Shown: one piece after another, positions 1 through 64,000 of the stretch
Layout: every line of letters starts with the position of its first letter
How positions within the stretch are numbered: the stretch's first letter is position 1
Assembly: GCF_000612545.2 (NCBI RefSeq)
Contig: NZ_CP097800.1
Span: 6,354,501-6,418,500 of the forward strand
Direction: 5' to 3'
Source: Streptomyces sp. PCS3-D2
Lineage (GTDB): Bacteria > Actinomycetota > Actinomycetes > Streptomycetales > Streptomycetaceae
Length of the DNA stretch: 64,000 nucleotides
Notes under the pieces: model-generated
The model's database searches: none
Seen by the model: only the letters and a program-made list of their open reading frames with translations
Told to the model about the DNA's origin: nothing
Translations under genes and position numbers: made by a program

Positions 1-1670
1 ATCGCCGCCGTCCCCGCCGGGATCCGGGACCGGGTGGCCAGCGACACCGCCACCATCGTCAGGAACCCGAGCGGTACCGACCATGCCGCCGGCCAGGCCA
101 GCATCGTGTGCGCCCAGCCCGCCGGAGCCAGCCCGGTCCGTGTCGCCAGCACTGCGCTCAGCGCGGCCCCGCCACCGGTGACCAGCCCGGCCACCGCACC
201 CGGCGGGGTCAGTCCGCGCCACCAGATGCCCAGCACCAGCAGCGGGCAGAACGACGAGGCCGACACGGCGAACGCCAGGCCCACCGCGTCCGCCACCGGC
301 ACCTGGGTGGCCGCCATGCTCCCGCCCAGCGGCACCCCGATCGCCACCAGCGCCGCCCACCGGAAACCGTGCGCCCCGCACCTCGGCAGCACGTCCTGGT
401 GCAGTACCCCGGCCACCGCCACGGTCAGGCCCGAGGCCGTCGACAGGAACGCCGCGAAGGCACCCCCGGCCAGCAGGGCCCCCAGCAACTCGCCCAGCAC
501 ACCGCCCAGCATCCGCTCCGGGAGCACCAGCACCGCGGCGTCCGCGTCACCCGTCAGCGCCAGCTCGGGGGCGTAGATCCGGCCCAGTGCCCCGTACACC
601 GGCGGCAGCAGGTAGAAGGCACCGACCAGCCCCAGCACCACCAGCGTGGTCCGCCGCGCCGCCCGCCCGTTGGGGCTCGTGTAGAAGCGGACCGCCACGT
701 GCGGCAAGCCCATCGTCCCGAGGAACGTCGCCAGGATCAGTCCGTACGTGGCGTACAGCCGGTACTCCCGCAGCTCCCCGGACGGCGGCTCCGACCACGT
801 GCCCACCCCCGCCCCCGGCTCCGCCCGGGCGTCCGGGACCGGCGTGTCCGCGGCGAACTCCAGCCGCGCGTGAGCCCGTACGGAATGTTCACCGGCGGCC
901 AGCACCAGCGGTACCGACACATGGCTGCGGCCGTCCACCTGCCCGGTCACCGTCACCGCCAGCGGCTCCCGCACCGACAGTCGCACGTCCTGCGCGAGCG
1001 TCACCGACGTGGCCTGGCGGAAGACCGCCGGCGCGTCGAAGGTGGCCCGCGGCGCACCGTCCCCGGCCCACGCGCCGAGCAGGAAGAACGCAGGCACCAG
1101 CAGGGCGGTCAGCTTGAGCCAGTACTGGAAGGCTTGCACGAAGGTGATGCTGCGCATCCCGCCGGCGGCCACGGCCACGCTCACCACACAGGACACGACC
1201 AGCCCGCCGGCCCAGTGCGGAGCCCCGGTGAGGATCTCCAAGGTCAGCCCGGCCCCCTGCAACTGCGGCAGCAGGTACAGCCAGCCGACCCCGACCACGA
1301 ACAGCACCGCGATCCGGCGCACCGCCCGGGACTCCAGCCGCGCCTCGGCGAAGTCGGGCAGCGTGTAGGCGCCGGACCGCCGCAGCGGGGCGGCCACCAG
1401 TGCCAGCAGCACCACATATCCGGCCGTGTAGCCGACCGGATACCAGAGCATCCCGGGGCCCTGCAGCAGCACCAGCCCGGCCACCCCGAGGAAGGACGCC
1501 GCGGAGAGGTACTCCCCGCTGATCGCCGCCGCGTTCAGCCGCGGCCCCACCGTGCGCGAGGCCACGTAGAAGTCGGACGTGGTCCGGGATATCCGCAGGC
1601 CCAGCGCGCCGAGCAGCAGGGTGACCAGGACGACGACACCGACCGCGGTCAGCGCGTACGTCTGGTTCAC
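1..1670 (-). CDS. Sodium:solute symporter, cation/acetate (ActP-like) type, 3' end cut by window edge
   Basis: Inner-membrane secondary transporter of the SSS family, expected to import a small carboxylate such as acetate with Na+ or H+. The frame opens with GTG at 1670 behind GAAGGA and stays open for 556 codons to the window edge. TM1 covers residues 5-25, followed by SDFYVASR and SGEYLSAASFLGVAG at residues 51-65, a stretch typical of ActP-like symporters. Residues about 195-297 form a hydrophilic, beta-rich insertion (it includes AVTVTGQVDG) between membrane segments. The last visible residues, TMVAVSLATRSRIPAG, look like the usual C-terminal membrane segment, so little is missing. The LytTR regulator upstream on the same strand suggests regulator-transporter control. 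Substrate is inferred only. Confidence 0.85.
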   Translation of the reverse strand, partial: MNQTYALTAVGVVVLVTLLLGALGLRISRTTSDFYVASRTVGPRLNAAAISGEYLSAASFLGVAGLVLLQGPGMLWYPVGYTAGYVVLLALVAAPLRRSGAYTLPDFAEARLESRAVRRIAVLFVVGVGWLYLLPQLQGAGLTLEILTGAPHWAGGLVVSCVVSVAVAAGGMRSITFVQAFQYWLKLTALLVPAFFLLGAWAGDGAPRATFDAPAVFRQATSVTLAQDVRLSVREPLAVTVTGQVDGRSHVSVPLVLAAGEHSVRAHARLEFAADTPVPDARAEPGAGVGTWSEPPSGELREYRLYATYGLILATFLGTMGLPHVAVRFYTSPNGRAARRTTLVVLGLVGAFYLLPPVYGALGRIYAPELALTGDADAAVLVLPERMLGGVLGELLGALLAGGAFAAFLSTASGLTVAVAGVLHQDVLPRCGAHGFRWAALVAIGVPLGGSMAATQVPVADAVGLAFAVSASSFCPLLVLGIWWRGLTPPGAVAGLVTGGGAALSAVLATRTGLAPAGWAHTMLAWPAAWSVPLGFLTMVAVSLATRSRIPAGTAA

Positions 1671-1767
1671 CAGAGCGGTCCTTCGGACGGGAGGCGGGGT
1701 GACCGGAGTCTACGCAGGCCCCCGACCGGGCGACAGACACGATTCGGACCCTCCCGGTCCGCCGCCG

Positions 1768-2043
1768 TCAGATGGCCGGGTCACGATGCCCGGCGCAGTC
1801 CCGCAGGGCGATCTCCAGCTCCACGTACGACTCCTCCGCGCGCCGGAAGGCCAGCGTCAGCGCCGCCTCCGCACGCGGCGGGACCTGATCGCGGACGCCC
1901 TCACCCGCCTCGTACAGGATGTCTGCCCAGCGGGCGGCCGCACTGCGCAGCAGGGCGAGCAGCGCCTCGGCCTCGGCGGGCCCCGCCGGCCGCCTCCGCG
2001 GCAGCCCGCTCAGGGCGTCGACCAGCGCCTGGACCTCGGACAT
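1768..2043 (-). CDS. Small conserved hypothetical protein (91 aa)
   Basis: I do not recognise the family. The protein is soluble, mostly helical and Ala/Glu/Arg-rich, with no signal peptide, membrane segment or metal motif. The start is well supported by GGAGGAGCGAG directly before ATG at 2043. It sits between the LytTR regulator and the symporter on the same strand, 97 bases before the symporter start, so the three may share a transcript. Codon use is typical of the neighbours. Confidence 0.75.
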   Translation of the reverse strand: MSEVQALVDALSGLPRRRPAGPAEAEALLALLRSAAARWADILYEAGEGVRDQVPPRAEAALTLAFRRAEESYVELEIALRDCAGHRDPAI

Positions 2044-2251
2044 CTCGCTCCTCCCGGGCCGGGAAGATCCACGATACGCAGCGGCGACGGCATCGGCGGG
2101 CCGTTCACACCACCGCTGCGGCAGGCGGCTCCCGCGGATCGCCGTACGCCCCTCCCGGTGCGGTGAACGGCATCCGCGCGCGCCCGGCGGTCGCCGCGAA
2201 CAAGCCCGGCAGGGGCGTACGGTGGGCGACGGCGACCCGCGGCGACCGGAT

Positions 2252-3088
2252 TCAACCGGTCGCGTGCCGCATCAGCAGGTCCCGCAGCTCCCGCGCATGC
2301 CTGCGGCTCACCTGGAGGTCCGCCGACCCGACCCGGACCGTGGTCGTGCCCGAGTCCAGCCGGAGCTCGTCGATCCGGGCCAGCGCCACCAGGTGGCGGC
2401 GGTGGATCCGCACGAACCCGCGCGCCGCCCAGCGCTCCTCCAGCGTGGACAGCGGGATCCGCACCAGATGGCTGCCCCCGTCGGTGTGCAGGCGGGCGTA
2501 GTCGCCCTGCGCCTCGACGTAGGCGATGTCGGCGATCGCCACGAAGCGGGTGACGCCGCCCAGTTCGACCGCGATCTGCTCCGGGCCGCGGTCGGCGGCG
2601 GCGCCCTCCGGAGCCGGCCGGGCTGTCGCGACCACGGCCGGCTCGGCCGGCTCCGGAGGTGCCGGTGCCGTGGCGGCGGTCGGCACCGCCTCGGCCCGGC
2701 CCAGCTGCGCACAGGCCCGCCGTACGGCCTCGGCCAGCCGCTCCGGGCGCACCGGCTTGAGCACGTAGTCCACGGCCTTCAGGTCGAAGGCCTGCACGGC
2801 GAAACCTTCGTGGGCGGTGACGAACACGATCAGCGGCGGGTGCGCGAACCCGGCCAGCAGCCGGGCGATGTCCAGCCCGGTCAGACCGGCCATATGGATG
2901 TCGAGGAACACCACGTCGATGCCGTCGGGCCCGTCATGACCCGACTCCAGCGCCCGGGTGACCCGGCGCAGCGCCTCGGTGGCGTCCGAGGCGCCCTCGG
3001 CGCTGCGCACCCGGGGGTCGGAGCGCAGCAGGTAGAGGAGTTCCTCCAGGAGCGGTTTCTCGTCGTCGACAGCGAGCACGCGCAGCAT
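2252..3088 (-). CDS. LytR/AlgR-family response regulator (receiver + LytTR domain)
   Basis: DNA-binding response regulator of 278 aa. The receiver domain starts MLRVLAVDDEKP (acidic pair D8-D9). The phosphoacceptor is D63 in FLDIHMAGL and the conserved lysine is K111 in DYVLKPVRP. A Pro/Ala-rich linker (about 130-180) leads to a C-terminal LytTR domain with YVEAQGDYARLHT and FVRIHRRHLVALARIDEL. An upstream in-frame start (3145) would add a Pro/Gly-rich tail, so I chose ATG 3088 where receiver homology begins. No histidine kinase is in the window. The symporter lies downstream on the same strand, an arrangement often seen with acetate-type symporters in actinomycetes (recalled, not checked). 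Confidence 0.9.
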   Translation of the reverse strand: MLRVLAVDDEKPLLEELLYLLRSDPRVRSAEGASDATEALRRVTRALESGHDGPDGIDVVFLDIHMAGLTGLDIARLLAGFAHPPLIVFVTAHEGFAVQAFDLKAVDYVLKPVRPERLAEAVRRACAQLGRAEAVPTAATAPAPPEPAEPAVVATARPAPEGAAADRGPEQIAVELGGVTRFVAIADIAYVEAQGDYARLHTDGGSHLVRIPLSTLEERWAARGFVRIHRRHLVALARIDELRLDSGTTTVRVGSADLQVSRRHARELRDLLMRHATG

Positions 3089-3192
3089 GCGGCCGAGTCT
3101 AGTGGGGGGTCCGGCCGGTCCGGCCGGGCTCGCGGGCCCCGGCATCCTCCGGGGAGGGCACGTTCGGGCCGCTCCGGAGCGCCGTGAACAGT

Positions 3193-3243
3193 GCGCGGCC
3201 CCTGCCCGGGGGGAGGTGGGGCAGAGGCCGCGCGGACCGTGGT
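3193..3243 (-). terminator. Hairpin after the lipoprotein gene
   Basis: GCGCGGCC (3193-3200) pairs with GGCCGCGC (3236-3243), and TGCCC pairs with GGGCA inside, separated by a 2x2 internal loop. It lies 20 bases past the lipoprotein stop. There is no T-run, as is usual for Streptomyces terminators. Confidence 0.6.
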
Positions 3244-3262
3244 GGTGGGGGGATCGGGCCGG

Positions 3263-4201
3263 CTACTGGACGGTGATCAGCTTGCCGTCGGGGGAGACCG
3301 CGTACCAGGTTCCGCCCACGCCCTGCCCGTTGGTGTCGCCGGGCTTCTTGTCGCCGGAGAAGGTGTAGACGGGCCAGCAGTCGACGGTCTGCTGCTTCTT
3401 GCCGTCGGGGCGGTCCATGACCCGGTAGTTCTTCTCGATGATGCCCTTGGCGTTGGCCTTGTCCACCGGGGGCACGACCGGCCATTTGGCCAGGCAGTCA
3501 CCGACGCAGTTGGAGACCATCGGCCAGGCGGTGTCCTTCTTGAAGCGGTAGACCGTCATGCCCTTGCCGTCGACGATGTGCTCGCCCAACTTCGGGTCCT
3601 TCGCGACGGACAGGCCGGGGGTCGGCTCGCCGGCCTCGGCGGGAGCACCCTCGGCGGGGGCGTCCGGGGCGGCCTCGGCCGGAGCCGACTTCGCCGCCTT
3701 CTTGCCGTCCGGACCGAAGGCGAACCACACTCCGCCGACACCCTGGCCGTTGATGTCGCCCGGCTTGGCGTCCTTGTTGAAGCGGTACGCGGGCCAGCCC
3801 GCAACCGTCAGCTGCTTCGTGCCGTCGCTGCGCACCACCTCGCCGAGCAGCGACGGGTCCATGCCCGAGGCGGCGGTCACGTCACCGGCCGCGACCACCG
3901 GCCAGGTCTTCGCGCAGTCCCCCTCGCAGTTGGACTTCGGGGGCTTCGCGGTGTCCTTGTCGAACCGGTAGAGGGTCAGGCCCGCGCTGTCGGTCAGGAC
4001 CGAACCGAGCTGCTCGGTGACCGACGCCGCCAGCTGGCCGCCGGGCTGGTTGCCCGGGCCGGCCGCCGCCGGGGCGGCCTCGGCGGCGCCGGCGGGCTGT
4101 GTGGAGTCCGAGGCCGAGTAGTCCGAGGGGCCGCAGGCGCTGGCCGCCAGGACGACGGCTGCGGCGGCCGCGGCGAAGGTGGTTGCGCGCTTCATGCCCA
4201 T
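3263..4201 (-). CDS. Secreted-repeat lipoprotein (SCO0930-like, Lipoprotein_15 repeats)
   Basis: Membrane-anchored extracytoplasmic lipoprotein of 312 aa and unknown function. Residues 1-22 form a signal peptide with lipobox ASAC (lipidated C23). After an Ala/Pro linker there are four repeats arranged as two pairs: LTLYRFDKDT with CEGDCAKTWPVV, then PAYRFNKD with GDINGQGVGGVWFAFGPDG, and after an Ala/Pro/Glu-rich spacer MTVYRFKKDT with CVGDCLAKWPVV and PVYTFSGD with GDTNGQGVGGTWYAVSPDG. The paired cysteines suggest disulfides. Start ATG 4201 follows GGGAGAG by 6 bases; a second in-frame ATG lies at 4195. The family name comes from repeat recognition and the role is unknown. It lies 117 bases downstream of the esterase gene. 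Confidence 0.88.
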   Translation of the reverse strand: MGMKRATTFAAAAAAVVLAASACGPSDYSASDSTQPAGAAEAAPAAAGPGNQPGGQLAASVTEQLGSVLTDSAGLTLYRFDKDTAKPPKSNCEGDCAKTWPVVAAGDVTAASGMDPSLLGEVVRSDGTKQLTVAGWPAYRFNKDAKPGDINGQGVGGVWFAFGPDGKKAAKSAPAEAAPDAPAEGAPAEAGEPTPGLSVAKDPKLGEHIVDGKGMTVYRFKKDTAWPMVSNCVGDCLAKWPVVPPVDKANAKGIIEKNYRVMDRPDGKKQQTVDCWPVYTFSGDKKPGDTNGQGVGGTWYAVSPDGKLITVQ

Positions 4202-4318
4202 GTTGATCTCTCCCACATCGTGTCTGTCTGTGCCGTCGCCCCCAGCGGCGGCAACTGTGCACAGGACACGCCCTGGTGGACGGGATCTGTTCACCGCGTC
4301 CGGTGTGGGCTGTTTCAC

Positions 4319-5497
4319 TCACCCCGCCCCGAACCCGGCGCGCCCCAGGGCCGTGGCCACAGCGAGGCCGAGCACCTGGTGTCCGGAGTCGTTGGGGTGC
4401 AGCCCGTCCGCGAGGTGTTCGGGTCCGAGCAGGTCACGGCCGGGGAGGACGGCGAGCCGGGCGTCACCGGCGGTGATCCGGTCGTGGGCGGCGCGCTCCA
4501 TCGCGTCGCGCAGCGCGCCCAGCGTGGCGCCGAGCCGGTTCGGGGTGCGTTCGGCGTCGGGCCGCAGCACGGGGGAGACCAGCAGCAGGGGGGTCCGCGG
4601 GTGCCCCTGGCGGACCAGTTCGAGGAAGGCGCGCGTGGTCTCGTACAGCAGCGGCGCGGAGAACGGCACCCGGGACCAGCAGTTGGTGCCGAAGGCGAGG
4701 GTCAGGACGTCCGCCGGTAGCCCCGAGAGCTGTTCGGCGGTGGCGAGTTCACCGCGCGCTGCGCCCGCGTAGCCGAGGTTGACGGTGTCCCAGCCGAGGG
4801 CTCGGCCGGCGACGGAGGGCCAGCCGTGGGCAGGGCGGGTGGCCCACCAGCCCTCGGTGATGGAGTCGCCGTGGACGACCCAGCGCGGAGTGGGCGGTGC
4901 GGGCGCGAGGGCGCCGCCGATCCCGCGCAGGCCGAGCACGACGGGCGACTGGTTCTCGGGCGGGTGGATGGTGAAGGGACCGTGGAAAGGCCCGTCGCCA
5001 CCCCCGAGCCCGATGCGTACGACGGCCTCCGCGGCGGGTTCGGTGAACACCTCGCTGACCACCCCGTGGCGGTCCCACAGGGCGAAGCCGTGAGCGAGGT
5101 CGCGCAGGGCGTCCGTGGGGCCGGGCACGGTGGCCCGGTAGCGGATCTCGACCGCCGTCGCGGTCTCGGTGGTGAACTCCAGGCGCACCCCGATGGGCAG
5201 GGTGGCCCGCTCGCCGGTGTCCCAGGGCAGCCGCATCGTGTCGGCGGGGTCGGCGCGCACCGGACTGCCCTTGTCCAGCCAGGCGATCCCGCGCAGGAAG
5301 GGCTGCGGGTCCTGCCATCCGCCGGGCACCTCGTCCCGCCCTGCGCCCCGCCGCTCGGCCCGCCACCGGTCGCCCTGCCGCCGGTCGTCCCGCTGCTGCT
5401 CCTCCTGTCGCCGGTCCGGCCACACCGCCCGTCCGGGCCGCCCCGCCCGCTCCTGCCGCGGTCCCGGCCGCCCCTCGTCGTGCACCGGTGCGCTCAT
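4319..5497 (-). CDS. GDSL/SGNH-family esterase
   Basis: Serine hydrolase of 392 aa. Block I is GDSITEGWW with nucleophile S212; block V is DGLHPNDSGH with D364 and H367; GTNCW supplies the block III Asn. The first 70 residues are Arg/Glu/Gln-rich and probably disordered, and an N-terminal beta-sandwich-like region (about 75-205) precedes the hydrolase domain, a layout seen in SGNH proteins of the acetylxylan-esterase type. No signal peptide is visible. Start ATG 5497 is preceded by GGAGGCGAAGG; the longer in-frame start at 5602 has no such support. Natural substrate is unknown. Confidence 0.85.
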   Translation of the reverse strand: MSAPVHDEGRPGPRQERAGRPGRAVWPDRRQEEQQRDDRRQGDRWRAERRGAGRDEVPGGWQDPQPFLRGIAWLDKGSPVRADPADTMRLPWDTGERATLPIGVRLEFTTETATAVEIRYRATVPGPTDALRDLAHGFALWDRHGVVSEVFTEPAAEAVVRIGLGGGDGPFHGPFTIHPPENQSPVVLGLRGIGGALAPAPPTPRWVVHGDSITEGWWATRPAHGWPSVAGRALGWDTVNLGYAGAARGELATAEQLSGLPADVLTLAFGTNCWSRVPFSAPLLYETTRAFLELVRQGHPRTPLLLVSPVLRPDAERTPNRLGATLGALRDAMERAAHDRITAGDARLAVLPGRDLLGPEHLADGLHPNDSGHQVLGLAVATALGRAGFGAG

Positions 5498-6131
5498 CCT
5501 TCGCCTCCGATCGTCGGGTACGGGAACTCCACGCCGACCCCGCCGTCCACCACGGGCTTCTGCCCCGCCCCATACGAGGGCAACGGTGGGACGGGGGAGC
5601 ACGTGGCGGCCGCGCCGCCACCGCGTTCACCCGTACCCCGCGGCGGCCTGCTTCCACCGCCGCCGGGCGGCACCGATGCGATCCGGGTGGCCGCGGTGGG
5701 CCCGGTGGGCACGGCTGCCGTGTGCGGCGCGCCTCGGGCCACCGGTGCCGGCACCGGCACCGGCACCGGCACCGGCGCGCCGATCGTGCGGAGCGCGTCC
5801 GGATCCGGGCCGCAGGCTGCGACGGATCTGACGAAGTGTCAATGGAGCGGGTCTCCGGCGGCCCGCGCAGCGATCGATCATCCCTACGCAACAAACAACT
5901 GTCCGTGACCGATCCGCGCAATGATCGTGCGCCAATGTGCAAGGATGGTCCATTACGGGCGGTATCACTCAGCTCGTAGGCTCACTCGCTGTACGTGGAG
6001 TGGCGCGGATCGCCTGCTCGGCGGTCCCCCATGCCAGGCCCTTCCTCCGTCGGGCCCTGTCCTGCTCCGGACCGTCGCGGTCGACGCCTCATCCCCGACC
6101 TCTCCGATCCGCAGTGACAAGGAGTCCCCTC
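5498..6131. other. Gene-free divergent region with a hexanucleotide repeat
   Basis: Lies between the divergent esterase and permease genes. It holds a (CCGGCA)n tandem run at 5748-5776 and the CGCAA-motif cluster at 5886-5942. One minus-strand open frame (5494-5772) ends in ATGA overlap with the esterase start but begins inside the repeat and has weaker third-position bias, so I do not call it. AAGGAG at 6118-6123 is the permease ribosome-binding site. Confidence 0.5.
5886..5942 (+). promoter_or_regulatory. CGCAA-motif cluster upstream of permease (candidate Lrp operator)
   Basis: CGCAACAAA at 5887, CGCAATGATCG at 5917 (30 bases on) and GCGCCAATGTGCAA at 5929-5942 resemble the CGCAACGAATCG repeats before the nitrilase gene. 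An Lrp/AsnC regulator gene lies just downstream of the permease. Binding is inferred. Confidence 0.4.
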
Positions 6132-7622
6132 GTGCTCGACCACGGCCAGGCGCCACCGCTCGCTTCCGAGCCCCGCAGGCCCGCCAACCCGCTGCTCCGC
6201 CGCAAGCCGGTCGAGCTGCTGGTCGCCGAAGGCGGCCAGGGCGAAGGCGGCGCGCTCAAGCGTTCGCTCACCATGTGGCAGCTGACCATGATCAGCATCG
6301 GCGCGACCCTGGGCACCGGCATCTTCGTCGTCCTCGGCGAAGCCACCCCGATCGCCGGCCCGGCCGTCTTCATCGCCTTCATCGTCGCGGGCCTGACCGC
6401 GCTCTTCTCGGCGCTCTCCTACGCCGAGCTCGCGGGCTCCATCCCCGTCTCGGGCTCCTCGTACTCCTACGCCTACGCCACCATGGGCGAGCTCATAGCC
6501 TGGGTCTGCGGCTGGTGCCTGGTCCTGGAGTACGGCGTCTCGGTCGCCGCCGTCGCCGTCGGCTGGGGCCAGTACCTCAACGAGCTGCTCGACGGCACGC
6601 TCGGCGTCACCATCCCCGAGGGCTTCTCCGCTCCGCTGGGCGAGGGCGGCTACATCAACATGCCGGCGCTGGTCGTCGTCCTGCTCTGCATGGTGTTCCT
6701 GCTGCGCGGCGCCAAGGAGAGCGCCCGGATCAACACGATCATGGTCGCCGTCAAGATCGTCACGCTGGGCCTCTTCATCGTGATCGGCTTCATGGGCATC
6801 AAGGCCGGCAACTACACCCCGCTGGCCCCGCTCGGCGTCACCGCCATCAGCACCGCCGCCTCCATGCTCTTCTTCTCCTACATCGGCTTCGACGCGGCCT
6901 CCACGGCCGGCGAGGAGGCCAAGGACCCGAAGCGGGACCTGCCCCGCGCGATCATGCTCTCGCTGCTGATCGTCACCGCGATCTACTGCCTCGTCGCCCT
7001 GGTCGCCGTCGGCGCCATGCCGTGGCAGGAGTTCGAGGGCAGCGAGGCCGCCCTGGCCCAGATCATGGAAGACGTCACCGGCCACTCCTTCTGGAGCGTC
7101 ATCCTGGCCGCCGGCGCGGTCGTCGCCATCGCCAGCGTCGTCTTCGCCGTCCTCTACGGCCAGACCCGCATCCTCTTCGCCATGTCCCGCGACGGCCTGA
7201 TGCCGAAGGCCTTCGCCAAGGTCGACGAGAAGACCGGCACCCCGAAGGTCAACACGATCATCGTCTGCCTCTTCTGCGGACTCCTCGCCGCCTTCATCCC
7301 GCTGGGTGAACTGGCCAACGCCACCAGCATCGGCACGCTCTTCGCCTTCGGCCTGGTCAACGTGGCGGTCGTCATCCTGCGCTACACCCGCCCCGAGATG
7401 AACCGCACCTTCAAGGTCGCCCTCTTCCCGGTCACCCCGATCCTGGGCTTCCTCTTCTGCGCGTACCTCATGACCGAGCTGCCGCTGGCCACCTGGTTGG
7501 TGTTCGGTGGCTGGATGGCGGTCGGGCTCGTGATCTACTTCTTCTACGGCATGCGCCGCTCCAGCCTGGCCACCGTGGCCGACGTGGCCGCCCCGGCCGC
7601 GGAGGTCGCTGAACAGAAGTGA
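6132..7622 (+). CDS. APC-family amino-acid permease (cationic amino acid transporter type)
   Basis: Polytopic inner-membrane transporter of 496 aa with about 12-14 membrane segments. The core opens with WQLTMISIGATLGTGIFVV, the Gly-rich TM1 substrate loop of APC transporters, and continues with FFSYIGFDAASTAGEEAKDP, the conserved TM6/loop signature of the CAT subfamily. Expected to import amino acids with protons. Start GTG 6132 follows AAGGAG by 8 bases; the frame is open further upstream but without hydrophobic content. The Lrp regulator starts 10 bases after the stop, and the amine oxidase and nitrilase genes follow, so the import substrate may feed those enzymes. Confidence 0.9.
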   Translation: MLDHGQAPPLASEPRRPANPLLRRKPVELLVAEGGQGEGGALKRSLTMWQLTMISIGATLGTGIFVVLGEATPIAGPAVFIAFIVAGLTALFSALSYAELAGSIPVSGSSYSYAYATMGELIAWVCGWCLVLEYGVSVAAVAVGWGQYLNELLDGTLGVTIPEGFSAPLGEGGYINMPALVVVLLCMVFLLRGAKESARINTIMVAVKIVTLGLFIVIGFMGIKAGNYTPLAPLGVTAISTAASMLFFSYIGFDAASTAGEEAKDPKRDLPRAIMLSLLIVTAIYCLVALVAVGAMPWQEFEGSEAALAQIMEDVTGHSFWSVILAAGAVVAIASVVFAVLYGQTRILFAMSRDGLMPKAFAKVDEKTGTPKVNTIIVCLFCGLLAAFIPLGELANATSIGTLFAFGLVNVAVVILRYTRPEMNRTFKVALFPVTPILGFLFCAYLMTELPLATWLVFGGWMAVGLVIYFFYGMRRSSLATVADVAAPAAEVAEQK

Positions 7623-7632
7623 TTCACCCCCC

Positions 7633-8088
7633 GTGCGACTGAACGATCTCGACGAACGCATCGTGCACGCCCTCGCCGAGGACGCCCGCCGCTCCTACGC
7701 GGACATCGGCTCCGAGGTCGGGCTCTCCGCCCCCGCCGTGAAGCGGCGCGTGGACCGGCTGCGCGCCGAAGGCGCCATCACCGGATTCACCGTCCGCGTC
7801 GACCCGGCCGCCATGGGCTGGGAGACCGAGGGCTTCATCGAGATCTACTGTCGCCACAACACCTCGCCGGACGACATCCGGCGAGGACTGGAGCGGTACC
7901 CCGAGGTGGTGTCCGCGTCGACCGTCACCGGCGACGCGGACGCCCTCGTCCAGATCTTCGCCTCCGACATGCGGCACTTCGAGCGGGTCCTGGAACGCAT
8001 CGCGGGCGAGCCCTTCGTCGAGCGCACGAAGTCCGTCCTCGTCCTCTCCCCGCTGCTGCGCCGCTTCACCTCGGGCGCCCCCGCGTAG
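7633..8088 (+). CDS. Lrp/AsnC-family transcriptional regulator
   Basis: Feast/famine regulator of 151 aa. The N-terminal winged helix-turn-helix (about 1-60) contains LDERIVHALAEDARRSYADI and SAPAVKRRVDRL; the C-terminal RAM effector-binding domain covers about 65-145. GTG start, 10 bases after the permease stop, so probably cotranscribed. The likely targets are the permease and the nitrilase/amine-oxidase genes, because similar CGCAAC repeats sit before both. Ligand is not known; an amino acid is expected for the family. Confidence 0.9.
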   Translation: MRLNDLDERIVHALAEDARRSYADIGSEVGLSAPAVKRRVDRLRAEGAITGFTVRVDPAAMGWETEGFIEIYCRHNTSPDDIRRGLERYPEVVSASTVTGDADALVQIFASDMRHFERVLERIAGEPFVERTKSVLVLSPLLRRFTSGAPA

Positions 8089-8146
8089 CCGCCCCGTCGT
8101 CCCGCGCGCCTCGTGCGCCGCCGGACGGAAAACCGGGTGCCCGGAG

Positions 8147-8163
8147 CGTCCCGGACCGGGACG
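8147..8163. promoter_or_regulatory. 17-base palindrome before the methyltransferase gene
   Basis: CGTCCCGG-A-CCGGGACG is perfectly symmetric and ends 8 bases before the GTG at 8172. It could be an operator or an RNA hairpin that covers the start; chance is also possible in DNA this GC-rich. Confidence 0.3.
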
Positions 8164-8171
8164 GTGTACGG

Positions 8172-8909
8172 GTGAACCGAGAAACGATCTCCCACCTGGC
8201 CCACACCCACCACCCCATCGCGGCCCCGCTGGGCGACGGCGCCGTGGCCCGGCTCCTGGACCGCGCGCTGGCCCGCGGCACCGAACGCGTCCTCGACCTC
8301 GGCTGCGGCCCCGGCGAGTGGCTGCTGCGGGCCCTGCGCGACCGCCCCGGCGTGCACGGCGTCGGCGTCGACGTCTCCGGGACCGCCCTCGACCGGGCCG
8401 CCGGCGCGGCACAGGCCCTCGGCGTCGCCGACCGACTCTCCCTGCACCGGCGGCCCGCCGCCGACCACACCGACCCGCACCCCTACGACCTGGTCCTCAG
8501 TGTCGGCGCGGCCCACGCCTTCGGCGGGCTCCCGGCCACGCTCGACGCCGCCCGCGCCCACCTCGCCCCCGGCGGCCACGCCCTCGTCGGAGACGGCTAC
8601 TGGGAGCACCCGCCCACCCCCGCCGACCTCGACACCTTCGGCCGGCTCCCGGACCTGCCCACGTTCGTCGACCAGGTCACAGCAGCCGGCTGGACCCCGG
8701 TGTACGGTCACCTCAGCACCCGCGAGGAACGCGACGACTACGAGTGGTCCTGGACCGGTTCGCTGGCCGCCTGGGCCCTCGACCACCCCGACCACCCGGA
8801 CAGCGCCGAAGCCCTCGACGCAGCGAACGGCCATCGCGCCGCATGGCTCCGCGGATACCGCGCCACCTGGGGGTTCGCCACCCTCCTGCTGCGCCGGACC
8901 GCCGACTGA
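8172..8909 (+). CDS. Class I SAM-dependent methyltransferase
   Basis: Protein of 245 aa with a Rossmann-like methyltransferase core: motif I VLDLGCGPGEWLL, an acidic residue after beta-2 (GVDVS), then LVLSVGAAHAFGG (motif IV region) and HALVGDGYWEHPP. This matches the methyltransf_25/11 group. The acceptor substrate cannot be told from sequence. Start GTG 8172 has a weak ribosome-binding site and lies 83 bases after the Lrp gene, with a palindrome in the gap. The DGYWE motif is common in actinomycete methyltransferases of unassigned role. Confidence 0.85.
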   Translation: MNRETISHLAHTHHPIAAPLGDGAVARLLDRALARGTERVLDLGCGPGEWLLRALRDRPGVHGVGVDVSGTALDRAAGAAQALGVADRLSLHRRPAADHTDPHPYDLVLSVGAAHAFGGLPATLDAARAHLAPGGHALVGDGYWEHPPTPADLDTFGRLPDLPTFVDQVTAAGWTPVYGHLSTREERDDYEWSWTGSLAAWALDHPDHPDSAEALDAANGHRAAWLRGYRATWGFATLLLRRTAD

Positions 8910-8930
8910 CCGGCCCCTGCGGCCATCGGA

Positions 8931-9007
8931 CGCAACGAATCGCCGCCAGAGCCCCGTAACGCGCAACGAATCGCACAGCAGCGCGCAACATCGGCGCCTT
9001 GTTGCGC
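8931..9007 (+). promoter_or_regulatory. Phased CGCAAC repeats upstream of the nitrilase gene (candidate Lrp operator)
   Basis: CGCAACGAATCGC occurs exactly at 8931-8943 and 8962-8974 (31 bases apart). A third CGCAAC starts at 8984 (22 bases on), and its extended form GCGCAACA (8983-8990) is mirrored by TGTTGCGC at 9000-9007. Near-helical spacing fits a wrapped, oligomeric regulator such as Lrp. Confidence 0.5.
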
Positions 9008-9070
9008 CGGGAGGGCGAAACGTACCGTTCATAGGACCGCATACACCCCTCCTGCCACAGAGGTACGCCC

Positions 9071-9871
9071 ATGCCCCCGCTGCGCACCGCCCTCCTCCAG
9101 AGCTCCGGAGTCCTCGGCGACGTCGCCGAGAACCTCAAGGCGCTCGACGAGGCCGCCGAGCGCGCCGCACAGGCGGGGGCCGGGCTGCTGGTGGCGCCGG
9201 AGATGTTCCTGACCGGCTACGCGCTCGACCTCGACGCCGTCCCCGGACTCGCGGAGGCCCACGACGGCGACTCCGCCCGGGCCATCGGCGAGATCGCCCG
9301 CCGCCACGGACTCGCGGTCCTCTACGGCTACCCCGAGCGGGACGGCGACACGGTCTACAACTCCGCCCAGCTCATCGGCCCCGACGGCGCCTCCCTGGCG
9401 AACTACCGCAAGACCCACCTCTTCGGCTGCTTCGAGCAGGACGCCTTCACCCCCGGCGACGCCCCCGTCGTCCAGGCCGACCTCGGCGGCATCCGCGTCG
9501 GCATCATGATCTGCTACGACGTGGAGTTCCCCGAGAACGTCCGCGCCCACGCACTCGCCGGTACCGACCTCCTCCTGGTGCCGACCGCCCAGATGCACCC
9601 CTTCCAGTTCGTCGCCGAGCACCTCGTCCCCGTCCGGGCCTTCGAGAACCAGATGTACGTCGCGTACGTCAACCGCACCGGCCCCGAGGGCGAGTTCGAG
9701 TTCGTCGGTCTCAGCTGCCTGGCGAGCCCCGACGGCGCCACCCGCACCCGCGCAGGCCGCGGCGAGGAAATGGTGTTCGGCGAGGTCGACCCCGAGCTGC
9801 TCAGCGCCTCGCGCGAGAACAACCCCTACCTGCGCGACCGCAGGCCCGGGCTCTACGCCTCGCTCGTCTGA
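9071..9871 (+). CDS. Nitrilase-superfamily carbon-nitrogen hydrolase
   Basis: Cytoplasmic amidase/omega-amidase-type enzyme of 266 aa. The catalytic triad is visible: Glu in LLVAPEMFLTGY, Lys in YRKTHLFG and Cys in GIMICYDVEFPENVR. Length fits the single-domain family. ATG 9071 follows GAGG by 8 bases. The amine-oxidase gene follows 75 bases on, and the pair would oxidise an amine or amino acid and hydrolyse an amide product. The regulatory repeats just upstream suggest it heads its own Lrp-controlled transcript. Confidence 0.9.
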   Translation: MPPLRTALLQSSGVLGDVAENLKALDEAAERAAQAGAGLLVAPEMFLTGYALDLDAVPGLAEAHDGDSARAIGEIARRHGLAVLYGYPERDGDTVYNSAQLIGPDGASLANYRKTHLFGCFEQDAFTPGDAPVVQADLGGIRVGIMICYDVEFPENVRAHALAGTDLLLVPTAQMHPFQFVAEHLVPVRAFENQMYVAYVNRTGPEGEFEFVGLSCLASPDGATRTRAGRGEEMVFGEVDPELLSASRENNPYLRDRRPGLYASLV

Positions 9872-9946
9872 CCCCCGCCGGTATCCCGCCGCACCCCGCC
9901 CCCACCGCTCCACCCCCGAGCCCTGCCCCGCAAGGAGTCGTACCCC

Positions 9947-11644
9947 ATGACGTCCACGGTGCCCACCACCGCCGTCCCGCACAGTGACGGACAGCCGCCG
10001 ATCACCATGTTCGGTCCGGACTTCCCGTACGCCTACGACGACTTCCTCGCCCACCCGGCGGGCCTCGGCCAGATACCCGCGACCGAGTTCGGCACCGAGG
10101 TCGCCGTCATCGGCGGCGGACTCTCCGGCATCGTCTCGGCCTACGAGCTGATGAAGATGGGCCTCAAGCCCGTCGTCTACGAGGCCGACCAGATCGGCGG
10201 CCGCCTGCGCACCGTCGGCTTCGAGGGCGCCGAGACCGAGGGCCTCACCGCCGAGATGGGCGCCATGCGCTTCCCGCCCTCCTCCACGGCCCTGCAGCAC
10301 TACATCGACCTCGTCGGCCTGGTCACCGAGCCCTTCCCGAACCCGCTCGCCGAGGCCACCCCCTCCACGGTCGTCGACCTCAAGGGCGAGACCCACTACG
10401 CCGAGACCATCGCCGACCTCCCGCAGATCTACCGCGACGTCGCCGAGGCCTGGAACGCCTGCCTCGACGAGGGCGCCGACTTCTCCGACATGAACACCGC
10501 GATGCGCGAGCGGGACGTCCCGCGCATCCGCGAGATCTGGGCCAAGCTCGTCGAGAAGCTCGACGACGAGACCTTCTACGGCTTCCTGTGCAAGTCGGAG
10601 GCCTTCAAGTCCTTCCGCAAGCGCGAGATCTTCGGCCAGGTCGGCTTCGGCACCGGCGGCTGGGACACCGACTTCCCGAACTCGATCCTCGAAATCCTGC
10701 GCGTCGTCTACACCGAGGCCGACGACCACCACCGCGGCATCGTCGGCGGCTCGCAGCAGCTGCCGCTGCGCCTGTGGGAGCGCGAGCCCGAGAAGATCGT
10801 CCACTGGGCCCAGGGGACCTCGCTGTCCTCCCTCCACGACGGCACCCCGCGCCCGGCGGTGACCCGACTGCACCGCACGGCGGGCAACCGGATCACGGTC
10901 ACGGACTCCTCCGGAGACATCCGCACGTACCGCGCCGCGATCTTCACGGCCCAGTCGTGGATGCTCCTGTCGAAGATCGAGTGCGACGACACGCTGTTCC
11001 CGATCGACCACTGGACGGCGATCGAGCGCACCCACTACATGGAGTCGTCCAAGCTGTTCGTCCCCGTCGACCGGCCGTTCTGGCTGGACAAGGACGAGGA
11101 GACCGGCCGCGACGTCATGTCGATGACGCTGACCGACCGCATGACCCGCGGCACCTACCTGCTGGACAACGGCCCCGACAAGCCCGCCGTCATCTGCCTG
11201 TCGTACACCTGGTGCGACGACAGCCTGAAGTGGCTGCCGCTGTCCGCGAACGAGCGGATGGAGGTCATGCTGAAGTCCCTCGGCGAGATCTACCCCAAGG
11301 TCGACATCCGCCGCCACATCATCGGCAACCCGGTCACCGTCTCCTGGGAGGACGAGCCCTACTTCATGGGCGCGTTCAAGGCCAACCTCCCCGGCCACTA
11401 CCGCTACCAGCGCCGCCTGTACACCCACTTCATGCAGGACCGCCTCCCCGAGGACAAGCGCGGCATCTTCCTCGCGGGCGACGACATCTCCTGGACGGCG
11501 GGCTGGGCCGAGGGCGCGGTCCAGACGGCCCTGAACGCGGTCTGGGGCGTCATGCACCACCTCGGCGGGTCCACGGACTCCACCAACCCGGGCCCCGGCG
11601 ACGTCTACGACGAGATCGCCCCGGTCGAACTCCCGGAGGACTGA
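9947..11644 (+). CDS. FAD-dependent amine/L-amino-acid oxidase
   Basis: Flavoenzyme of 565 aa in the monoamine oxidase/LAAO superfamily. The FAD dinucleotide motif is VAVIGGGLSGIVSAYEL (about 48-64) ending in an acidic residue (VVYEAD), followed by GGRLRTV and EMGAMRFP, the second flavin-contact stretch. The C-terminal flavin motif is FLAGDDISWTAGWAEGAVQTA. Expected reaction is oxidative deamination with release of ammonia and peroxide. ATG 9947 follows CAAGGAG. No Tat or Sec signal is visible, so it should be cytoplasmic. It is probably cotranscribed with the nitrilase gene. The exact substrate is unknown. Confidence 0.88.
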   Translation: MTSTVPTTAVPHSDGQPPITMFGPDFPYAYDDFLAHPAGLGQIPATEFGTEVAVIGGGLSGIVSAYELMKMGLKPVVYEADQIGGRLRTVGFEGAETEGLTAEMGAMRFPPSSTALQHYIDLVGLVTEPFPNPLAEATPSTVVDLKGETHYAETIADLPQIYRDVAEAWNACLDEGADFSDMNTAMRERDVPRIREIWAKLVEKLDDETFYGFLCKSEAFKSFRKREIFGQVGFGTGGWDTDFPNSILEILRVVYTEADDHHRGIVGGSQQLPLRLWEREPEKIVHWAQGTSLSSLHDGTPRPAVTRLHRTAGNRITVTDSSGDIRTYRAAIFTAQSWMLLSKIECDDTLFPIDHWTAIERTHYMESSKLFVPVDRPFWLDKDEETGRDVMSMTLTDRMTRGTYLLDNGPDKPAVICLSYTWCDDSLKWLPLSANERMEVMLKSLGEIYPKVDIRRHIIGNPVTVSWEDEPYFMGAFKANLPGHYRYQRRLYTHFMQDRLPEDKRGIFLAGDDISWTAGWAEGAVQTALNAVWGVMHHLGGSTDSTNPGPGDVYDEIAPVELPED

Positions 11645-11768
11645 CCCCCTCCCGGTCCCGCGATCCACGGGCCGTCGCCCCGCGCCGTCAGCACGCGGGC
11701 CGGCGGCCCGTTCCCGTACCGGGCCCCGAGCGGAGCCCGCGCTTGTCCACGGGGCCGGGCCCCTCCCT

Positions 11769-12410
11769 TCAGCCGCGGGGAGTCAGCAGGCAGCGGCCGA
11801 CCAGGCCCACGCATGCGTCCAGGGAGTCCGCGAACTCCTCGGCCAGGTCCGGCGCGCGGCGCAGCGTCCACAGCAGCCGGGCCGCGGACCAGGCACCGGC
11901 GCGGGCCCGCTCCAGGCTCCACGAGCCGACCAGGTGGGTCAGCGGATCGGCGATCTCCAGCAGGTCCGGACCCGGCATCAGGTCCTCGCGGATGTGCTCC
12001 TCCAACGAGACCAGCGTGTCGCCGACCCGGTCGAAGTCCGCCTCCAGGGCCCGCGGTTCGCAGTCCAGCTCACCGCAGGTGGCGACCACCGCGAGCGCCA
12101 GGTCGTGACCGATGTGGGCGTTGATCCCGGCCAGCGCGTGCTGGAGCGGCCGGATCCCTGGGTGGCGGCGGTACTGCAGCAACGGGCGCCAGCAGGCCGG
12201 AGCCCGGTCCGCCTCCACCGCCGCCAGGTACCGCTCCGCGAACCGCACGCTGAGGGTCGCCGCGCGCCGCGGCGCCGGGAAACCCCCGTGCTCGATCCGA
12301 TGGTGCAGGGCCTCCGTCACCGTCAGGTAGACCCGGTTGAAGACGGCGACACCGTCCCGCGGCGGGAGCCGCTCCTCCAGGGCGCGCATCCGCGCCAGCA
12401 CCGCTTCCAT
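11769..12410 (-). CDS. DUF5995-family protein
   Basis: All-helical protein of about 213 aa that I assign to DUF5995 from FNRVYLTVTEALHHRIEHG, FAERYLAAV and HALAGINAHIGHDLALAV. The His/Asp pattern INAHIGHDL hints at a metal or heme site, but function is unknown. Start is uncertain: ATG 12410 begins the conserved region, and an in-frame GTG at 12437 is an alternative. The longest frame (12542) would overlap the neighbouring permease gene and is unlikely. It lies 76 bases after the permease gene on the same strand. Confidence 0.75.
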   Translation of the reverse strand: MEAVLARMRALEERLPPRDGVAVFNRVYLTVTEALHHRIEHGGFPAPRRAATLSVRFAERYLAAVEADRAPACWRPLLQYRRHPGIRPLQHALAGINAHIGHDLALAVVATCGELDCEPRALEADFDRVGDTLVSLEEHIREDLMPGPDLLEIADPLTHLVGSWSLERARAGAWSAARLLWTLRRAPDLAEEFADSLDACVGLVGRCLLTPRG

Positions 12411-12486
12411 GGGAGGCAGAGTCGCAGGCGCCGGCACGGATCCGGGGAACTTGGCCGTACGCTTCCCCGGTTCGGGCGAAACCCCG

Positions 12487-13884
12487 TCAACGGGGCTTGT
12501 CCTCCGCCTCCCCGCCGTCGTCATAGCCGGACGTGCCCGCATCGAGCAGCGGTTCCTGCGGCTTCAGGTGCGCGGGGGCGAGGCATCGCAGCGCGTGGTA
12601 GCCCCCTATCACCACGATCGTGCCCAGTGCGATGCCGCCCAGCTCGAAGTCGTCGGTGATCTGCAGCTTCACCCCGCCGACGCCGATGATGATGCCCGCG
12701 GCGGCCGGGACCAGGTTCAGCGGATTGCGCAGGTCCACCCGGCCGTTGATCCAGATCTGGGCGCCGAGCAGGCCGATCATGCCGTACAGGATGACGGTGA
12801 TGCCGCCGAGGACGCCGCCCGGGATCGCCGCGACGACCGCGCCGAACTTGGGGCACAGCCCGAAGAGCAGCGCGAAGCCCGCCGCGGCCCAGTACGCCGC
12901 CGTGGAGTAGACCCGGGTGGCCGCCATGACGCCGATGTTCTCCGAGTAGGTGGTGTTGGGCGGGCCGCCCACCGCCGTGGACAGCATCGACGCGGCGCCG
13001 TCCGCCGCGATGGCCGTGCCCAACATGTCGTCCAGGGGGTCGCCGGTCATCTCTCCCACGGCCTTGATGTGGCCGGCGTTCTCGGCGATCAGCGCGATCA
13101 CCACGGGCAGGGCGATCAGGATCGCCGACCACTCGAAGGACGGTCCGTGAAAGGACGGCAGTCCGATCCAGTCGGCCTCCGCGACCGCGGAGAGGTCCAG
13201 ACGCCAGTGGTCCACCGCCGCCGTCCCGCCCACCGTCGAGTGGATCTTCCCGAAGAGCCGGTCGAAGAGCCATGAGATCGCGTAGCCGAAGACCAGCCCG
13301 AGGAAGATCGCGACGCGCGACCAGAAGCCCCGCAGGCACACCACGGCGAACCCGGTGAACAGCATGGTCAGCAACGCCGTCCACTGGTCCTGCGGCCAGT
13401 ACGTCGACGCCGTCACCGGGGCCAGGTTGAAGCCGATCAGCATCACCACCGCGCCCGTCACGATCGGCGGCATCGCCGTGTGGATGACGCGCGCGCCGAA
13501 GCGCCGCACCGCCAGACCGGCGAGAAACAGCGCCACTCCGACGACGAACACGGAGCCCGTGACCACGGCGCTGTCTCCGCCCGACGCCCGGATCGCCGCG
13601 GCGACACCGACGAAGGACAGCGAGCAGCCCAGGTACGAGGGCACCCGGCCGCGCGTCGCGAGCAGGAAGATCACCGTCGCGATGCCGGACATCATGATGG
13701 CCAGGTTCGGATCCAGGCCCATCAGCACCGGCGCGACGAAACTCGCGCCGAACATCGCCACGACGTGCTGGGCGCCCAGCCCGGCGGTCCGCGGCCACGT
13801 CAGCCGCTCCTCCGGCCGGACCACCGCGCCGGGGGCGGGGGTCCGCCCGTCTCCGTGCAGGGTCCAGCCCACGCCGAGGCGCAT
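12487..13884 (-). CDS. Uracil-xanthine permease (NCS2/SLC23 family)
   Basis: Inner-membrane nucleobase:cation symporter of 465 aa. Family marks include AQHVVAMFGASFVAPVLMGL near the N-terminus, IALIAENAGHIKAVG (the TM8 substrate motif with Glu), GGPPNTTYSENIGVMAATRV (TM10 signature) and IPGGVLGGITVILYGMIG. The Glu and Asn-Thr positions agree with UraA-type uracil permeases. ATG 13884 follows GAGGAGTG. Two copies of a 16-base repeat (13899-13931) lie directly before the ribosome-binding site. No pyrimidine genes are adjacent. Confidence 0.9.
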   Translation of the reverse strand: MRLGVGWTLHGDGRTPAPGAVVRPEERLTWPRTAGLGAQHVVAMFGASFVAPVLMGLDPNLAIMMSGIATVIFLLATRGRVPSYLGCSLSFVGVAAAIRASGGDSAVVTGSVFVVGVALFLAGLAVRRFGARVIHTAMPPIVTGAVVMLIGFNLAPVTASTYWPQDQWTALLTMLFTGFAVVCLRGFWSRVAIFLGLVFGYAISWLFDRLFGKIHSTVGGTAAVDHWRLDLSAVAEADWIGLPSFHGPSFEWSAILIALPVVIALIAENAGHIKAVGEMTGDPLDDMLGTAIAADGAASMLSTAVGGPPNTTYSENIGVMAATRVYSTAAYWAAAGFALLFGLCPKFGAVVAAIPGGVLGGITVILYGMIGLLGAQIWINGRVDLRNPLNLVPAAAGIIIGVGGVKLQITDDFELGGIALGTIVVIGGYHALRCLAPAHLKPQEPLLDAGTSGYDDGGEAEDKPR

Positions 13885-13898
13885 GTTCCACTCCTCTT

Positions 13899-13931
13899 CA
13901 CCGGTTGTCCCGGTTCACTGGTTGTCCCGGT
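13899..13931 (-). repeat. Two 16-base direct repeats before the uracil permease start
   Basis: CACCGGTTGTCCCGGT (13899-13914) and CACTGGTTGTCCCGGT (13916-13931) differ at one base and repeat with a 17-base period. They lie in the 5' leader of the minus-strand permease gene and could be an operator or leader element. Confidence 0.55.
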
Positions 13932-13970
13932 CCTCCGGACGCGCACGGCAGCGGCCGCGCACACATCGAA

Positions 13971-13999
13971 GCCGCAGCGTGACAGGGTGCCGCTGCGGC
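13971..13999 (-). terminator. Hairpin after the MFS gene
   Basis: GCCGCAGCG (13971-13979) pairs perfectly with CGCTGCGGC (13991-13999) around an 11-base loop, 12 bases past the MFS stop codon at 14011. Confidence 0.6.
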
Positions 14000-14010
14000 C
14001 AGTCGACATA

Positions 14011-15249
14011 TTACGGCCGGATATCGACAGGTTCATCCCTGCCGGCCGATCCGGCGTTCCCGGCGACCCCGCCCCCGGACTGCCCCGTCACCGGCCTCGG
14101 GCGCAGCACCGCGGCGCCGATCACCAGCGCGAACGCCAACACGGTCACCAGCCCGAACGACACGACCAGCGAGGTCGCGTCCGCCACCGCGCCGATCGCC
14201 GACGGCGCGATCAGCCCCGACGTGTACGTGATCGTCGCGACACCCGCGATCGCCTGTGCCGGGGCCGGCCCGCTGCGCCCCGCCGCGGCGAAGGCCAGCG
14301 GGACCACCACCGCGATGCCGAGCCCGATCAGTCCGAAACCGGCCAGCGCCCCCGCCGGATGCCGGACCCCGACGACGAGCAGCCCGCCGAGGGTGGCCAG
14401 CACGCCACCCGCGCGGACCGTGCGCACCGGCCCGAAGCGGTCCACCACCCGGTCGCCGACGAGCCTGGCCACGGCCATGGTCAGCGCGAAGGCGGTGGTC
14501 GAGGCGGCCGCGAGGCCCGCGTCCGTGTGCAGGACGTCCCGCAGGTAGACCGCCGACCAGTCCAGGCTCGCACCCTCGGCGAACACCGCGCAGAAGCCGA
14601 TCGCGCCGATCAGCAGCGCGGACCGGGGCGGCAGGGCGAAGTGCGGGGGTGCCTGCGCGTCCCCGTCGCTGCGCAGGTCCAGCACCCCCTGTACGGCGAC
14701 CAGGCCGCCCGCGGTCAGCACGAGCGCGGCGAACAGGTGGTGTAGCCGGGCGTCGGTGCCGGCGTGCGCGGCGACCGTGCCGGCCGCGGAACCGAGCAGC
14801 GCGCCCACGCTCCACATGCCGTGCAGGGAGGACATGATGGAGCGGCCCAGTCGGTTCTCGGTCTCCACGCCCAGCGCGTTCATCGCCACGTCCGACATGC
14901 CGGCGGTGGCCCCGTAGACGAGCAGCACCAGGCACAGGACCGGCAGGCTCGGGGCGAGGCTCGGCAGGATCAGCGACAGGGTCCACAGCGCCAGCAGCCC
15001 CCGTAGCGCGGCCCGTGCCCCGAACCGGTGGTTGATCCGTCCGGCCAGCGGCATCGCGAGCGCAGCGCCCACGGCGGGGAAGGCGAGCGCGAGCCCGAGG
15101 GTGCCCGCGCTGAGCTGGGCGTGCTCCTGGATCCAGGGGATGCGGGTGGCGAAGGAGCCGGTGACCGCGCCGTGGGCGCAGAACACGGTGGCGATGGCGA
15201 TGCGGGCACGGCGCAGGCGCGCCGGGCTGAGGTCGGTGTCCCCGGTCAT
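14011..15249 (-). CDS. MFS transporter (YbjJ-like)
   Basis: Twelve-segment major-facilitator transporter of 412 aa, probably an exporter or small-solute permease. It has the MFS A-motif-like loop GRINHRFGARAA after TM2 and the YbjJ-type stretch AEGASLDWSAVYLRD in the middle. ATG 15249 has no ribosome-binding site; on the minus strand TAGTTT ends 7 bases before it, so the message may be leaderless. It is divergent from the ROK regulator, and an 8+8 palindrome between them suggests ROK control. Substrate is unknown. Confidence 0.85.
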   Translation of the reverse strand: MTGDTDLSPARLRRARIAIATVFCAHGAVTGSFATRIPWIQEHAQLSAGTLGLALAFPAVGAALAMPLAGRINHRFGARAALRGLLALWTLSLILPSLAPSLPVLCLVLLVYGATAGMSDVAMNALGVETENRLGRSIMSSLHGMWSVGALLGSAAGTVAAHAGTDARLHHLFAALVLTAGGLVAVQGVLDLRSDGDAQAPPHFALPPRSALLIGAIGFCAVFAEGASLDWSAVYLRDVLHTDAGLAAASTTAFALTMAVARLVGDRVVDRFGPVRTVRAGGVLATLGGLLVVGVRHPAGALAGFGLIGLGIAVVVPLAFAAAGRSGPAPAQAIAGVATITYTSGLIAPSAIGAVADATSLVVSFGLVTVLAFALVIGAAVLRPRPVTGQSGGGVAGNAGSAGRDEPVDIRP

Positions 15250-15259
15250 GACGCATAAA

Positions 15260-15287
15260 CTATCAGGGAACCTGCCTGATAGATAAT
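15260..15287. promoter_or_regulatory. Palindromic operator between divergent MFS and ROK genes
   Basis: CTATCAGG (15260-15267) and CCTGATAG (15275-15282) form a perfect 8-base inverted repeat with a 7-base spacer. GATAAT (15282-15287) is a good -10 for the ROK gene, and minus-strand TAGTTT overlaps the left arm as a -10 for the MFS gene. A repressor here would cover both promoters. Confidence 0.65.
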
Positions 15288-15311
15288 GGGCCCGACTCCT
15301 AGGATGGCGCC

Positions 15312-16454
15312 GTGACTCCAGCCCGCACCCCGGTACCGTCCCCCGCCTCACCCAGTACGGCCCGGGCCATCAACGACCGCCTCGCCCTGCAACTCCTCCA
15401 GGACTCCGGGCCGCTGACGGCAGCCCAGCTCAAGAACATGACCGGCCTCTCCCGCCCCTCCGTCGCCGACCTCGTCGACCGGCTCACCGCAGCGGGCCTC
15501 ATCGAGGTCGTCGGCGAATCCGGGGCACAGCGCCGCGGCCCCAACGCCAAGCTCTACGGAATCGTCGCCGGCCGCGCCCACCTGGCCGCGCTCGACGTCC
15601 GCACCGACCGGGTCACCGCCGTCGTCACCGACCTGCTCGGCCATCCCCTGGCCGAAGCCGCCCTGCCCGTCGGCGCACCCGAGGACGCCGTCACGGCCCT
15701 GCTGCGGACCGCCCACGAGGCCGGTGCCGCCGAACTGCACACCGTCGTCGTGGGCGCCCCGGGCCTCGTCGCCCCCGCCACCGGCGAACTCCGCGACACC
15801 ATCGGCCTTCCGGCCTGGCACCGTGACCTGGTCACGGCCCTGCAGCGGACCCTGCCCGCCCTCGTCGTCGTAGAGAACGAGACCAACCTGGCCGCCCTCG
15901 CCGAGCAGCGCCTGGGCGTCGCCCGCGACCTGGACTCCTTCGTCCTGCTCTGGCTCGGCGCGGGGGTGGGCGCGGCCGTGGTCCTGGACGGCCGGCTGCG
16001 CCGGGGCGCCTCCGGCGGCGCGGGCGAGATCGGCTTCCTGCCCGTACCGGGCACCGGGGGCCTCCCCTCGGCCGCCGACTGCGCGGGCGGGTTCCACGCC
16101 CTGGTCGGCCGGGACGCCGTCACTGCTCTGGCGCGCCGACACGGCTACGCAGGCCCGGCGGAGCAGGCCGTCACCGGAGCCGCCGGCGAGCCCTTCCTCG
16201 AAGCCCTCGCCGAGCGCCTCGCCCTGGGCGCCGCGGCCGCCGCGGCCCTCCTCGACCCCGGCTGCGTGGTCCTCGCGGGAGAACTCGGCCGCGCGGGCGG
16301 TCCCGCCCTGGCCGCCCGGGTCTCCCACCGCCTGGCGAAACTGACCCCGGTCCCGACGGAGATCCGTGCCACGACCCTGGGCGACCCGGCGGTCCTGGCC
16401 GGTGCCCGCCTGGCGGCCCGCGAAGCGGCCCAGGGCGTGCTGTTCGGGGCGTGA
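15312..16454 (+). CDS. ROK-family transcriptional regulator
   Basis: Sugar-responsive-type repressor of 380 aa. An N-terminal MarR-like winged helix (about 15-75, RPSVADLVDRLTAAGLI) precedes a ROK domain with VENETNLAALAEQ, GAGVGAAVVLDG and GASGGAGEIGFLPVPG. The zinc motif HxxCxCGxxGC of ROK kinases is absent (a single Cys in SAADCAGGF), so it is a regulator without glucokinase zinc chemistry. GTG 15312 follows AGGA by 7 bases. It most likely binds the palindrome at 15260-15282 and represses itself and the divergent MFS gene. Confidence 0.88.
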   Translation: MTPARTPVPSPASPSTARAINDRLALQLLQDSGPLTAAQLKNMTGLSRPSVADLVDRLTAAGLIEVVGESGAQRRGPNAKLYGIVAGRAHLAALDVRTDRVTAVVTDLLGHPLAEAALPVGAPEDAVTALLRTAHEAGAAELHTVVVGAPGLVAPATGELRDTIGLPAWHRDLVTALQRTLPALVVVENETNLAALAEQRLGVARDLDSFVLLWLGAGVGAAVVLDGRLRRGASGGAGEIGFLPVPGTGGLPSAADCAGGFHALVGRDAVTALARRHGYAGPAEQAVTGAAGEPFLEALAERLALGAAAAAALLDPGCVVLAGELGRAGGPALAARVSHRLAKLTPVPTEIRATTLGDPAVLAGARLAAREAAQGVLFGA

Positions 16455-16536
16455 GGGCCGGGCGGGCCCCGCCGCGCCGATCGATCACGGTCGTGCTGGA
16501 GCCCCTCGCCGCAGCCCCCGCCCACCGAAGCCGCCC

Positions 16537-17307
16537 TCAGGCCTTCGTCCCCGCCCCGCCGTGTCTCCGCCGTGCCGCGAACTGCTCGAACGTCTCGTGG
16601 CCGACCGCGTGCGTGGGGGCCAGGTGGCCGCCCCGGCGGAAGGCGGCGTAGGTTCTGCCCGCCAGGGGGAGGGGGAGGACGCGGCGGGTGCGGCCGGTCG
16701 CCCGCAGGTAGACGCGGGCCAGGTCCGGCAGGCTACGGATCTGCGGCCCGCCCATGTCCGGGACCCGGCCTGACGGGGTCGGGACCGCCAGCTCCGCCAG
16801 GCGGGCGGCGACCTCGCCCACCGCGATGGGCTGTACGGATACGCCCTTGGGGATCGGTGCGACGGGCAGCTTGGCGGCCGTGTCCGCCACCATCGCCACG
16901 AGGTCGTGGAACTGTGTCGTGCGCAGGATCGTCACGCCCAGCCCCGACGCCTCCAGCAGCCGCTCCACCCGGAGCTTGCGCTTGTAGTAGCCGAGCGGGA
17001 CCGCGTCCACCCCGACGATCGAGATGTAGACGATGTTCGCGACGGTCCCGGCCCGCCGGGAAGCCTCGATCAGGTTCCCGGCGGCCTTGTCGTCGCCCTT
17101 GCCGGCCCCGCGCGTGTTGCTCGCGCAGTGCACGATCACCGCCGCGCCCGACAGCGCCGCGTCCAGGCCGCTGCCGTCCCGGAGGTCGACGGGGTGGTCC
17201 GGGGCGTGTCGGCTGAGCACGCGGACGTCGTGCCCGCCCGCCCGCAGTCGTTCGGCGACGAGTGAGCCGAGCGTTCCGGTGCCTCCCGTGACGACGATGG
17301 TGCCCAT
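16537..17307 (-). CDS. NAD(P)-binding SDR/NmrA-like oxidoreductase, probable ECF41 target
   Basis: Atypical short-chain reductase of 256 aa. The Rossmann motif is IVVTGGTGTLGSLVAERL and the body (NIVYISIVGVD, YYKRKLRVERLLE) matches NAD(P)H-binding epimerase-like proteins. ECF41 sigma genes are characteristically next to a carboxymuconolactone-decarboxylase, oxidoreductase or epimerase gene (COE), which they activate; this gene fits that role. ATG 17307 follows GGAAGGACC. The -35-like TGTCACA overlaps the end of the sigma gene upstream. Substrate is unknown. Confidence 0.85.
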   Translation of the reverse strand: MGTIVVTGGTGTLGSLVAERLRAGGHDVRVLSRHAPDHPVDLRDGSGLDAALSGAAVIVHCASNTRGAGKGDDKAAGNLIEASRRAGTVANIVYISIVGVDAVPLGYYKRKLRVERLLEASGLGVTILRTTQFHDLVAMVADTAAKLPVAPIPKGVSVQPIAVGEVAARLAELAVPTPSGRVPDMGGPQIRSLPDLARVYLRATGRTRRVLPLPLAGRTYAAFRRGGHLAPTHAVGHETFEQFAARRRHGGAGTKA

Positions 17308-17353
17308 GGTGCCGGTCCTTCCCTGGTGGTGTGCGGGGTGTGTCCACCAACTG

Positions 17354-17380
17354 GACCGGACAGCCTTCAGGAATGTGACA
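17354..17380 (-). promoter_or_regulatory. ECF41-type promoter before the oxidoreductase gene
   Basis: Minus strand TGTCACA (17374-17380), 15 bases, then CGGTC (17354-17358). The published ECF41 consensus is close to TGTCACA-n16-CGTC. The -35 element overlaps the last codons of the sigma gene, and the start codon it would serve is at 17307. Confidence 0.6.
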
Positions 17381-18266
17381 GCTGCCGCCGGATGAATTCC
17401 AGCTTCTCCGGGTTGACCACCGTGCTGATCTCGCTGACCAGCCCATTCTCGAATTCCACCAGCAGAACTGCCACCTCGCCGAAGAGCAGCGCGGGCGATC
17501 CGTTGACCTCCGCGACGCTGACCGGCACCCCGGCCACGTACTTCGCCATGGCGCCCATCGCGAAGCGGGCCACGTTGTCGCGCCCCAGGATCGGCCGCCG
17601 CGCCGCGTTGACCACGCCGCCGCCGTCCGACACGTACCGCACGTCGGCCGCCAGCACCCCCTCCAGTCGGGTGAGGTCCCCGCTCTGTGCGGCGGCCAGG
17701 AAGCTGTCCACGAGCCCCTGCCACCGCTCCGGATCGGCGGAGAACCGCTTTTCCGGCGCGGCCTCGCGCTCGGCGGCGATCCGGCCCGCCGCGCGCCGGT
17801 AGATCTGACGGCAGTTGGCCTCCCCGAGGTCGAGGAGGCCGGCGATCTCCCGGTGGCTGTAGGCGAAGGCCTCGCGCAGCACGTACACGGCGCGTTCGAC
17901 CGGGGTGAGCTGCTCCAGCAGCAGGAGCAGGGCCATGGACACGCTGTCCCGCTGCTCCGCCGACTCCAGCGGGCCGAGGGTGCCGTCCCCGGTGAGGACC
18001 GGTTCCGGCAGCCAGGGGCCGACGTACCTCTCGCGCTTGGCCCGCGCCGAGGTGAGGCTGTTGAGGCAGAGGTTGGTGACGACCTTGGCCAGCCAGGCCC
18101 CCGGGTGCTCGACGGCGGCCCGGTCCGCGGAGTCCCAGCGCAGGTATGCGTCCTGCACGATGTCCTCGGCCTCCGCGGCCGAGCCGAGCATGCGGTAGGC
18201 GATGCCGAACATCCGGGGCCGGTGTTCCTCGAAATCCGCTACGGACGGGGCGACATGTGTGATCAC
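17367..18266 (-). CDS. ECF41-type RNA polymerase sigma factor with SnoaL-like C-terminal domain
   Basis: Alternative sigma factor of 299 aa. Region 2 (about 9-75) includes FGIAYRMLGSAAEAEDIVQDAYL; region 4 (about 125-175) includes LTPVERAVYVLREAFAYSHREIA. The C-terminal extension (about 190-299) is SnoaL-like and carries the ECF41 signature motifs WLPEP, DGGG and NPEKL (consensus NPDKL). This extension acts as a built-in regulator in ECF41 proteins, which lack a classical anti-sigma factor. The neighbouring oxidoreductase gene and its ECF41-type promoter complete the standard module. The start lies in MITHVAPSVADFEEHRPRMF. Confidence 0.92.
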   Translation of the reverse strand: MITHVAPSVADFEEHRPRMFGIAYRMLGSAAEAEDIVQDAYLRWDSADRAAVEHPGAWLAKVVTNLCLNSLTSARAKRERYVGPWLPEPVLTGDGTLGPLESAEQRDSVSMALLLLLEQLTPVERAVYVLREAFAYSHREIAGLLDLGEANCRQIYRRAAGRIAAEREAAPEKRFSADPERWQGLVDSFLAAAQSGDLTRLEGVLAADVRYVSDGGGVVNAARRPILGRDNVARFAMGAMAKYVAGVPVSVAEVNGSPALLFGEVAVLLVEFENGLVSEISTVVNPEKLEFIRRQLSHS

Positions 18267-18306
18267 CGGGCCAGCCTACGAGGCCGGGTCCGGCGGGAAG
18301 GCGGGA

Positions 18307-18336
18307 GGACCCGGTGGCCGCCGGGCCACCGGGTCC
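18307..18336 (-). terminator. Strong hairpin after the chitinase gene
   Basis: GGACCCGGTGGCC (18307-18319) and GGCCACCGGGTCC (18324-18336) form a perfect 13-bp stem with a GCCG loop, 21 bases past the chitinase stop. Confidence 0.8.
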
Positions 18337-18357
18337 CCTCACGTTCTCGGCGGGCGC

Positions 18358-20715
18358 TCAGCAGGCGCCCTGGTCCTTCCAGACGCCCCATTCGCCGGTG
18401 GTGCCGGGTTCCTCGTTCTGGGTCCACCACTGGGCCTTCCAGTTGTGGCCCTGGTGGGAGACGACGTTGCCGCTGTTGTAGATCGTGCCCGCGACGTACG
18501 CCGGGTTGGTGCAGGTCCCGCCGGTCGGCGGCGGGGTCGTGGGGGGTGTGGTGGGAGGTGTGGTCGGGGGAGTGGTGGGCGGGGTGCTGCCGCCGCCCGG
18601 CTCGCCGACCGTGGTGCCGCGCGCCAGGTCACCGGCGAGCGCGTACGTCGTGCCGGAGATGTTCACCGTCCAGTTGGAGGGGGTGGACACCGGCAGGTAG
18701 TAGTTGAAGGCCAGGTCGACGGAGGCGCCCGGGGCCAGGGACTGCCAAGCCGGGAGCTTCAGCGACACCCGGTGGAAGTCGCCCTTCAGGCCGCCCACGT
18801 TGCTCCCCGTGTGGCCGCTGCTGATGATCTTCGTGCCGAAGCCGGACTGGTCGGAGGCGTTGTTCGGGGCCGAGGTCGAGTAGTCGAACTGGAACTCGGT
18901 TCCGCCGGGCAGTGCCGTCCCCGTGTTGTTGGTGATCTTGATCTTCGGGGTGATCGGGTAGTTCGAGTCGCCCAGCTTGAACTCGGTGAACTGCGTGGTG
19001 ATGTCCACGGCCCGGGTCGGCAGGGCGGTGGCGCCCGCCTTCGTCGCACCGTACGGGGCGGCCGCCTTGAACTTGTCGTACATCAGCGAGGTGAGCGTCG
19101 AGCCCATCTCGTACTGGCCCTTGGCCGCGTTCCAGCCGTAGTCGCCGGCCATCTCCCAGACCATCGTGCCACCGATGCCGCGGTCCACCACGTAGTCGGC
19201 CTTGGCGGCCACCGACTGCTCGTCCTCGGTGGAGAGGAAGACCTTCTTCTGCGCGTTCCACAGCCACGGCGCGACCAGGGTCGAGTCGTACTTGCGGGTG
19301 TAGGTGCCGGTCAGGGAGGTGTTCGCCGGGAAGCCGTACTGGGTGACGTAGTCGCCGACGATCCCCTTCTCCAGGTTCTTGGCGTGCCACATCGGGTTCG
19401 AGCCGGCCGGGGACTCGTTGCCGTTGTCGTCCTTGTCGTGCCACAGGTTGTCGATGCCGACCGCGCCGTCACCGCACTTGGTCAGCCCCGAGCCGGCCGG
19501 GCAGCTGGTCGCCGCGGCCTTGCCCCACAGGCCGTCGGTGCCGCCCTGCACGTTCTTGTGGCCGCGGGTGTAGTAGGGCAGGCCGATGTTGATCCGGCCG
19601 GCCGGCATGGAGCCGCGGAAGTAGTGGTAGGCCCAGTCCGTGTTGAGGTAGCCGATCCCGCCGTACTGCTGGGAGCCGTAGACGCCGGCGGCGGCGAGCT
19701 CGCCGTCCTTGCCGTCGTCGAAGAGCGAGGCGTTCGGGCCCACGTACTCGTTCCAGGCGCCGTGCAGGTCGTAGGACATGATGTTGACGTAGTCCAGGTA
19801 CTGCTGCATCTGGAACGTCTCCATGCCGCGCAGCAGGTAGCCGGAGGAGGGCGCTGCGACGGTCAGCAGGTAGTGCTTGCCGTCGGCGGCGCCGGCCGCG
19901 TCCAGCTTCTGGCGCAGGCTCTTCATGAGGGCGTCGTAGCCCTTGACCAGGCCGGCCCGGCGGGCGTTGGCGATCTGCCAGTCCAGCGGATTGCCGGCGT
20001 CCTTCATCGTGGTCGGGTACTCGTAGTCGATGTCGACGCCGTTGAACCCGTACGTGCGGATGAAGTCCACCGAGGACTGGGCGAACGTGTCGATGCCCGC
20101 CTGGTTGACGGAGCCGTCCGCGTGGGTGGCCATGCTGTAGAAGCCGCCGGAGGCCACGCGCTTGCCGTCCGCGCCGAAGTAGCCGCCGGTCTCGGCCCAG
20201 CCGCCGACGGAGATCAGGGTCTTCACGTCGGGGTGCTGCTTCTTGTACTTCGTCAGCAGGTTGAAGTGGCCCTTGTAGGGGAGCGACGGGTCCATCTCGG
20301 CCCCGGCGACGCCCGGCCAGGTCATCCCGGTGGCCTCGTTCGTCGCACCGTCGGCGCCGACCGAGATCTTGTTGTCGCTGCCGACGTGCGCGAACGCGTA
20401 GTTGATGTGGGTGATCTTGTCCCACGGGATGTTGTTGACCAGGTACGACGGCTGGCCGTTCTTGCCGGTGCGCCAGCCGGTGAAGTAGCCGATGACGCGG
20501 CGCTGGTGGTCGGCGCCCATCTTCTCGCGGCCCTCGGTGTCGTAGACCGAGCAGTACGGGACGTCGACACCGGCCGTCTTGTAGAGGCCGTCGGGGCGAC
20601 AGCTCTCGTTGTCTGCCGCGTGCGAGACGCCCGCGGAGAGTCCGCCGACCAGCAGTCCGGCGATTGCGGCACCGGATGCCAGGAGCAGCGCTCTCGCGCG
20701 TGTGGGGGACAGCAT
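18358..20715 (-). CDS. Secreted GH18 chitinase with beta-sandwich and chitin-binding (CBM5/12) domains
   Basis: Extracellular endochitinase-type enzyme of 785 aa. Residues 1-33 are a Sec signal ending near [10 protein letters not shown]. The GH18 barrel carries LISVGGW and the catalytic DxxDxDxE motif in [11 protein letters not shown], plus [12 protein letters not shown] beta-sandwich module follows ([13 protein letters not shown] to [13 protein letters not shown]), then a Thr-Pro linker (TPPTTPP repeats) and a C-terminal CBM5/12 module with [20 protein letters not shown] and the final Cys. ATG 20715 is preceded by AGGAGG. Gene order beside the rib operon suggests the chiI chitinase of S. coelicolor, but I did not align it. 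It feeds chitin oligomers to uptake systems elsewhere. Confidence 0.93.
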
Positions 20716-20844
20716 TGTGCCTCCTGGGGAGGGGAGGATGCAGGACACGAATGGACACAACATGGAGCAACGTGACTGGTGCAGAAGCTTGTTGGCCCGT
20801 GACGTGCGCACATCTGACGGGCTGTTCCCGGGGAGATGAAGGGA

Positions 20845-20888
20845 ACGTTAAAAGGACTAGACCAACCCGTCAATAGGTCTGGACCAGT
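20845..20888 (-). promoter_or_regulatory. Chitinase promoter with two chitin-type 12-bp repeats / DasR-like site
   Basis: On the minus strand TTGACG (20868-20873), a 17-base spacer and TAACGT (20845-20850) form a good promoter about 130 bases before the chitinase start. Two 12-mers related to TGGTCTAGACCT flank its -35: TGGTCCAGACCT (20875-20886) and TGGTCTAGTCCT (20853-20864, inside the spacer). ACTGGTCCAGACCTAT (20873-20888) matches the DasR consensus ACTGGTCTAGACCACT at 13 of 16 bases. Confidence 0.75.
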
Positions 20889-21014
20889 CGCGCCACTACT
20901 TGTCCTGGTTCGCGCCGGGGCGCCCCCGGAGTCACCCTCTGTGAGCCAGGCCACATCGCATCCCCCGCATGGCGGGCGATCGGTCGTGGCAAACTGGCTG
21001 GAGTACCAGTAGCA

Positions 21015-21140
21015 GCGCACTCCGGGGTCGGTGTAATTCCGAACCGGCGGTATAGTCCGCGACCCGTCCGCAGCCAGCGGCCGGTTGACCAGGTGAAATT
21101 CCTGGACCGACGGTTAAAGTCCGGATGGGAGGCAGTGCGC
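21015..21140 (+). promoter_or_regulatory. FMN riboswitch (RFN element)
   Basis: Cis-acting RNA aptamer that binds flavin mononucleotide and lowers rib gene expression when FMN is plentiful. P1 is formed by GCGCACT (21015-21021) and AGTGCGC (21134-21140). Conserved RFN blocks are all present: GGGGTCGGTGTAATTCCG, AACCGGCGGT, GACCAGGTGAAATTCCTGG and GACGGTTAAAGTCCGGATGG with the closing GGAGGCAG. About 170 bases separate it from the ribD start, with a 9-bp hairpin at 21181-21202 that may be part of the expression platform. Confidence 0.95.
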
Positions 21141-21180
21141 GGCGGGCCAGTCACCGGTACGCCGCCGTCGGCGGTTCATC

Positions 21181-21202
21181 GGCACATCCCCCCGGATGTG
21201 CC
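21181..21202 (+). terminator. Hairpin downstream of the FMN aptamer (possible expression platform)
   Basis: GGCACATCC (21181-21189) pairs perfectly with GGATGTGCC (21194-21202) around a C4 loop, before ribD. There is no T-run, so it may be an attenuator or simply leader structure. Confidence 0.4.
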
Positions 21203-21310
21203 CGGTAGAGCCGTTGTTCCGGCCTCGGCGTCCCCGTGTGGGCTGTTCCGCTCCATCTGTCGTATCCCGACAGGCCCCGGAGTCCGTGCCCGATGAGGCA
21301 GGAGGACCCG

Positions 21311-22429
21311 GTGGCGACACACGCCGCGCACGCAGCGCCCGCACCCGACGCGGGTACCCGTGCCATGCGACGGGCCATCGCACTCGCCGCCCGCGGACTC
21401 GGCTCCACCAGCCCCAACCCGGTCGTCGGCTGCGTCATCACCGATGCCCGCGGCGCCGTCGTCGGCGAGGGCTGGCACCAGCGGGCCGGCGGCCCGCACG
21501 CCGAGGTCCACGCCCTGCGCGCCGCAGGTGCCGCCGCCCGCGGCGGCACGGCCTACGTCACCCTCGAACCCTGCAACCACACGGGCCGCACCGGCCCCTG
21601 CGCGCAGGCCCTCGCCGACGCCGGCGTTGCCCGCGTGGTCTACGCAGTCCCCGACCCGAACCCGCAGGCCAGCGGCGGTGCGGCCACCCTGCGCGCCGCC
21701 GGGATCGACGCCGAGGCCGGACTGCTGCGGGCCGAGGCGGAGGCCGGCAACACCGCCTGGCTGACCTCCGTACGCCTCGGCCGCCCCCACGTGACCTGGA
21801 AGTACGCCGCCACCCTCGACGGCCGCAGCGCCGCCGCCGACGGCAGCAGCCGCTGGATCAGCTCCGCAGAGTCCCGCGCCGACGTCCACCGGCTGCGCGC
21901 CCAGGTCGATGCCGTCCTGGTCGGCGGCGGCACCCTGCGCGCCGACGACCCGCACCTCGCCGTCCGCGGCGTCGACGGTGCCACCCAGCCCCTGCGCGTG
22001 GCCCTCGACACCCGCGCCGCCCTCCGGCCCACCGCCCGCGTCCTCGACGCCGCCGCACCCACCCTGCTGGTCGTCGCCGACGATGCCGACACCCGCCACC
22101 TGCCCGGCGTCGACCTGCTCCGGCTGCCCCCGCGCGACGGCCGCATCCCGCTCGACCGACTCCTGGCCGAGCTGTACGCCCGCGGCGTGCGCTCCCTGCT
22201 CCTGGAAGGCGGACCCACCCTCGCGGGCGCCTTCCTCGAAGCCGGGGCCGTCGACCGCGTCGTCGGCTACCTCGCCCCCGCCCTGCTCGGCGCCGGCCCC
22301 GCCGCCCTCGGCGACGCCGGCATCACGAACATCACCCACGCCCTGCGCCTCGACATCACCGAGGTCGTCCGGGTGGGCCCCGACCTGCGCATCACCGCCC
22401 TTCCCGCCACCGCCCCCAAGGAGCACTGA
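21311..22429 (+). CDS. ribD: Bifunctional riboflavin deaminase/reductase RibD
   Basis: Carries out the second and third steps of the GTP branch of riboflavin synthesis: deamination of the pyrimidine and NADPH-dependent ribosyl side-chain reduction. The 372-aa protein has an N-terminal cytidine-deaminase-like domain with zinc ligands in HAEVHAL and TLEPCNHTGRTGPC, and a C-terminal reductase with WISSAESRADVHRLRAQVDA, VGGGTLRADDP and LLEGGPTLAGAF. GTG 21311 is preceded by AGGAGG; an in-frame start upstream at 21236 is not supported. First gene after the FMN riboswitch; ribE starts on the base after its stop. Confidence 0.95.
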   Translation: MATHAAHAAPAPDAGTRAMRRAIALAARGLGSTSPNPVVGCVITDARGAVVGEGWHQRAGGPHAEVHALRAAGAAARGGTAYVTLEPCNHTGRTGPCAQALADAGVARVVYAVPDPNPQASGGAATLRAAGIDAEAGLLRAEAEAGNTAWLTSVRLGRPHVTWKYAATLDGRSAAADGSSRWISSAESRADVHRLRAQVDAVLVGGGTLRADDPHLAVRGVDGATQPLRVALDTRAALRPTARVLDAAAPTLLVVADDADTRHLPGVDLLRLPPRDGRIPLDRLLAELYARGVRSLLLEGGPTLAGAFLEAGAVDRVVGYLAPALLGAGPAALGDAGITNITHALRLDITEVVRVGPDLRITALPATAPKEH

Positions 22430-23059
22430 GTGTTCACCGGAATCGTCGAAGAACTGGGCGAGGTCACCGCCGTCGAGCCGCTCCGGGAAGCCTCCCGCTT
22501 CCGGCTGCGCGGCCCCCTCGTCACCCAGGACGCCAAACACGGCGACTCCATCGCCGTCAACGGCGTCTGCCTCACCGTCGTGGAGACCGCCGACGGCGAG
22601 TTCACCGCCGACGTCATGCAGGAGACCCTCAACCGCTCCAGCCTCGGCGCCCTGACCGCGGGCTCCCGGGTCAACCTGGAGCGCCCGATGGCCCTCGGCG
22701 GACGGCTCGGCGGCCACCTGGTCCAGGGCCACGTCGACGGCACGGGTGAGATCCTTTCGCGCACCCCCTCCGAGCACTGGGAGATCGTCAAGGTCGCCCT
22801 CCCGGAGCACCTCTCCCGCTACGTCGTCGAGAAGGGCTCCATCACCGTCGACGGCGTCAGCCTCACCGTCGTCGAGGCCGCAGCCGACTGGTTCACCATC
22901 AGCCTCATCCCCACCACCCTCGCGCTGACCACCCTCGGCATCAAGCAGCCCGGCGACCCGGTCAACCTGGAGGTCGACGTCCTCGCCAAGTACGTCGAGC
23001 GCCTGCTGGCCGCCGGCGTCGACCCGCTGCGCGCCGACCCGGCGGGAGACTCCCGGTGA
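22430..23059 (+). CDS. ribE: Riboflavin synthase alpha subunit
   Basis: Dismutates two molecules of 6,7-dimethyl-8-ribityllumazine to riboflavin plus the pyrimidine precursor. The 209-aa protein is an internal duplication of the lumazine-binding barrel: the first half opens [12 protein letters not shown] with [12 protein letters not shown], the second has [13 protein letters not shown] and [12 protein letters not shown], the two substrate-binding loops. The GTG start is immediately adjacent to the ribD stop, and the 3' end overlaps ribM by 4 bases (GTGA), so translation is coupled. Confidence 0.95.
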
Positions 23060-23709
23060 CCGCCCTGAACTGGCTCAACGCGGAGGCCTTCACGGTCCTC
23101 GGCCAGCAGGTCATCTGGTCCGACATGATCGGAAACCTGATGGGCCTGGCCGCGCTCGCCCTCGGCTGGCGCCGCTCCATATGGACCTGGCCCGCCCAGC
23201 TGCTGTCCGGCCTCATCCTCATCGCCGCCTACGCCTCCGCGCACCTCGCCGGCGGCGTCGGCAAGCAACTCCTGGTCATCGGCGTGGCCGTCTTCGGCTG
23301 GCGCGCCTGGCAGAGCGGCCGACAGCGGGCCCAGGACGGCTCCATCGCCGTGCGCACCGCCACCTGGGCCGAACGCGGACTGCTCCTCGCCGCAGCGGCC
23401 CTCGGCACGCTCGCCGTCGGCGGCCTCTTCACGCTCTACCCGGCACTCTCCTGGAGCCCCTGGGCCGACGCCTACATCTTCGTCGGCACCATCGTCGCGA
23501 TGGTGGCCCAGGCCCGCGGCCTCGTCGAGTTCTGGTTCGCCTGGCTCCTCGTCGACCTCGTCGGCGTCCCCCTCGCCTTCACCGGCGGCCTGGCCTTCTC
23601 CGGACTGGTCTACGTCGTCTACTTCGCCCTCGTGGTGTGGGGTGCCTACGACTGGTACCGGCGCTCCCGCACCAACCCCGCCCCGGCCCTCGAAGGAGCA
23701 GCGGCATGA
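23056..23709 (+). CDS. ribM: Riboflavin transporter RibM (PnuC family)
   Basis: Membrane protein of 217 aa with about 7 segments in the PnuC fold. Marks include [20 protein letters not shown] and [19 protein letters not shown], and the C-terminal [17 protein letters not shown], the ligand-binding helix of PnuC-like carriers. Within rib operons this protein is the RibM riboflavin/roseoflavin transporter described in Streptomyces davaonensis. It overlaps ribE and ribAB by 4 bases each. The operon context favours riboflavin over nicotinamide riboside. Confidence 0.9.
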
Positions 23710-24995
23710 CCAGCCTCAAGCCCGTGCCCGACATCCCCGAAGAGACCTTCCGCCTCGACCCCGTCGAGCAGGCCGTCCGCGACATCGCCGCAGGCCGGCC
23801 CGTCGTCGTGGTCGACGACGAGGACCGCGAGAACGAGGGCGACCTCGTCATCGCCGCCGAGATGGCCACCCCCGAGATCATCGCCTTCATGATGAGCGAG
23901 TGCCGGGGCCTGATCTGCGCCCCCATGGAGGGCTCCGAGCTGGACCGGCTCGAACTCCCTCAAATGGTGCAGAACAACACCGAGTCGATGAAGACCGCCT
24001 TCACCGTCTCCGTCGACGCGAGCGCCGCCCACGGCGTCACCACCGGCATCTCCGCCGCCGACCGCGCCACCACCCTGCGGCTCCTCGCCGACGGTGTCAG
24101 CGGCCCCGGCGAGTTCGTCCGCCCCGGCCACGTCTTCCCGCTGCGCGCCAAGCCCGGCGGCGTCCTGGTCCGCAACGGCCACACCGAGGCCGCCGTCGAC
24201 CTCGCCCGCCTCGCGGGCCTGCGCCCGGCCGGAGCCATCGTGGAGATCGCCGGCGAGGACGGCGTCATGCTGCGCCTGCCCGAGCTGATCCCCTTCGCCC
24301 GCAAGCACGGCCTGACGATCATCTCCATCGAGGACCTGATCGCCTACCGCCGCTCCGCCGAGCCCAAGGTGCGCCGCGAGGCGGAGGTCAACCTGCCGAC
24401 CGCCTTCGGCGAGTTCACCGCCCACGGCTACCGCTCCACCGTCGACGGCGTCGAGCACGTCGCCCTCGTCCACGGCGAGATCGGCGACGGCTCCGACATC
24501 CTGGTCCGCATGCACTCCGAGTGCCTGACCGGCGACATCTTCGCCTCCCAACGGTGCGACTGCGGCCCCCAGCTGCACGCCTCCATGGAACGGATCAGGA
24601 CCGAGGGCCGCGGCGTCGTCGTCTACCTGCGCGGCCACGAGGGCCGCGGCATCGGACTGCTGTCCAAGCTGCGCGCGTACGAGCTCCAGGAGCGCGGCCG
24701 CGACACCCTCGACGCCAACCTGGAGCTGGGACTGCCGGCCGACGCCCGCGACTACGCGGCCGGCGCGCAGATCCTCGCCGACCTCGGCGTGCACAGCGTC
24801 CGGCTGCTGACGAACAACCCCGACAAGTCCGCGGCCCTGGAGGCACACGGCATCACGGTCGCCAGCCGGGAGTCGATGCCGGTCGAGGCCGGCGAGCACA
24901 ATCTGCGGTACCTGCGCACCAAGCGGGACCGGATGGGCCACGACCTGCCCTGGCTGGACGGGACAGTGACCACGTCCGCCTGCGGCAACCAGTGA
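23706..24995 (+). CDS. ribAB: Bifunctional 3,4-dihydroxy-2-butanone-4-phosphate synthase / GTP cyclohydrolase II
   Basis: Supplies both precursors of the lumazine: the C4 unit from ribulose 5-phosphate and the pyrimidine from GTP. The 429-aa protein has an N-terminal RibB domain (about 15-215) with [25 protein letters not shown] and GHVFPLRA, and a C-terminal RibA domain with zinc cysteines in [29 protein letters not shown] and [20 protein letters not shown] 23706 overlaps the ribM stop (ATGA). A 52-base gap separates it from ribH. Confidence 0.95.
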
Positions 24996-25047
24996 GCACG
25001 CACCACCACCCCGTACGTACCACCACCCACCACCGAGGAGCAGAGCT

Positions 25048-25533
25048 GTGAGCGGCAAGGGCGCACCCGAACTGAGCGTGAAGAACTGCGGAGACCTGCG
25101 CGTCGCCGTGATCGCGGCCCAGTGGCACGAGAAGGTCATGGACGGACTGGTCGACGGAGCCCTGCGGGCCCTGCACGAGCTGGGCATCGACGAGCCGACG
25201 CTGCTCCGGGTGCCCGGCAGCTTCGAGCTCCCGGTCGTGGCGAAGGTGCTGGCCGGCCGAGGCTACGACGCCATCGTCGCCCTCGGCGTGGTCATCCGCG
25301 GCGGCACCCCGCACTTCGACTATGTCTGCCAGGGCGTCACCCAGGGCCTGGTCCAGGTGTCGATCGACACCGGGGTTCCCGTCGGCTTCGGAGTGCTCAC
25401 CTGCGACAACGACGAGCAGGCGCTGGACCGTGCCGGCCTCGAAGGCTCGAACGAGGACAAGGGGCACGAAGCGGTCACCGCCGCCGTCTCCACCGCGATG
25501 ACCCTGCGTACCGTGAGCGAGCCCTGGCGCTAG
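25048..25533 (+). CDS. ribH: 6,7-dimethyl-8-ribityllumazine synthase
   Basis: Condenses the RibA/RibD-derived pyrimidine with the C4 phosphate to form lumazine. The 161-aa protein is the usual length, with [43 protein letters not shown] and [16 protein letters not shown], including the active-site His in [11 protein letters not shown] 25048 follows GAGGAGCAG. It is the last gene of the rib operon, followed by a hairpin. Confidence 0.95.
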
Positions 25534-25542
25534 GGGGCGTCC

Positions 25543-25569
25543 TGCCGGTCAGGCCGGTCCCGACCGGCA
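25543..25569 (+). terminator. Hairpin after ribH
   Basis: TGCCGGTC (25543-25550) pairs with GACCGGCA (25562-25569) around 11 bases, 10 bases past the ribH stop. It is moderate in strength and has no T-run. Confidence 0.45.
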
Positions 25570-25640
25570 CGACATCCCCTGGTCCACAGAGTGAACCCCG
25601 GCACCGGGACACCCGGGTGAGCCCGTACTCTAAGGACATC

Positions 25641-25922
25641 ATGGCGAACAAACCCTCCAAGACCTTCGAAGAGCTCTTCACCGAGCTCCAGCACAAGGCC
25701 GCCGAAGGCGACCCCGGCACCTCCCGCACCGCCGAACTCGTCCACAAGGGCGTCCATGCCATCGGCAAGAAGGTCGTCGAGGAGGCCGCCGAAGTCTGGA
25801 TGGCCGCCGAGTACGAGGGCAAGGAAGCGGCCGCCGAGGAGATCTCCCAGCTGCTGTACCACGTCCAGGTGATGATGGTCGCGCGCGGGATCTCCCTCGA
25901 CGACGTCTACGCACACCTCTGA
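25641..25922 (+). CDS. hisE: Phosphoribosyl-ATP pyrophosphohydrolase
   Basis: Second step of histidine biosynthesis: hydrolyses phosphoribosyl-ATP to phosphoribosyl-AMP. The 93-aa all-helical MazG-like protein shows [28 protein letters not shown] and [14 protein letters not shown], the Glu-rich Mg-binding helices. ATG 25641 follows AAGGA. hisG follows 68 bases on; the hisE-hisG pair apart from the main his cluster is usual in Streptomyces. Confidence 0.94.
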
Positions 25923-25990
25923 GTCCGGGCCACCCGCCGGCCCGTTCCCCAGCACGTCCACCCTGCACACCACGCATCAAAGGAAGCCCC

Positions 25991-26839
25991 ATGCTGCGCA
26001 TCGCCGTCCCCAACAAGGGTTCACTCTCCGGACCGGCGTCGGCGATGCTCCATGAGGCCGGCTACCGGATGCGCAAGGAGTCCAAGGAACTCGTGGTCGT
26101 CGACCCCGAGAACGAGGTGGAGTTCTTCTACCTCCGCCCCAAGGACATCGCGATCTACGTCTCCTCGGGCAAGCTCGACATCGGCATCACCGGCCGTGAC
26201 CTGCTGCTCGACTCCGGCGCCAGCGCCGAGGAGATCCTCCCGCTGAACTTCGGCCGCTCCACCTTCCGCTACGCCACCACCCCCGGCACCGCGAAGGGCC
26301 CCGAGGACTTCACCGGCCTGACGATCGCGACCTCGTACGAGGGAATCGTCGCCAAGCACCTGGCCGACCAGGGCATCGACGCCTCCGTCGTCCACCTCGA
26401 CGGCGCTGTCGAGACCGCCATCCAGCTCGGTGTCGCCCAGATCATCGCGGACGTCGTCGAGACCGGCACCAGCCTGCGCAACGCCGGCCTGGAGGTCATC
26501 GGCGAGCCGATCCTCACCTCCGAGGCCGTCGTCATCCGCGGCAACGGCGCCGACGCCGAGGACCCGCAGGTCCAGCAGTTCCTGCGGCGCCTCCAGGGCG
26601 TCCTCGTGGCCCGCAGCTACGTGATGATGGACTACGACTGCCGCGCCGAGCACCTCGAGCGCGCCGTCGCCCTCACCCCGGGCCTGGAGTCGCCGACCGT
26701 CTCCCCGCTCCACAACGAGGGCTGGGTCGCGGTCCGTGCCATGGTCCCCGCCAAGGAGGCCCAGCGCATCATGGACGACTTGTACGAGCTGGGCGCACGC
26801 GCGATCCTCACCACCTCGATCCACGCCTGCCGCCTGTAG
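25991..26839 (+). CDS. hisG: ATP phosphoribosyltransferase (long form)
   Basis: First and feedback-regulated step of histidine synthesis, joining ATP and PRPP. The 282-aa length and C-terminal ACT-like HisG_C domain (about 210-282, SPLHNEGWVAVRAMV) identify the hexameric long form that histidine inhibits allosterically. Catalytic-domain marks are MLRIAVPNKGSLSGP, GITGRDLL and the PRPP loop in DVVETGTSLRNAGL. ATG 25991 follows AAAGGAAG. Probably cotranscribed with hisE. Confidence 0.95.
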   Translation: MLRIAVPNKGSLSGPASAMLHEAGYRMRKESKELVVVDPENEVEFFYLRPKDIAIYVSSGKLDIGITGRDLLLDSGASAEEILPLNFGRSTFRYATTPGTAKGPEDFTGLTIATSYEGIVAKHLADQGIDASVVHLDGAVETAIQLGVAQIIADVVETGTSLRNAGLEVIGEPILTSEAVVIRGNGADAEDPQVQQFLRRLQGVLVARSYVMMDYDCRAEHLERAVALTPGLESPTVSPLHNEGWVAVRAMVPAKEAQRIMDDLYELGARAILTTSIHACRL

Positions 26840-26919
26840 GGGCAGTCCGCCGGCCCCGGGCCGACACACCGCCTCCTCCTCCTCCGCACGCCGCACGCCG
26901 CACCAGAAGGCAACGCACC

Positions 26920-27384
26920 ATGGCCGAGTCCGCCGCACCGCCCGCACCGCCCGCCCTGCCGGTCACCTTCCGGCCGACCCGCACCCGGGTGGTCCTGCTG
27001 GGCGTCGGACTCGCCATGTTCGCCACCATCACGGCCATCGCCGTGATGCTGGAACGCCTCCAGCCGGGCGAGCGGATCAGCTTCGTGTTCACGGCCGTCC
27101 TGCTGACCTCCGTCCTCGTCCTGCTCAGCCGCCCCAAGGTGGTCGCAGACGAGGACGGCGTGACCGTCGTCAACCTCACCAACACCCGCCGCCTGGCGTG
27201 GGCCGAGATCCTCCGGGTCAACCTCCGCCCCGGCGACCCGTGGGTGTTCCTGGACCTCAGCGACGGCACCAGCCTGCCCGTGCTCGGCATCCAGCCGGGC
27301 GTGGCCCGGCAGCAGGCCATCCGCGACGCGCGCGCCCTGCGCGCCCTCGCGGAAATCCGGGGAACCGGCACGGACGACAGCTGA
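26920..27384 (+). CDS. PH-domain (bPH) membrane protein
   Basis: Membrane protein of 154 aa with two N-terminal segments (about 23-43 and 52-67) followed by a bacterial pleckstrin-homology-like domain (VVADEDGVTVVNLTNTRRLAWAEI, DPWVFLDLSDGTSLPVLGI). Such proteins are common beside hisG in Streptomyces, but their role is unknown; the PH domain is thought to bind partners or lipids at the membrane. ATG 26920 follows AGAAGG by 9 bases. Confidence 0.85.
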   Translation: MAESAAPPAPPALPVTFRPTRTRVVLLGVGLAMFATITAIAVMLERLQPGERISFVFTAVLLTSVLVLLSRPKVVADEDGVTVVNLTNTRRLAWAEILRVNLRPGDPWVFLDLSDGTSLPVLGIQPGVARQQAIRDARALRALAEIRGTGTDDS

Positions 27385-27412
27385 CCCCGCCGAACCTCGT
27401 CGCCGCCTACCG

Positions 27413-27583
27413 TTGCGGCCACGATCCCAGTGACTACCCTGGTGGCGGGGCGCAGCCGTGCGCCCTCCCACCGGCCCCGGACCCCGAGGCCCGCGGGCAC
27501 CTGCAACTTGAGGAGTGACTCCCTCCAGCAATGGACGGATCGTCCGGTAATACCCGCGCCGCCCTCTCCGCGGAGGCGGCGGC
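27413..27583 (+). promoter_or_regulatory. Promoter and structured leader of the CNNM/CorC genes
   Basis: TTGCGG (27413-27418), 16 bases, TACCCT (27435-27440) look like a promoter. The predicted RNA would begin within a 13-bp hairpin (27441-27472: GGTGG then GGGGCGCA pairing with TGCGCCCT then CCACC) and carry GGAGTGACTCC (27512-27522) and GGACGGATCGTCC (27533-27545). It ends in a hairpin (GCCGCC 27558-27563 with GGCGGC 27578-27583, CTCC with GGAG) that buries the GGAGG ribosome-binding site. It does not match the M-box or other riboswitch consensus I know. Confidence 0.5.
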
Positions 27584-29014
27584 ATGACCATCCCGCTACT
27601 CCTGCTCGCGGCGGCCTTCGCCCTGATCCTCGCCAACGGATTCTTCGTGGCGGCCGAGTTCGGCCTCGTCACCGTGGAACGCCCCGAGGCCGAGCGCGCC
27701 GCAGCCGACGGAGACCGCCGTGCCCGCACGGTCGTCAAGGCCCTGCGTGAGCTGTCCTTCCAGCTCTCCGGCACCCAGCTCGGCATCACCATCACCTCCC
27801 TCGTGGTCGGCATGCTCGCCGAGCCCGCCCTCGCCGCACTGCTGGCCGGGCCGCTCTCCGCGACCGGCCTCCCGAAGGGAGCCGTCTCCGGCGTCGCCGT
27901 CGTCATCGGCATGCTGCTCGCCTCCGCCGTCCAGATGGTCGTCGGCGAGCTCGTCCCGAAGAACTGGGCGGTCTCCCGGCCCCTCCAGGTGGCCCGCTTC
28001 GTCGCCGGCCCGCAACACGTCTTCTCGCGCGTCTTCCGGCCGGTCATCGCCGGTCTCAACGCCGTCGCCAACCGGCTCGTACGGGCCCTCGGCGTGGAGC
28101 CCACCGAGGAGATGGCCTCCGCCCGCACCCCGGGTGAACTGGTTTCCCTGGTACGCCATTCGGCCCAAGCCGGCGCCCTCGAACAGGACACCGCCGACCT
28201 CTTCGTCCGGACCCTGTCGCTGGGCGAGCTCACGGCCCAGCACGTCATGACCCCCCGGGTGAAGGTCAGCGCCCTCCAGCACACGGCCACCGCGGCCGAC
28301 GTGCTCAACCTGACGCGGGCCACGGGCCTGTCCCGCTTCCCCGTCTACCGCGAACGCATCGACGAGATCACCGGCGTGGTCCACCTCAAGGACGCCCTCG
28401 CCGTCGCCGAGAGCGAGCGCGACCGCATCAGCGTGGGCCGGATCTGCGTCCCCCCGCTGCTGGTGCCCGGCTCCCTGCCGGTGCAGCCGCTGCTGGAGCG
28501 GCTGCGCAGCGAACAGCCGATGGCCGTTGTCGTCGACGAGTACGGCGGCACCGCCGGCGTCGTCACCCTGGAGGACATCGTGGAGGAACTCGTCGGGGAG
28601 GTACGCGACGAGCACGACCTGGCCGAGGACGAGACCCCCGAACTCGCCGCCGTGGCCGCCGAGGACGGCCGCCCCTCCTGGGAGGCCGACGGCAGCTGCC
28701 GCGTGCAGACCCTGCGTCGGATAGGCCTGGAGGTGCCCGAGGGCCCCTACGAGACGGTCGCCGGACTCGTCGCCGACCTGCTCGGCCGGATCCCCGCCCC
28801 CGGGGACCGCGCGGATCTCCCCGGATGGAAGCTGTCCGTCCGCAGGGTCGGCCGCAACCGGGCGGAACGCGTCCGGCTGGTCCGGCTGGCGGCCGTACCC
28901 GCCGCCGGGGGGCTCCGGAAGCCCGCGGGCCCCGCCGGCGCCGCCGTGCCCGGCTCCGGCCGCCGCGGCGAGCCCGCCCCGCAGCGGGCCGAACTGGAAG
29001 GCGCCGCCCGGTGA
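27584..29014 (+). CDS. Hemolysin-family CNNM/CorC protein with CorC_HlyC domain
   Basis: Membrane protein of 476 aa of the CNNM/CorC group, implicated in magnesium or divalent-cation transport. The N-terminal DUF21/CNNM domain (about 1-190) has FALILANGFFVAAEFGLV, SFQLSGTQLGITITSLVVGM and VQMVVGELVPKNWAVS. A CBS pair follows (MTPRVKVSALQ, FPVYRERIDEITGVVHLKDA, MAVVVDEYGGTAGVVTLEDI), then a C-terminal CorC_HlyC domain (ETVAGLVADLLGRIPAPGD). ATG 27584 follows GGAGG by 7 bases. It overlaps the next paralogue by 4 bases. Confidence 0.9.
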   Translation: MTIPLLLLAAAFALILANGFFVAAEFGLVTVERPEAERAAADGDRRARTVVKALRELSFQLSGTQLGITITSLVVGMLAEPALAALLAGPLSATGLPKGAVSGVAVVIGMLLASAVQMVVGELVPKNWAVSRPLQVARFVAGPQHVFSRVFRPVIAGLNAVANRLVRALGVEPTEEMASARTPGELVSLVRHSAQAGALEQDTADLFVRTLSLGELTAQHVMTPRVKVSALQHTATAADVLNLTRATGLSRFPVYRERIDEITGVVHLKDALAVAESERDRISVGRICVPPLLVPGSLPVQPLLERLRSEQPMAVVVDEYGGTAGVVTLEDIVEELVGEVRDEHDLAEDETPELAAVAAEDGRPSWEADGSCRVQTLRRIGLEVPEGPYETVAGLVADLLGRIPAPGDRADLPGWKLSVRRVGRNRAERVRLVRLAAVPAAGGLRKPAGPAGAAVPGSGRRGEPAPQRAELEGAAR

Positions 29015-30045
29015 ACGCCCTCCAGCTCGTCTTCGCACTGCTCCTCGTCCTCGCCAACGGCTTCTTCGTCGGCGCCGAGTTCGCTCTGGTCTCCGTACGG
29101 CGCAGCCAGATCGAGCCGCTCGCGGCGGAGTCCAAGAGGGCCCGCCAGGTGCTCCACGGCCTGGAGAACCTGCCCCTGATGATGGCCGCCGCCCAGTTCG
29201 GCATCACCATCTGCTCGCTCACCCTCGGCGCGGTCGCCGAACCCACCGTGGCCCGGCTGCTGGAGCCCGTCTTCCACGCCGTCCACGTGCCGCAGGGGCT
29301 GATCCACCCGCTCGGGTACGCCCTCGCGCTCGCCGCCGTGATCTTCCTGCACCTGGTCATCGGCGAGATGGTCCCCAAGAACCTCGCCATGGCCGCCCCC
29401 GAGAAGACCGCCCTGTGGTTCAGCCCCGGCCTGGTCGCCTTCGCCCGCCTCTGCGGGCCGGTCACCACCGCGCTCGGGGCCTGCGCCAAGCTGGTCCTGA
29501 AGCTCTTCAAGGTCGAGCCCAAGGACGAGGTCGAGGCCGCCTACACCTCCGCCCAGCTGGGCCGGCTCCTCCAGGACTCCCGGCAGGCCGGACTCCTGGA
29601 GCAGGTCGAACAGGAGCGGCTGGAGGACGCACTGGAACTGGGCAGCCGCCCCGTCACCGACGTCCTCCTCGACCGGGAGCGCCTGGTCACGGTCGGCCCG
29701 GCCGTCACCCCGCGGCAGATCGAACAACTGACCGTGCGGACCGGCTACTCCCGGTTCCCCGTCCGGGCCGACAGCGGAGCCTTCATGGGCTACCTCCACG
29801 TCAAGGACGTACTGGACCTGGAGGATCGGGAACGAGCCGTGCCCCAGCGGGTCTGGCGCCGCATGACCACACTGTGCGCCACCGTCCCGCTGGACGACGC
29901 CCTCGGCGTCATGCGCCGCGACGCCACCCATCTGGCCCAGGTCGCGGACCAGGCGGGCCGGGTCCTCGGCCTGGTCGCCCTGGAGGACGTGCTGGAGATG
30001 CTGGTCGGAGAGGTCCGCGACCCGGCGCACCGGGTTCCGGCCTGA
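29011..30045 (+). CDS. Second CNNM/CorC-family protein, without CorC_HlyC domain
   Basis: Paralogue of 344 aa encoded in tandem. It has the DUF21/CNNM domain (FALLLVLANGFFVGAEFALV, MAAAQFGITICSLTLGAV, HLVIGEMVPKNLAMAAPEK) and CBS modules (YSRFPVRADSGAFMGYLHVKD, VLGLVALEDVLEMLVGEV) but stops after the CBS pair, so it is shorter than its neighbour by the CorC_HlyC domain. GTG 29011 overlaps the preceding stop (GTGA). Tandem long and short copies are frequent in actinomycetes and may form a hetero-oligomer; this is inference. Confidence 0.88.
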   Translation: MNALQLVFALLLVLANGFFVGAEFALVSVRRSQIEPLAAESKRARQVLHGLENLPLMMAAAQFGITICSLTLGAVAEPTVARLLEPVFHAVHVPQGLIHPLGYALALAAVIFLHLVIGEMVPKNLAMAAPEKTALWFSPGLVAFARLCGPVTTALGACAKLVLKLFKVEPKDEVEAAYTSAQLGRLLQDSRQAGLLEQVEQERLEDALELGSRPVTDVLLDRERLVTVGPAVTPRQIEQLTVRTGYSRFPVRADSGAFMGYLHVKDVLDLEDRERAVPQRVWRRMTTLCATVPLDDALGVMRRDATHLAQVADQAGRVLGLVALEDVLEMLVGEVRDPAHRVPA

Positions 30046-30066
30046 CCGGCAAGGACAGCCCCGGCC

Positions 30067-30116
30067 GTCCGGGGCCGGAGGGACCGCGGCACACCGTCCT
30101 TCCGGCCCCGCCGGAC
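30067..30116. terminator. Bidirectional terminator between the convergent CorC and AAA genes
   Basis: GTCCGGGGCCGGA followed by GGAC pairs imperfectly with GTCC followed by TCCGGCCCC and CCGGAC across 30067-30116. It lies between the stops at 30045 and 30118. Confidence 0.65.
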
Positions 30117-30117
30117 G

Positions 30118-32046
30118 TCACAGCGGCGGCTCCTGGCGCTCCTGGGGCCCGCGGCCCGACAGGACCTCTCCATACGCCTGCATCAGATCCGGCAGCCGCA
30201 GGGTGGCCAGGTCGTCCCGCGACGGCTCGCCCGCGAAGCCCGCCAGCCGCAGGTCCCGGTAGGCGCAGCTCTTCTCGTACAGGGTGCGCAGGAAGCGGCC
30301 GTTGCCGAGCTCGTCGATCCATCCCTGCTCCACCACGTGCCCGCTGATGCTGCGCAGCTCCTCCAAGGCCTCCTCGTCCCAGTGGTCCCCGTTGGCGTCG
30401 GCCAGCACGCCGCCGATGGCGGTCAGCTCCGGCGGCCGGTAGCTGGGGAAGTCCACCCGCGTGGTGAACCGCGAGGACAGCCCCGGATTCGCCGCCAGCA
30501 GCCGGTCCATCCCGGCCGGATAGCCGGCCAGGATCACCACCAGGTGGTCCCGGTTGTCCTCGGCCCGCTTCAGGAGCACCTGCAGGGCCTCGTCGCCGTA
30601 CGCATCGCCCTTGCTGTAACCGGTGTTCGACAGCGAGTACGCCTCGTCGACGAACAGCACACCGCCGATCGCCGAGTCGATCAGCTCGTTGGCCTTCACC
30701 GCGGTCTGCCCCAGGAACTCGCCCACCAGATCGGCCCGTTGGGCCTCCACCAGGTGGTCCCCGCCGAGCAGCCCGAGCGCGTAGAAGACCCGTCCGAGGA
30801 TCCGCGCCACGGTGGTCTTGCCGGTACCCGAGGGGCCGGAGAACACGAAGTGTCGTTTCGGAGGCTGCACCGGCAGCCCCTGACCCGCCCTCAGCCGTGC
30901 CATGTGCAGCTGCGCGGAGAGCGCCTTCACCTGCCGTTTGACCGGTTCCAGGCCCACCATCCGCTCCAGCTCCGCCAGCGCCTCGGCCAGCGCCGCCGGG
31001 TCCGACGGCCCGGTCGGCAACCCCTCCGCCGAAGCCTGCGGCGGGACGGCCGCCTTGCGCCGCACGCCCTCCATCCGGCCGGGCGGGGGAGGCGGCGGAG
31101 CCAGCGGGTCGAGCCCCGCCGGGCCGTCCGCGGCGATGTCCTGGACGGGCCCGCCGCCGGGCGAACCGCCCAGGGCGACCGCCGCGAAGTCCCCGCCGGC
31201 CGGGGACGGGCCGTGCCCCGCATAGCCGCCGTACCCCGAATACCCGGCCAGACCCGCCAGATCGGCCATGCCGTCGGTGTCGTCACCGTCCTCGATGGCC
31301 GTCAGCCTGGCCGCGGTGTCCATGAAGGAGGGATCCACCCGGTGCACCGCCCGGTACAGAGGCAGTGCCGCCGCACTGCGCCCCGTGCCCTCGTGCGCCC
31401 GCGCCAGCCAGTACCGCAGCTCCTTGCGCTGCGGCTGCTCGCTCCGGCAGCGCATCAGCGCCGCCGACAGCAGCGGCTCCGCCTGCCCGTACATCTCCAG
31501 CCGGACCCGTGCCATACCGCCGAAGAGTCCCGCCTCGATCCCCAGCAGCGGATCGTTCACCAGCGGCTCGGTGTGCCGGACCAACTGCTCCCAGTCCTTG
31601 ACCAGATAGGCCCGGCAGGCGTGCAGGAAGCGTACCTGCGCGTCGGTGTCGACGGGCGGCAACGCGGCGAGGGCCTGGTCCAGCTCCGGCACGTGGCGGC
31701 CGTCCAGCCAGTGCGAGGCGTGGGCGAGGAGCAGGTCCCGCCGGTTCTCCAGTACTGGCTGCACCCACCAGCCCAGCCAGTACCAGGAGTTCAGGGTTCT
31801 GCGGTGCCGGGTGCGCTGCTCGCCGAAGCGGTCCCGGTGCGCGTACATGCGCAATAACGCGTTGCCCGTGTCGACCCGGAGCGCGTGCAGGCCCAGCCAC
31901 GCGTCGGCCATCGAGGGGTCGAGCCGCACCGCCGTCCGGAACTCCTCCTCGGCCTGCGGGTAGGCGCCCATGGTGCAGGCGTCGACCCCCCGCAACCAGG
32001 CGAGTTCGGCCGGGGCGTGCATGCTGCCCGGCGTGCCGAAATCCAT
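30118..32046 (-). CDS. CbxX/CfqX (EccA-like) AAA ATPase with TPR N-terminal domain
   Basis: Cytoplasmic AAA+ ATPase of 642 aa resembling the EccA ATPase of type VII secretion. The N-terminal half is helical and TPR-like (QAEEEFRTAVRLDPSMADAWL, AYLVKDWEQLVRHTEPLV); residues about 250-330 are a Gly/Pro-rich linker. The ATPase has Walker A GPSGTGKTTVARIL (K410), Walker B GGVLFVDEAYSL, and sensor and arginine-finger regions (LVVILAGYPAGMD, NPGLSSRF). I prefer ATG 32046 with GGGGGA 5 bases upstream; GTG 32058 is an alternative. No ESX secretion genes are nearby, so partners are unknown. Confidence 0.9.
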   Translation of the reverse strand: MDFGTPGSMHAPAELAWLRGVDACTMGAYPQAEEEFRTAVRLDPSMADAWLGLHALRVDTGNALLRMYAHRDRFGEQRTRHRRTLNSWYWLGWWVQPVLENRRDLLLAHASHWLDGRHVPELDQALAALPPVDTDAQVRFLHACRAYLVKDWEQLVRHTEPLVNDPLLGIEAGLFGGMARVRLEMYGQAEPLLSAALMRCRSEQPQRKELRYWLARAHEGTGRSAAALPLYRAVHRVDPSFMDTAARLTAIEDGDDTDGMADLAGLAGYSGYGGYAGHGPSPAGGDFAAVALGGSPGGGPVQDIAADGPAGLDPLAPPPPPPGRMEGVRRKAAVPPQASAEGLPTGPSDPAALAEALAELERMVGLEPVKRQVKALSAQLHMARLRAGQGLPVQPPKRHFVFSGPSGTGKTTVARILGRVFYALGLLGGDHLVEAQRADLVGEFLGQTAVKANELIDSAIGGVLFVDEAYSLSNTGYSKGDAYGDEALQVLLKRAEDNRDHLVVILAGYPAGMDRLLAANPGLSSRFTTRVDFPSYRPPELTAIGGVLADANGDHWDEEALEELRSISGHVVEQGWIDELGNGRFLRTLYEKSCAYRDLRLAGFAGEPSRDDLATLRLPDLMQAYGEVLSGRGPQERQEPPL

Positions 32047-32434
32047 CACGTCCCCCACAAGCCTGCCCCGTGGTGCGCCGCAACCCCCGCTTCGAGCGCG
32101 CGAGTTGTACCGGTGCCCCGCCTGGCGTCGCTGGAATCAGGGCTGCATCGTACCTGCGCTTTCACACCTTACGTAGGGTGCGGCGGGACCGGTTCGGTCC
32201 AGAGCCCAGGGCCTGTGCGGTAACACAGAGTGAACGTTCGGGGGGTGGATGCCGTGCGCGGGACCCCCGTCGAGGGGGGCCGCGGGCAGAACGAAGCCCC
32301 CGATCACGGGGGAACAACCGGGGGCTTCGTGTGCGCGGCGGCCGGTAGGGCCCCGCATGGAGAACGTAAGGCCGCTGCGGGCCCCAGGTCAAGCGGGTCG
32401 GCGCAGGCCCGGAGAGGCGGACTTCCGAGGCCGT
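32047..32434. other. Gene-free region between the AAA and kinase genes
   Basis: Upstream region of the AAA gene and downstream region of the kinase gene. Apart from the strong hairpin at 32291-32330 I see no gene or other repeat. Plus-strand open frames here are antisense shadows of the kinase gene. Confidence 0.5.
32291..32330 (-). terminator. Strong hairpin after the kinase gene
   Basis: ACGAAGCCCCCG (32291-32302) pairs perfectly with CGGGGGCTTCGT (32319-32330), a 12-bp stem with a 16-base loop. It lies about 105 bases past the kinase stop. Confidence 0.7.
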
Positions 32435-33070
32435 TCAGGCCCGGGGGAGTCCGTCACCTTCAGTGACGGAAGCGGGGTTTCCCGCCGTCGCTCCGGTCTC
32501 GCAAGACCACTCGTATCCCGTACCACTCTGGCGTACCAAGGTCTGGGCGAAGGGGCGCGAAGGATCACTGGAGAAGTGCGCGCGCTCCGCGCGCTCCCAC
32601 CCGTCCCAGAAGTCGGACAGTTCACGCCCGTCCCGGGCGCGGCCCCGCAGCCACGACTGCGCGCGCGGGGTCTCCATCCACAGCAGCCGTGCCAGGTGCG
32701 GGCGCAGCGCCCGCCGCCCGGCCCCGACCCCCTCCATCAGGAGCACCGGCGCCGGCTCCAGCACCCGTTCCGGTCCGAGGCGGCGCTCCGCCCAGTCGTA
32801 CGGGGCCCAGTGGGCCGGCCGGCCGGCGGCGAGGGGCTCCAGCACCCGGGAGCGCAGCCGCTCCTCCCAACCGAAGAGCTCCTCGTGGCTCGCCACGTCG
32901 TCCAGGTGCAGCACGGGGGCCCCGCCCAGGGCTGCGGCGAGCCGCCCCGCGAAGGTGCTCTTCCCGGACCCGGCGTGCCCGTCGATCCCGATCAGGCGCA
33001 CCGGGCCGAGGGAACGCGGCAGGTCGGCGAGCTCCCTCGCGAGTGACTCAAGTGACTGGTGCGGTTCCAC
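32435..33070 (-). CDS. Uridine-kinase-like P-loop protein
   Basis: Cytoplasmic P-loop kinase-like protein of 211 aa. Walker A is GIDGHAGSGKSTFA (K37), followed by VLHLDDVASHEELFGWEERL, which resembles the uridine-kinase/phosphoribulokinase lid and the Asp that activates the acceptor. EPAPVLLMEGVGAGRRALRP fits Walker B. Actinomycete proteins of this type are usually annotated uridine kinase without test. GTG 33070 is chosen because upstream residues in the open frame are low-complexity. The C-terminal 30 residues are polar. Confidence 0.82.
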   Translation of the reverse strand: MEPHQSLESLARELADLPRSLGPVRLIGIDGHAGSGKSTFAGRLAAALGGAPVLHLDDVASHEELFGWEERLRSRVLEPLAAGRPAHWAPYDWAERRLGPERVLEPAPVLLMEGVGAGRRALRPHLARLLWMETPRAQSWLRGRARDGRELSDFWDGWERAERAHFSSDPSRPFAQTLVRQSGTGYEWSCETGATAGNPASVTEGDGLPRA

Positions 33071-33179
33071 CCGACCAGCGTAGACAAGCCCGACACGAGC
33101 TGTGGCTTGGGCCTCGGGCCGCCGGGAACCTGGAAGGGTGACACCACCCAAGCGCCGACCCACCCCGGGGGACCACGCG

Positions 33180-34544
33180 ATGACCGCACCCACGCCACGC
33201 AGGGCCGTACTCGTCGCCGCGCTGGCGGTCGCCACCGCGGCCACCGCCGCCGTGCCCGGGGGCGGCGCCCCGGCGGTCGCCGCACCCGCCCCGCGCGCCG
33301 AGGGCCGCACCGTCGACAACCGCTTCTGGTACTCCTACGGCCACTGGCGGGCGGGCACCCACCAGGGCACCGCGGCCTTCACCGGCACCCGCCCCGGTCT
33401 GGAGATCCGGACCGCCGTCGGCCGCACCGAGTACGCCGACCCGCACACCGGACGCCGGAGCACCTGGGAGTACGCCACCTGGACCTCCCCCGTGCACACC
33501 TCCACGGTTCCCGCCACCGAGGCCGTCGCTTCCTGGAACGCCCGCACCCCCGCCGGCACCTGGATCCAGGTCGAGCTGCGCGCCACCTACACCGACGGTG
33601 CCACCGGCCCCTGGTACGTGATGGGCCGCTGGGCCTCCGGCGACGCGGACATCCGGCGCACCTCGGTGGACGGCCAGACCGACGGCCGGTCCACCGTCTG
33701 GACCGACACCCTGGCCGTCGACGCCCCGGCCGCGGCCGGGGGCCTGCGCATCGCCGGCTGGCAGCTGCGCCTGACCCTCCACCGCCGGCCCGGCGCCGCC
33801 GAGGGCCCGACGGTGTGGCTGGCCGGCGCGATGGTCTCCGCCGTCCCCGACCGGTTCACCGTCCCGGCCTCCCGCCCCTCCGGAACCGCCCACGAGCTGA
33901 AGGTGCCGCGCTATTCGCAGCAGACCCACACCGGCCGCTATCCCGAGTACGACAACGGCGGCGAGGCCTGGTGCAGCCCCACCTCCTCCCAGATGGTCAT
34001 CGAGCACTTCGGCCGCAGGGCCGATCCCGCCGCCCTGGCCTGGGTGAACCCCGCCTACTCGGACCCGCAGGTTTGTCACGCCGCCCGTTCCACCTACGAC
34101 GCCGCTTACCGGGGCTGCGGGAACTGGTCCTTCAACGCCGCCTACGCCGCCACCTACAGCGGCCTCGCCGGGGTCGTGACCCGCCTCGGCTCGCTGGCCG
34201 ACCTGGAGACCGTGGTGCGGGCCGGAATCCCCGCCATCGCCTCTACGTCCTTCCGCGCGGACGAGCTCACCGGCGCCGGCTACGGGACGGCCGGCCACCT
34301 GATGACCGTCATCGGATTCACGGCGGTCGGGGACGTGATCGCCAACGATCCCCATGCTCCCGACAACCCGTCCGTCCGCCGGGTCTACCGACGCGCCGAG
34401 TGGGAGAAGGTCTGGCTGCGCACCAAGCGCACGACCGCCGGGGGCAAGACCGCCTCCGGAAGCGGCGGGGTCTGCTACCTCTACGCCCCCGCGCTGCCGT
34501 CCCCGGCGCAGGTCCTGGCCCTGCGGGCGGTCGGCGTGCTGTGA
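33180..34544 (+). CDS. Secreted C39-like cysteine peptidase
   Basis: Exported protein of 454 aa. Residues 1-37 are a signal peptide (RRAVLVAALAVATAATAAV, cleavage near VAAPA). A beta-rich N-terminal domain (about 50-235) precedes a papain-fold C39_2 domain with nucleophile C265 in GEAWCSPTSSQMVIEHFG, H373 in AGHLMTVIGF and the Asn/Asp pair in VIANDPHAPDN. Extra cysteines (VCHAA, YRGCG) may form a disulfide. ATG 33180 follows GGGGGA. It lacks an ABC transporter fusion, so it is not a bacteriocin leader peptidase; the target is unknown. Confidence 0.87.
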   Translation: MTAPTPRRAVLVAALAVATAATAAVPGGGAPAVAAPAPRAEGRTVDNRFWYSYGHWRAGTHQGTAAFTGTRPGLEIRTAVGRTEYADPHTGRRSTWEYATWTSPVHTSTVPATEAVASWNARTPAGTWIQVELRATYTDGATGPWYVMGRWASGDADIRRTSVDGQTDGRSTVWTDTLAVDAPAAAGGLRIAGWQLRLTLHRRPGAAEGPTVWLAGAMVSAVPDRFTVPASRPSGTAHELKVPRYSQQTHTGRYPEYDNGGEAWCSPTSSQMVIEHFGRRADPAALAWVNPAYSDPQVCHAARSTYDAAYRGCGNWSFNAAYAATYSGLAGVVTRLGSLADLETVVRAGIPAIASTSFRADELTGAGYGTAGHLMTVIGFTAVGDVIANDPHAPDNPSVRRVYRRAEWEKVWLRTKRTTAGGKTASGSGGVCYLYAPALPSPAQVLALRAVGVL

Positions 34545-34561
34545 CGGCGGTACGGCGGTGG

Positions 34562-34607
34562 AGGGAGCAGGGGAGCAGGGGAGCAGGGAGCGGGGGAGCG
34601 GGGGAGA
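34562..34607 (+). repeat. Purine-rich GGGGAGC tandem repeat
   Basis: About five imperfect copies of an 8-base unit (GGGAGCAG / GGGGAGCG). G-runs could fold as a quadruplex; otherwise it is simple-sequence DNA after the peptidase gene. Confidence 0.6.
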
Positions 34608-34699
34608 ACGCTGAAATTACCCGTTGACCAGGCAGCCCCTAGAAGCGGAACATAATGGAGTAAATGGCACATAAAGGCTTCTCGTAGGAGGCGGCCGCC

Positions 34700-35131
34700 A
34701 TGACCACCCATCCCAGCATCGAGCACCACCCCGACCTCGCCGAGATGCGCACCCGGTTCGAGCGGGTGACCAGCACCCCCCGCGCGCAGGCCGTCGAGGC
34801 ACTGGCCCTGATCACGGGCCTGTACCTGGCCGCCTCGCCGTGGATCGCGGGATTCGGCATCCTGATCCCGCTGGCGATCAACAACCTGATCGTCGGCCTC
34901 GCGTTCTGCCTGTGCATGGGCGGCCTGGGATCCGCCTACGAGCGCACCCATGCGATGGCGTGGACGGCGGTCGTTCTCGGCGCCTGGACGATCATCGCTC
35001 CGTGGGCCATCGCCGGTGAGATGGACACGACGCGCACGGTGGTCAACAACGTGATCACCGGAGCCGTCGCCCTCTGCCTCGGCCTCGCGATGGCGGCCAT
35101 GGCCGGCCGCAGCCGGGACACCAGGGTCTAA
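34700..35131 (+). CDS. SPW-repeat membrane protein
   Basis: Integral membrane protein of 143 aa with four predicted segments arranged as two SPW units: LYLAASPWIAGFGILIPLAI and WTIIAPWAIAGEMDTT. Function of the SPW family is not known. ATG 34700 is preceded by GTAGGAGG. The upstream region contains GTTGACC (34624-34630), a possible -35 element. A (CCGGCC)n repeat begins at the stop codon. Confidence 0.88.
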   Translation: MTTHPSIEHHPDLAEMRTRFERVTSTPRAQAVEALALITGLYLAASPWIAGFGILIPLAINNLIVGLAFCLCMGGLGSAYERTHAMAWTAVVLGAWTIIAPWAIAGEMDTTRTVVNNVITGAVALCLGLAMAAMAGRSRDTRV

Positions 35132-35172
35132 CCGGCCCCGGCCCCGGCCCCGGCCCCGGCCCCGGCCCCGGC
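35132..35172 (+). repeat. (CCCCGG)n hexanucleotide tandem repeat
   Basis: About seven copies of a GGCCCC unit directly after the SPW-gene stop. It is simple-sequence DNA prone to length change; no function is evident. Confidence 0.85.
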
Positions 35173-35308
35173 GCCGTGCACAACCGCATGCCGGGCCCCG
35201 ACCGCACCGCGTACCAGCCGGAGCGGCCGGGGCCCGGCAGCGTGACGTGCGCCACCAGTGACCCTCGTCTCTACCGCGAAAGCCGCGAATGCTGGCACAT
35301 TGGACGCC

Positions 35309-35461
35309 ATGACCGCAGACGCCGCCGCCCCGACCGCACCCGCCGGGAACCCCGCTCGTACCGGGGGCCCCGAGGAGCACTCCAACTGGCTTGAGCACGC
35401 CCTCGGCTGGACCCTCGTGGTCCTCGTGGCCATGTTCGTCACCCAGGTCGGCTGGCTCTGA
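35309..35461 (+). CDS. Small single-pass membrane protein (50 aa)
   Basis: Short protein with a polar Ala/Pro/Thr-rich N-terminus (MTADAAAPTAPAGNPAR), then HSNWLEHALGWTLVVLVAMF and VTQVGWL, one membrane helix near the C-terminus. I recognise it only as a recurrent Streptomyces-type miniprotein. ATG 35309 is the likely start; an upstream in-frame start at 35258 adds 17 residues. The 3' end is 107 bases before the TetR gene. Confidence 0.6.
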   Translation: MTADAAAPTAPAGNPARTGGPEEHSNWLEHALGWTLVVLVAMFVTQVGWL

Positions 35462-35567
35462 CGGCACCGCCCCGGTGCGGCGGGGCCGGTACGCCGGCCG
35501 CATGCTCCCGTCGCGCGGGTCTGCCATACTTCGGCCGTCCTGTGGCAGTGCGAGGCTGGGGCCGAAC

Positions 35568-36257
35568 GTGAACGACAGTCAGCAGCGTGGCAAGACCAGG
35601 CGTTCGCGGGCACGCAGAGCCGAACTCATATCCATCGGGCGCAAGTTGTTCGCCGACACCGCCTACGACGCGCTCTGCATGGACGACATCGCCAGGCAGG
35701 CGGGCGTCGCCAAGGGCCTGATCTACTACTACTTCAAGAGCAAGCGCGGCTACTACCTCGCCATCGTCGAGGACTCCGTGGCCGGTCTCGTGGCCCGCGC
35801 CCGCGGCGACACCGACCTCCCGAACGCGGAACGGCTCCGCCGCACCGTCGACGGGTACCTCCAGTACGCCGAACACCACCCCGCCGCCTACCGCACCATC
35901 GCCACCGGGGGCGTCGGCTGCGACGCCGAGGTGCTCGCCGTCCGCGACGCCGTCCGCGAGGAACTGGTCGCCACCATCGCCGAAGGCGCCTACGGACACC
36001 GCACCCTCCCGCCCATCGCCCGGCTCGCCCTCGTGGGCTGGCTCTCCGCCGTCGAAGGGACCACCCTGGAATGGATCGGCGGGCCGAGCGCCCCGGACCG
36101 GCCCGGGCGCGCCCGGCTCGGAGCCCTGCTGGCACGCCAGCTCCGCGCGACATTGGCGGTGATCGAGGAGTTCGCCCCGGAGTGTCCGGCACCTCCCCCC
36201 GAGGAAGGGACGTTCGAAAACGTCGGTGATCTTGCACCGGTGACGGGAAGCCCCTGA
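35568..36257 (+). CDS. TetR-family transcriptional regulator
   Basis: Regulator of 229 aa. N-terminal HTH (about 15-60): RAELISIGRKLFADTAYDAL then MDDIARQAGVAKGLIYYYFKS. The ligand domain (about 70-210) is helical. GTG 35568 is chosen because the HTH begins soon after it; no strong ribosome-binding site is seen. The acyl-CoA dehydrogenase gene 146 bases downstream on the same strand makes control of fatty-acid or branched acyl-CoA breakdown plausible, but no operator was identified with confidence. Confidence 0.88.
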   Translation: MNDSQQRGKTRRSRARRAELISIGRKLFADTAYDALCMDDIARQAGVAKGLIYYYFKSKRGYYLAIVEDSVAGLVARARGDTDLPNAERLRRTVDGYLQYAEHHPAAYRTIATGGVGCDAEVLAVRDAVREELVATIAEGAYGHRTLPPIARLALVGWLSAVEGTTLEWIGGPSAPDRPGRARLGALLARQLRATLAVIEEFAPECPAPPPEEGTFENVGDLAPVTGSP

Positions 36258-36403
36258 TCGGGCATACTCAAGCCGCCGCAGCCGCTGAACAGCCTCTTCC
36301 GTGATCCGGGAGGGCAGCATCGGCTGCACAGAGCCCGAGACCCGGCGGCGCGTCCCACACCTCGCGCGTCGCCGCCGTGCCCGAGATGGAGGAGAGCGCC
36401 GCC

Positions 36404-37576
36404 ATGACCGACCGCGCCCCGCAGCCGGTGGACCGACAGCTGCCCACCGAGGAGTCCCGTGACCTCCTCGCCCTCGTACGCGAGATCGCCCAGCGCGAGA
36501 TCCGCCCCCGGGCCGCCGAGGAGGAGGATTCCGGACGGTTCCCCCGAGAGGTCTTCACGCTGCTCTCCGAGGCCGGCCTGCTCGGCCTCCCGTACCCCGG
36601 CGAGTACGGCGGCGGCGAGCAGCCGTACGAGGTCTACCTCCAGGTCCTGGAAGAGCTCGCAGCGGCCCGCCTGACCGTCGGCCTCGGTGTCAGCGTCCAC
36701 TCCCTGGCCTGCCACGGCCTCGGCGGCTACGGCACCAAGGAACAGCAGGCCGCGCACCTGCCCGCGATGCTCGGTGGCGGCCTCCTGGGCGCCTACTGCC
36801 TCTCCGAGCCGGCCGCCGGCTCGGACGCCGCCTCCCTCACGACCAAGGCGGTCCGCGACGGCGACGACTGGATCATCACCGGCACCAAGGCCTGGATCAC
36901 CCACGGCGGGGTCGCCGACTTCTACACCGTCCTCGCCCGCACCGGCGTCGAGGGGCCCAAGGGCATCACCGCCTTCCTCGTTCCCGGGGACGCGGCCGGA
37001 CTGACCGCAGCCGTGCCCGAGAAGAAGATGGGCATGAAGGGCTCTCCCACTGCCCAGCTGCACTTCGACGGCGTGCGCGTACCGGACTCCCGCCGCATCG
37101 GCGAGGAGGGGCAGGGCTTCTCCATCGCCCTGGCCGCGCTCGACGCGGGCCGCCTGGGCATCGCGGCCTGCGCCATCGGCGTCGCCCAGGCGGCACTGGA
37201 CGAGGCGCTCACGTACGCGCTGGACCGCAAGCAGTTCGGCCACCCCATCGCGGACTTCCAGGGGCTGCGGTTCATGCTGGCCGACATGGCCACCAAGATC
37301 GAGGCCGGCCGGGCGCTCTACCTCGCCGCGGCGCGCCTGCGGGACGCCGGCAAGCCGTTCTCCCGGCAGGCAGCCATGGCCAAGCTCTTCTGCACCGACG
37401 CTGCGATGGCCGTCACCACCGACGCGGTGCAGGTCCTCGGCGGCTACGGCTACACCGCGGACTTCCCCGTCGAGCGCCTGATGCGCGAGGCGAAGGTGCT
37501 CCAGATCGTGGAGGGCACCAACCAGATCCAGCGCATGGTCATCGCACGTCACCTGGCGGGGCCCGAAACGCGCTGA
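36404..37576 (+). CDS. Acyl-CoA dehydrogenase
   Basis: FAD-dependent alpha,beta-dehydrogenation of an acyl-CoA thioester, 390 aa. Signatures are LGAYCLSEPAAGSDAASLTT (flavin/substrate loop), WITHGGVADFYTVLART, DRKQFGHPIADFQGLRFMLA and QVLGGYGYTADFPVERLMR, with the C-terminal VEGTNQIQRMVIARHL containing the Glu expected as catalytic base. ATG 36404 follows GGAGGAG; an in-frame GTG 27 bases upstream is possible. Substrate chain length is not evident. Confidence 0.93.
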   Translation: MTDRAPQPVDRQLPTEESRDLLALVREIAQREIRPRAAEEEDSGRFPREVFTLLSEAGLLGLPYPGEYGGGEQPYEVYLQVLEELAAARLTVGLGVSVHSLACHGLGGYGTKEQQAAHLPAMLGGGLLGAYCLSEPAAGSDAASLTTKAVRDGDDWIITGTKAWITHGGVADFYTVLARTGVEGPKGITAFLVPGDAAGLTAAVPEKKMGMKGSPTAQLHFDGVRVPDSRRIGEEGQGFSIALAALDAGRLGIAACAIGVAQAALDEALTYALDRKQFGHPIADFQGLRFMLADMATKIEAGRALYLAAARLRDAGKPFSRQAAMAKLFCTDAAMAVTTDAVQVLGGYGYTADFPVERLMREAKVLQIVEGTNQIQRMVIARHLAGPETR

Positions 37577-37597
37577 CGAGGTTCGTGGCCGGACGGG

Positions 37598-37846
37598 TCA
37601 GTACAGCCCGCTGCCGGCCGAGGGCCAGACCGGGGACGACGTGAGCCGGGACCACTCCGGGTCCCGCCGGCCGGGCAGGGTGCGGCCGGCGTCGGCCCAC
37701 CGGGCCAGCAGGTCCCGGTAGATCGGCGGATCGGGCACCTGCTGCTCACGTTGAGGCTCCCGGGGCAGCGGGCGCTGAACCGGTTCTTCGAAACCCGACG
37801 AGATCGAACGGCGCCTTCGGCCCGTTGCAGACTGAAGCGTGCTCAT
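37598..37846 (-). CDS. Small hypothetical protein (82 aa)
   Basis: Basic, Arg/Pro-rich protein whose C-terminal half (PPIYRDLLARWADAGRTLPG, then RRDPEWSRLTSSP) looks conserved-like and folded, while the N-terminus is disordered. I do not recognise a family. It is convergent with the acyl-CoA dehydrogenase gene. ATG 37846 has no clear ribosome-binding site, so the start is uncertain. Confidence 0.55.
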   Translation of the reverse strand: MSTLQSATGRRRRSISSGFEEPVQRPLPREPQREQQVPDPPIYRDLLARWADAGRTLPGRRDPEWSRLTSSPVWPSAGSGLY

Positions 37847-38223
37847 GCACGGCCAACGCGGGACGGAAGCCACGGGTAATCGCCCCTGGCGTGCGCGGAT
37901 CCGTTCGAGGAGTCCCCGGGAGCACGCTGGAGGCGGGGCCCGGCGGGCCGGAAAGCCGGCGGCGGCTCGACGGCGCGTCGGGGCAGTGGGTGGGTGCGGT
38001 GGTTCGTCGGGGCGGTGGATCCCGCCCCGGAACCACCCGCCCGGTGGGTTTCCGCCCCCGTGGGCCCCCGCTCCTCGCTCCTCCCGGTGGGCCGAAGCCC
38101 TGCCACTTCGTGCCCGGCTGTCAGGGCGTGCCAGAAGTCTGGCACCGCAGCATGTTTCTGACGTACCGTCATATCTGCCTGTGCTGCCCTCGCCCTCGCC
38201 CTCGCCTGCCCCGGAGGTCCGTC
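37847..38223. other. Gene-free region with two inverted repeats
   Basis: Holds the promoter region of the gene at 38224. Visible elements are GTGCCAG-AAGT-CTGGCAC (38128-38145) and TGACG-TAC-CGTCA (38159-38171). Open frames reading through here toward 38224 have low-complexity translations and are not called. Confidence 0.5.
38128..38171 (+). promoter_or_regulatory. Two palindromic candidate operators
   Basis: GTGCCAG (38128-38134) and CTGGCAC (38139-38145) form a perfect 7-base inverted repeat with a 4-base spacer. TGACG (38159-38163) and CGTCA (38167-38171) form a second, 14 bases on. They lie 52-96 bases before the start at 38224, where a promoter operator is expected. Confidence 0.5.
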
Positions 38224-39357
38224 ATGCCCGCAGACCGGCCCGTCGCACTCGACGAGTACCCCATCCACCAGGCCCCCCTGTCGATGAAGCACCTCGTCAG
38301 CGGCGACCGGAACGCCTACGACCGGTGCATCTTCCACGTCTTCGACCACGCCGGCCGTGCCGTCCTGATCCTCGGCCTCGGCGTCTATCCCAACGCCGGG
38401 GTCATCGACGCCTACGCCACCCTCCGCCTCGGTGACGAGTTGCTGGCGGTCCGGGCCTCCGACGCCCTCACCGACGACCGCATGAACCTCTCGGTGGGCC
38501 CCTTGTCCATCACCGTCGACGTGCCGCTCAAGCGGCTCACCCTGCGCTGCGCCCCTGATTCCGGCGACCCGCACGGGCTCTCGTACGACATCACCTGGAC
38601 CGCTGAGTTCCCCGCGGTCTGGGAACCGCACCACATCCAGCGGCGTGGCGACCGGCTCATGCTGGAAGGCCGCCGCTTCGTCCAGGCGGGCCACGTCACC
38701 GGGACGATCCGTGCCAAGGGCGAGGAGTTCACGCTCACGGCGGGGGAGTGGACCGGTACCCGGGACCGCAGCTGGGGCGTGCGGCCGATCCCCGGAGAGG
38801 AGGGCGGCCGGGCGGCCGAGGAGCACCGGCCCGAGGGCTTCCACTGGCTCTGGATCCCGGTCCGCTTCGCGGACCGCTTCGTCATGGTGATCGCCCAGGA
38901 GGACGCCGACGGCCACCGCACCCTGAACGAGGCCGTGCAGGTCTTTCCCGAAGGCAGGGGCCGCCCGGACCTCCAGCTCGGCTGGCCGCACACCGAGATC
39001 CGCTACCGTCCTGGCAGCCGGCAGCCCGAGAGCGCCGTCATCCATCTCACCGACCCGTCCCGCAAGCCCCTGGAGCTGGGGGTGGAGATACTGAACTCCT
39101 CCCCGCTCGCCGTCGGCGCCGGCTATCCGCCCGCCGGTGACTGGCAGCACGGCACCTGGCAGGGGCGCGACTGGAGCGACCGCCGGGTCTACGACCTCTC
39201 CCACCCGGCCGCCCACCCCATGGCCGCCTTCGGGGTCACCGACCACTCGGCCCGATTCACGCTCGACGGCCGGACCGGGCACGGCATCTTCGAGCACGGC
39301 AGCTTCGGGCGCCACGACCCGAGCGGATTCACCGACCACGCCTCCGTCGCCCCGTAG
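38224..39357 (+). CDS. Conserved hypothetical protein, lipocalin/AttH-like beta fold
   Basis: Soluble beta-rich protein of 377 aa; no enzyme motif recognised. It has two halves: an N-terminal domain (about 1-190, PLSMKHLVSGDRNAYDRCIF, GEWTGTRDRSWGVRPIPGEE) and a C-terminal one (about 195-377, FHWLWIPVRFADRFVMVIAQ, TDHSARFTLDGRTGHGIFEHG). The repeated WGVRP-type turn recalls CrtC/AttH-like or DUF7064/7065 proteins found beside acyl-CoA and phosphotransferase genes in actinomycetes; that assignment is tentative. ATG 38224 follows GGAGG. The phosphotransferase gene 71 bases on suggests a joint pathway. Confidence 0.75.
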   Translation: MPADRPVALDEYPIHQAPLSMKHLVSGDRNAYDRCIFHVFDHAGRAVLILGLGVYPNAGVIDAYATLRLGDELLAVRASDALTDDRMNLSVGPLSITVDVPLKRLTLRCAPDSGDPHGLSYDITWTAEFPAVWEPHHIQRRGDRLMLEGRRFVQAGHVTGTIRAKGEEFTLTAGEWTGTRDRSWGVRPIPGEEGGRAAEEHRPEGFHWLWIPVRFADRFVMVIAQEDADGHRTLNEAVQVFPEGRGRPDLQLGWPHTEIRYRPGSRQPESAVIHLTDPSRKPLELGVEILNSSPLAVGAGYPPAGDWQHGTWQGRDWSDRRVYDLSHPAAHPMAAFGVTDHSARFTLDGRTGHGIFEHGSFGRHDPSGFTDHASVAP

Positions 39358-39428
39358 CTGCCGGCCCCGTCCCCGCAGCCCCCTCACGTCCCCCGCAGAT
39401 CCAGGTCCGAGCAGGAGAAGGGGTCTCC

Positions 39429-40520
39429 ATGGCAACCGCACCACGTCCGCGCACCTCCACCCGGGAGCCCGAGGAACTCGGTCGCCGCCTCGGCGCGTGG
39501 CTCGACGGCCGGCTCCCCGGGGCGGAGGTCACCAACGTCTCCGTCCCCGGGTCGAACGGGATGTCCAGCGAGACCCTCCTCTTCGACATAGAGCACCCCG
39601 ACACCCCGCTGCGTGCGTGCGCGCTGCGGCTCGCCGCCGACCCGGCGGCCTACACCGTCTTCCCGACGTACGACATGGCGCGCCAGCATCGCGTGATGAG
39701 TCTGGTCGCCGAGCACACGGACCTGCCCGTCCCCCGCGTGCAGTGGTTGGAGGAGGATCCCGGGCCGCTGGGCGCGCCGTTCTTCGTGATGGCCCGCGCC
39801 GAGGGCCGGGTCCCGCCCGACGTCATGCCCTACACCTACGAGGGCAACTGGCTGCACGCGGCGACGGACGCCGAACGGGGCGTGCTCCAGGAGGCGAGCA
39901 TCTCGCTGCTGGCCCGGCTGCACGACCAGTTCCCGGCCGAGGAGGCCGAGTTCCTGCTGCCCACAGGTGAGGGCTGTCCCCTGCATCGGCACGTGGAGGC
40001 GCAACGGGCCTACTACGCCTGGGTGGTGGGCGGACTGTCGCCCTCCCCGCTGATCGAGCGGGCCTTTGCACGCCTGGAGGAGCTGTGGCCGGCCGACCCC
40101 GGCCCCGCCGTCCTGAACTGGGGCGATGCCCGTATCGGCAACGTCGTCTACGACGGCTTCACACCAGTGGCCGTCCTGGACTGGGAGATGGCGGCGTACG
40201 CCCCGCGCGAGGTGGACCTCGGCTGGACGGTGTACCTCCACCGGTTCTTCCAGGACCTCACCGTGAGCTTCGGCCAGTCCGGTCTGCCGGACTTCCTGCG
40301 CCGGGAGGACCTGGAGCGCCGCTACGCCGAACTGACCGGCCACACACCGCGGGACATGGAGTTCCACACCCTCTACGCGGCCCTGCGGCACGCCATCGTG
40401 ATGCTGCGCATCGCCTACCGGCAGGCGCACTTCGGGGAGGTCGAGGTCCCGGCGGACCCGGACGGCCTGATCCTGCACCATGCGAGCCTGGCCGCCATGG
40501 TGCAGGGGACGTACTGGTAG
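39429..40520 (+). CDS. APH-family phosphotransferase (ACAD10/11-type kinase domain)
   Basis: Small-molecule kinase-like protein of 363 aa. The Brenner-type motif is LNWGDARIGNVVYDG, with Trp in place of the usual His before Gly-Asp, and the metal motif is LDWEMAAYAPREVDLGW. This WGDARIGN form is the one seen in the kinase domain of ACAD10/ACAD11-like proteins that phosphorylate 4-hydroxyacyl-CoA. Together with the preceding gene and a nearby acyl-CoA dehydrogenase, a hydroxy-acid breakdown role is plausible, not proven. ATG 39429 follows AGGAGAAGGGG. Confidence 0.82.
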   Translation: MATAPRPRTSTREPEELGRRLGAWLDGRLPGAEVTNVSVPGSNGMSSETLLFDIEHPDTPLRACALRLAADPAAYTVFPTYDMARQHRVMSLVAEHTDLPVPRVQWLEEDPGPLGAPFFVMARAEGRVPPDVMPYTYEGNWLHAATDAERGVLQEASISLLARLHDQFPAEEAEFLLPTGEGCPLHRHVEAQRAYYAWVVGGLSPSPLIERAFARLEELWPADPGPAVLNWGDARIGNVVYDGFTPVAVLDWEMAAYAPREVDLGWTVYLHRFFQDLTVSFGQSGLPDFLRREDLERRYAELTGHTPRDMEFHTLYAALRHAIVMLRIAYRQAHFGEVEVPADPDGLILHHASLAAMVQGTYW

Positions 40521-40551
40521 GGGAGGGGCGGGAGTGACGGACGGGCGGGGC

Positions 40552-41022
40552 TCAGGCCGCCTGCGCGTGCTGCTGACGCGTCTGCGCCTGGGGCTGTGGC
40601 AGCAGCGGGCGCACGACGCGGATCGGGCGCGAGCCCGGGCCCCCGACGTGCGAGAAGGGCTGCGTCCGCCAGTCCAGGCCCTGGGGCAGGGCCGACGGGG
40701 CGAAGGAGTCGGGTTCCGGTGCCTGCGCCGACTGGGTCACGCCGACCGTCGGCAGGGCTTCGGCGGCGGGCCGGCCGGTGCCTGCGCACACGGTGAGCCC
40801 GAAGGGGTTCCACGGGGTCAGGCAGAGCGCGTGCTGCGGCAGGAACTCCTCGTCGGCGACGAGGGCGATCGACTGGCCGCAGTCCGGGCAGGTCGCGTGG
40901 CGGATCTCGAACCCCTCGACCTCGTCGAGGTATTCGCCGTCCTCCGGGTACCCGTCGTCCTCGGCATCGAGCGGTTCGACAGGCTCCGGTTCGCTGCGAC
41001 CGGCGCGCTTGGTGTTCGGCAT
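40552..41022 (-). CDS. Hypothetical protein with CPDCG zinc-ribbon-like motif
   Basis: Protein of 156 aa. The N-terminus is acidic (LDAEDDGYPEDGEYLDEVEG), then HATCPDCGQSIALVADEEFL and HALCLTPWNPFGLTVCAGTG give two Cys pairs that could bind one zinc. The C-terminal third is Gln/Pro/Arg-rich and disordered. I cannot name a function. ATG 41022 follows GGGGGAG, so the longer frame from 41112 is rejected. Convergent with the phosphotransferase gene. Confidence 0.78.
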   Translation of the reverse strand: MPNTKRAGRSEPEPVEPLDAEDDGYPEDGEYLDEVEGFEIRHATCPDCGQSIALVADEEFLPQHALCLTPWNPFGLTVCAGTGRPAAEALPTVGVTQSAQAPEPDSFAPSALPQGLDWRTQPFSHVGGPGSRPIRVVRPLLPQPQAQTRQQHAQAA

Positions 41023-41229
41023 GGATGTACTCCCCCTTGGGTGGGCCGGGCGGGCAGGTACTTCGGCCTCGGCCACAGCAACCACTTCCCGTCGAGCGTC
41101 ACGAGTAACCACAACAGACCGGCCTCCACCTGCATACCCCTGTGGCCTTGGTCACATGCCTGGCGCAGATGCCTCCAGTGGGCGGACAGCACTGGGCCTG
41201 GAGTGCCTTTGGCCGTAAGTTGAGCGGCT

Positions 41230-41679
41230 ATGAGTGCAATGGAGGAGCTGGACCGCCAGATCGTCGATCTGCTCGTGCGGGACGGGCGGATGAGCTACAC
41301 GGATCTGGGCAAGGCCACGGGACTGTCCACGTCGGCGGTCCATCAGCGGGTACGCCGACTGGAGCAGCGCGGGGTGATCCGGGGCTACGCGGCTGTGGTC
41401 GACCCGGAGGCCGTCGGCCTGCCGCTGACCGCATTCATCTCGGTCAAGCCCTTCGACCCGAGCGCCCCGGACGACATCGCCGACCGGCTGGCCGGCGTTC
41501 CCGAGATCGAGGCCTGCCACAGCGTCGCGGGCGACGAGAACTACATCCTGAAGGTGCGCGTCGCCACCCCGTTGGAGCTGGAGGACCTGCTGAGCCGGCT
41601 GCGGGCCCTGGCGCACGTCTCGACGCGTACGACGGTGGTCCTCTCCACCCCCTACGAGGCGCGCCCGCCCCGCGTGTGA
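41230..41679 (+). CDS. Lrp/AsnC-family transcriptional regulator
   Basis: Second Lrp-type regulator, 149 aa: HTH (ELDRQIVDLLVRDGRMSYTD, STSAVHQRVRRLEQ) and RAM domain (about 65-140, SVAGDENYILKVRVATPLEL). It is not closely similar to the one at 7633. ATG 41230 has TAAGTT 8 bases upstream and no ribosome-binding site, so a leaderless message is possible; ATG 41239 is an alternative. The amidohydrolase gene follows 69 bases on and may be a target. Confidence 0.88.
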   Translation: MSAMEELDRQIVDLLVRDGRMSYTDLGKATGLSTSAVHQRVRRLEQRGVIRGYAAVVDPEAVGLPLTAFISVKPFDPSAPDDIADRLAGVPEIEACHSVAGDENYILKVRVATPLELEDLLSRLRALAHVSTRTTVVLSTPYEARPPRV

Positions 41680-41748
41680 CGCCCGCGGGGTCCTCGTGGG
41701 GGACCCCGGCGGTCGGGGGCGGCCGGCCGACGCGGGACACTGGTCGGC

Positions 41749-43377
41749 ATGACTGACCGCACCGCCCCCTCCGCCGACGCCGCCGGAGCGCCGACCAGGA
41801 CCGTCCTCCTCCGCGGGGGCGAAGTACACAGCCCCGCCGACCCCTTCGCCACGGCGATGGTCGTCGAGCGCGGCCACATCGCCTGGGTGGGTTCCGAAGG
41901 CGCGGCCGACGCCTTCGCGCAGGGTGTCGACGAGGTCGTCGATCTCGGTGGGGCGCTCGTGACCCCCGCCTTCACCGACGCCCATGTCCACACGACCTCC
42001 GCGGGCCTGGCCCTGACCGGGCTGGACCTCACCGGAGCCCGCTCGCTGGCCGCCGCGCTGGACCTGGTAAGCGCGTACGCGGCGAGCCGGCCGGCCGACC
42101 GGGTGCTGCTCGGACACGGCTGGGACGCCGCCCGCTGGCCCGAGCGGCGCGCGCCGCGGCGCGCCGAGCTCGACCGGGCCACCGGTGGCCGTCCGCTCTA
42201 TCTCAGCCGCATCGACGTGCACTCGGCCGTGGTCAGCACGGCCCTGCTCGACCTGGTTCCGGGAGTGCGCCCCGACGGGGACCTGCCGCTGACCGCCGAC
42301 GACCACCACGCCGTGCGGCGGGCCGCGCTGGCCGCGGTCACGCCCGCCCAGCGCGCCGAGGCGCAGCGGGCCGCGCTGGACCGGGCCGCCTCCCTCGGGA
42401 TCGGCTCCGTGCACGAGTGCGGTGGCCCCGACATCTCGTCGGCCGAGGACTTCACCGCTCTGCTGGCCCTTGCGGCGGAGCGGCCCGGGCCGCGCGTGTT
42501 CGGGTACTGGGCCGACCGGGACCTGGACCTGGCCAGGGAGCTGGGGGCCGTGGGGGCCGCCGGTGACCTCTTCGTGGACGGCGCCCTCGGTTCGCACACC
42601 GCCTGCCTGCACGCCCCGTATGCCGATGCCTCGCACTCGGGGACGGACTACCTGGACGCGGCGGCGGTCGCCGAGCACGTGGCGGCCTGCACCGAGGAGG
42701 GGCTCCAGGCGGGCTTCCACGCCATCGGTGATGCGGCGATCACGGCGGTGGTCGAGGGGGTCCGCGCGGCCGCCGAGAAGGTCGGCCTGGGGCGGGTCCG
42801 GGCGGCCCGGCACCGGGTCGAGCACGCCGAGATGATGACCCCGGCCACCATCGCCGCCTTCGCGGAGCTGGGACTCACCGCCTCGGTGCAGCCCGCCTTC
42901 GACGCGGCGTGGGGTGGCGAGGAGGGGATGTACGCCGACCGGCTCGGAGCCGACCGCGCCCGGACCCTCAACCCGTACGCGGCGATGCTCAGGGCCGGGG
43001 TGCCGCTGGCCTTCGGCTCGGACGCGCCGGTGACCCCGCTGGACCCGTGGGGCACCGTCCGGGCGGCCGCCTTCCACCGGACGCCTGAGCACCGGGTCTC
43101 GGTGCGGGCCGGCTTCACCGCGCACACCCGGGGCGGCTGGCGGGCCCTGGGCCGCGACGACGCGGGGATCCTCGTGCCCGGCGCTCCGGCCGACTACGCG
43201 GTCTGGCGGACGGGCGAGCTGATCGTGCAGGCCCCGGACGACCGGGTCGCCCGCTGGTCCACCGATCCGCGCTCCGGCACCCCCGGACTGCCCGACCTGA
43301 CGCCCGGTTCCGAACTGCCGGTGTGCCTCGCCACCGTCGTCGGCGGGCGGGAGGTATTCGTACGCCCACAGGGGTGA
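41749..43377 (+). CDS. Amidohydrolase (YtcJ-like)
   Basis: Metal-dependent hydrolase of 542 aa with the amidohydrolase barrel between split beta-domains. Metal-site marks are FTDAHVHTTSAG, DGALGSHTACLHAPY, FHAIGDAAITAV, HRVEHAEMM and FGSDAPVTPLDPW. YtcJ-like enzymes have poorly defined substrates (amides, formamides, cyclic imides). ATG 41749. The preceding Lrp gene suggests amino-acid-derived control. A moderate hairpin follows the stop. Confidence 0.88.
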   Translation: MTDRTAPSADAAGAPTRTVLLRGGEVHSPADPFATAMVVERGHIAWVGSEGAADAFAQGVDEVVDLGGALVTPAFTDAHVHTTSAGLALTGLDLTGARSLAAALDLVSAYAASRPADRVLLGHGWDAARWPERRAPRRAELDRATGGRPLYLSRIDVHSAVVSTALLDLVPGVRPDGDLPLTADDHHAVRRAALAAVTPAQRAEAQRAALDRAASLGIGSVHECGGPDISSAEDFTALLALAAERPGPRVFGYWADRDLDLARELGAVGAAGDLFVDGALGSHTACLHAPYADASHSGTDYLDAAAVAEHVAACTEEGLQAGFHAIGDAAITAVVEGVRAAAEKVGLGRVRAARHRVEHAEMMTPATIAAFAELGLTASVQPAFDAAWGGEEGMYADRLGADRARTLNPYAAMLRAGVPLAFGSDAPVTPLDPWGTVRAAAFHRTPEHRVSVRAGFTAHTRGGWRALGRDDAGILVPGAPADYAVWRTGELIVQAPDDRVARWSTDPRSGTPGLPDLTPGSELPVCLATVVGGREVFVRPQG

Positions 43378-43729
43378 TCCGGTCGGCCTCGGTTCGGTAC
43401 CGGCGGCCGGACCCGGATAGGTTCGGCCGGGTCCACCACAGGACGTCGTGCCGGACGGATCCGTCTGCTCAGCGCGCCCGCGCCTCGGGGGCGAGGGAAG
43501 GTTTCGCCGGGCGGCGGGTGGCCCCAGGTCGGGGTCCGGAGGTCCAGTAGACAACGGTCACGGCGGCCCGCAGCCAGCGGGAGTCTGATCGGCCCGAAGG
43601 ACCGCGGGCCCCGATCACCCGCCCGGTGCCGCTGGTGCCCGCACCGTCGGGGCGGGCCGCGGCCGATGTTCTAGAGTCATCCTCTGCGACCAGACGTACA
43701 GGACGTGCGCGAGCACAAAAGGGGACTCA
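43378..43729. other. Gene-free region before ppm1
   Basis: Contains the hairpin at 43409-43434 near the amidohydrolase end, then no open frame with coding character. AAAAGGGGAC (43715-43724) is the ppm1 ribosome-binding site. Confidence 0.5.
43409..43434 (+). terminator. Hairpin after the amidohydrolase gene
   Basis: GGACCCGG (43409-43416) pairs with CCGGGTCC (43427-43434) around 10 bases, 32 bases past the stop. Confidence 0.5.
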
Positions 43730-44515
43730 GTGAGCGACGGCGGACAGCGGGCCTACGGGCCGCTCGGTACAGCCTTGGTGATTATTCCGACCTACAACGA
43801 GGCGGAGAACATCGGGCTGATCGTCGGCCGCGTCCGGGCGGCGGTTCCCGAGGCCCACATCCTGGTCGCCGACGACAACAGCCCCGACGGCACCGGCAAG
43901 CTCGCCGACGAGCTCGCCGCCGGTGACGACCACGTGCACGTCCTGCACCGCAAGGGCAAGGAAGGGCTCGGCGCCGCCTACCTCGCGGGTTTCGTCTGGG
44001 GTCTGGACGAGGGCTACGGCGTGATCGTCGAGATGGACGCCGACGGTTCCCACCAGCCCGAGGAACTGCCCCGCCTGCTGACGGCATTGGCCGGCGCCGA
44101 CCTGGTCCTGGGCTCGCGCTGGGTGCCGGGCGGCCGTGTCGTGAACTGGCCCAAGACCCGTGAGTTCCTCTCGCGCGGCGGTTCGACCTACTCCCGGCTG
44201 ATGCTGGATCTCCCGCTGCGGGACGTCACCGGTGGATACCGGGCCTTCCGCCGGGAGACCCTGGAGGGGCTGGGCCTGGAGGACGTGGCCTCCGCGGGCT
44301 ACTGCTTCCAGGTGGACCTGGCCCGCAGGGCCGTGCAGAAGGGTTTCCGCGTGGTGGAGGTTCCCATCACGTTCGTCGAGCGCGAGTTCGGCGACAGCAA
44401 GATGAACAGGAGCATCGTCGTGGAGGCACTCTGGCGGGTCAGCCAGTGGGGCCTCAAGGCGCAGGCGGCCAAGCTCCTGGGCAAGGGCGGCGGCACGTCG
44501 GGCGACAGGTCCTGA
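43730..44515 (+). CDS. ppm1: Polyprenol monophosphomannose synthase
   Basis: Transfers mannose from GDP-mannose to polyprenyl phosphate on the cytoplasmic face of the membrane, making the donor for protein O-mannosylation. The 261-aa GT2 enzyme has VIIPTYNEAENIGLIV, VADDNSPDGTGKLAD, the DAD metal motif in VEMDADGSHQPEEL and GSRWVPGGRVVNWPKTREF. It is the catalytic domain only, without the acyltransferase fusion of mycobacterial Ppm1, as in S. coelicolor Ppm1. GTG 43730 follows AAGGGG. Its 3' end, including the stop, is tandemly duplicated. Confidence 0.93.
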   Translation: MSDGGQRAYGPLGTALVIIPTYNEAENIGLIVGRVRAAVPEAHILVADDNSPDGTGKLADELAAGDDHVHVLHRKGKEGLGAAYLAGFVWGLDEGYGVIVEMDADGSHQPEELPRLLTALAGADLVLGSRWVPGGRVVNWPKTREFLSRGGSTYSRLMLDLPLRDVTGGYRAFRRETLEGLGLEDVASAGYCFQVDLARRAVQKGFRVVEVPITFVEREFGDSKMNRSIVVEALWRVSQWGLKAQAAKLLGKGGGTSGDRS

Positions 44516-44551
44516 GGCGAGGGCGGAGGCACATCGGCCGACGGGTCCTGA
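44480..44551 (+). repeat. 36-bp tandem duplication across the ppm1 stop codon
   Basis: 44480-44515 (the last 12 codons including TGA) and 44516-44551 are adjacent and identical at 31 of 36 bases; both end in GGTCCTGA. The repeat length is a multiple of three, so the second copy stays in frame with its own stop. Confidence 0.8.
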
Positions 44552-44694
44552 TTCCGGGGAGCCTGTCGACCACGCCGGGTCGCGGGCGCCGTCCCGCGCC
44601 GCTCTCCGGTCCGGCCCCGGGGCACGCCCCCTAGGGGGGCCTCCGTACCTCCGGCTGAGGACACTTTTATCCGGCCCCAGGCACACTGGATGCT

Positions 44695-45288
44695 ATGACG
44701 ACCGGCACTGGATCCCTGCGAACGGGCACCCCGACGGCTTCCCGTCGGCGCTCGCCCGCCCGAACCTTCCTCCCCCTGGCCATCGCCGCCTGGCTGATCC
44801 TGGAGATCTGGCTGCTCGGCATGGTCGCCGACGCGGCCGGCGGGCTGGCCGTGGCCGCACTGATCGCCGGCGGACTGGTCCTGGGCGCGGTGGTCATCAA
44901 GCGTGCCGGGCGACGGGCCTTCAAGAACCTGACGGACACCTTCCAGCAGGCCCAGCAGGGGCGGCAGCCCGCCCCGCAGCAGCCCGGCCGGGGCAATGGC
45001 CTGACGATGCTGGCGGGCCTGCTCCTCATGCTCCCGGGCCTGCTGTCGGACGTCGCGGGCCTGCTCCTGCTGCTCCCGCCCGTCCGGGCGTGGGCCGGTC
45101 GCAGGGCCACGCGTTCTCTGGAGCGGAAGATGGCCGCGGCACCTTCGGGCAGCTTCGGCGATGCCTTCCAGCAGGCCCGCATCCACTACCCCGACGGCAA
45201 GATCGTCCAGGGAGAGGTCGTCCGCGAGGACCGGCCGGGGGCGCCGGACGGCCCGGACACCACCTACCGCCCGCCGCTCACGCCGTAG
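44695..45288 (+). CDS. FxsA-family membrane protein
   Basis: Membrane protein of 197 aa with the FxsA domain: LILEIWLLGMVADAAGGLAV, then LTDTFQQAQQ and MLAGLLLMLPGLLSDVAGLL (about four segments). In E. coli FxsA alleviates F-plasmid exclusion of phage T7; the actinomycete role is unknown. The C-terminal tail (about 150-197) is hydrophilic. ATG 44695 lies in GATGCTATGACG. It is convergent with rbpA across a 20-bp-stem terminator. Confidence 0.88.
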   Translation: MTTGTGSLRTGTPTASRRRSPARTFLPLAIAAWLILEIWLLGMVADAAGGLAVAALIAGGLVLGAVVIKRAGRRAFKNLTDTFQQAQQGRQPAPQQPGRGNGLTMLAGLLLMLPGLLSDVAGLLLLLPPVRAWAGRRATRSLERKMAAAPSGSFGDAFQQARIHYPDGKIVQGEVVREDRPGAPDGPDTTYRPPLTP

Positions 45289-45300
45289 GCTCGCGATCAC

Positions 45301-45343
45301 GCCGAGGGGCCCCGCCACACACTGTGTGGCGGGGCCCCTCGGC
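45301..45343. terminator. Very strong bidirectional terminator (fxsA/rbpA)
   Basis: Two perfectly complementary 20-base arms, 45301-45320 and 45324-45343, with an ACT loop lie between the convergent stops at 45288 and 45363. Confidence 0.92.
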
Positions 45344-45362
45344 TTGTGCGTTCGTCCGGCTG

Positions 45363-45737
45363 TCAGGCGGACTTGCGGCTGTCCCGCGGATGCACGGCAA
45401 TGTTCATGGCGCCGGAGCGCAGGACCGCCAGCCGTTCGGCCAGCACTTCCTCCAGCTCCTCGCGAGTGCGTCGCTCCATGAGCATGTCCCAGTGCGTTCG
45501 CGCAGGCTTGCCCTTCTTCTCTTCGGGCCCGTCCCCGTCCACGAGGAGTGCCATGGCGCCGCACGCCTTGCACTCCCACTCCGGCGGAATCTCTGCCTCA
45601 ACCGAGAACGGCATCTCAAATCGATGTCCGTTCTGGCATGCGTACTCCACCGCCTGGCGCGGGGCCAGATCGATGCCGCGGTCCGTCTCGTAGCTGGTAA
45701 CCACGAGGCGCGTACCGCGGAGAGCTCGCTCACTCAT
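45363..45737 (-). CDS. rbpA: RNA polymerase-binding protein RbpA
   Basis: Essential-type actinobacterial activator that binds the principal sigma factor (HrdB) and RNA polymerase and stabilises the open complex. The 124-aa protein has the core domain (SYETDRGIDLAPRQAVEYAC, zinc-type Cys pairs C34 and CKACG), the basic linker (EEKKGKPARTHWDML) and the C-terminal sigma-interaction helix (MERRTREELEEVLAERLAVL). Upstream lies a match to a SigR promoter, consistent with thiol-stress induction known for S. coelicolor rbpA. Confidence 0.95.
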   Translation of the reverse strand: MSERALRGTRLVVTSYETDRGIDLAPRQAVEYACQNGHRFEMPFSVEAEIPPEWECKACGAMALLVDGDGPEEKKGKPARTHWDMLMERRTREELEEVLAERLAVLRSGAMNIAVHPRDSRKSA

Positions 45738-46050
45738 GAATCGTGCCTCCCGGGCTTGTCGCCCACAGGACAGGTGTCGCTGTCGTCGTCATCCGGTCAA
45801 CGTCCGGTCGGCGGTATAGATTCCCGCTCCGGGTCGTGCGTCGCCCGTCGTACCGCCCCTTGTTGTACCCACCAGTGCCCGTTTTGTCACATCTGGCAGC
45901 AGATGTCACCCAACGTCTAGACTTCTTTGGCGTGCAGTAACGGTCCGCCTGGCAGGCCAAAGGCGTACACTACCGCCCCTTCGCCGCAACGTCTAAATCC
46001 GTTCGGAATTCGTTCGTGAATCCGGATCGGGCGCGGGCGGGAACCCGGTC
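45738..46050. other. rbpA upstream region with promoters and short repeats
   Basis: Holds the SigR promoter (45799-45825). Minus strand GTGACA-17-TACAAC (45867-45890 region) is a possible second, vegetative promoter. Also present are an inverted repeat ACATCTG-GCAG-CAGATGT (45888-45905), an 11-base direct repeat TACCGCCCCTT (45850-45860, 45970-45980) and a 9-base repeat CAACGTCTA (45910-45918, 45986-45994). Confidence 0.5.
45799..45825 (-). promoter_or_regulatory. SigR-type promoter of rbpA
   Basis: Minus strand GGGAAT (45820-45825), exactly 18 bases, GTT (45799-45801): an exact match to the Streptomyces SigR consensus GGGAAT-N18-GTT, 62 bases before the rbpA start. Confidence 0.85.
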
Positions 46051-47454
46051 TCAGATCCGCTCCGGAACAGGATTGCCCGCCGCCTCCACCGCGCGGCGCA
46101 CCGGCACTCGCGCCAGCAGCAGGAACCCCAGTGCGAAGAAGGCCACCAGCGAGATGATCGCGTCCCGGTAGCTGCCCGTCAGCTGGTACGTCAGACCGAA
46201 GACGAGCGGCCCCACCCAGCTCAGGCCGCGGTCGCTCATCTCGTACGCCGAGAAGTACTCGGCCTCCTTGCCCGCGGGCACCAAGTGCGAGAACAGCGAG
46301 CGCGACAGCGCCTGGCTGCCGCCCAGCACCAGGCCGATCATGGCGGCGAGGGCGAAGAACCACACCGGCGTCCGGGCGGGCAGGAAGTAGCCGACCCCCA
46401 GCGTCACCGTCCACGCCACCAGCGAACCCAGGATCGTCCGCTTGGCGCCGTAGATCCGGGCCAGTCGGCCCATGGCCAGCGCGCCGCCGACCGCCAGGAC
46501 CTGCACCAGCAGGACCGCCCCGATGAGGGTGCCCTGTTCCAGTTGCAGCTCCTCGGAGCCGTAGACGGAGGCCTGGGAGATCACCGTCTGCACGCCGTCG
46601 TTGTAGATCAGGTACGCCAGCAGGAACGACAGCGTCAGCGGATAGCGCCGCATGTCCTTGAACGTGGCCACCAGCTGCTTCCAGCCGCTGACGGCCGGTG
46701 CCGCTCCCGGCTCCCGGACCACGGCGCGGTCGCGCAGCCGACGCAGCGGGATCAGCGCGAAGGCGCCCCACCACAGTCCCGCGGAGGCCAGGCAGATCCG
46801 GATGGCCATGCCCTCCGAGACGCCGAAGGTGTCGTGGCCCAGATAGAGGGCCAGGTTCATGACGAGCATCACGGAGCCGGCGGTGTAGCCGAAGGCCCAG
46901 CCGCGCGAGGACACGGTGTCCCGCTCGTCCGGGGTGGAGATCTGCGGCAGGTAGGCGTTGTAGAGCACCATCGACACGGACAGCGACGCATTCGCCACGA
47001 TCAGCAGGAAGCCGCCGAGCAGGTACCGCTCGCCGCCCAGGAGGAACATCGCCGTCGTCGCCGCCGCCCCGGTGTACGCAGCCGCCGCCAGCAGCGGCTT
47101 CTTGCGGCCCGTCCGGTCTGCGACCGCGCCCGCGAGCGGCATCAGCAGGACGGCCAGGATCACCGACGCCGAGACCGAATAGGCGAAGAAGGATCCGGCC
47201 CGCACCGGTATGCCCAGCGGGTGCACGAAGCCCTCGGCGTCCGCGGCGGCCTTGGCCACCGAGGTGAGGTAGGGGCCGAGGAACACCGTCAGCACGCTCG
47301 CCGAGTACACCGAAACGGCGAAGTCGTAGAAGTACCAGCCGTGCTGCTCGCGCTTGCGTGCCGCCGCTGCGGCGGCCGTCCCGGCCGTGGCGGCTCTGCC
47401 GTCCTCCGCCCCGGATTCCGCTTCCTCGGTCCTGCTGCCGTTGTCCGCGCTCAC
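46051..47454 (-). CDS. MFS transporter, UMF1/Atg22 type
   Basis: Twelve-segment transporter of 467 aa. The first 38 residues are a polar Ala/Glu-rich cytoplasmic tail. EQHGWYFYDFAVSVYSASVL is the UMF1 N-terminal signature, with AGAVADRTGRKKPLLAAAAY (MFS A-motif) and NAYLPQISTPDERDTVSSRG typical of UMF1/Atg22-like proteins. A role in amino-acid efflux is suggested for Atg22 homologues, unproven in bacteria. The glycerophosphodiesterase gene ends upstream on the same strand (67-base gap). Confidence 0.88.
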   Translation of the reverse strand: MSADNGSRTEEAESGAEDGRAATAGTAAAAAARKREQHGWYFYDFAVSVYSASVLTVFLGPYLTSVAKAAADAEGFVHPLGIPVRAGSFFAYSVSASVILAVLLMPLAGAVADRTGRKKPLLAAAAYTGAAATTAMFLLGGERYLLGGFLLIVANASLSVSMVLYNAYLPQISTPDERDTVSSRGWAFGYTAGSVMLVMNLALYLGHDTFGVSEGMAIRICLASAGLWWGAFALIPLRRLRDRAVVREPGAAPAVSGWKQLVATFKDMRRYPLTLSFLLAYLIYNDGVQTVISQASVYGSEELQLEQGTLIGAVLLVQVLAVGGALAMGRLARIYGAKRTILGSLVAWTVTLGVGYFLPARTPVWFFALAAMIGLVLGGSQALSRSLFSHLVPAGKEAEYFSAYEMSDRGLSWVGPLVFGLTYQLTGSYRDAIISLVAFFALGFLLLARVPVRRAVEAAGNPVPERI

Positions 47455-47521
47455 TCGGTGTCCCCCTCGGTGGTCCCGTACCGCGACGGCCGCCGGATCC
47501 GCCGCGGCGGCCGAGGGCGGG

Positions 47522-48292
47522 TCAGGCCCAGGCGCCGCGCCGGTCCAGCACCGTGCGCAACATGTCGATGTGGTCGGTCATGATGCCATCGACACCCAGG
47601 TCGAGGAGAGCCTCCATACGTTCCGGTTCGTTCACGGTCCACACGTGGACCTGCAGGCCCCGCTCGTGCGCGGTCCGGACGAAGCGCCGGTCCACCACCC
47701 GGATGCCCGCCTGGGTCTCCGGAACCTGGGCGGCCACCGCCCCGACGCGCAGCGCCGCCGGGATCGCGTACGAGCGCAGCCGCAGCCCGACCACCCCGCG
47801 CACGCCGTACGAGGTCGCCAGCCGTGGACCGGCGATCCTCTGGGCGCGGGCCACCCGGCTCTCCGAGAAGGAGCCCACGCAGACCCGGTCCCAGACCCCG
47901 GCGCGCGCGATCAGGTTGACCAGCGGGTGCAGTGCCGACTCGGCCTTGACGTCGATGTTCCAGCGCGCGTCCGGGAACTCCTCCAGCAGCTCCTCGAAGA
48001 GCGGCAGCGGCTCGGTGCCCCCCACCCGGGCCGTGCGCACCCGCTTCCAGGGCAGCTCGGCGATCCGGCCGCGGCCGTCGGTGACCCGGTCCAGCGTGGA
48101 GTCGTGGAAGGCGACGAGCTTGCCGTCGGCCGTGGCGTGCACATCGGTCTCGAAGTACCGGTAGCCCGCCCCGGCGGCCCGGCGGAACGCCGCGGCGGTG
48201 TTCTCCAGCCCGTCCGCGGCACCTCCCCGGTGTGCGAAGGGGATCGGAGCCGGGTGGTCCAGATACGGATGGCGAAGGCGTACGTGCGTCAC
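47522..48292 (-). CDS. Glycerophosphodiester phosphodiesterase
   Basis: Hydrolyses glycerophosphodiesters to glycerol-3-phosphate and alcohol. The 256-aa GDPD domain is complete: PFAHRGGAADGLENTAAAFR (catalytic His and Glu), YFETDVHATADGKLVAFHDS (metal Glu/Asp and second His), WNIDVKAES and VWTVNEPERMEALLDLGVDG with MTDH. There is no signal peptide, so it is cytoplasmic. GTG 48292 gives a normal N-terminus; the longer frame to 48448 is low-complexity. Likely upstream partner of the UMF1 transporter gene. Confidence 0.92.
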   Translation of the reverse strand: MTHVRLRHPYLDHPAPIPFAHRGGAADGLENTAAAFRRAAGAGYRYFETDVHATADGKLVAFHDSTLDRVTDGRGRIAELPWKRVRTARVGGTEPLPLFEELLEEFPDARWNIDVKAESALHPLVNLIARAGVWDRVCVGSFSESRVARAQRIAGPRLATSYGVRGVVGLRLRSYAIPAALRVGAVAAQVPETQAGIRVVDRRFVRTAHERGLQVHVWTVNEPERMEALLDLGVDGIMTDHIDMLRTVLDRRGAWA

Positions 48293-48451
48293 GGCGGCAG
48301 TATCCCCCGCGGCGGCCGGGAGCGGTGGTACGCGTGGTGAACGGGACAGGGCCCTGGTGCAGGTGGACTGACTCGTGGCACGCTGTGCCCCGGAGAGCAA
48401 TCCAATCCAGGCCTCTACCGAGGCCAATCGGACGAAAGTGGACCGCACGCC

Positions 48452-49954
48452 ATGGCCGAATGGACCTCAGCGGTCGGTGCCGCCCAGCTGGCCCGCCTCA
48501 TCACCTCGCAGCAGGAGCGGAACTCCGTGCCGGGCGCCCGCAAGCCGCCCGCCTACCGCACGCTCGCCGACGGGGTCCGGCTGCTCGTTCTGGAGGGCCG
48601 GGTCCCGGTCGCCGCCCGGCTCCCCGCCGAGCGCGAGCTCGCCGCCGCCCTCTCCCTCAGCCGTACCACCGTCGCCGCCGCGTACGAGGCGCTGCGCGGG
48701 GAGGGCTTCCTCGAATCCCGCCGCGGCGCGGGCAGCTGGACGTCCGTCCCCGCGGGCAATCCACTGCCCGCCCGGGGGCTCGAACCGCTGCCGCCCGAGT
48801 CCCTCGGCTCGATGATCGACCTCGGCTGTGCCGCCCTCCCCGCCCCCGAACCGTGGCTGACCCGGGCCGTCCAGGGCGCCCTGGAGGAGTTGCCCCCGTA
48901 CGCGCACACGCACGGCGACTATCCGGCGGGCCTCCCGGCGCTGCGCCGGATGCTCGCCGACCGCTACACCGAGCAGGGCATCCCCACCATGCCCGAGCAG
49001 ATCATGGTGACCACCGGGGCGATGGGAGCCATCGACGCCATCTGCAGCCTCTTCGCGGGCCGCGGCGAGCGGATCGCCGTCGAGTCGCCCTCCTACGCCA
49101 ACATCCTCCAGCTGATGCGCGCCGCCGGGGCCCGGCTCGTACCGGTCGCCATGGGCGACGGGCTGACGGGCTGGGACATGGACGTCTGGCGCCAGGTCCT
49201 GCGCGACTCGGCGCCGCGCCTCGCCTACGTCGTGGCCGACTTCCACAACCCCACCGGAGCCCTGGCCTCCGAGGAGCAGCGCCGCGCGATGGTCGCGGCG
49301 GCCCGCTCCGCGGGAACCGTCCTCGTCGCCGACGAGACCATGCTCGAACTCCAGCTGGAGCCGGATCTGGAGATGCCCCGCCCGGTCTGCGCCTTCGACC
49401 CGGCCGGCAGCACCGTGATCACCGTGGGCTCCGCCAGCAAGGCCTTCTGGGCGGGCATGCGGATCGGCTGGGTCCGTGCGGCTCCCGACGTGGTCCGCAG
49501 CCTGGTCGCGGCCCGCGCCTACGCCGACCTGGGCACGCCGGTGCTGGAGCAGCTCGCGGTGAACTGGCTGATGCGGACCGGCGGCTGGCAGCAGGCGGTG
49601 GAGATCCGCCGGCAGCAGGCCAGGGAGAACCGCGACGCACTGGTCGCGGCGGTCCGGCGGGAGCTCCCGGGCTGGGAGTTCGAGGTCCCGGCCGGCGGCC
49701 TGACCCTGTGGGCCCGCGCCGGCGGCCTGTCCGGCTCCCGCCTGGCCGAGGTGGGTGAGCGGGTCGGGGTGCGGGTCCCCTCGGGCCCGCGGTTCGGTGT
49801 GGACGGCGCCTTCGAGGGCTACGTCCGCCTGCCCTTCACCGTCGGCGGGCCGGTGGCCGAGGAGGCCGCCGGCCGCCTGGCGGCGGCAGCGAGCCTGGTC
49901 GGCAACGGCGCGGGCGACAGCGGAGCCGAACCTCCGCGCACCTTCGTGGCGTAG
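48452..49954 (+). CDS. MocR-type regulator (GntR HTH fused to aminotransferase-like domain)
   Basis: PLP-dependent regulator of 500 aa. The N-terminal GntR winged helix (about 35-100) has LPAERELAAALSLSRTTVAA; the C-terminal fold-type I domain (about 120-485) has DFHNPTGALASEEQ and the PLP lysine in VGSASKAFWAGMRIGWV. MocR proteins sense PLP or a PLP-amino-acid adduct and usually control a divergent or adjacent gene. Upstream AGGTGGACTG (48361-48370) and AGTGGACCG (48437-48445) resemble direct-repeat MocR boxes. Target is unknown; the glycerophosphodiesterase gene is divergent. Confidence 0.88.
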   Translation: MAEWTSAVGAAQLARLITSQQERNSVPGARKPPAYRTLADGVRLLVLEGRVPVAARLPAERELAAALSLSRTTVAAAYEALRGEGFLESRRGAGSWTSVPAGNPLPARGLEPLPPESLGSMIDLGCAALPAPEPWLTRAVQGALEELPPYAHTHGDYPAGLPALRRMLADRYTEQGIPTMPEQIMVTTGAMGAIDAICSLFAGRGERIAVESPSYANILQLMRAAGARLVPVAMGDGLTGWDMDVWRQVLRDSAPRLAYVVADFHNPTGALASEEQRRAMVAAARSAGTVLVADETMLELQLEPDLEMPRPVCAFDPAGSTVITVGSASKAFWAGMRIGWVRAAPDVVRSLVAARAYADLGTPVLEQLAVNWLMRTGGWQQAVEIRRQQARENRDALVAAVRRELPGWEFEVPAGGLTLWARAGGLSGSRLAEVGERVGVRVPSGPRFGVDGAFEGYVRLPFTVGGPVAEEAAGRLAAAASLVGNGAGDSGAEPPRTFVA

Positions 49955-50005
49955 CCCGGCGAGGGGCCGCGCGGTGACCCCGTCACGGCATGGGCAGGAG
50001 CGCGT

Positions 50006-50075
50006 CCGGCGCCCGGTCCAGCCCCGCAGGCCGGGCGCCGGCGGTCCGGGGCCGCGCCGCCGTCCCGCCCCGGAC
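50006..50075. terminator. Two hairpins between convergent mocR-type and sffA genes
   Basis: CCGGCGCCCGG (50006-50016) with CCGGGCGCCGG (50031-50041), and GTCCGGGGC (50044-50052) with GCCCCGGAC (50067-50075), both perfect stems, fill the gap between the stops. Confidence 0.7.
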
Positions 50076-50086
50076 GGTGCCCCCGG

Positions 50087-51661
50087 TCACGGCCGTTCCG
50101 GCACGTCGAGGGCCGCCGCGCCCACGGCCTTGGCCAGGGCCGGCCCCGGCCCCGGCTGCCGCTCCGGCAGGAGTTCCAGCACGGCCTGCCGGTGCGCCGG
50201 ATGCGCGGCCTCGTCGTAGGGGTCCGGGGTCGCCGGGACCTGGAGGCGGTGCACCGGACCCGTACCGAGCCGCGCGTACCCGCGCCCGGGCGGGACCAGG
50301 GTCGTGGGCGTGGTGTGCGGCGGCAGCCCCAGGACGTCGGAGATCTGCTGGATCGCGGCGGGCCCGAGCACGATCCGGGCACGCGTGTGCTGCCACACGG
50401 AGTCGTGGAGCAGCTCCAGGTGGTCGAACTGCTCGGCCACGACCACCGTGACGTGGGCGGGCCGCCCGTGCCGCAGCGGCACCTGGAGGTGCGTCATGGG
50501 GTCCGGCCCGCCCTCGGCCACCGCGAGGTGCGCGAGCACGCTCGGCTGGTCCAGCAGGATCCACAGCGGGCGCCGGGTGTCCTCCGGTGCCGGCCGTCCG
50601 GCCTCGCGGGCCCGGTGGATGGCGATGAGGCGGCGTTCGGTCTCCTGTGCGGCCCACTCCAGGGTGGCCACCGCGCCCACCGGTCCGCACTCCACGGCGA
50701 GGACGCCGCCGCGGCCGGACAGGCACGCGTACTCGCCGCTGCCGCCGCCGTCGACGACCAGGAGGTCGCCGCCGTGCCGCAGGGCCTGCAGGGCGAGCGA
50801 CCGGAGCAGGGTGGAGGTGCCGCTGCCGGGCTGGCCGACGGCGAGCAGGTGGGGTTCGGTGGAGCGAGGGCCGGTACGCCAGATGACCGGCGGCACGTCG
50901 CGGGGCTCGTCGCCGTCCACGACGGGCAGCGTCCGCTGCACGTTGCCGGCATCGGTGAAGCCGAGCACGCTCTCGCCGGGGGAGCTGACGAACGGCTGGG
51001 CGGCGATGCCCGTGGGCAGCGCGGCCAGCACGCTCACGTCGAGCTGGTTGCCCTCCTCGTCCCAGTCGAAGAGGTACTCCCGTCCGCGCCCGGACTTGGC
51101 GTGCAGCAGCGCCTCGATCCTGGCCCGCGAGGCGGCCTCGCCGTCGGTGAAGTAGGCCGGGTAGCGGATGTGGAGCCGGGTCAGCCGACCTGCCTGGTCG
51201 AACTCGTAGCCGCTGAAGGCCTTGTCCCACTCCCCGCCGTGGGAGAAGAGCGGACTGGGGTCCTCCGGGATGGAGAAGTAGGGCACGAGGGCCTCGTAGA
51301 GGGAGCCGAGCCGTTCGGCCTCGGCATCGCTCGGCCCGGTCTTCACCGGGGTGCGGTCGCGCCCGTGCCAGGCCGCCGTCGCCATGAGGGTGATCAGGGC
51401 GAGGAGCGGGCCGTAGGGGACGAGTGCGACCACCAGGACGCAGGCCGCGCCGAGGAACAGCGCGGGACCGCGCTTGTCCTTGGGGGTCTCGGACCATCGG
51501 CGCCGTCCGGCCGCGGCCAGGACGCGCAGGCCGCGTCCGATGACGAGGAGGGGATGGAGGACGTCCGTGGCGCTGTCGGCGGCCGTGCGAGCGATGTCGC
51601 GGCCCCGGACCAGCGAAGCGGTGCCGCTGCTGAGAATGCGGGGGAGTGGGCGCCGGGCCAC
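50087..51661 (-). CDS. sffA: SffA, SpoIIIE/FtsK-like septal protein
   Basis: Sporulation-septum protein of the SmeA-SffA pair described in Streptomyces coelicolor, where SmeA targets SffA to septa and the pair helps spore chromosome segregation and maturation. The 524-aa protein has membrane segments at about 65-100, then a cytoplasmic ATPase-like domain. The P-loop-like sequence GQPGSGTSTLLRSLALQ (276-292) has Thr at 282 where Walker A has Lys, and the Walker-B-like strand is PLWILLDQPS. The degenerate P-loop may mean a weak or lost ATPase, or a family variant. GTG 51661 follows AGGAG. smeA is directly upstream. Confidence 0.88.
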   Translation of the reverse strand: MARRPLPRILSSGTASLVRGRDIARTAADSATDVLHPLLVIGRGLRVLAAAGRRRWSETPKDKRGPALFLGAACVLVVALVPYGPLLALITLMATAAWHGRDRTPVKTGPSDAEAERLGSLYEALVPYFSIPEDPSPLFSHGGEWDKAFSGYEFDQAGRLTRLHIRYPAYFTDGEAASRARIEALLHAKSGRGREYLFDWDEEGNQLDVSVLAALPTGIAAQPFVSSPGESVLGFTDAGNVQRTLPVVDGDEPRDVPPVIWRTGPRSTEPHLLAVGQPGSGTSTLLRSLALQALRHGGDLLVVDGGGSGEYACLSGRGGVLAVECGPVGAVATLEWAAQETERRLIAIHRAREAGRPAPEDTRRPLWILLDQPSVLAHLAVAEGGPDPMTHLQVPLRHGRPAHVTVVVAEQFDHLELLHDSVWQHTRARIVLGPAAIQQISDVLGLPPHTTPTTLVPPGRGYARLGTGPVHRLQVPATPDPYDEAAHPAHRQAVLELLPERQPGPGPALAKAVGAAALDVPERP

Positions 51662-51730
51662 GGGCGTCTCCTGGAGTTCCGGTCGTGAGCGGTGTTACGG
51701 GTGGGGCTGGGGTGCCTGCTCGGGGGGCGG

Positions 51731-51925
51731 CTAGAGCTTGATCCCGCCGAGCAGGCTCGCAAGGCTCGCGGTGCTCGCCGTGATGCTCGGGGCGATGGCG
51801 GAGCCGGCGAGGAAGAAGCCGAAGAGCGAGCAGACGAAAGCGTGCGTCAGCTTCATCCCGTCCTTCTTGAAGAACAGGAAGCAGATGATGCCGAGCAGGA
51901 CCACGCCTGAAATGGACAGGACCAT
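51731..51925 (-). CDS. smeA: SmeA, small sporulation membrane protein
   Basis: Protein of 64 aa with two membrane helices (MVLSISGVVLLGIICFLFF; FVCSLFGFFLAGSAIAP) joined by a short basic loop (KKDGMKLTH). Size, topology and position 69 bases before sffA match SmeA, which localises SffA to sporulation septa. ATG 51925 follows AGGAGAACTCCTC. Expression in S. coelicolor depends on whi genes; I found no clear WhiA GACAC site in the 100 bases upstream. Confidence 0.88.
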   Translation of the reverse strand: MVLSISGVVLLGIICFLFFKKDGMKLTHAFVCSLFGFFLAGSAIAPSITASTASLASLLGGIKL

Positions 51926-52227
51926 GAGGAGTTCTCCTGGTTGGTGGGGACAGTCACCATCAGTTGTTCCAGGCTCACAGGAAGTATCAATGCGAAAAAA
52001 GGTGCATACGGGTGAATGAGGAGGTTTTTCACTTGACCGGCTCAGCCCGGCTGGCGCGTCCGCCGGACCGGGGTTCGGGGTGATCCACGCTGCGGACCGG
52101 CCCGGACCCGCGCAGGTCGGGGCGCTACTCTGGCCGTTCACCCGTACGGACGTAGCGCCGTGCGCCCCCCTGCCCGCGAGGCCCGGGGAAGCTTCATGCC
52201 AGCAGCGAGTGAAAGGCGGTACGCGCG
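51926..52227. other. Divergent intergenic region (smeA / ankyrin gene)
   Basis: Less GC-rich around 51960-52030, as expected of a promoter region for smeA. No exact SigF, SigWhiG or WhiA element is recognised. AAAGGCGG before 52228 serves the ankyrin gene. Confidence 0.45.
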
Positions 52228-52644
52228 ATGAGCGAGCACACCGAAGGCGCCTCCCCGGAGGGCCCCGACGAGGACGTCATCGAGCTGGCGACCAAGATCT
52301 TCGATCTCGCCCGCCAGGGGGAGAGCGCGCGGCTCGCCGCGTACCTCGACGCCGGGGTCCCGGCGAACCTCACCAACGACCGCGGCGACACCCTCGTCAT
52401 GCTCGCGGCCTACCACGGCCACGCCGACACCGTCACGGCCCTGCTGGCCCGCGGCGCCGAGGCGGACCGGGCCAACGACCGCGGCCAGACCCCGCTCGCC
52501 GGCGCGGTCTTCAAGGGCGAGGAGTCGGTGATCCGCGCACTGCTCGCCGGCGGGGCCGATCCGAACGCGGGAACCCCCTCCGCGGTGGACACCGCGCGCA
52601 TGTTCGCCAAGGCCGACCTGCTGGAACTCTTCGGAGCCGAGTAG
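52228..52644 (+). CDS. Ankyrin-repeat protein
   Basis: Small soluble protein of 138 aa with three ankyrin repeats: NDRGDTLVMLAAYHGHADTV, NDRGQTPLAGAVFKGEESVI and a shorter one, GGADPNAGTPSAVDTARMFA. Ankyrin repeats bind partner proteins; the partner is unknown here. Similar short ankyrin proteins occur widely in Streptomyces. ATG 52228. Confidence 0.88.
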   Translation: MSEHTEGASPEGPDEDVIELATKIFDLARQGESARLAAYLDAGVPANLTNDRGDTLVMLAAYHGHADTVTALLARGAEADRANDRGQTPLAGAVFKGEESVIRALLAGGADPNAGTPSAVDTARMFAKADLLELFGAE

Positions 52645-52856
52645 TCCGCTTTTTGCCTTGCCACGACCGGTGTGCAGCTCACAGGTTGGTCACAGCAGCC
52701 GTAAATGTGGTCGCGGTGCACAAACCGGCTGGGTCATCATGGCGTCGGATTCGATTCGCGGGCACGGGGGACGGGCAGACGGCCAGGACACGAAAGGTGC
52801 CCCGGCCCGGTCCGGCCACCCCTTGGTCACGAACCACCGACGAGAGTGAGAAGGCA

Positions 52857-52919
52857 ATGGTCTACATCGAGCGGAACAAGACGGCGGACGTCCTCACATG
52901 CTGTTACGCGGCCCTGTGA
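52857..52919 (+). CDS. Short 20-codon ORF with CC motif, upstream of the HEAT-like gene
   Basis: Encodes a 20-residue peptide: starts MVYIERNK, ends DVLTCCYAAL. ATG 52857 is preceded by GAGAAGG at good spacing and all but one codon end in G or C, both suggesting real translation. It ends 46 bases before the HEAT-like gene. It could be a regulatory leader peptide, a secreted or modified peptide, or a coupling ORF; I recognise no family. The adjacent cysteines are unusual for a random short frame. Confidence 0.5.
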   Translation: MVYIERNKTADVLTCCYAAL

Positions 52920-52965
52920 CTCCCGATTCCCGGTTGCGTCCCCAGCTTGATTTGAGGCCATTCCC

Positions 52966-54363
52966 ATGTTCGAACCAGTCATAGCGCCGAGCGGTACCCT
53001 GCTCGGCCTCCTCCAGCGGGGCCGTGGCGACGGCACGCTGCACGCACTCGCGGCGCCCAGGGCGGAAGCCCTCCAGGCCCTCAACCAGTGCGTGCTCGGC
53101 GATCCGCGCCAGGACTGGCAGGTCGAGAACCGCTCGCTGTACTACGCCAGGCTCTACCTGGATCTCGACGGCCCCCTCGGCGAGATCGAGGGCCACCTCT
53201 TCAGCGCCGACGACCTCGTCGACGACACGGACCACCGCACGGGCCTCGCCCTGTCCGTCCTGGGCCACCTGGCCTCGTACGGCCGCGACGACGCACTGAT
53301 GCTGCTGCGCCGCTACGCCGCGTCCGGGGCCAACTGGGCGTGGGCCCTCGACGAGCTCGCCCTGCGCGACGACGACGAAGGGCTGCGGTCCCTGGCCGCA
53401 CCCGTCCTCGCCCGCTTCCCCGTCACGGCCGAGGGCGAGGCGCGGCTGGCCGCCGCCGTCCGTGACGCCTACGAGCCCCGGCCGTGGTGTCTGTGGGAGG
53501 AGTCCCCGCAGTACGGGGAGCGCTTGGGCGCGGCCCGCCGGCAGGGCTCCTTCGACCGCTGGCAGCGCCAGCTCACCCCGAACGGCCCCCAGCCGGGCTG
53601 GGGCGTTCAGGCCGTCTTCGACTGGGCCGCCGACGGCCTGCGCCGCGGCAACCCGCTGCACGTGCCCGCCGCCCGCTGCCTGGCCGCCGTGGCCCAGCCC
53701 GAGGACCGCTCCGCGATCCTCGCGGCCGCCGCCGGCGCCGACGGCGAGGCCGCCCGGGCCACCGCCCTGCACCACCTGGTCCTCGCCGAACCCGACAATC
53801 CGGCCGTACTGGACCTCATCGAAGCGGCGGCCGACGAGCCCGCCGTGGCCGCGTACGAGCGCATGTGCGGCCCCGCGGCCGTCGAACGGGCCCGGCGCTG
53901 GGTCCACCGGCCCGACGCCCTCGGCGAGGCCGCCGCGGCCCTCCTGGCCGCCCGGGGCGGCGCCGAGGACGCCCCCCTGGTCCTGAGCGCACTGCGCTCC
54001 ACCGTCCGCGGCTCGGGCCCCGACACCCGGCGGCTGTTCGCCCTGGTGGACGGCGCGGGCCGGCTCGCCGTCAACTGCGCCGCCCCCGTACTGCGCCACA
54101 TCTACCGCGAGACGTCCTCGTCCCACCTGCGGGGCCGCGCCGCGCGGGCCCTGGCCAGCACCGACCCCTCCTTCGCGGCGGGCTTCGCCGTCGAGTGCCT
54201 CTGGGACTGCGAGGAGACCACCCGCGAGGTCGCCGCCCGCCACGCCGAGACCGCCGACGCCCGGGTGGCCCCCCGCCTGCGCCGCCTGGCGGCGGACCCG
54301 GCGGAGGAGGAGGACGTGCAGTCCGCCGTGCGCAGCCGCATCACCCCGGAGTCGGCCGTGTAG
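52966..54363 (+). CDS. HEAT-repeat-like helical protein
   Basis: Soluble all-helical protein of 465 aa with repeated alpha-hairpins resembling HEAT repeats, for example LRGRAARALASTDPSFAAGF and CEETTREVAARHAETADARV near the C-terminus. No catalytic motif is visible. Such proteins act as scaffolds. ATG 52966 follows GAGG. The 20-codon ORF upstream may regulate it. Two strong hairpins follow its stop. Confidence 0.82.
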   Translation: MFEPVIAPSGTLLGLLQRGRGDGTLHALAAPRAEALQALNQCVLGDPRQDWQVENRSLYYARLYLDLDGPLGEIEGHLFSADDLVDDTDHRTGLALSVLGHLASYGRDDALMLLRRYAASGANWAWALDELALRDDDEGLRSLAAPVLARFPVTAEGEARLAAAVRDAYEPRPWCLWEESPQYGERLGAARRQGSFDRWQRQLTPNGPQPGWGVQAVFDWAADGLRRGNPLHVPAARCLAAVAQPEDRSAILAAAAGADGEAARATALHHLVLAEPDNPAVLDLIEAAADEPAVAAYERMCGPAAVERARRWVHRPDALGEAAAALLAARGGAEDAPLVLSALRSTVRGSGPDTRRLFALVDGAGRLAVNCAAPVLRHIYRETSSSHLRGRAARALASTDPSFAAGFAVECLWDCEETTREVAARHAETADARVAPRLRRLAADPAEEEDVQSAVRSRITPESAV

Positions 54364-54386
54364 CGCCGCCGAGGATCACGACATCC

Positions 54387-54422
54387 CGCGCCCGGGCCCC
54401 GCGACGACGGAGCCCGGGCGCG
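54387..54422 (+). terminator. Hairpin after the HEAT-like gene
   Basis: CGCGCCCGGGC (54387-54397) and GCCCGGGCGCG (54412-54422) form a perfect 11-bp stem. Confidence 0.7.
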
Positions 54423-54446
54423 TCGCGTTCCCGCCCGGGGACACGG

Positions 54447-54490
54447 TTTCGCCCCGGCCCCCGTGGTAGGCGGTGGGGGCCGGGGCGAAA
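54447..54490. terminator. Strong bidirectional terminator
   Basis: TTTCGCCCCGGCCCCC (54447-54462) and GGGGGCCGGGGCGAAA (54475-54490): a perfect 16-bp stem between the convergent HEAT-like and membrane-protein genes. Confidence 0.9.
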
Positions 54491-54510
54491 GCATGTGAGG
54501 CGCGTGGCGG

Positions 54511-55140
54511 TCAGTTCGCCGGCGGGGGAGCGTCCAGCGCGTAGTCGACGGCGCAGGACGGGACCTTGGCGGTCTCGATCACTCCGACGCCGACGGTGCG
54601 GCTCCGCCCCACCGGGTAGGAGTCCGCCCACTGGAAGGTGAGCGAGAATCCGGGCGGCACCGTCTTGTCGTCGACCTTGAACTCGAGGCCGTCGGCGGAA
54701 CGCAGCAGCAACTCCGAGGCGGGGTCCGCCTGCCGCGCGCGGAAGCCCCCGCCGGGCTCGGAGCACTGCGACGGCGGCCGTATCGGGACCAGCACCGCCG
54801 GCACGCCCAGCTCCTTCAGCGCGTCCACCAGCGCCGGAACCTGACCGGGCTCCGGCATCCCGAACCGCAGTGCGCCGTCCGGGTCCTTCCTGATCCCGGG
54901 CGCATCCGTGGCGGACGGGTCGGGCCCTCCGGCGGCGGCGCCGACGGGCCGGGACCCGTCGCGGGTGCTTCCCGGCACCGCCATCACCGCGACGACCGCC
55001 ACCGTCGCCGCGGCCACCGCGAGGGGGACGCCGTAGCGGCGGGCGAAGGAGCGGGCCGGGGTCGGGAGCGGGGTCTGCGGGAAGCGGGCCACAAGGGCCG
55101 CCTTCAGGCGGTCCTCGAAGCCGCTGGGGCGGGTGGTCAT
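54511..55140 (-). CDS. Single-pass membrane protein, likely partner of the ECF sigma factor
   Basis: Protein of 209 aa: cytoplasmic N-terminus of about 35 residues (SGFEDRLKAALVARFPQTPL), one membrane helix (about 37-56, GVPLAVAAATVAVVAVMAVP) and an extracytoplasmic domain with two cysteines (C near 126 and 195) that could pair. It overlaps the sigma gene by 4 bases (ATGA), so the two are coupled. This is the usual layout of sigma/anti-sigma pairs, but the N-terminus lacks the HxxxCxxC ZAS motif, so anti-sigma activity is inferred. Confidence 0.78.
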   Translation of the reverse strand: MTTRPSGFEDRLKAALVARFPQTPLPTPARSFARRYGVPLAVAAATVAVVAVMAVPGSTRDGSRPVGAAAGGPDPSATDAPGIRKDPDGALRFGMPEPGQVPALVDALKELGVPAVLVPIRPPSQCSEPGGGFRARQADPASELLLRSADGLEFKVDDKTVPPGFSLTFQWADSYPVGRSRTVGVGVIETAKVPSCAVDYALDAPPPAN

Positions 55141-55712
55141 CGGGCTGCCTCCAGTCGGTGTCGGGTGACGGAGCCCACGGCTCCGCGCAGGGCGCGCCGG
55201 GCGCGGTGCAGGCGGACGCGGACTGTCGCCCGGGTGATGCCGAGGGCCTGTGCGGCCTCGGTCGGGGTGAGCTCGTCCACCACCACGAGGTCGAGGACGG
55301 CACGCAGCGGCTCGGACAGGGAGGCGTGGCGCTCGGCCAGCTCCCGGCAGGCCCGCTCCGCGTCTATGCGCTCCTCCAGCGCGGCCACGTCCTCGTCGTC
55401 CAGCAGCCGGCGGCCGCTCAGGCGCGCCAGCGCGCCGCTCTCCCGGGCCTTCCCGCGGGCGTGCCCGGCCAGGACGTTGCGTGCGATGCCGAACAGCCAG
55501 GCGACCGGGGCTCCCTTGTGCCCCCGGTAGGTGCCGGCCGATCCCATCGCCGCGAGGAAGACGTCCGCCGTCAGATCGGCCGCCAGGTGCGGATCGGCGA
55601 CCCGGCGGGTGACGAAGCCGAGAACGGCGTCGACGTGTTCCTCGTAGAACGCCCCGAATCCCTCGGCCGTCCTGAGATCCGGCGGGCCGGTCTCGTGTCG
55701 TGGGTTGCGCAC
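55137..55712 (-). CDS. ECF-type RNA polymerase sigma factor
   Basis: Alternative sigma factor of 191 aa. Region 2 is FGAFYEEHVDAVLGFVTRRV with DLTADVFLAAM and APVAWLFGIARNVLAGH; region 4 is LDLVVVDELTPTEAAQALGI with RVRLHRARRALRGAV. The variable linker between them carries an acidic stretch. GTG 55712 follows GGGGAGGAACCGG, much better than the longer frame. Coupled to the membrane-protein gene downstream. Confidence 0.9.
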   Translation of the reverse strand: MRNPRHETGPPDLRTAEGFGAFYEEHVDAVLGFVTRRVADPHLAADLTADVFLAAMGSAGTYRGHKGAPVAWLFGIARNVLAGHARGKARESGALARLSGRRLLDDEDVAALEERIDAERACRELAERHASLSEPLRAVLDLVVVDELTPTEAAQALGITRATVRVRLHRARRALRGAVGSVTRHRLEAAR

Positions 55713-55785
55713 CCGGTTCCTCCCCTGCACGAGGGACCCGGTCGGTCCCCTCACCTGGTACTTGGCCGCAGCCCCCGAAAGCGTT

Positions 55786-56652
55786 TCACCGGGCCCGCAC
55801 GAACCTGACCGGGGTACCGGGCCGGGCCTGTGCGGCCGCGTCCAGGGCGGGACCCGGCGGGACCACGCCCACCACCGGGTAGCCCCCGGTCACCGGATGG
55901 TCGGCCAGGAACACCACCGGCAGGCCGTCCGGGGGCACCTGGACCGCGCCCAGCACCATGCCCTCGCTCGGCAGCTCCCCGGGCCGGGCGCGGACCAGCG
56001 CGGGGCCGCCCTCCGTGCGCAGCCCGATCCGGTTCGAACGCGGCGACACCCGCAGCGCCGAGCGCCACAGCCCGGCGAGGGACCCACCGGTGAACCAGTC
56101 CGCACGCGGCCCGAGCCGGAGCGGCAGCAGCAACTGCGACGGCGCCGCCGGCAGCCCGTACGCGTCCGCCGCGGGGACCGCTCCCGGCCCGGCCGGTCCC
56201 ACCGGCAGCGCCATCCCGGCCGACAGGACCGGCGGCCCCAGGCCCGACAGGAGGTCCGTGGAGCGACTGCCGAGGACCGGCGGGACGGCGAAGCCTCCCC
56301 GCACCGCGACGTAGCCGCGCAGTCCCGACTCGGCCCGGCCCACCTCCAGCTCCGCCCCGGCCGGCAGCCCGACCGGTGCGCCCCAGGCCACCGGGCGCCC
56401 GGAGACCCGTACCGGACAGGGCGCACCCGTGACCGCCACGACCGTCGGGGTCAGGGCCCGCAGCGACACCCCGTCCAGGGTCGTCTCCAGCGCCGCCGCG
56501 CCCGGCGGGTTGCCGAGCAGCCGGTTCGCCAGCGCGTACGCCGCCGTGTCCAGTGCTCCCGACCGGGGGACCCCCAGGTGCGCGTATCCCGGGCGGCCCC
56601 GGTCCTGGACCGTCGTCAGCGCCCCCGGCCGCACCACCAGCAGTTCAGCCAC
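55786..56652 (-). CDS. pxpC: 5-oxoprolinase subunit C (biotin-dependent carboxyltransferase-like)
   Basis: With PxpA and PxpB hydrolyses 5-oxo-L-proline to glutamate using ATP. The 288-aa protein shows VVRPGALTTVQDRGRPGYAH, the KipA/AHS2 N-terminal signature, then GVPRSGALDTAAYALANRLL, LRVSPRSNRIGLRTEGG and the C-terminal FLADHPVTGGYPVVGVV. It overlaps pxpB by 8 bases. GTG start at 56652. Confidence 0.93.
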   Translation of the reverse strand: MAELLVVRPGALTTVQDRGRPGYAHLGVPRSGALDTAAYALANRLLGNPPGAAALETTLDGVSLRALTPTVVAVTGAPCPVRVSGRPVAWGAPVGLPAGAELEVGRAESGLRGYVAVRGGFAVPPVLGSRSTDLLSGLGPPVLSAGMALPVGPAGPGAVPAADAYGLPAAPSQLLLPLRLGPRADWFTGGSLAGLWRSALRVSPRSNRIGLRTEGGPALVRARPGELPSEGMVLGAVQVPPDGLPVVFLADHPVTGGYPVVGVVPPGPALDAAAQARPGTPVRFVRAR

Positions 56653-57265
56653 GGCCGCCTGCCGTGAACCGCACCCGGACGCCCGGCGCGAACAGGGCCG
56701 CCGGTTCCCGCTCGGGGTCCCAGAGCACCGCGTCGGTGGAGCCGATCAGCTGCCAGCCGCCGGGGGAGGAGCGCGGGTACACCCCGGCGTACTCCCCGGC
56801 CAGCGCCAGCGAACCCGCCGGGACGGCCGTGCGCGGAGTGTCCCGGCGCGGCACGTGGAGGCGCTCCGGCAGCCCCGTCAGATAGCCGAAGCCCGGCGCG
56901 AACCCGCAGAAGGCCACCCGGAACGCGAGGGCGCCGACGATGCCCGGCACCTTCCCGGGGTCCACCCCCCACAGCCGGGCCACCTCGGGCAGGTCCGGCC
57001 CGTCGTAGCGCACCGGGACGGTGACCAGCGGGCCCTCTTCGCGGGTGAGCGGCGGCACGTCCCAGCGGGCGATGCGGGCCCCGAGCGCGGCGGGATCCCG
57101 CACGCCGTCGAGCAGTACCGTCCGGGCCGCGGGCACCAGGTCGCCCACGGTCCCCAGCTCGCCGGCGTCCCGGCGGCGCAGCAGCTCGGCGTGGAGCGCG
57201 GCGACCTCCTCGGCCGAACCCAGCTCGATCAGCAGCGCCTGCGCGCCCACCACCAGCGTCCTCAC
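56645..57265 (-). CDS. pxpB: 5-oxoprolinase subunit B (KipI/AHS1 family)
   Basis: Second 5-oxoprolinase subunit, 206 aa, KipI-like. Marks are VPVRYDGPDLPEVARLWGV, FCGFAPGFGYLTGLPERLHV, PRTAVPAGSLALAGEYAGVY and GGWQLIGSTDAVLWDP. GTG 57265 overlaps the pxpA stop by 4 bases. Confidence 0.93.
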   Translation of the reverse strand: MRTLVVGAQALLIELGSAEEVAALHAELLRRRDAGELGTVGDLVPAARTVLLDGVRDPAALGARIARWDVPPLTREEGPLVTVPVRYDGPDLPEVARLWGVDPGKVPGIVGALAFRVAFCGFAPGFGYLTGLPERLHVPRRDTPRTAVPAGSLALAGEYAGVYPRSSPGGWQLIGSTDAVLWDPEREPAALFAPGVRVRFTAGGRG

Positions 57266-58056
57266 ACGAACGCCTCCACCCTCACCCCTGCTGCGCCCAG
57301 CGCCTCCCGGATGCGCAGGGCGAGCCCCGCCGCTCCGGGGGTGTCGCCGTGCAGGCACAGGGAGCGCGCGGCCACGGGCATCACGGAGCCGTCGGCGGCC
57401 ACGACCGTGCCCCGGGCCGCCATCCGCACGGCCCGGGCCACCACCACGTCCGGGTCGTGCAGCACGGATCCGGGTTCGCCGCGCGGCACCAGTGCCCCGG
57501 CCGGAGTGTAGGCGCGGTCGGCGAACGCCTCCGGTACGGGAGCCAGCCCGGCCTCTTCGGCGGCGGCGAGGAGCATCGAGCCGGGCAGCCCGAGGACGGG
57601 CAGCCCGCCGGTCGCTCCGGAGCCGGCCGCCAGCCGGACGCCCGCGACGACGGCGGCCGCCTGCCCGGCGTCGTGCACGGTCCGGTTGTGGAGAGCGCCG
57701 TGCGGTTTGACGTAGGACACCCGGGCTCCGGCCGCCCGCGCGAACACCTCCAGCGCGCCGATCTGGTAGGCGACCTCGTCGGCCAGTTCGCCGGGCGGCA
57801 CGTCCATGGCGCGCCGGCCGAAGCCCGCCAGGTCGCGGTAGGAGACCTGCGCGCCGATCCGCACGCCCCGCTCGGCGGCCCGTTCGCAGACCCGGCGCAT
57901 GATGGACGGGTCGCCGGCGTGGAAGCCGCAGGCGACGTTGGCGCTCGTGACGACGGACAGCAGGGCGTCGTCGTCGGTGAGCGTCCAGCGGCCGAATCCC
58001 TCGCCGAGATCGGCGTTGAGGTCGATCACCGGAGTGGATGCGATCATGGAATCCAT
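57262..58056 (-). CDS. pxpA: 5-oxoprolinase subunit A (LamB/YcsF family)
   Basis: Catalytic-type subunit of 264 aa. Signatures are IDLNADLGEGFGRWTLTDDD, SANVACGFHAGDPSIMRRVC, GAQVSYRDLAGFGRRAMDV and VSYVKPHGALHNRTVHD. ATG 58056 (MDSM) or 58047; neither has a strong ribosome-binding site. First gene of pxpABC, divergent from the SMC-like operon. Confidence 0.93.
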   Translation of the reverse strand: MDSMIASTPVIDLNADLGEGFGRWTLTDDDALLSVVTSANVACGFHAGDPSIMRRVCERAAERGVRIGAQVSYRDLAGFGRRAMDVPPGELADEVAYQIGALEVFARAAGARVSYVKPHGALHNRTVHDAGQAAAVVAGVRLAAGSGATGGLPVLGLPGSMLLAAAEEAGLAPVPEAFADRAYTPAGALVPRGEPGSVLHDPDVVVARAVRMAARGTVVAADGSVMPVAARSLCLHGDTPGAAGLALRIREALGAAGVRVEAFV

Positions 58057-58145
58057 GTGCTGAGCGTAGAGCAGGCGCACGGCGCTCCGGCGGGGGACGG
58101 ACACCCGCCCCGGGTCGGGGTACTGATCGGGCCGAACCATGCCGT

Positions 58146-58176
58146 TTGGGATGTTGTCAGCAACAGGACCTAGTCT
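58146..58176 (+). promoter_or_regulatory. Candidate promoter for the SMC-like operon (leaderless)
   Basis: TTGGGA (58146-58151), 19 bases, TAGTCT (58171-58176), then 6 bases to GTG 58183. Transcription would start at or near the start codon. Confidence 0.4.
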
Positions 58177-58182
58177 TTGTCC

Positions 58183-59685
58183 GTGACTCTCCCCGCCCCG
58201 GCGAAGACCCTTCCCTCCCCGGCGCCGGGCCCGGCCGCCGACGAGGGCCTGGCCCGGCGGCTGCGCGCGCTCGCCTGCACCGCCCCGCTCCACGACCTCG
58301 ACGTACGCAAGGCCAATCTGGCGGGCGAGTACGGCATCTACGCCATGGCGGAGGTCGCGCTCGCCGCGATCGACCTGGTCACCCTCAACATGGACTTCGA
58401 CACCGGCGCCGACCACGAGCAGATAGTGGCCAGGCTGCTGCCGCGCGTCGCGGCCCAGGCGCCGGCCCGCCCGACGGCCGAGCACGAGCGGGTGGCCCGC
58501 TGGGTGCTGGAGAACCTGATCAACGTCGGCAGTGTGGACCGGGGCTTCCGTGCGATCTACGGCACCTTCGGCCCCGACGGCGTCTACGTGCGCCGCGACT
58601 ACGACTTCAAGCTGATCGAAGAGGTCCCCTACGGCGGCGCGGTCTACCTGCGCACCACCGACGAGGCCGTCAACGTCCTGGTCGGGGCCCTCGACACCGA
58701 TGTCACCAGCGCCCAGATCGCCGCCGAGGTCAAGCTGGAGGTGCTGATCAGCCGCGGGCGGCTGGCGGATGCCCAACTGGCCGCCGAGCAGGCCCGCTAC
58801 CGGACCGTGCAGTACGCCGAGACCCTGCGCCGGACCCTGGACGCGACCCGGCGCAACGTCCGGGCGGTGGACTGGCTCCAGGCCGTCCCGGACATGATCG
58901 CCGAGGCGCTGGAGCACGTCGCCGACCGCTACCGCCACGAGAACGCGATCCTCACGAACATCCGCAGGGCGCGCGACGAGGCCGAGGAGCCGGAGAACAA
59001 GCGCCGCGCGGCCGAGCTCGTCGACATCGTCAAGGACTGCATCCGCCGCCACACCCAGCTGCAGTCCCGGCTGCTGGACGCCGGCCCGCTGTTCCGCGCC
59101 GAGCAGGACCGCCAGGCCTTCGCCGCCCCGGCGGCGCGCACCGGCATCGACCTGTACGGGCAGCTCGTCGCCCCGCTCCTGCCGCTGCCCGTGGAGCAGG
59201 CGCGCCGGGTCACCGACGCCTTCTTCGCCGCCGGGGCGGGGCTGCGCACGCCCGTCTCGGTGCGGGTCGCCGACCTCGTCGAGATCCTGCTCACCCCGCC
59301 GGTGGAACGCGAACACCTCGGCGCGGAGATGCCGGAGCCGGACCTGATCGCCACCCCGGACGACAGCCGCTTCAGCGAGGAGCAGCTCGCCGCCGCGATG
59401 CGGCTCCTGGACCTGCCGCACGACGCCCCGCGCCGGCTGTCCGGACTCCTCGCGGAGGCCCGCCGCAGCGATAGCGAACTGCCCTACCTGGTGGCCCTGC
59501 TGGCCGTGCACGCCGCGAGCCCGGCCGTGGGCACCGCGTACCGCCAGGGCGAGGAGCGGCTGCTCTTCGCCGTGGACGACGGCACCCAGCTCGACGACCC
59601 CGAGTTCGGCGGCGCCGACCTCATCGTCGGCACCGCTCTCCTCGACGCCGCCGGCATGGCCGCCGACCGTGCGGAGGCGTCGTGA
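58183..59685 (+). CDS. Helical protein, candidate MksF/JetA-like (kleisin) subunit of SMC-like complex
   Basis: Cytoplasmic protein of 500 aa that I cannot place in a named family. After a Pro-rich start (about 1-22) it is predicted all-helical: ERVARWVLENLINVGSVDRG and TFGPDGVYVRRDYDFKLIEE (a winged-helix-like segment), then a long helical middle (about 215-305, YAETLRRTLDATRRNVRAVD, EHVADRYRHENAILTNIRR). Length, first position and helical middle resemble MukF/MksF and JetA. Start: GTG 58183 fits a leaderless message; TTG 58177 (with AGGA 8 bases upstream) is an alternative. It overlaps the next ORF by 4 bases. Confidence 0.8.
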   Translation: MTLPAPAKTLPSPAPGPAADEGLARRLRALACTAPLHDLDVRKANLAGEYGIYAMAEVALAAIDLVTLNMDFDTGADHEQIVARLLPRVAAQAPARPTAEHERVARWVLENLINVGSVDRGFRAIYGTFGPDGVYVRRDYDFKLIEEVPYGGAVYLRTTDEAVNVLVGALDTDVTSAQIAAEVKLEVLISRGRLADAQLAAEQARYRTVQYAETLRRTLDATRRNVRAVDWLQAVPDMIAEALEHVADRYRHENAILTNIRRARDEAEEPENKRRAAELVDIVKDCIRRHTQLQSRLLDAGPLFRAEQDRQAFAAPAARTGIDLYGQLVAPLLPLPVEQARRVTDAFFAAGAGLRTPVSVRVADLVEILLTPPVEREHLGAEMPEPDLIATPDDSRFSEEQLAAAMRLLDLPHDAPRRLSGLLAEARRSDSELPYLVALLAVHAASPAVGTAYRQGEERLLFAVDDGTQLDDPEFGGADLIVGTALLDAAGMAADRAEAS

Positions 59686-60005
59686 GCCGCCCTGTCCCGG
59701 CGCCGGCCGGACGGGTGGCGGCAGTCGCCGCGCCCGCACCGGAGCCGGTCCCGCCGGGGCCCACACCCGTCCCGCCGGACCTGGCGGCGCGGGCGCCGAG
59801 GCGCAGCGGCCCCGGGAAACCCGGCCCCGCCCGGCACCGATTCCTGCCCGGCCCCGGCCCCGGCCCCGGCTGCCGCCGGGCGGTGTCCGCGGCCCACGCT
59901 CCGGCGGGGCCGAACGCGCCGGAGCCGCCCGCCGCGCACAGCGGACCCGCCGACCGCCCCCGTACGCCCCGTACCACCCGCACCGCCGAGGAGACGCACC
60001 CGTGA
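59682..60005 (+). CDS. Proline/alanine-rich mini-ORF bridging two operon genes
   Basis: Frame of 107 codons starting at GTG 59682, which overlaps the preceding stop (GTGA), with GGAGG 4 bases upstream. It ends in TGA 60003-60005, overlapping the next start GTG 60002 (GTGA). About 90 percent of third positions are G/C. The protein is disordered (GPGPGPG, PPGPTPVPPDL) with many Arg and one Cys. It could be a translated linker, a real disordered subunit or a coupling ORF. No family is recognised. Confidence 0.5.
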   Translation: MSRPVPAPAGRVAAVAAPAPEPVPPGPTPVPPDLAARAPRRSGPGKPGPARHRFLPGPGPGPGCRRAVSAAHAPAGPNAPEPPAAHSGPADRPRTPRTTRTAEETHP

Positions 60006-60904
60006 GCGACCACCACGCCGAGCACCCCGCGTGGAGCGAGCCCGACACGTCGTCGGCTCCCGTCGCGCCCGCCGCCGGAGGGTCGGTGACCCCGGCGGAC
60101 GCCGCCGACGCGGCCCGGCTCGTCGCCTTCGGGCTCCAGCCCAAGCTGGCCCCCGCCCGTGACGCCGAGTACGCCGAACTGCTCCGCCGCTACCGTGAGG
60201 AACCCGCCTTCGGCCGCCTCGCCGACGCCGTCGCGACCGGCCTCGGCCTCGTCGTGCTGGAGGTGTCCCCGCGCGCCGGAATGGCCGTGGCCGCCGACGA
60301 GGAATCCGTCTTCGCCGTCCGCATGGGCGACTACGCCCGCCGCACCGCGGCAGACTCCGCCGACCGGTTCCTGCACGGCCTCGCCCACCTCGCCGTCGCC
60401 GCCCTCGCCTTCCCGCGCCCCGAGGACCTCGCCGACGACGGATACATCGGCCGCGTCACCGTCAACGGCGTCGACGCCTTCGTCCGGCAGACCTGCCGCC
60501 GTCTGGAGGAGCGCGCCGAGGAGCTCGGTGAGAACACCGACCCGGCCTCCGACGCCCCGGGGCTGGAGGCCGCCTGGCGCGTCTACGCCCGCCGCAGCGC
60601 GACCGGTGCCACCAAGGACGCCCGCCGCCTCGCCGGGTCCACCACGGGCATCGTCGGCAAGGCCGCCGCCTTCCTCACCGACTCCGGCTTCCTCCAGCGC
60701 ACCGGGGACGAGGCCGGCGGCACCTACCGCACCACCCCCCGCTACCAGCTCCAGGTCCGCGACATGGCGGGCAGCTCGGCCATGGCCGAGCTCCTGGAAC
60801 TCGGCGTGGTCCCCGTCAGCGACGGCTCCGCCACCCTCCTGCCGGCGCCCGAGGGCGACGACCTGGAGCTGGCCGCCGACGCCGGGCTGCCCTTCCACGC
60901 CTGA
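60002..60904 (+). CDS. Candidate MksE/JetB-like (KITE) subunit, probable winged-helix protein
   Basis: Cytoplasmic protein of 300 aa. The first 45 residues are polar; a helical core follows (EYAELLRRYREEPAFGRLAD, LVVLEVSPRAGMAVAADEES, DRFLHGLAHLAVAALAFPRP), then a winged-helix-like segment (STTGIVGKAAAFLTDSGFLQ, then YRTTPRYQLQVRDMA). The ending MAELLELGVVPVSDGS is typical of MksE/JetB-like partners that end in a wing. The family is not recognised by name; the role is inferred from gene order beside an SMC-like ATPase. GTG 60002 follows GAGGAG. Confidence 0.8.
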   Translation: MSDHHAEHPAWSEPDTSSAPVAPAAGGSVTPADAADAARLVAFGLQPKLAPARDAEYAELLRRYREEPAFGRLADAVATGLGLVVLEVSPRAGMAVAADEESVFAVRMGDYARRTAADSADRFLHGLAHLAVAALAFPRPEDLADDGYIGRVTVNGVDAFVRQTCRRLEERAEELGENTDPASDAPGLEAAWRVYARRSATGATKDARRLAGSTTGIVGKAAAFLTDSGFLQRTGDEAGGTYRTTPRYQLQVRDMAGSSAMAELLELGVVPVSDGSATLLPAPEGDDLELAADAGLPFHA

Positions 60905-60957
60905 GTCCCGACTCCCCCAGACCCTCCCTCACCCAGACACCACGAGAGTCCGCCGCC

Positions 60958-63900
60958 ATGTACGAGCTGTCCCGGATCCGCCTCTACTCCATCGGGCCCG
61001 CCGGCGCACGCTACGCCGACACCGTGCTCGACCTGCGCGGAGTCGGCGAGCCGGTGCCCCACCCGGCGCCGACCCAGGCGGAGTTCTTCGAGGAGGAGCC
61101 CACCGGGCCGCCGCGCCGCCCCGCGCCCGCCGGAGTGCTCTTCCTGGAGAACGGCGGCGGCAAGTCCGTCCTCCTCAAGCTGATCTTCTCGGTGATGCTC
61201 CCGGGCCACCGCAACACCCTGGGCGGCGCCAGTTCCGGCGTGCTGCGCAAGTTCCTGCTCGCCGACGACTGCGGCCACGTGGCCCTGGAGTGGCAGCACA
61301 CCCAGACCGGTGAATGCGTGGTCGTCGGCAAGGTCAGTGAATGGCGCGGCCGCCAGGTCTCGGGCGACCCCCGCAAGTTCGCCGAGGCCTGGTACTCCTT
61401 CCGCCCCGGCCCCGGCCTGAGCCTGGACAGCCTGCCCGTCGCCGAGTCCACCGCCGTGCGCCCGCCCGCCGAGGGGGCCTCCGGCGCGCAGGGGCGCCGC
61501 CGCACCATGAAGGGCTTCCGAGACGCCCTCACCGAGGCGGGCAAGGCCTACCCGCACCTGGAGGTCTGCTTCGAGGAGATCCACGACCGTTGGAACGAGC
61601 ACCTCACCGAACTCGGCCTCGACCCCGAACTCTTCCGCTACCAGCGCGAGATGAACGCCGACGAAGGTGAGGCGGCCGGCCTCTTCGCGGTCAAGAAGGA
61701 CTCCGACTTCACCGACCTGCTGCTGCGCGCCGTCACCGACACGCGCGACACGGACGGCCTCGCCGATCTCGTCCACGGCTTCGGCAACAAGCTCGGCCGG
61801 CGGGCCGAGCTCATGGCCGAACGCGACTTCACCGCCGGCTCGGTGGACCTGCTCACCAAGATCGTCGAAGCCGGCGCCACCCGCTCCCGACTGCGCGATG
61901 TCCACGCCGGCGCCGAGCGCCGCACGCGCACCCTCGCCCGCCGGCTGTCCGCCCGCGCCGCCGAGGAGCGCGGCCGGGCCGCCGACCTCGCCCAGCGCGT
62001 CACCGCCGCAGCCCACGACGTCACCGCAGCCGAGTCGGCCCGCGCCCGCAGCGCGGCCGTCTCCGCCGAACTCGCCTACCGGCACGCCTCCCTGGCCCTG
62101 ACCGTCGCCGACAAGGCCGCCGCCGCGCAGCGCCGCGAACTCCTCGAAGCCCGCACCCTGTACTCCGCCTGGCAGGCCGCCGAGACCGTGCTGCGCCACC
62201 GCGCCGCCGCCGACCGCTCCGCCCGTGTCGCCGCCGCGATCCGGGAGGCGGAGCGGGACGCGGCCCCGGCCCTGGCCGCACGTGCCACGGCCGCGGGTGA
62301 GCTCGTACGGGCCCTGCACAGCGCCGCGGAGGAGGGCGAGCGGCTCGCCAACGAAGAGGAGGAGCGTTCCGCCGCCCTCCAGGCCACCGGTGAGGCCTCC
62401 CACCGCGACGCCACCGCCGCCGCCACGGCCGCCCAGCGGGCCCGGAGCGAGGCCGAGCACCTCCGGGCCAGGCTCAGCGAGGTGCAGCAGGAGACCGCCG
62501 AAGCCGTCCGGGCCGGCTGGCTCGACGACTCCGCCCCCGACGCCGACCCGGCCCGCGCCGCCCTGGCCGCCGCCGACGCCGAGAAGGCCGCCGTGGCCGC
62601 CTGGGACGAGTCGCGCGAGGCCGCCCGGGCCGCTGCCGAAGCCGCCCGTGAGGCCGCGGCCGCGGAATCTCGGGCCGAGCTGACCGCCGCCCGGGCCGCG
62701 GACGCCGCCGAGGCAGCCGAGGCCGCCCACGACGCAGAGCACCGCGCCGCCGCCTCCCTCGCCGCATCGCCCCGCCTCGCGGAGCTCCTCGGACTGCCCT
62801 CGGACGTGGGCGCCCCGGACGTTCCGTTCCCCTCTCCCCGCACCGGCGACGACCCCTCGGGCCGGTCCGCCGCGGGCCCCGGCGAAGCCCGGCGCACCGG
62901 CCGCGCGGCGCCGGTCACCGCCGCGGACCTGCTCACCGCCGAGGACCTCGACCGGGGCGCCGACGCCCTGCGCGAACTCCTGGCCGACAGCGTCGCCTCC
63001 GCCGAGCGCCAGCTGTTCGAGCTGCGCACCGCGGCCGCCGACGACGCCCGCATCCTCGGGGCGCTCGGCGACGGGGGGCTGCTGCCGCCCGGCCCGGACG
63101 TCCTCGCCACCGTCGAGTACCTCGGCGAGCACGGCATCCCCGCACTTCCCGGCTGGCGCTACCTCGCCCAGGCCGTGGACCCCGCCGACCACGCGGCCGT
63201 CCTCGCGGCCCGTCCGGAGCTCGTCGACGGTGTCGTCATCACCGACCCCGACACCCATGGCCGGGCCCGCGAGGTCCTCTCCGGCGCCGCCCTGCTGCCC
63301 CGTTCCACCGTGGCCGTCGGCACGGCCGCGGCCCTGCTCGCCCCCGTGCCCCAGGCCGGCCCGGACGACGCCGTCTCCGGCATCTTCATCGTCACGCCGA
63401 ACCCGGCCATGCACGACGAGAACGCCGCCGACGAGGAGCGCCAAGCCCTGCGCACCCGAGCCGGTGCCCGCGACACCGAGATCCGCGACCTCGCCGCCCG
63501 CCTCGCCGGTGACCGCGAGCTGTCCGCCCGGCTCGCCTCCTGGCGCGCCGGCTGCCCGGCCGGCCGCCTCACCGAGCTCGCCGAACAGGCCGCCGCCGCC
63601 CGTATGTTCGCCGAGGAGACCGACAGCGAGCTCGCGGAGGCCCGTACGGTGCGCGCCGAGGCCGACGAGGCCGCCGCCGACGCGGCCCGTGTCCGGGAGG
63701 AGCGCCAGGACACCGCCCAGCGCGCCCGCCGCGCCGCAGACGCCCTCGCGGGCCTCGCCTTCCGCCTGCGCGAGCGCGCGGGCTGGCAGGCCCGCGTGCG
63801 CGAACTCGCCGACGAGGCCGCCGAGTCCGAGGCCCGTGCCGAGGCCTGCCTGGACCGGGCCCGCGCCGCCGACGAGGACCGCCGCGCGGCGCAGCGCGCC

Positions 63901-64000
63901 GCCGACGACGCCCGCCGCACGGCCCGGGCCCTGCGCGCCGAGCGCGCCGAGATCGCCGGCGCCCCCGACCGGCTGCCGGAGGCCGACGACGGCCCGCGCG
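60958..64000 (+). CDS. SMC/Rad50-like ATPase, candidate MksB/JetC, 3' end cut by window edge
   Basis: Large coiled-coil ATPase; 1014 residues visible with no stop. The N-terminal head has RIRLYSIGPAGARYADTVLD and Walker A FLENGGGKSVLLKL (K69, S70). Residues about 285-590 are Ala/Arg/Glu-rich coiled coil (first arm). Residues about 597-818 form a globular middle domain (LPGWRYLAQAVDPADHAAVL, GVVITDP, TVAVGTAAALLAP). A second arm starts near 820 and runs off the window. The C-terminal head with signature motif and Walker B should lie beyond 64000. By layout it is an SMC-like loop extruder of the MukB/MksB/JetC type, diverged in sequence. ATG 60958 lies 53 bases after the previous gene. Confidence 0.85.
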   Translation, partial: MYELSRIRLYSIGPAGARYADTVLDLRGVGEPVPHPAPTQAEFFEEEPTGPPRRPAPAGVLFLENGGGKSVLLKLIFSVMLPGHRNTLGGASSGVLRKFLLADDCGHVALEWQHTQTGECVVVGKVSEWRGRQVSGDPRKFAEAWYSFRPGPGLSLDSLPVAESTAVRPPAEGASGAQGRRRTMKGFRDALTEAGKAYPHLEVCFEEIHDRWNEHLTELGLDPELFRYQREMNADEGEAAGLFAVKKDSDFTDLLLRAVTDTRDTDGLADLVHGFGNKLGRRAELMAERDFTAGSVDLLTKIVEAGATRSRLRDVHAGAERRTRTLARRLSARAAEERGRAADLAQRVTAAAHDVTAAESARARSAAVSAELAYRHASLALTVADKAAAAQRRELLEARTLYSAWQAAETVLRHRAAADRSARVAAAIREAERDAAPALAARATAAGELVRALHSAAEEGERLANEEEERSAALQATGEASHRDATAAATAAQRARSEAEHLRARLSEVQQETAEAVRAGWLDDSAPDADPARAALAAADAEKAAVAAWDESREAARAAAEAAREAAAAESRAELTAARAADAAEAAEAAHDAEHRAAASLAASPRLAELLGLPSDVGAPDVPFPSPRTGDDPSGRSAAGPGEARRTGRAAPVTAADLLTAEDLDRGADALRELLADSVASAERQLFELRTAAADDARILGALGDGGLLPPGPDVLATVEYLGEHGIPALPGWRYLAQAVDPADHAAVLAARPELVDGVVITDPDTHGRAREVLSGAALLPRSTVAVGTAAALLAPVPQAGPDDAVSGIFIVTPNPAMHDENAADEERQALRTRAGARDTEIRDLAARLAGDRELSARLASWRAGCPAGRLTELAEQAAAARMFAEETDSELAEARTVRAEADEAAADAARVREERQDTAQRARRAADALAGLAFRLRERAGWQARVRELADEAAESEARAEACLDRARAADEDRRAAQRAADDARRTARALRAERAEIAGAPDRLPEADDGPR

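Follow-up and report, generated by a model that had tools for sequence, protein, structure and literature searches.

Wadjet type III, composed of JetA3, JetB3, JetC3 and JetD3, restricts plasmids, and this restriction would need ATP hydrolysis. An operon located in a 64,000-nucleotide stretch of the genome of Streptomyces sp. PCS3-D2 (the window in what follows) shares with this system the families of its A and C proteins, the A-B-C gene order and the variant Walker B motif of JetC. However, the Streptomyces operon is devoid of JetD, near-universal and largely syntenic, and it has a conserved promoter element of the leaderless type and a longer A-B spacer, whereas Wadjet type III is sporadic. 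The kleisin-KITE-SMC order and the lack of a nuclease also recall MksBEF and MukBEF (the folds of the Streptomyces proteins being assigned by position only), although sequence comparison did not place these proteins in MukF or MukE.

It has been proposed, in the available part of PMC10586767, that defence SMC complexes become chromosomal by losing JetD. Streptomyces JetABC, coming from the type III lineage, would have taken the MksBEF route on a separate occasion. MksBEFG of Corynebacterium glutamicum is likewise an actinobacterial second SMC complex beside Smc-ScpAB; according to the accessible sections of PMC10123090, it includes the nuclease MksG and acts in plasmid defence, MksB being without effect on chromosome organisation. 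The genome of the window also encodes a Wadjet SMC system of type II, but this one is complete and includes JetD2 (G000:C1, ~1.732-1.742 Mb). In the available portion of a paper on the Streptomyces chromosome, Smc is the condensin of the genus and Mks is mentioned only for Mycobacterium (PMC13121528). Our literature search found no report of a nuclease-free type III JetABC.

The operon and its three products

An earlier note on the window had described a diverged, MksBEF/Wadjet-like SMC operon of four genes beside pxpABC. Its core idea has been borne out, with A and C matching JetA3 and JetC3, and the reading frames agree with the gene sizes and order that it gave; pxpC, pxpB and pxpA do adjoin the operon, upstream and on the opposite strand. 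Three of the four frames are genes, as judged by GC3 and dN/dS, and the fourth, attributed to a mini-protein, is spacer. The features are the following:

58154..58176, + strand: promoter-like element of the leaderless type (TTGTCA at 58154-58159, TAGTCT at 58171-58176)
58183..59685, + strand: gene A, JetA3 family (PADLOC PDLC00567), kleisin position, 500 aa, GTG start
59686..60001, + strand: A-B spacer, not a gene (earlier read as a mini-protein, 59682-60005)
60002..60904, + strand: gene B, JetB, KITE position, 300 aa, GTG start
60958..65661, + strand: gene C, JetC3 SMC ATPase, 1567 aa (the window ends at 64000; L009:2959-7662)
61147..61167, + strand: Walker A of C, ENGGGKS, residues 64-70, read from the sequence
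63055..63477, + strand: hinge-like segment of C, about residues 700-840, from a conservation and composition profile of 21 JetC proteins

A and C present a strong GC3 bias (0.96 and 0.91, respectively), and all three genes are under purifying selection: in comparisons with eight orthologues, dN/dS is about 0.07-0.23 (0.07-0.14 for A and 0.09-0.20 for B). At 1e-5, tblastn matched the mini-protein to none of the 142 loci tallied, and its candidacy as a fourth subunit is ruled out by its lack of conservation and by frame-shifting gaps in near relatives; in the nearest one, A is 98% identical and the spacer, which contains such gaps, only 52%. The 4-base overlaps reported around it arose because the spacer had been read as a gene. 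In core loci the A-B gap measures 38-2822 bp, with a median of 158 bp between matches, versus 27 bp in JetABCD loci.

A matches the PADLOC model of JetA3 (E 4.3e-184, 611 bits) and C that of JetC3 (PDLC00588, 1383 bits). Thus, the suggestion that the proteins could not be assigned, and might form a new branch, no longer applies to these two, although it is true that neither is named by Pfam or NCBIfam. B, without any PADLOC match at E<=1, is 51% and 49% identical to the B proteins of two complete type III operons; the first of these is the JetABCD operon L060, whose own B matches JetB3 weakly (7.6e-4, PADLOC). From their positions we infer a kleisin fold for JetA and a KITE fold for JetB.

No Pfam or NCBIfam family reached its cut-off for membership in MukF, MukE or MukB, and neither A nor B showed profile similarity to single MukF, MukE, JetA2 or JetB2 sequences. 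The hhalign probabilities against single E. coli sequences were 0.7% for MukF, 1% for MukE and 30% for MukB, and profile searches of PDB sequences gave no significant match. The AlphaFold models, built on shallow alignments, were poor (pLDDT 45 for A and 49 for B), and Foldseek searches with them returned nothing at E<=0.001. Among the non-significant Foldseek entries, to which no weight is given, the list of A includes 3euh_A, which comes from the MukE-MukF complex, and chains of MukEF (9gmb_E) and JetABC (8dk1_F) appear low in that of B.

As had been anticipated, the SMC frame runs beyond the window edge, where it encodes a C-terminal head with an FSGGQ signature and an LFLDNP Walker B. The layout of C, obtained from conservation and composition in the 21 JetC proteins, is head-coil-hinge-coil-head, with Walker A and signature; its hinge-like segment is conserved, rich in Pro and Gly, and flanked by two coil stretches low in both residues. 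Every core locus with a C match contains ENGGGKS (95/95), and signature and Walker B were read in 89/95, contig ends having truncated the remaining six. In SMC ATPases the Walker B Asp is usually followed by a catalytic Glu. Asn occupies this position (LDNP) in every JetC3 motif read, namely those of 89 core loci, 15 loci of other genera, 10 loci of family f20 or of G706, and 15 JetABCD loci. Brisk ATP hydrolysis is therefore not assured, yet LDNP is common to complete JetABCD3 operons.

Distribution of the core locus and of JetD

Conservation across Streptomyces, a check that the earlier note had called for, is now documented: JetA has a match in 240/246 genomes, 239 of them of the core type (E<=3.2e-172), and in 237 of the 239 genomes that are >=90% complete and <=5% contaminated. 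At the family level, 120/121 Streptomycetaceae genomes have a JetA match (119 of the core type at E<=2.6e-179), G333 being without one. Core-type JetA is present in 16/17 genera, and the single genome sampled from the 17th (G278) has a distant copy only; in G145 the sole A match is weak (E 6e-69). A, B and C are all present in 93/98 distinct Streptomyces loci, and contig ends account for four of the five exceptions. In G012, A breaks off at residue 459, and B is found at another site with no adjacent C, so strict essentiality of the complex may not hold.

The chromosomal place of the core locus is largely conserved, pxpA being detected in 78/94 and a conservon-type kinase in 71/90 of the core loci with enough flank. 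The downstream small protein and the conservon-type genes were rejected as operon partners, the former being encoded on the opposite strand and the kinase occurring in those 71/90 loci. Such ubiquity and synteny are unlike those of an accessory defence system. The conservon rar region of S. coelicolor proved not to be the place of its locus, SCO1631 being listed there as a helicase and SCO1633 as tatA.

The promoter-like element ends 6 nt upstream of the GTG of A. When scored at the A start as TAnnnT-N4..9-[GA]TGAC, it was found in 98/98 distinct Streptomyces loci (100/100 before the removal of two duplicates), with a spacing of 6 or 7, and in 12/15 other Streptomycetaceae genera, with a spacing of 6-8. 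The same pattern was found in 0/11 f20 loci and 1/15 JetABCD loci.

Two possibilities had been left for the operon, a chromosomal role if no nuclease followed and a defensive one if it did, and the core loci fall on the side without nuclease. JetD was found in none of the 88 distinct Streptomyces core loci with >=9 kb downstream, nor in any of 15 loci of other Streptomycetaceae genera. With the same queries, JetD was recovered from 15 other loci at identities as low as 31%; three of these loci had supplied the queries. PF09983 was above cut-off in one of three type III JetD proteins tested, and the PADLOC JetD3 model was added to the search since PF09983 alone misses some of them. Neither JetD3 nor JetD_C was detected in the window's genome, nor was type I JetD, which was sought in this one genome. 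A JetD encoded elsewhere in it was likewise rejected, there being no JetD3 or JetD_C and the type II JetD sitting in its own complete operon.

Complete JetABCD operons occur sporadically and separately from the core locus. The core A proteins group in a single short-branched clade supported at 100/100 (in a tree from which the program left out L242), and the JetABCD copies have long branches and are dispersed. A single clade for the nuclease-free A of Streptomycetaceae and f20 was not rejected (p 0.43), and one for all nuclease-free A including G706 was (p 0.004), the long-branch rows L063, L264 and L265 having been left out of the tree tested. Streptomycetaceae are separate from f20 in the C tree. 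The trees suggest at least two losses of JetD.

A proposed chromosomal role and its rivals

Taking into account that the window's genome encodes canonical Smc (904.7 bits) and ScpA, JetABC would be an additional complex. We consider it probable that this is a nuclease-free Wadjet type III, kept as a second housekeeping chromosomal SMC motor beside Smc-ScpAB, and the data suggest a defence machine turned second chromosome-handling complex. On this reading a complete JetABC of the type III lineage has lost JetD, and it has stayed at a largely conserved address in nearly all Streptomycetaceae sampled. JetA and JetB, at the kleisin and KITE positions, would most likely engage the JetC dimer at its heads, forming a complex that extrudes or tethers DNA by ATP cycles, like known JetABC and MksBEF. 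Without JetD it would not cut DNA, and it would work alongside Smc-ScpAB on the DNA of the host itself.

The operon might instead still serve in defence, extruding small circular plasmids and recruiting a type II or III JetD from elsewhere, or silencing them without cutting. Its relatives include complete JetABCD operons and the window's genome holds a complete type II system with JetD2. However, the nuclease and the core locus do not go together in their distribution: the type II JetD family, PF09664, is over cut-off in 101/246 Streptomyces genomes and strong JetD3 (E<1e-40) occurs in 19/246, whereas JetA is present in 240, of which 135 appear in neither list. Type II JetD was rejected as a partner because of this and of its own operon. 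In the 13 genomes with an address for both, JetD3 lies at least 302 kb from the core locus on the same contig in eight and on another contig in five. A continuing defence role is unlikely, although these counts concern the nuclease and do not speak against silencing without cutting.

A clamp or tether that does not cycle, in which ATP and DNA are bound but Asn slows hydrolysis and DNA is bridged instead of extruded, would fit the LDNP of all JetC3 motifs read, with and without JetD. But Asn is a family-wide trait and not special to the nuclease-free branch; another residue may act as the base, and the hydrolysis that type III restriction would need also speaks against this model, which we regard as quite improbable. 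As for a neutral relic left after loss of the effector, JetD is missing and the G012 locus is broken, but dN/dS of 0.07-0.23, the retention of A, B and C in 93/98 loci, of Walker A in 95/95 and of signature and Walker B in 89/95, the maintained promoter-like element and the presence of core-type JetA in 16/17 genera make it very hard to believe.

Returning to the chromosomal role, a broader scenario is put forward tentatively, its chances being a little short of even: Wadjet would have been disarmed at least twice independently in the class (in Streptomycetaceae and in f20) and kept as a chromosomal SMC complex, which in Streptomycetaceae would be an overlooked second condensin for linear, multi-copy hyphal chromosomes. 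Streptomyces would offer a direct test of the defence-to-chromosome proposal as set out in the available part of PMC10586767. JetABC and JetABCD are comparable in one host, since the genus holds both, in nearly all and in a minority of genomes, respectively. Surveys of defence would mistake the Streptomyces operon for Wadjet if they scored JetA and JetC and nothing else. An SMC complex present beside Smc-ScpAB in almost the whole family would matter for any account of nucleoid folding.

A three-gene operon related to Wadjet type III

The operon, in a genome of 7.6 Mb, is followed by a gene for a small protein on the opposite strand:

58183-59685, + strand: gene A, JetA3 family (kleisin position)
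60002-60904, + strand: gene B, JetB (KITE position)
60958-65661, + strand: gene C, JetC3 SMC ATPase, ending 1.7 kb beyond the window
65796-66245 (7797-8246 of the fetched locus L009), - strand: small protein with no Pfam or NCBIfam family

An earlier note had read four consecutive genes here, of which A, B and C stand and a mini-protein does not: its frame (59682-60005) is a spacer, matched in none of the 142 loci tallied and interrupted by frame-shifting gaps against near relatives. The expectation that the SMC frame extends past the window edge was borne out, and the pxp genes do lie beside the operon, with pxpCBA upstream on the opposite strand. Further downstream, beyond the small protein, there are a sensor kinase and a GTPase, which we take to be of the type seen in Streptomyces conservons.

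No Pfam or NCBIfam family scored above cut-off for A, B or C. In PADLOC, A matched JetA3 (E 4.3e-184) and C matched JetC3 (E 0, 1383 bits), with no match for B. JetA3 and JetC3 are families of Wadjet type III; the proposed Wadjet-like character is thus upheld, and the idea of an unassignable new branch is abandoned. Complete sets including the nuclease JetD (JetABCD) exist in other genomes of the genus (loci L060, L061 and L062). PADLOC confirmed JetD3 at each of these loci and, at L060, JetA3 and JetC3 as well; the remaining genes were recognised by similarity. The B protein of L060 is scarcely seen by PADLOC (7.6e-4), those of L061 and L062 not at all, and the window B is 51%, 49% and 32% identical to them, respectively.

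Modelling of A and B yielded poor-quality structures without a significant fold match, and profile comparison against single MukF, MukE, JetA2 and JetB2 sequences retrieved nothing; comparison with a JetC2 sequence aligned the Walker A region only (3.7% probability), and that with MukB reached 30%. Because of this, the assignments of A as a putative kleisin and B as a putative KITE protein rest on Wadjet type III homology and gene order. In the C protein, both ends and a Pro/Gly-rich middle (approximately residues 700-840) are conserved and two stretches are poor in Pro/Gly; its Walker A reads ENGGGKS and its signature FSGGQ. SMC ATPases carry a catalytic Glu at the Walker B position where JetC3 carries Asn: LDNP was found in every JetC3 in which the motif was read, from the core (nuclease-free ABC), other-genus, second-family and JetABCD loci, with JetD present or absent. 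With this Asn, ATP hydrolysis may not be brisk.

A ubiquitous, syntenic and constrained locus without JetD

JetA matches were obtained in 240 of 246 Streptomyces genomes, 239 of them at E<=3.2e-172 and one (G145) weaker (E 6e-69); the six negative genomes have a completeness of 78-98%, and four of them consist of more than 700 contigs. In Streptomycetaceae, 120 of 121 genomes matched (all except G333), 119 at E<=2.6e-179, covering 16 of 17 genera. The 17th genus, sampled by a single genome (G278), has a distant JetA (27%) within a complete JetABCD locus. A class-wide sample of 394 genomes yielded 61 matches: 40 from Streptomyces, 19 from a second family that we guess to be Micromonosporaceae, one in G706, with no JetD beside it, and a weak one in G615. 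At least one genome of the second family (G382) has no match.

A, B and C are all present in 93 of 98 distinct Streptomyces loci (100 loci, 20 from genome-collection searches and 80 named). Four of the exceptions are contig ends (L072, L089, L112, L141); in the fifth (G012; L055, L280), A is broken at residue 459 and has a different tail, B is 3.3 Mb away and C is absent from the 16 kb examined, reflecting either a real rearrangement or an assembly error. Flanks were long enough to look for pxpA in 94 core loci and for the conservon-type kinase in 90 (2 duplicates included); these genes turned up in 78 and 71 of them, respectively, and the small protein is kept nearby in 72 of 90. The window JetA and its Streptomyces amritsarensis counterpart share 98% identity; dN/dS against eight orthologues was 0.07-0.14 for A, 0.09-0.20 for B and 0.10-0.23 for C.

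The alternative left by the earlier note, a defensive operon with a nuclease downstream, finds no backing: JetD was detected in none of the 88 distinct Streptomyces core loci having at least 9 kb downstream, in none of the 15 loci that represent 15 further genera, and nowhere in the window's genome searched with JetD_C and JetD3. The queries used on the loci recovered JetD in 15 other loci (3 of them the origin of the queries), down to 31% identity. In the second family, 13 loci were fetched from the 19 matching genomes; 11 lacked JetD in the fetched DNA, which extended at least 9 kb downstream in seven of them, and JetD was present in two (L250 and L253).

A pattern that looks like a conserved leaderless promoter, TAnnnT followed after 4-9 nt by GTGAC/ATGAC, marks the A start in all 98 distinct Streptomyces loci (spacing always 6 or 7 nt) and recurs in 12 of 15 other genera. 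It was found in 1/15 JetABCD and 0/11 second-family loci, which are weak controls because their A starts are less surely placed.

JetA searches gave no match in phage records and five distant ones in plasmids, one of them, from Rhodococcus, with an annotated JetD. This 77-kb linear plasmid record (NZ_CP070616.1, L267) holds, in this order, a JetA relative, two genes of fitting size and a JetD-domain gene, apparently a Wadjet-type operon. An IMG/VR contig catalogued as viral (L266) contains a core JetA, and since this is 89% identical, the contig probably includes Streptomyces chromosomal DNA.

Probable loss of JetD and the possibility of a nuclease in trans

The Streptomycetaceae ABC loci form a single clade (100/100) with short branches in the A tree, those of the second family make up a separate clade (100/100), and the JetABCD loci are spread over long branches; in this tree the union of both ABC sets was not rejected (p 0.43). 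In the C tree, the second family groups with JetABCD loci (97/97), away from Streptomycetaceae. Taking into account that JetD is a component of all of Wadjet types I, II and III (JetD1, JetD2 and JetD3 in PADLOC), its loss is likelier than its gain, and would probably have occurred at least twice, although the unrooted trees offer no proof.

A JetD encoded elsewhere could serve the core complex in trans, and the window's genome, which also has canonical Smc and ScpA, does contain a complete Wadjet type II operon, far from the window:

~1.732-1.742 Mb (~6738-15080 of L279, G000:C1:1726000-1742500), - strand: JetA2, JetB2, JetC2, JetD2

Across the genus, PF09664, the type II JetD family, scored above cut-off in 101 of 246 genomes (some through short fragments) and JetD3 strongly (E<1e-40) in 19 (34 with any match at E<=0.001), their union being 109 genomes, four of them without a JetA match. 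Against this proposal, 135 of the 240 JetA genomes have neither PF09664 nor strong JetD3 (105 have one or the other), and in the 13 genomes with listed addresses for both, JetD3 is distant from the core locus, either at least 302 kb away within one contig (8) or on a different contig (5). The core complex is therefore retained irrespective of the presence of such a nuclease.

Two genomes carry JetD3 near both chromosome ends, as if in terminal inverted repeats (G175:C1 66624 and 8038764; G114:C1 15696 and 9222617). A TPR-repeat protein, ~31% identical between loci and with a weak NB-ARC/STAND match in L060, comes after JetD3 in three of the genus's type III operons and is a possible extra component:

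L060:15796-17766, + strand: TPR-repeat protein
L061:4703-6565, - strand: TPR-repeat protein
L159: TPR-repeat protein

At a further locus (L064, G051:C178), a JetA3-JetB pair is immediately preceded by genes that by eye are SbcD-like and SbcC-like.

Proposed role of the complex

In the searched part of the PMC literature, no report of a JetD-less JetABC in Streptomyces was found. According to a DefenseFinder survey of Actinobacteria, Wadjet lies towards the ends of Streptomyces chromosomes, and RM (92%) exemplifies the widespread systems of the genus (PMC10482375); the core locus was presumably not scored there as Wadjet. The counts above establish a core locus that is ubiquitous, syntenic and constrained, for which motor activity and target are proposed. 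Because JetABC and MksBEF relatives are described (PMC10586767, PMC10123090) as SMC motors or SMC-type DNA-binding ATPases, we infer that the complex would extrude or tether DNA in an ATP-driven manner, without cutting it, and that its target would be the chromosome.
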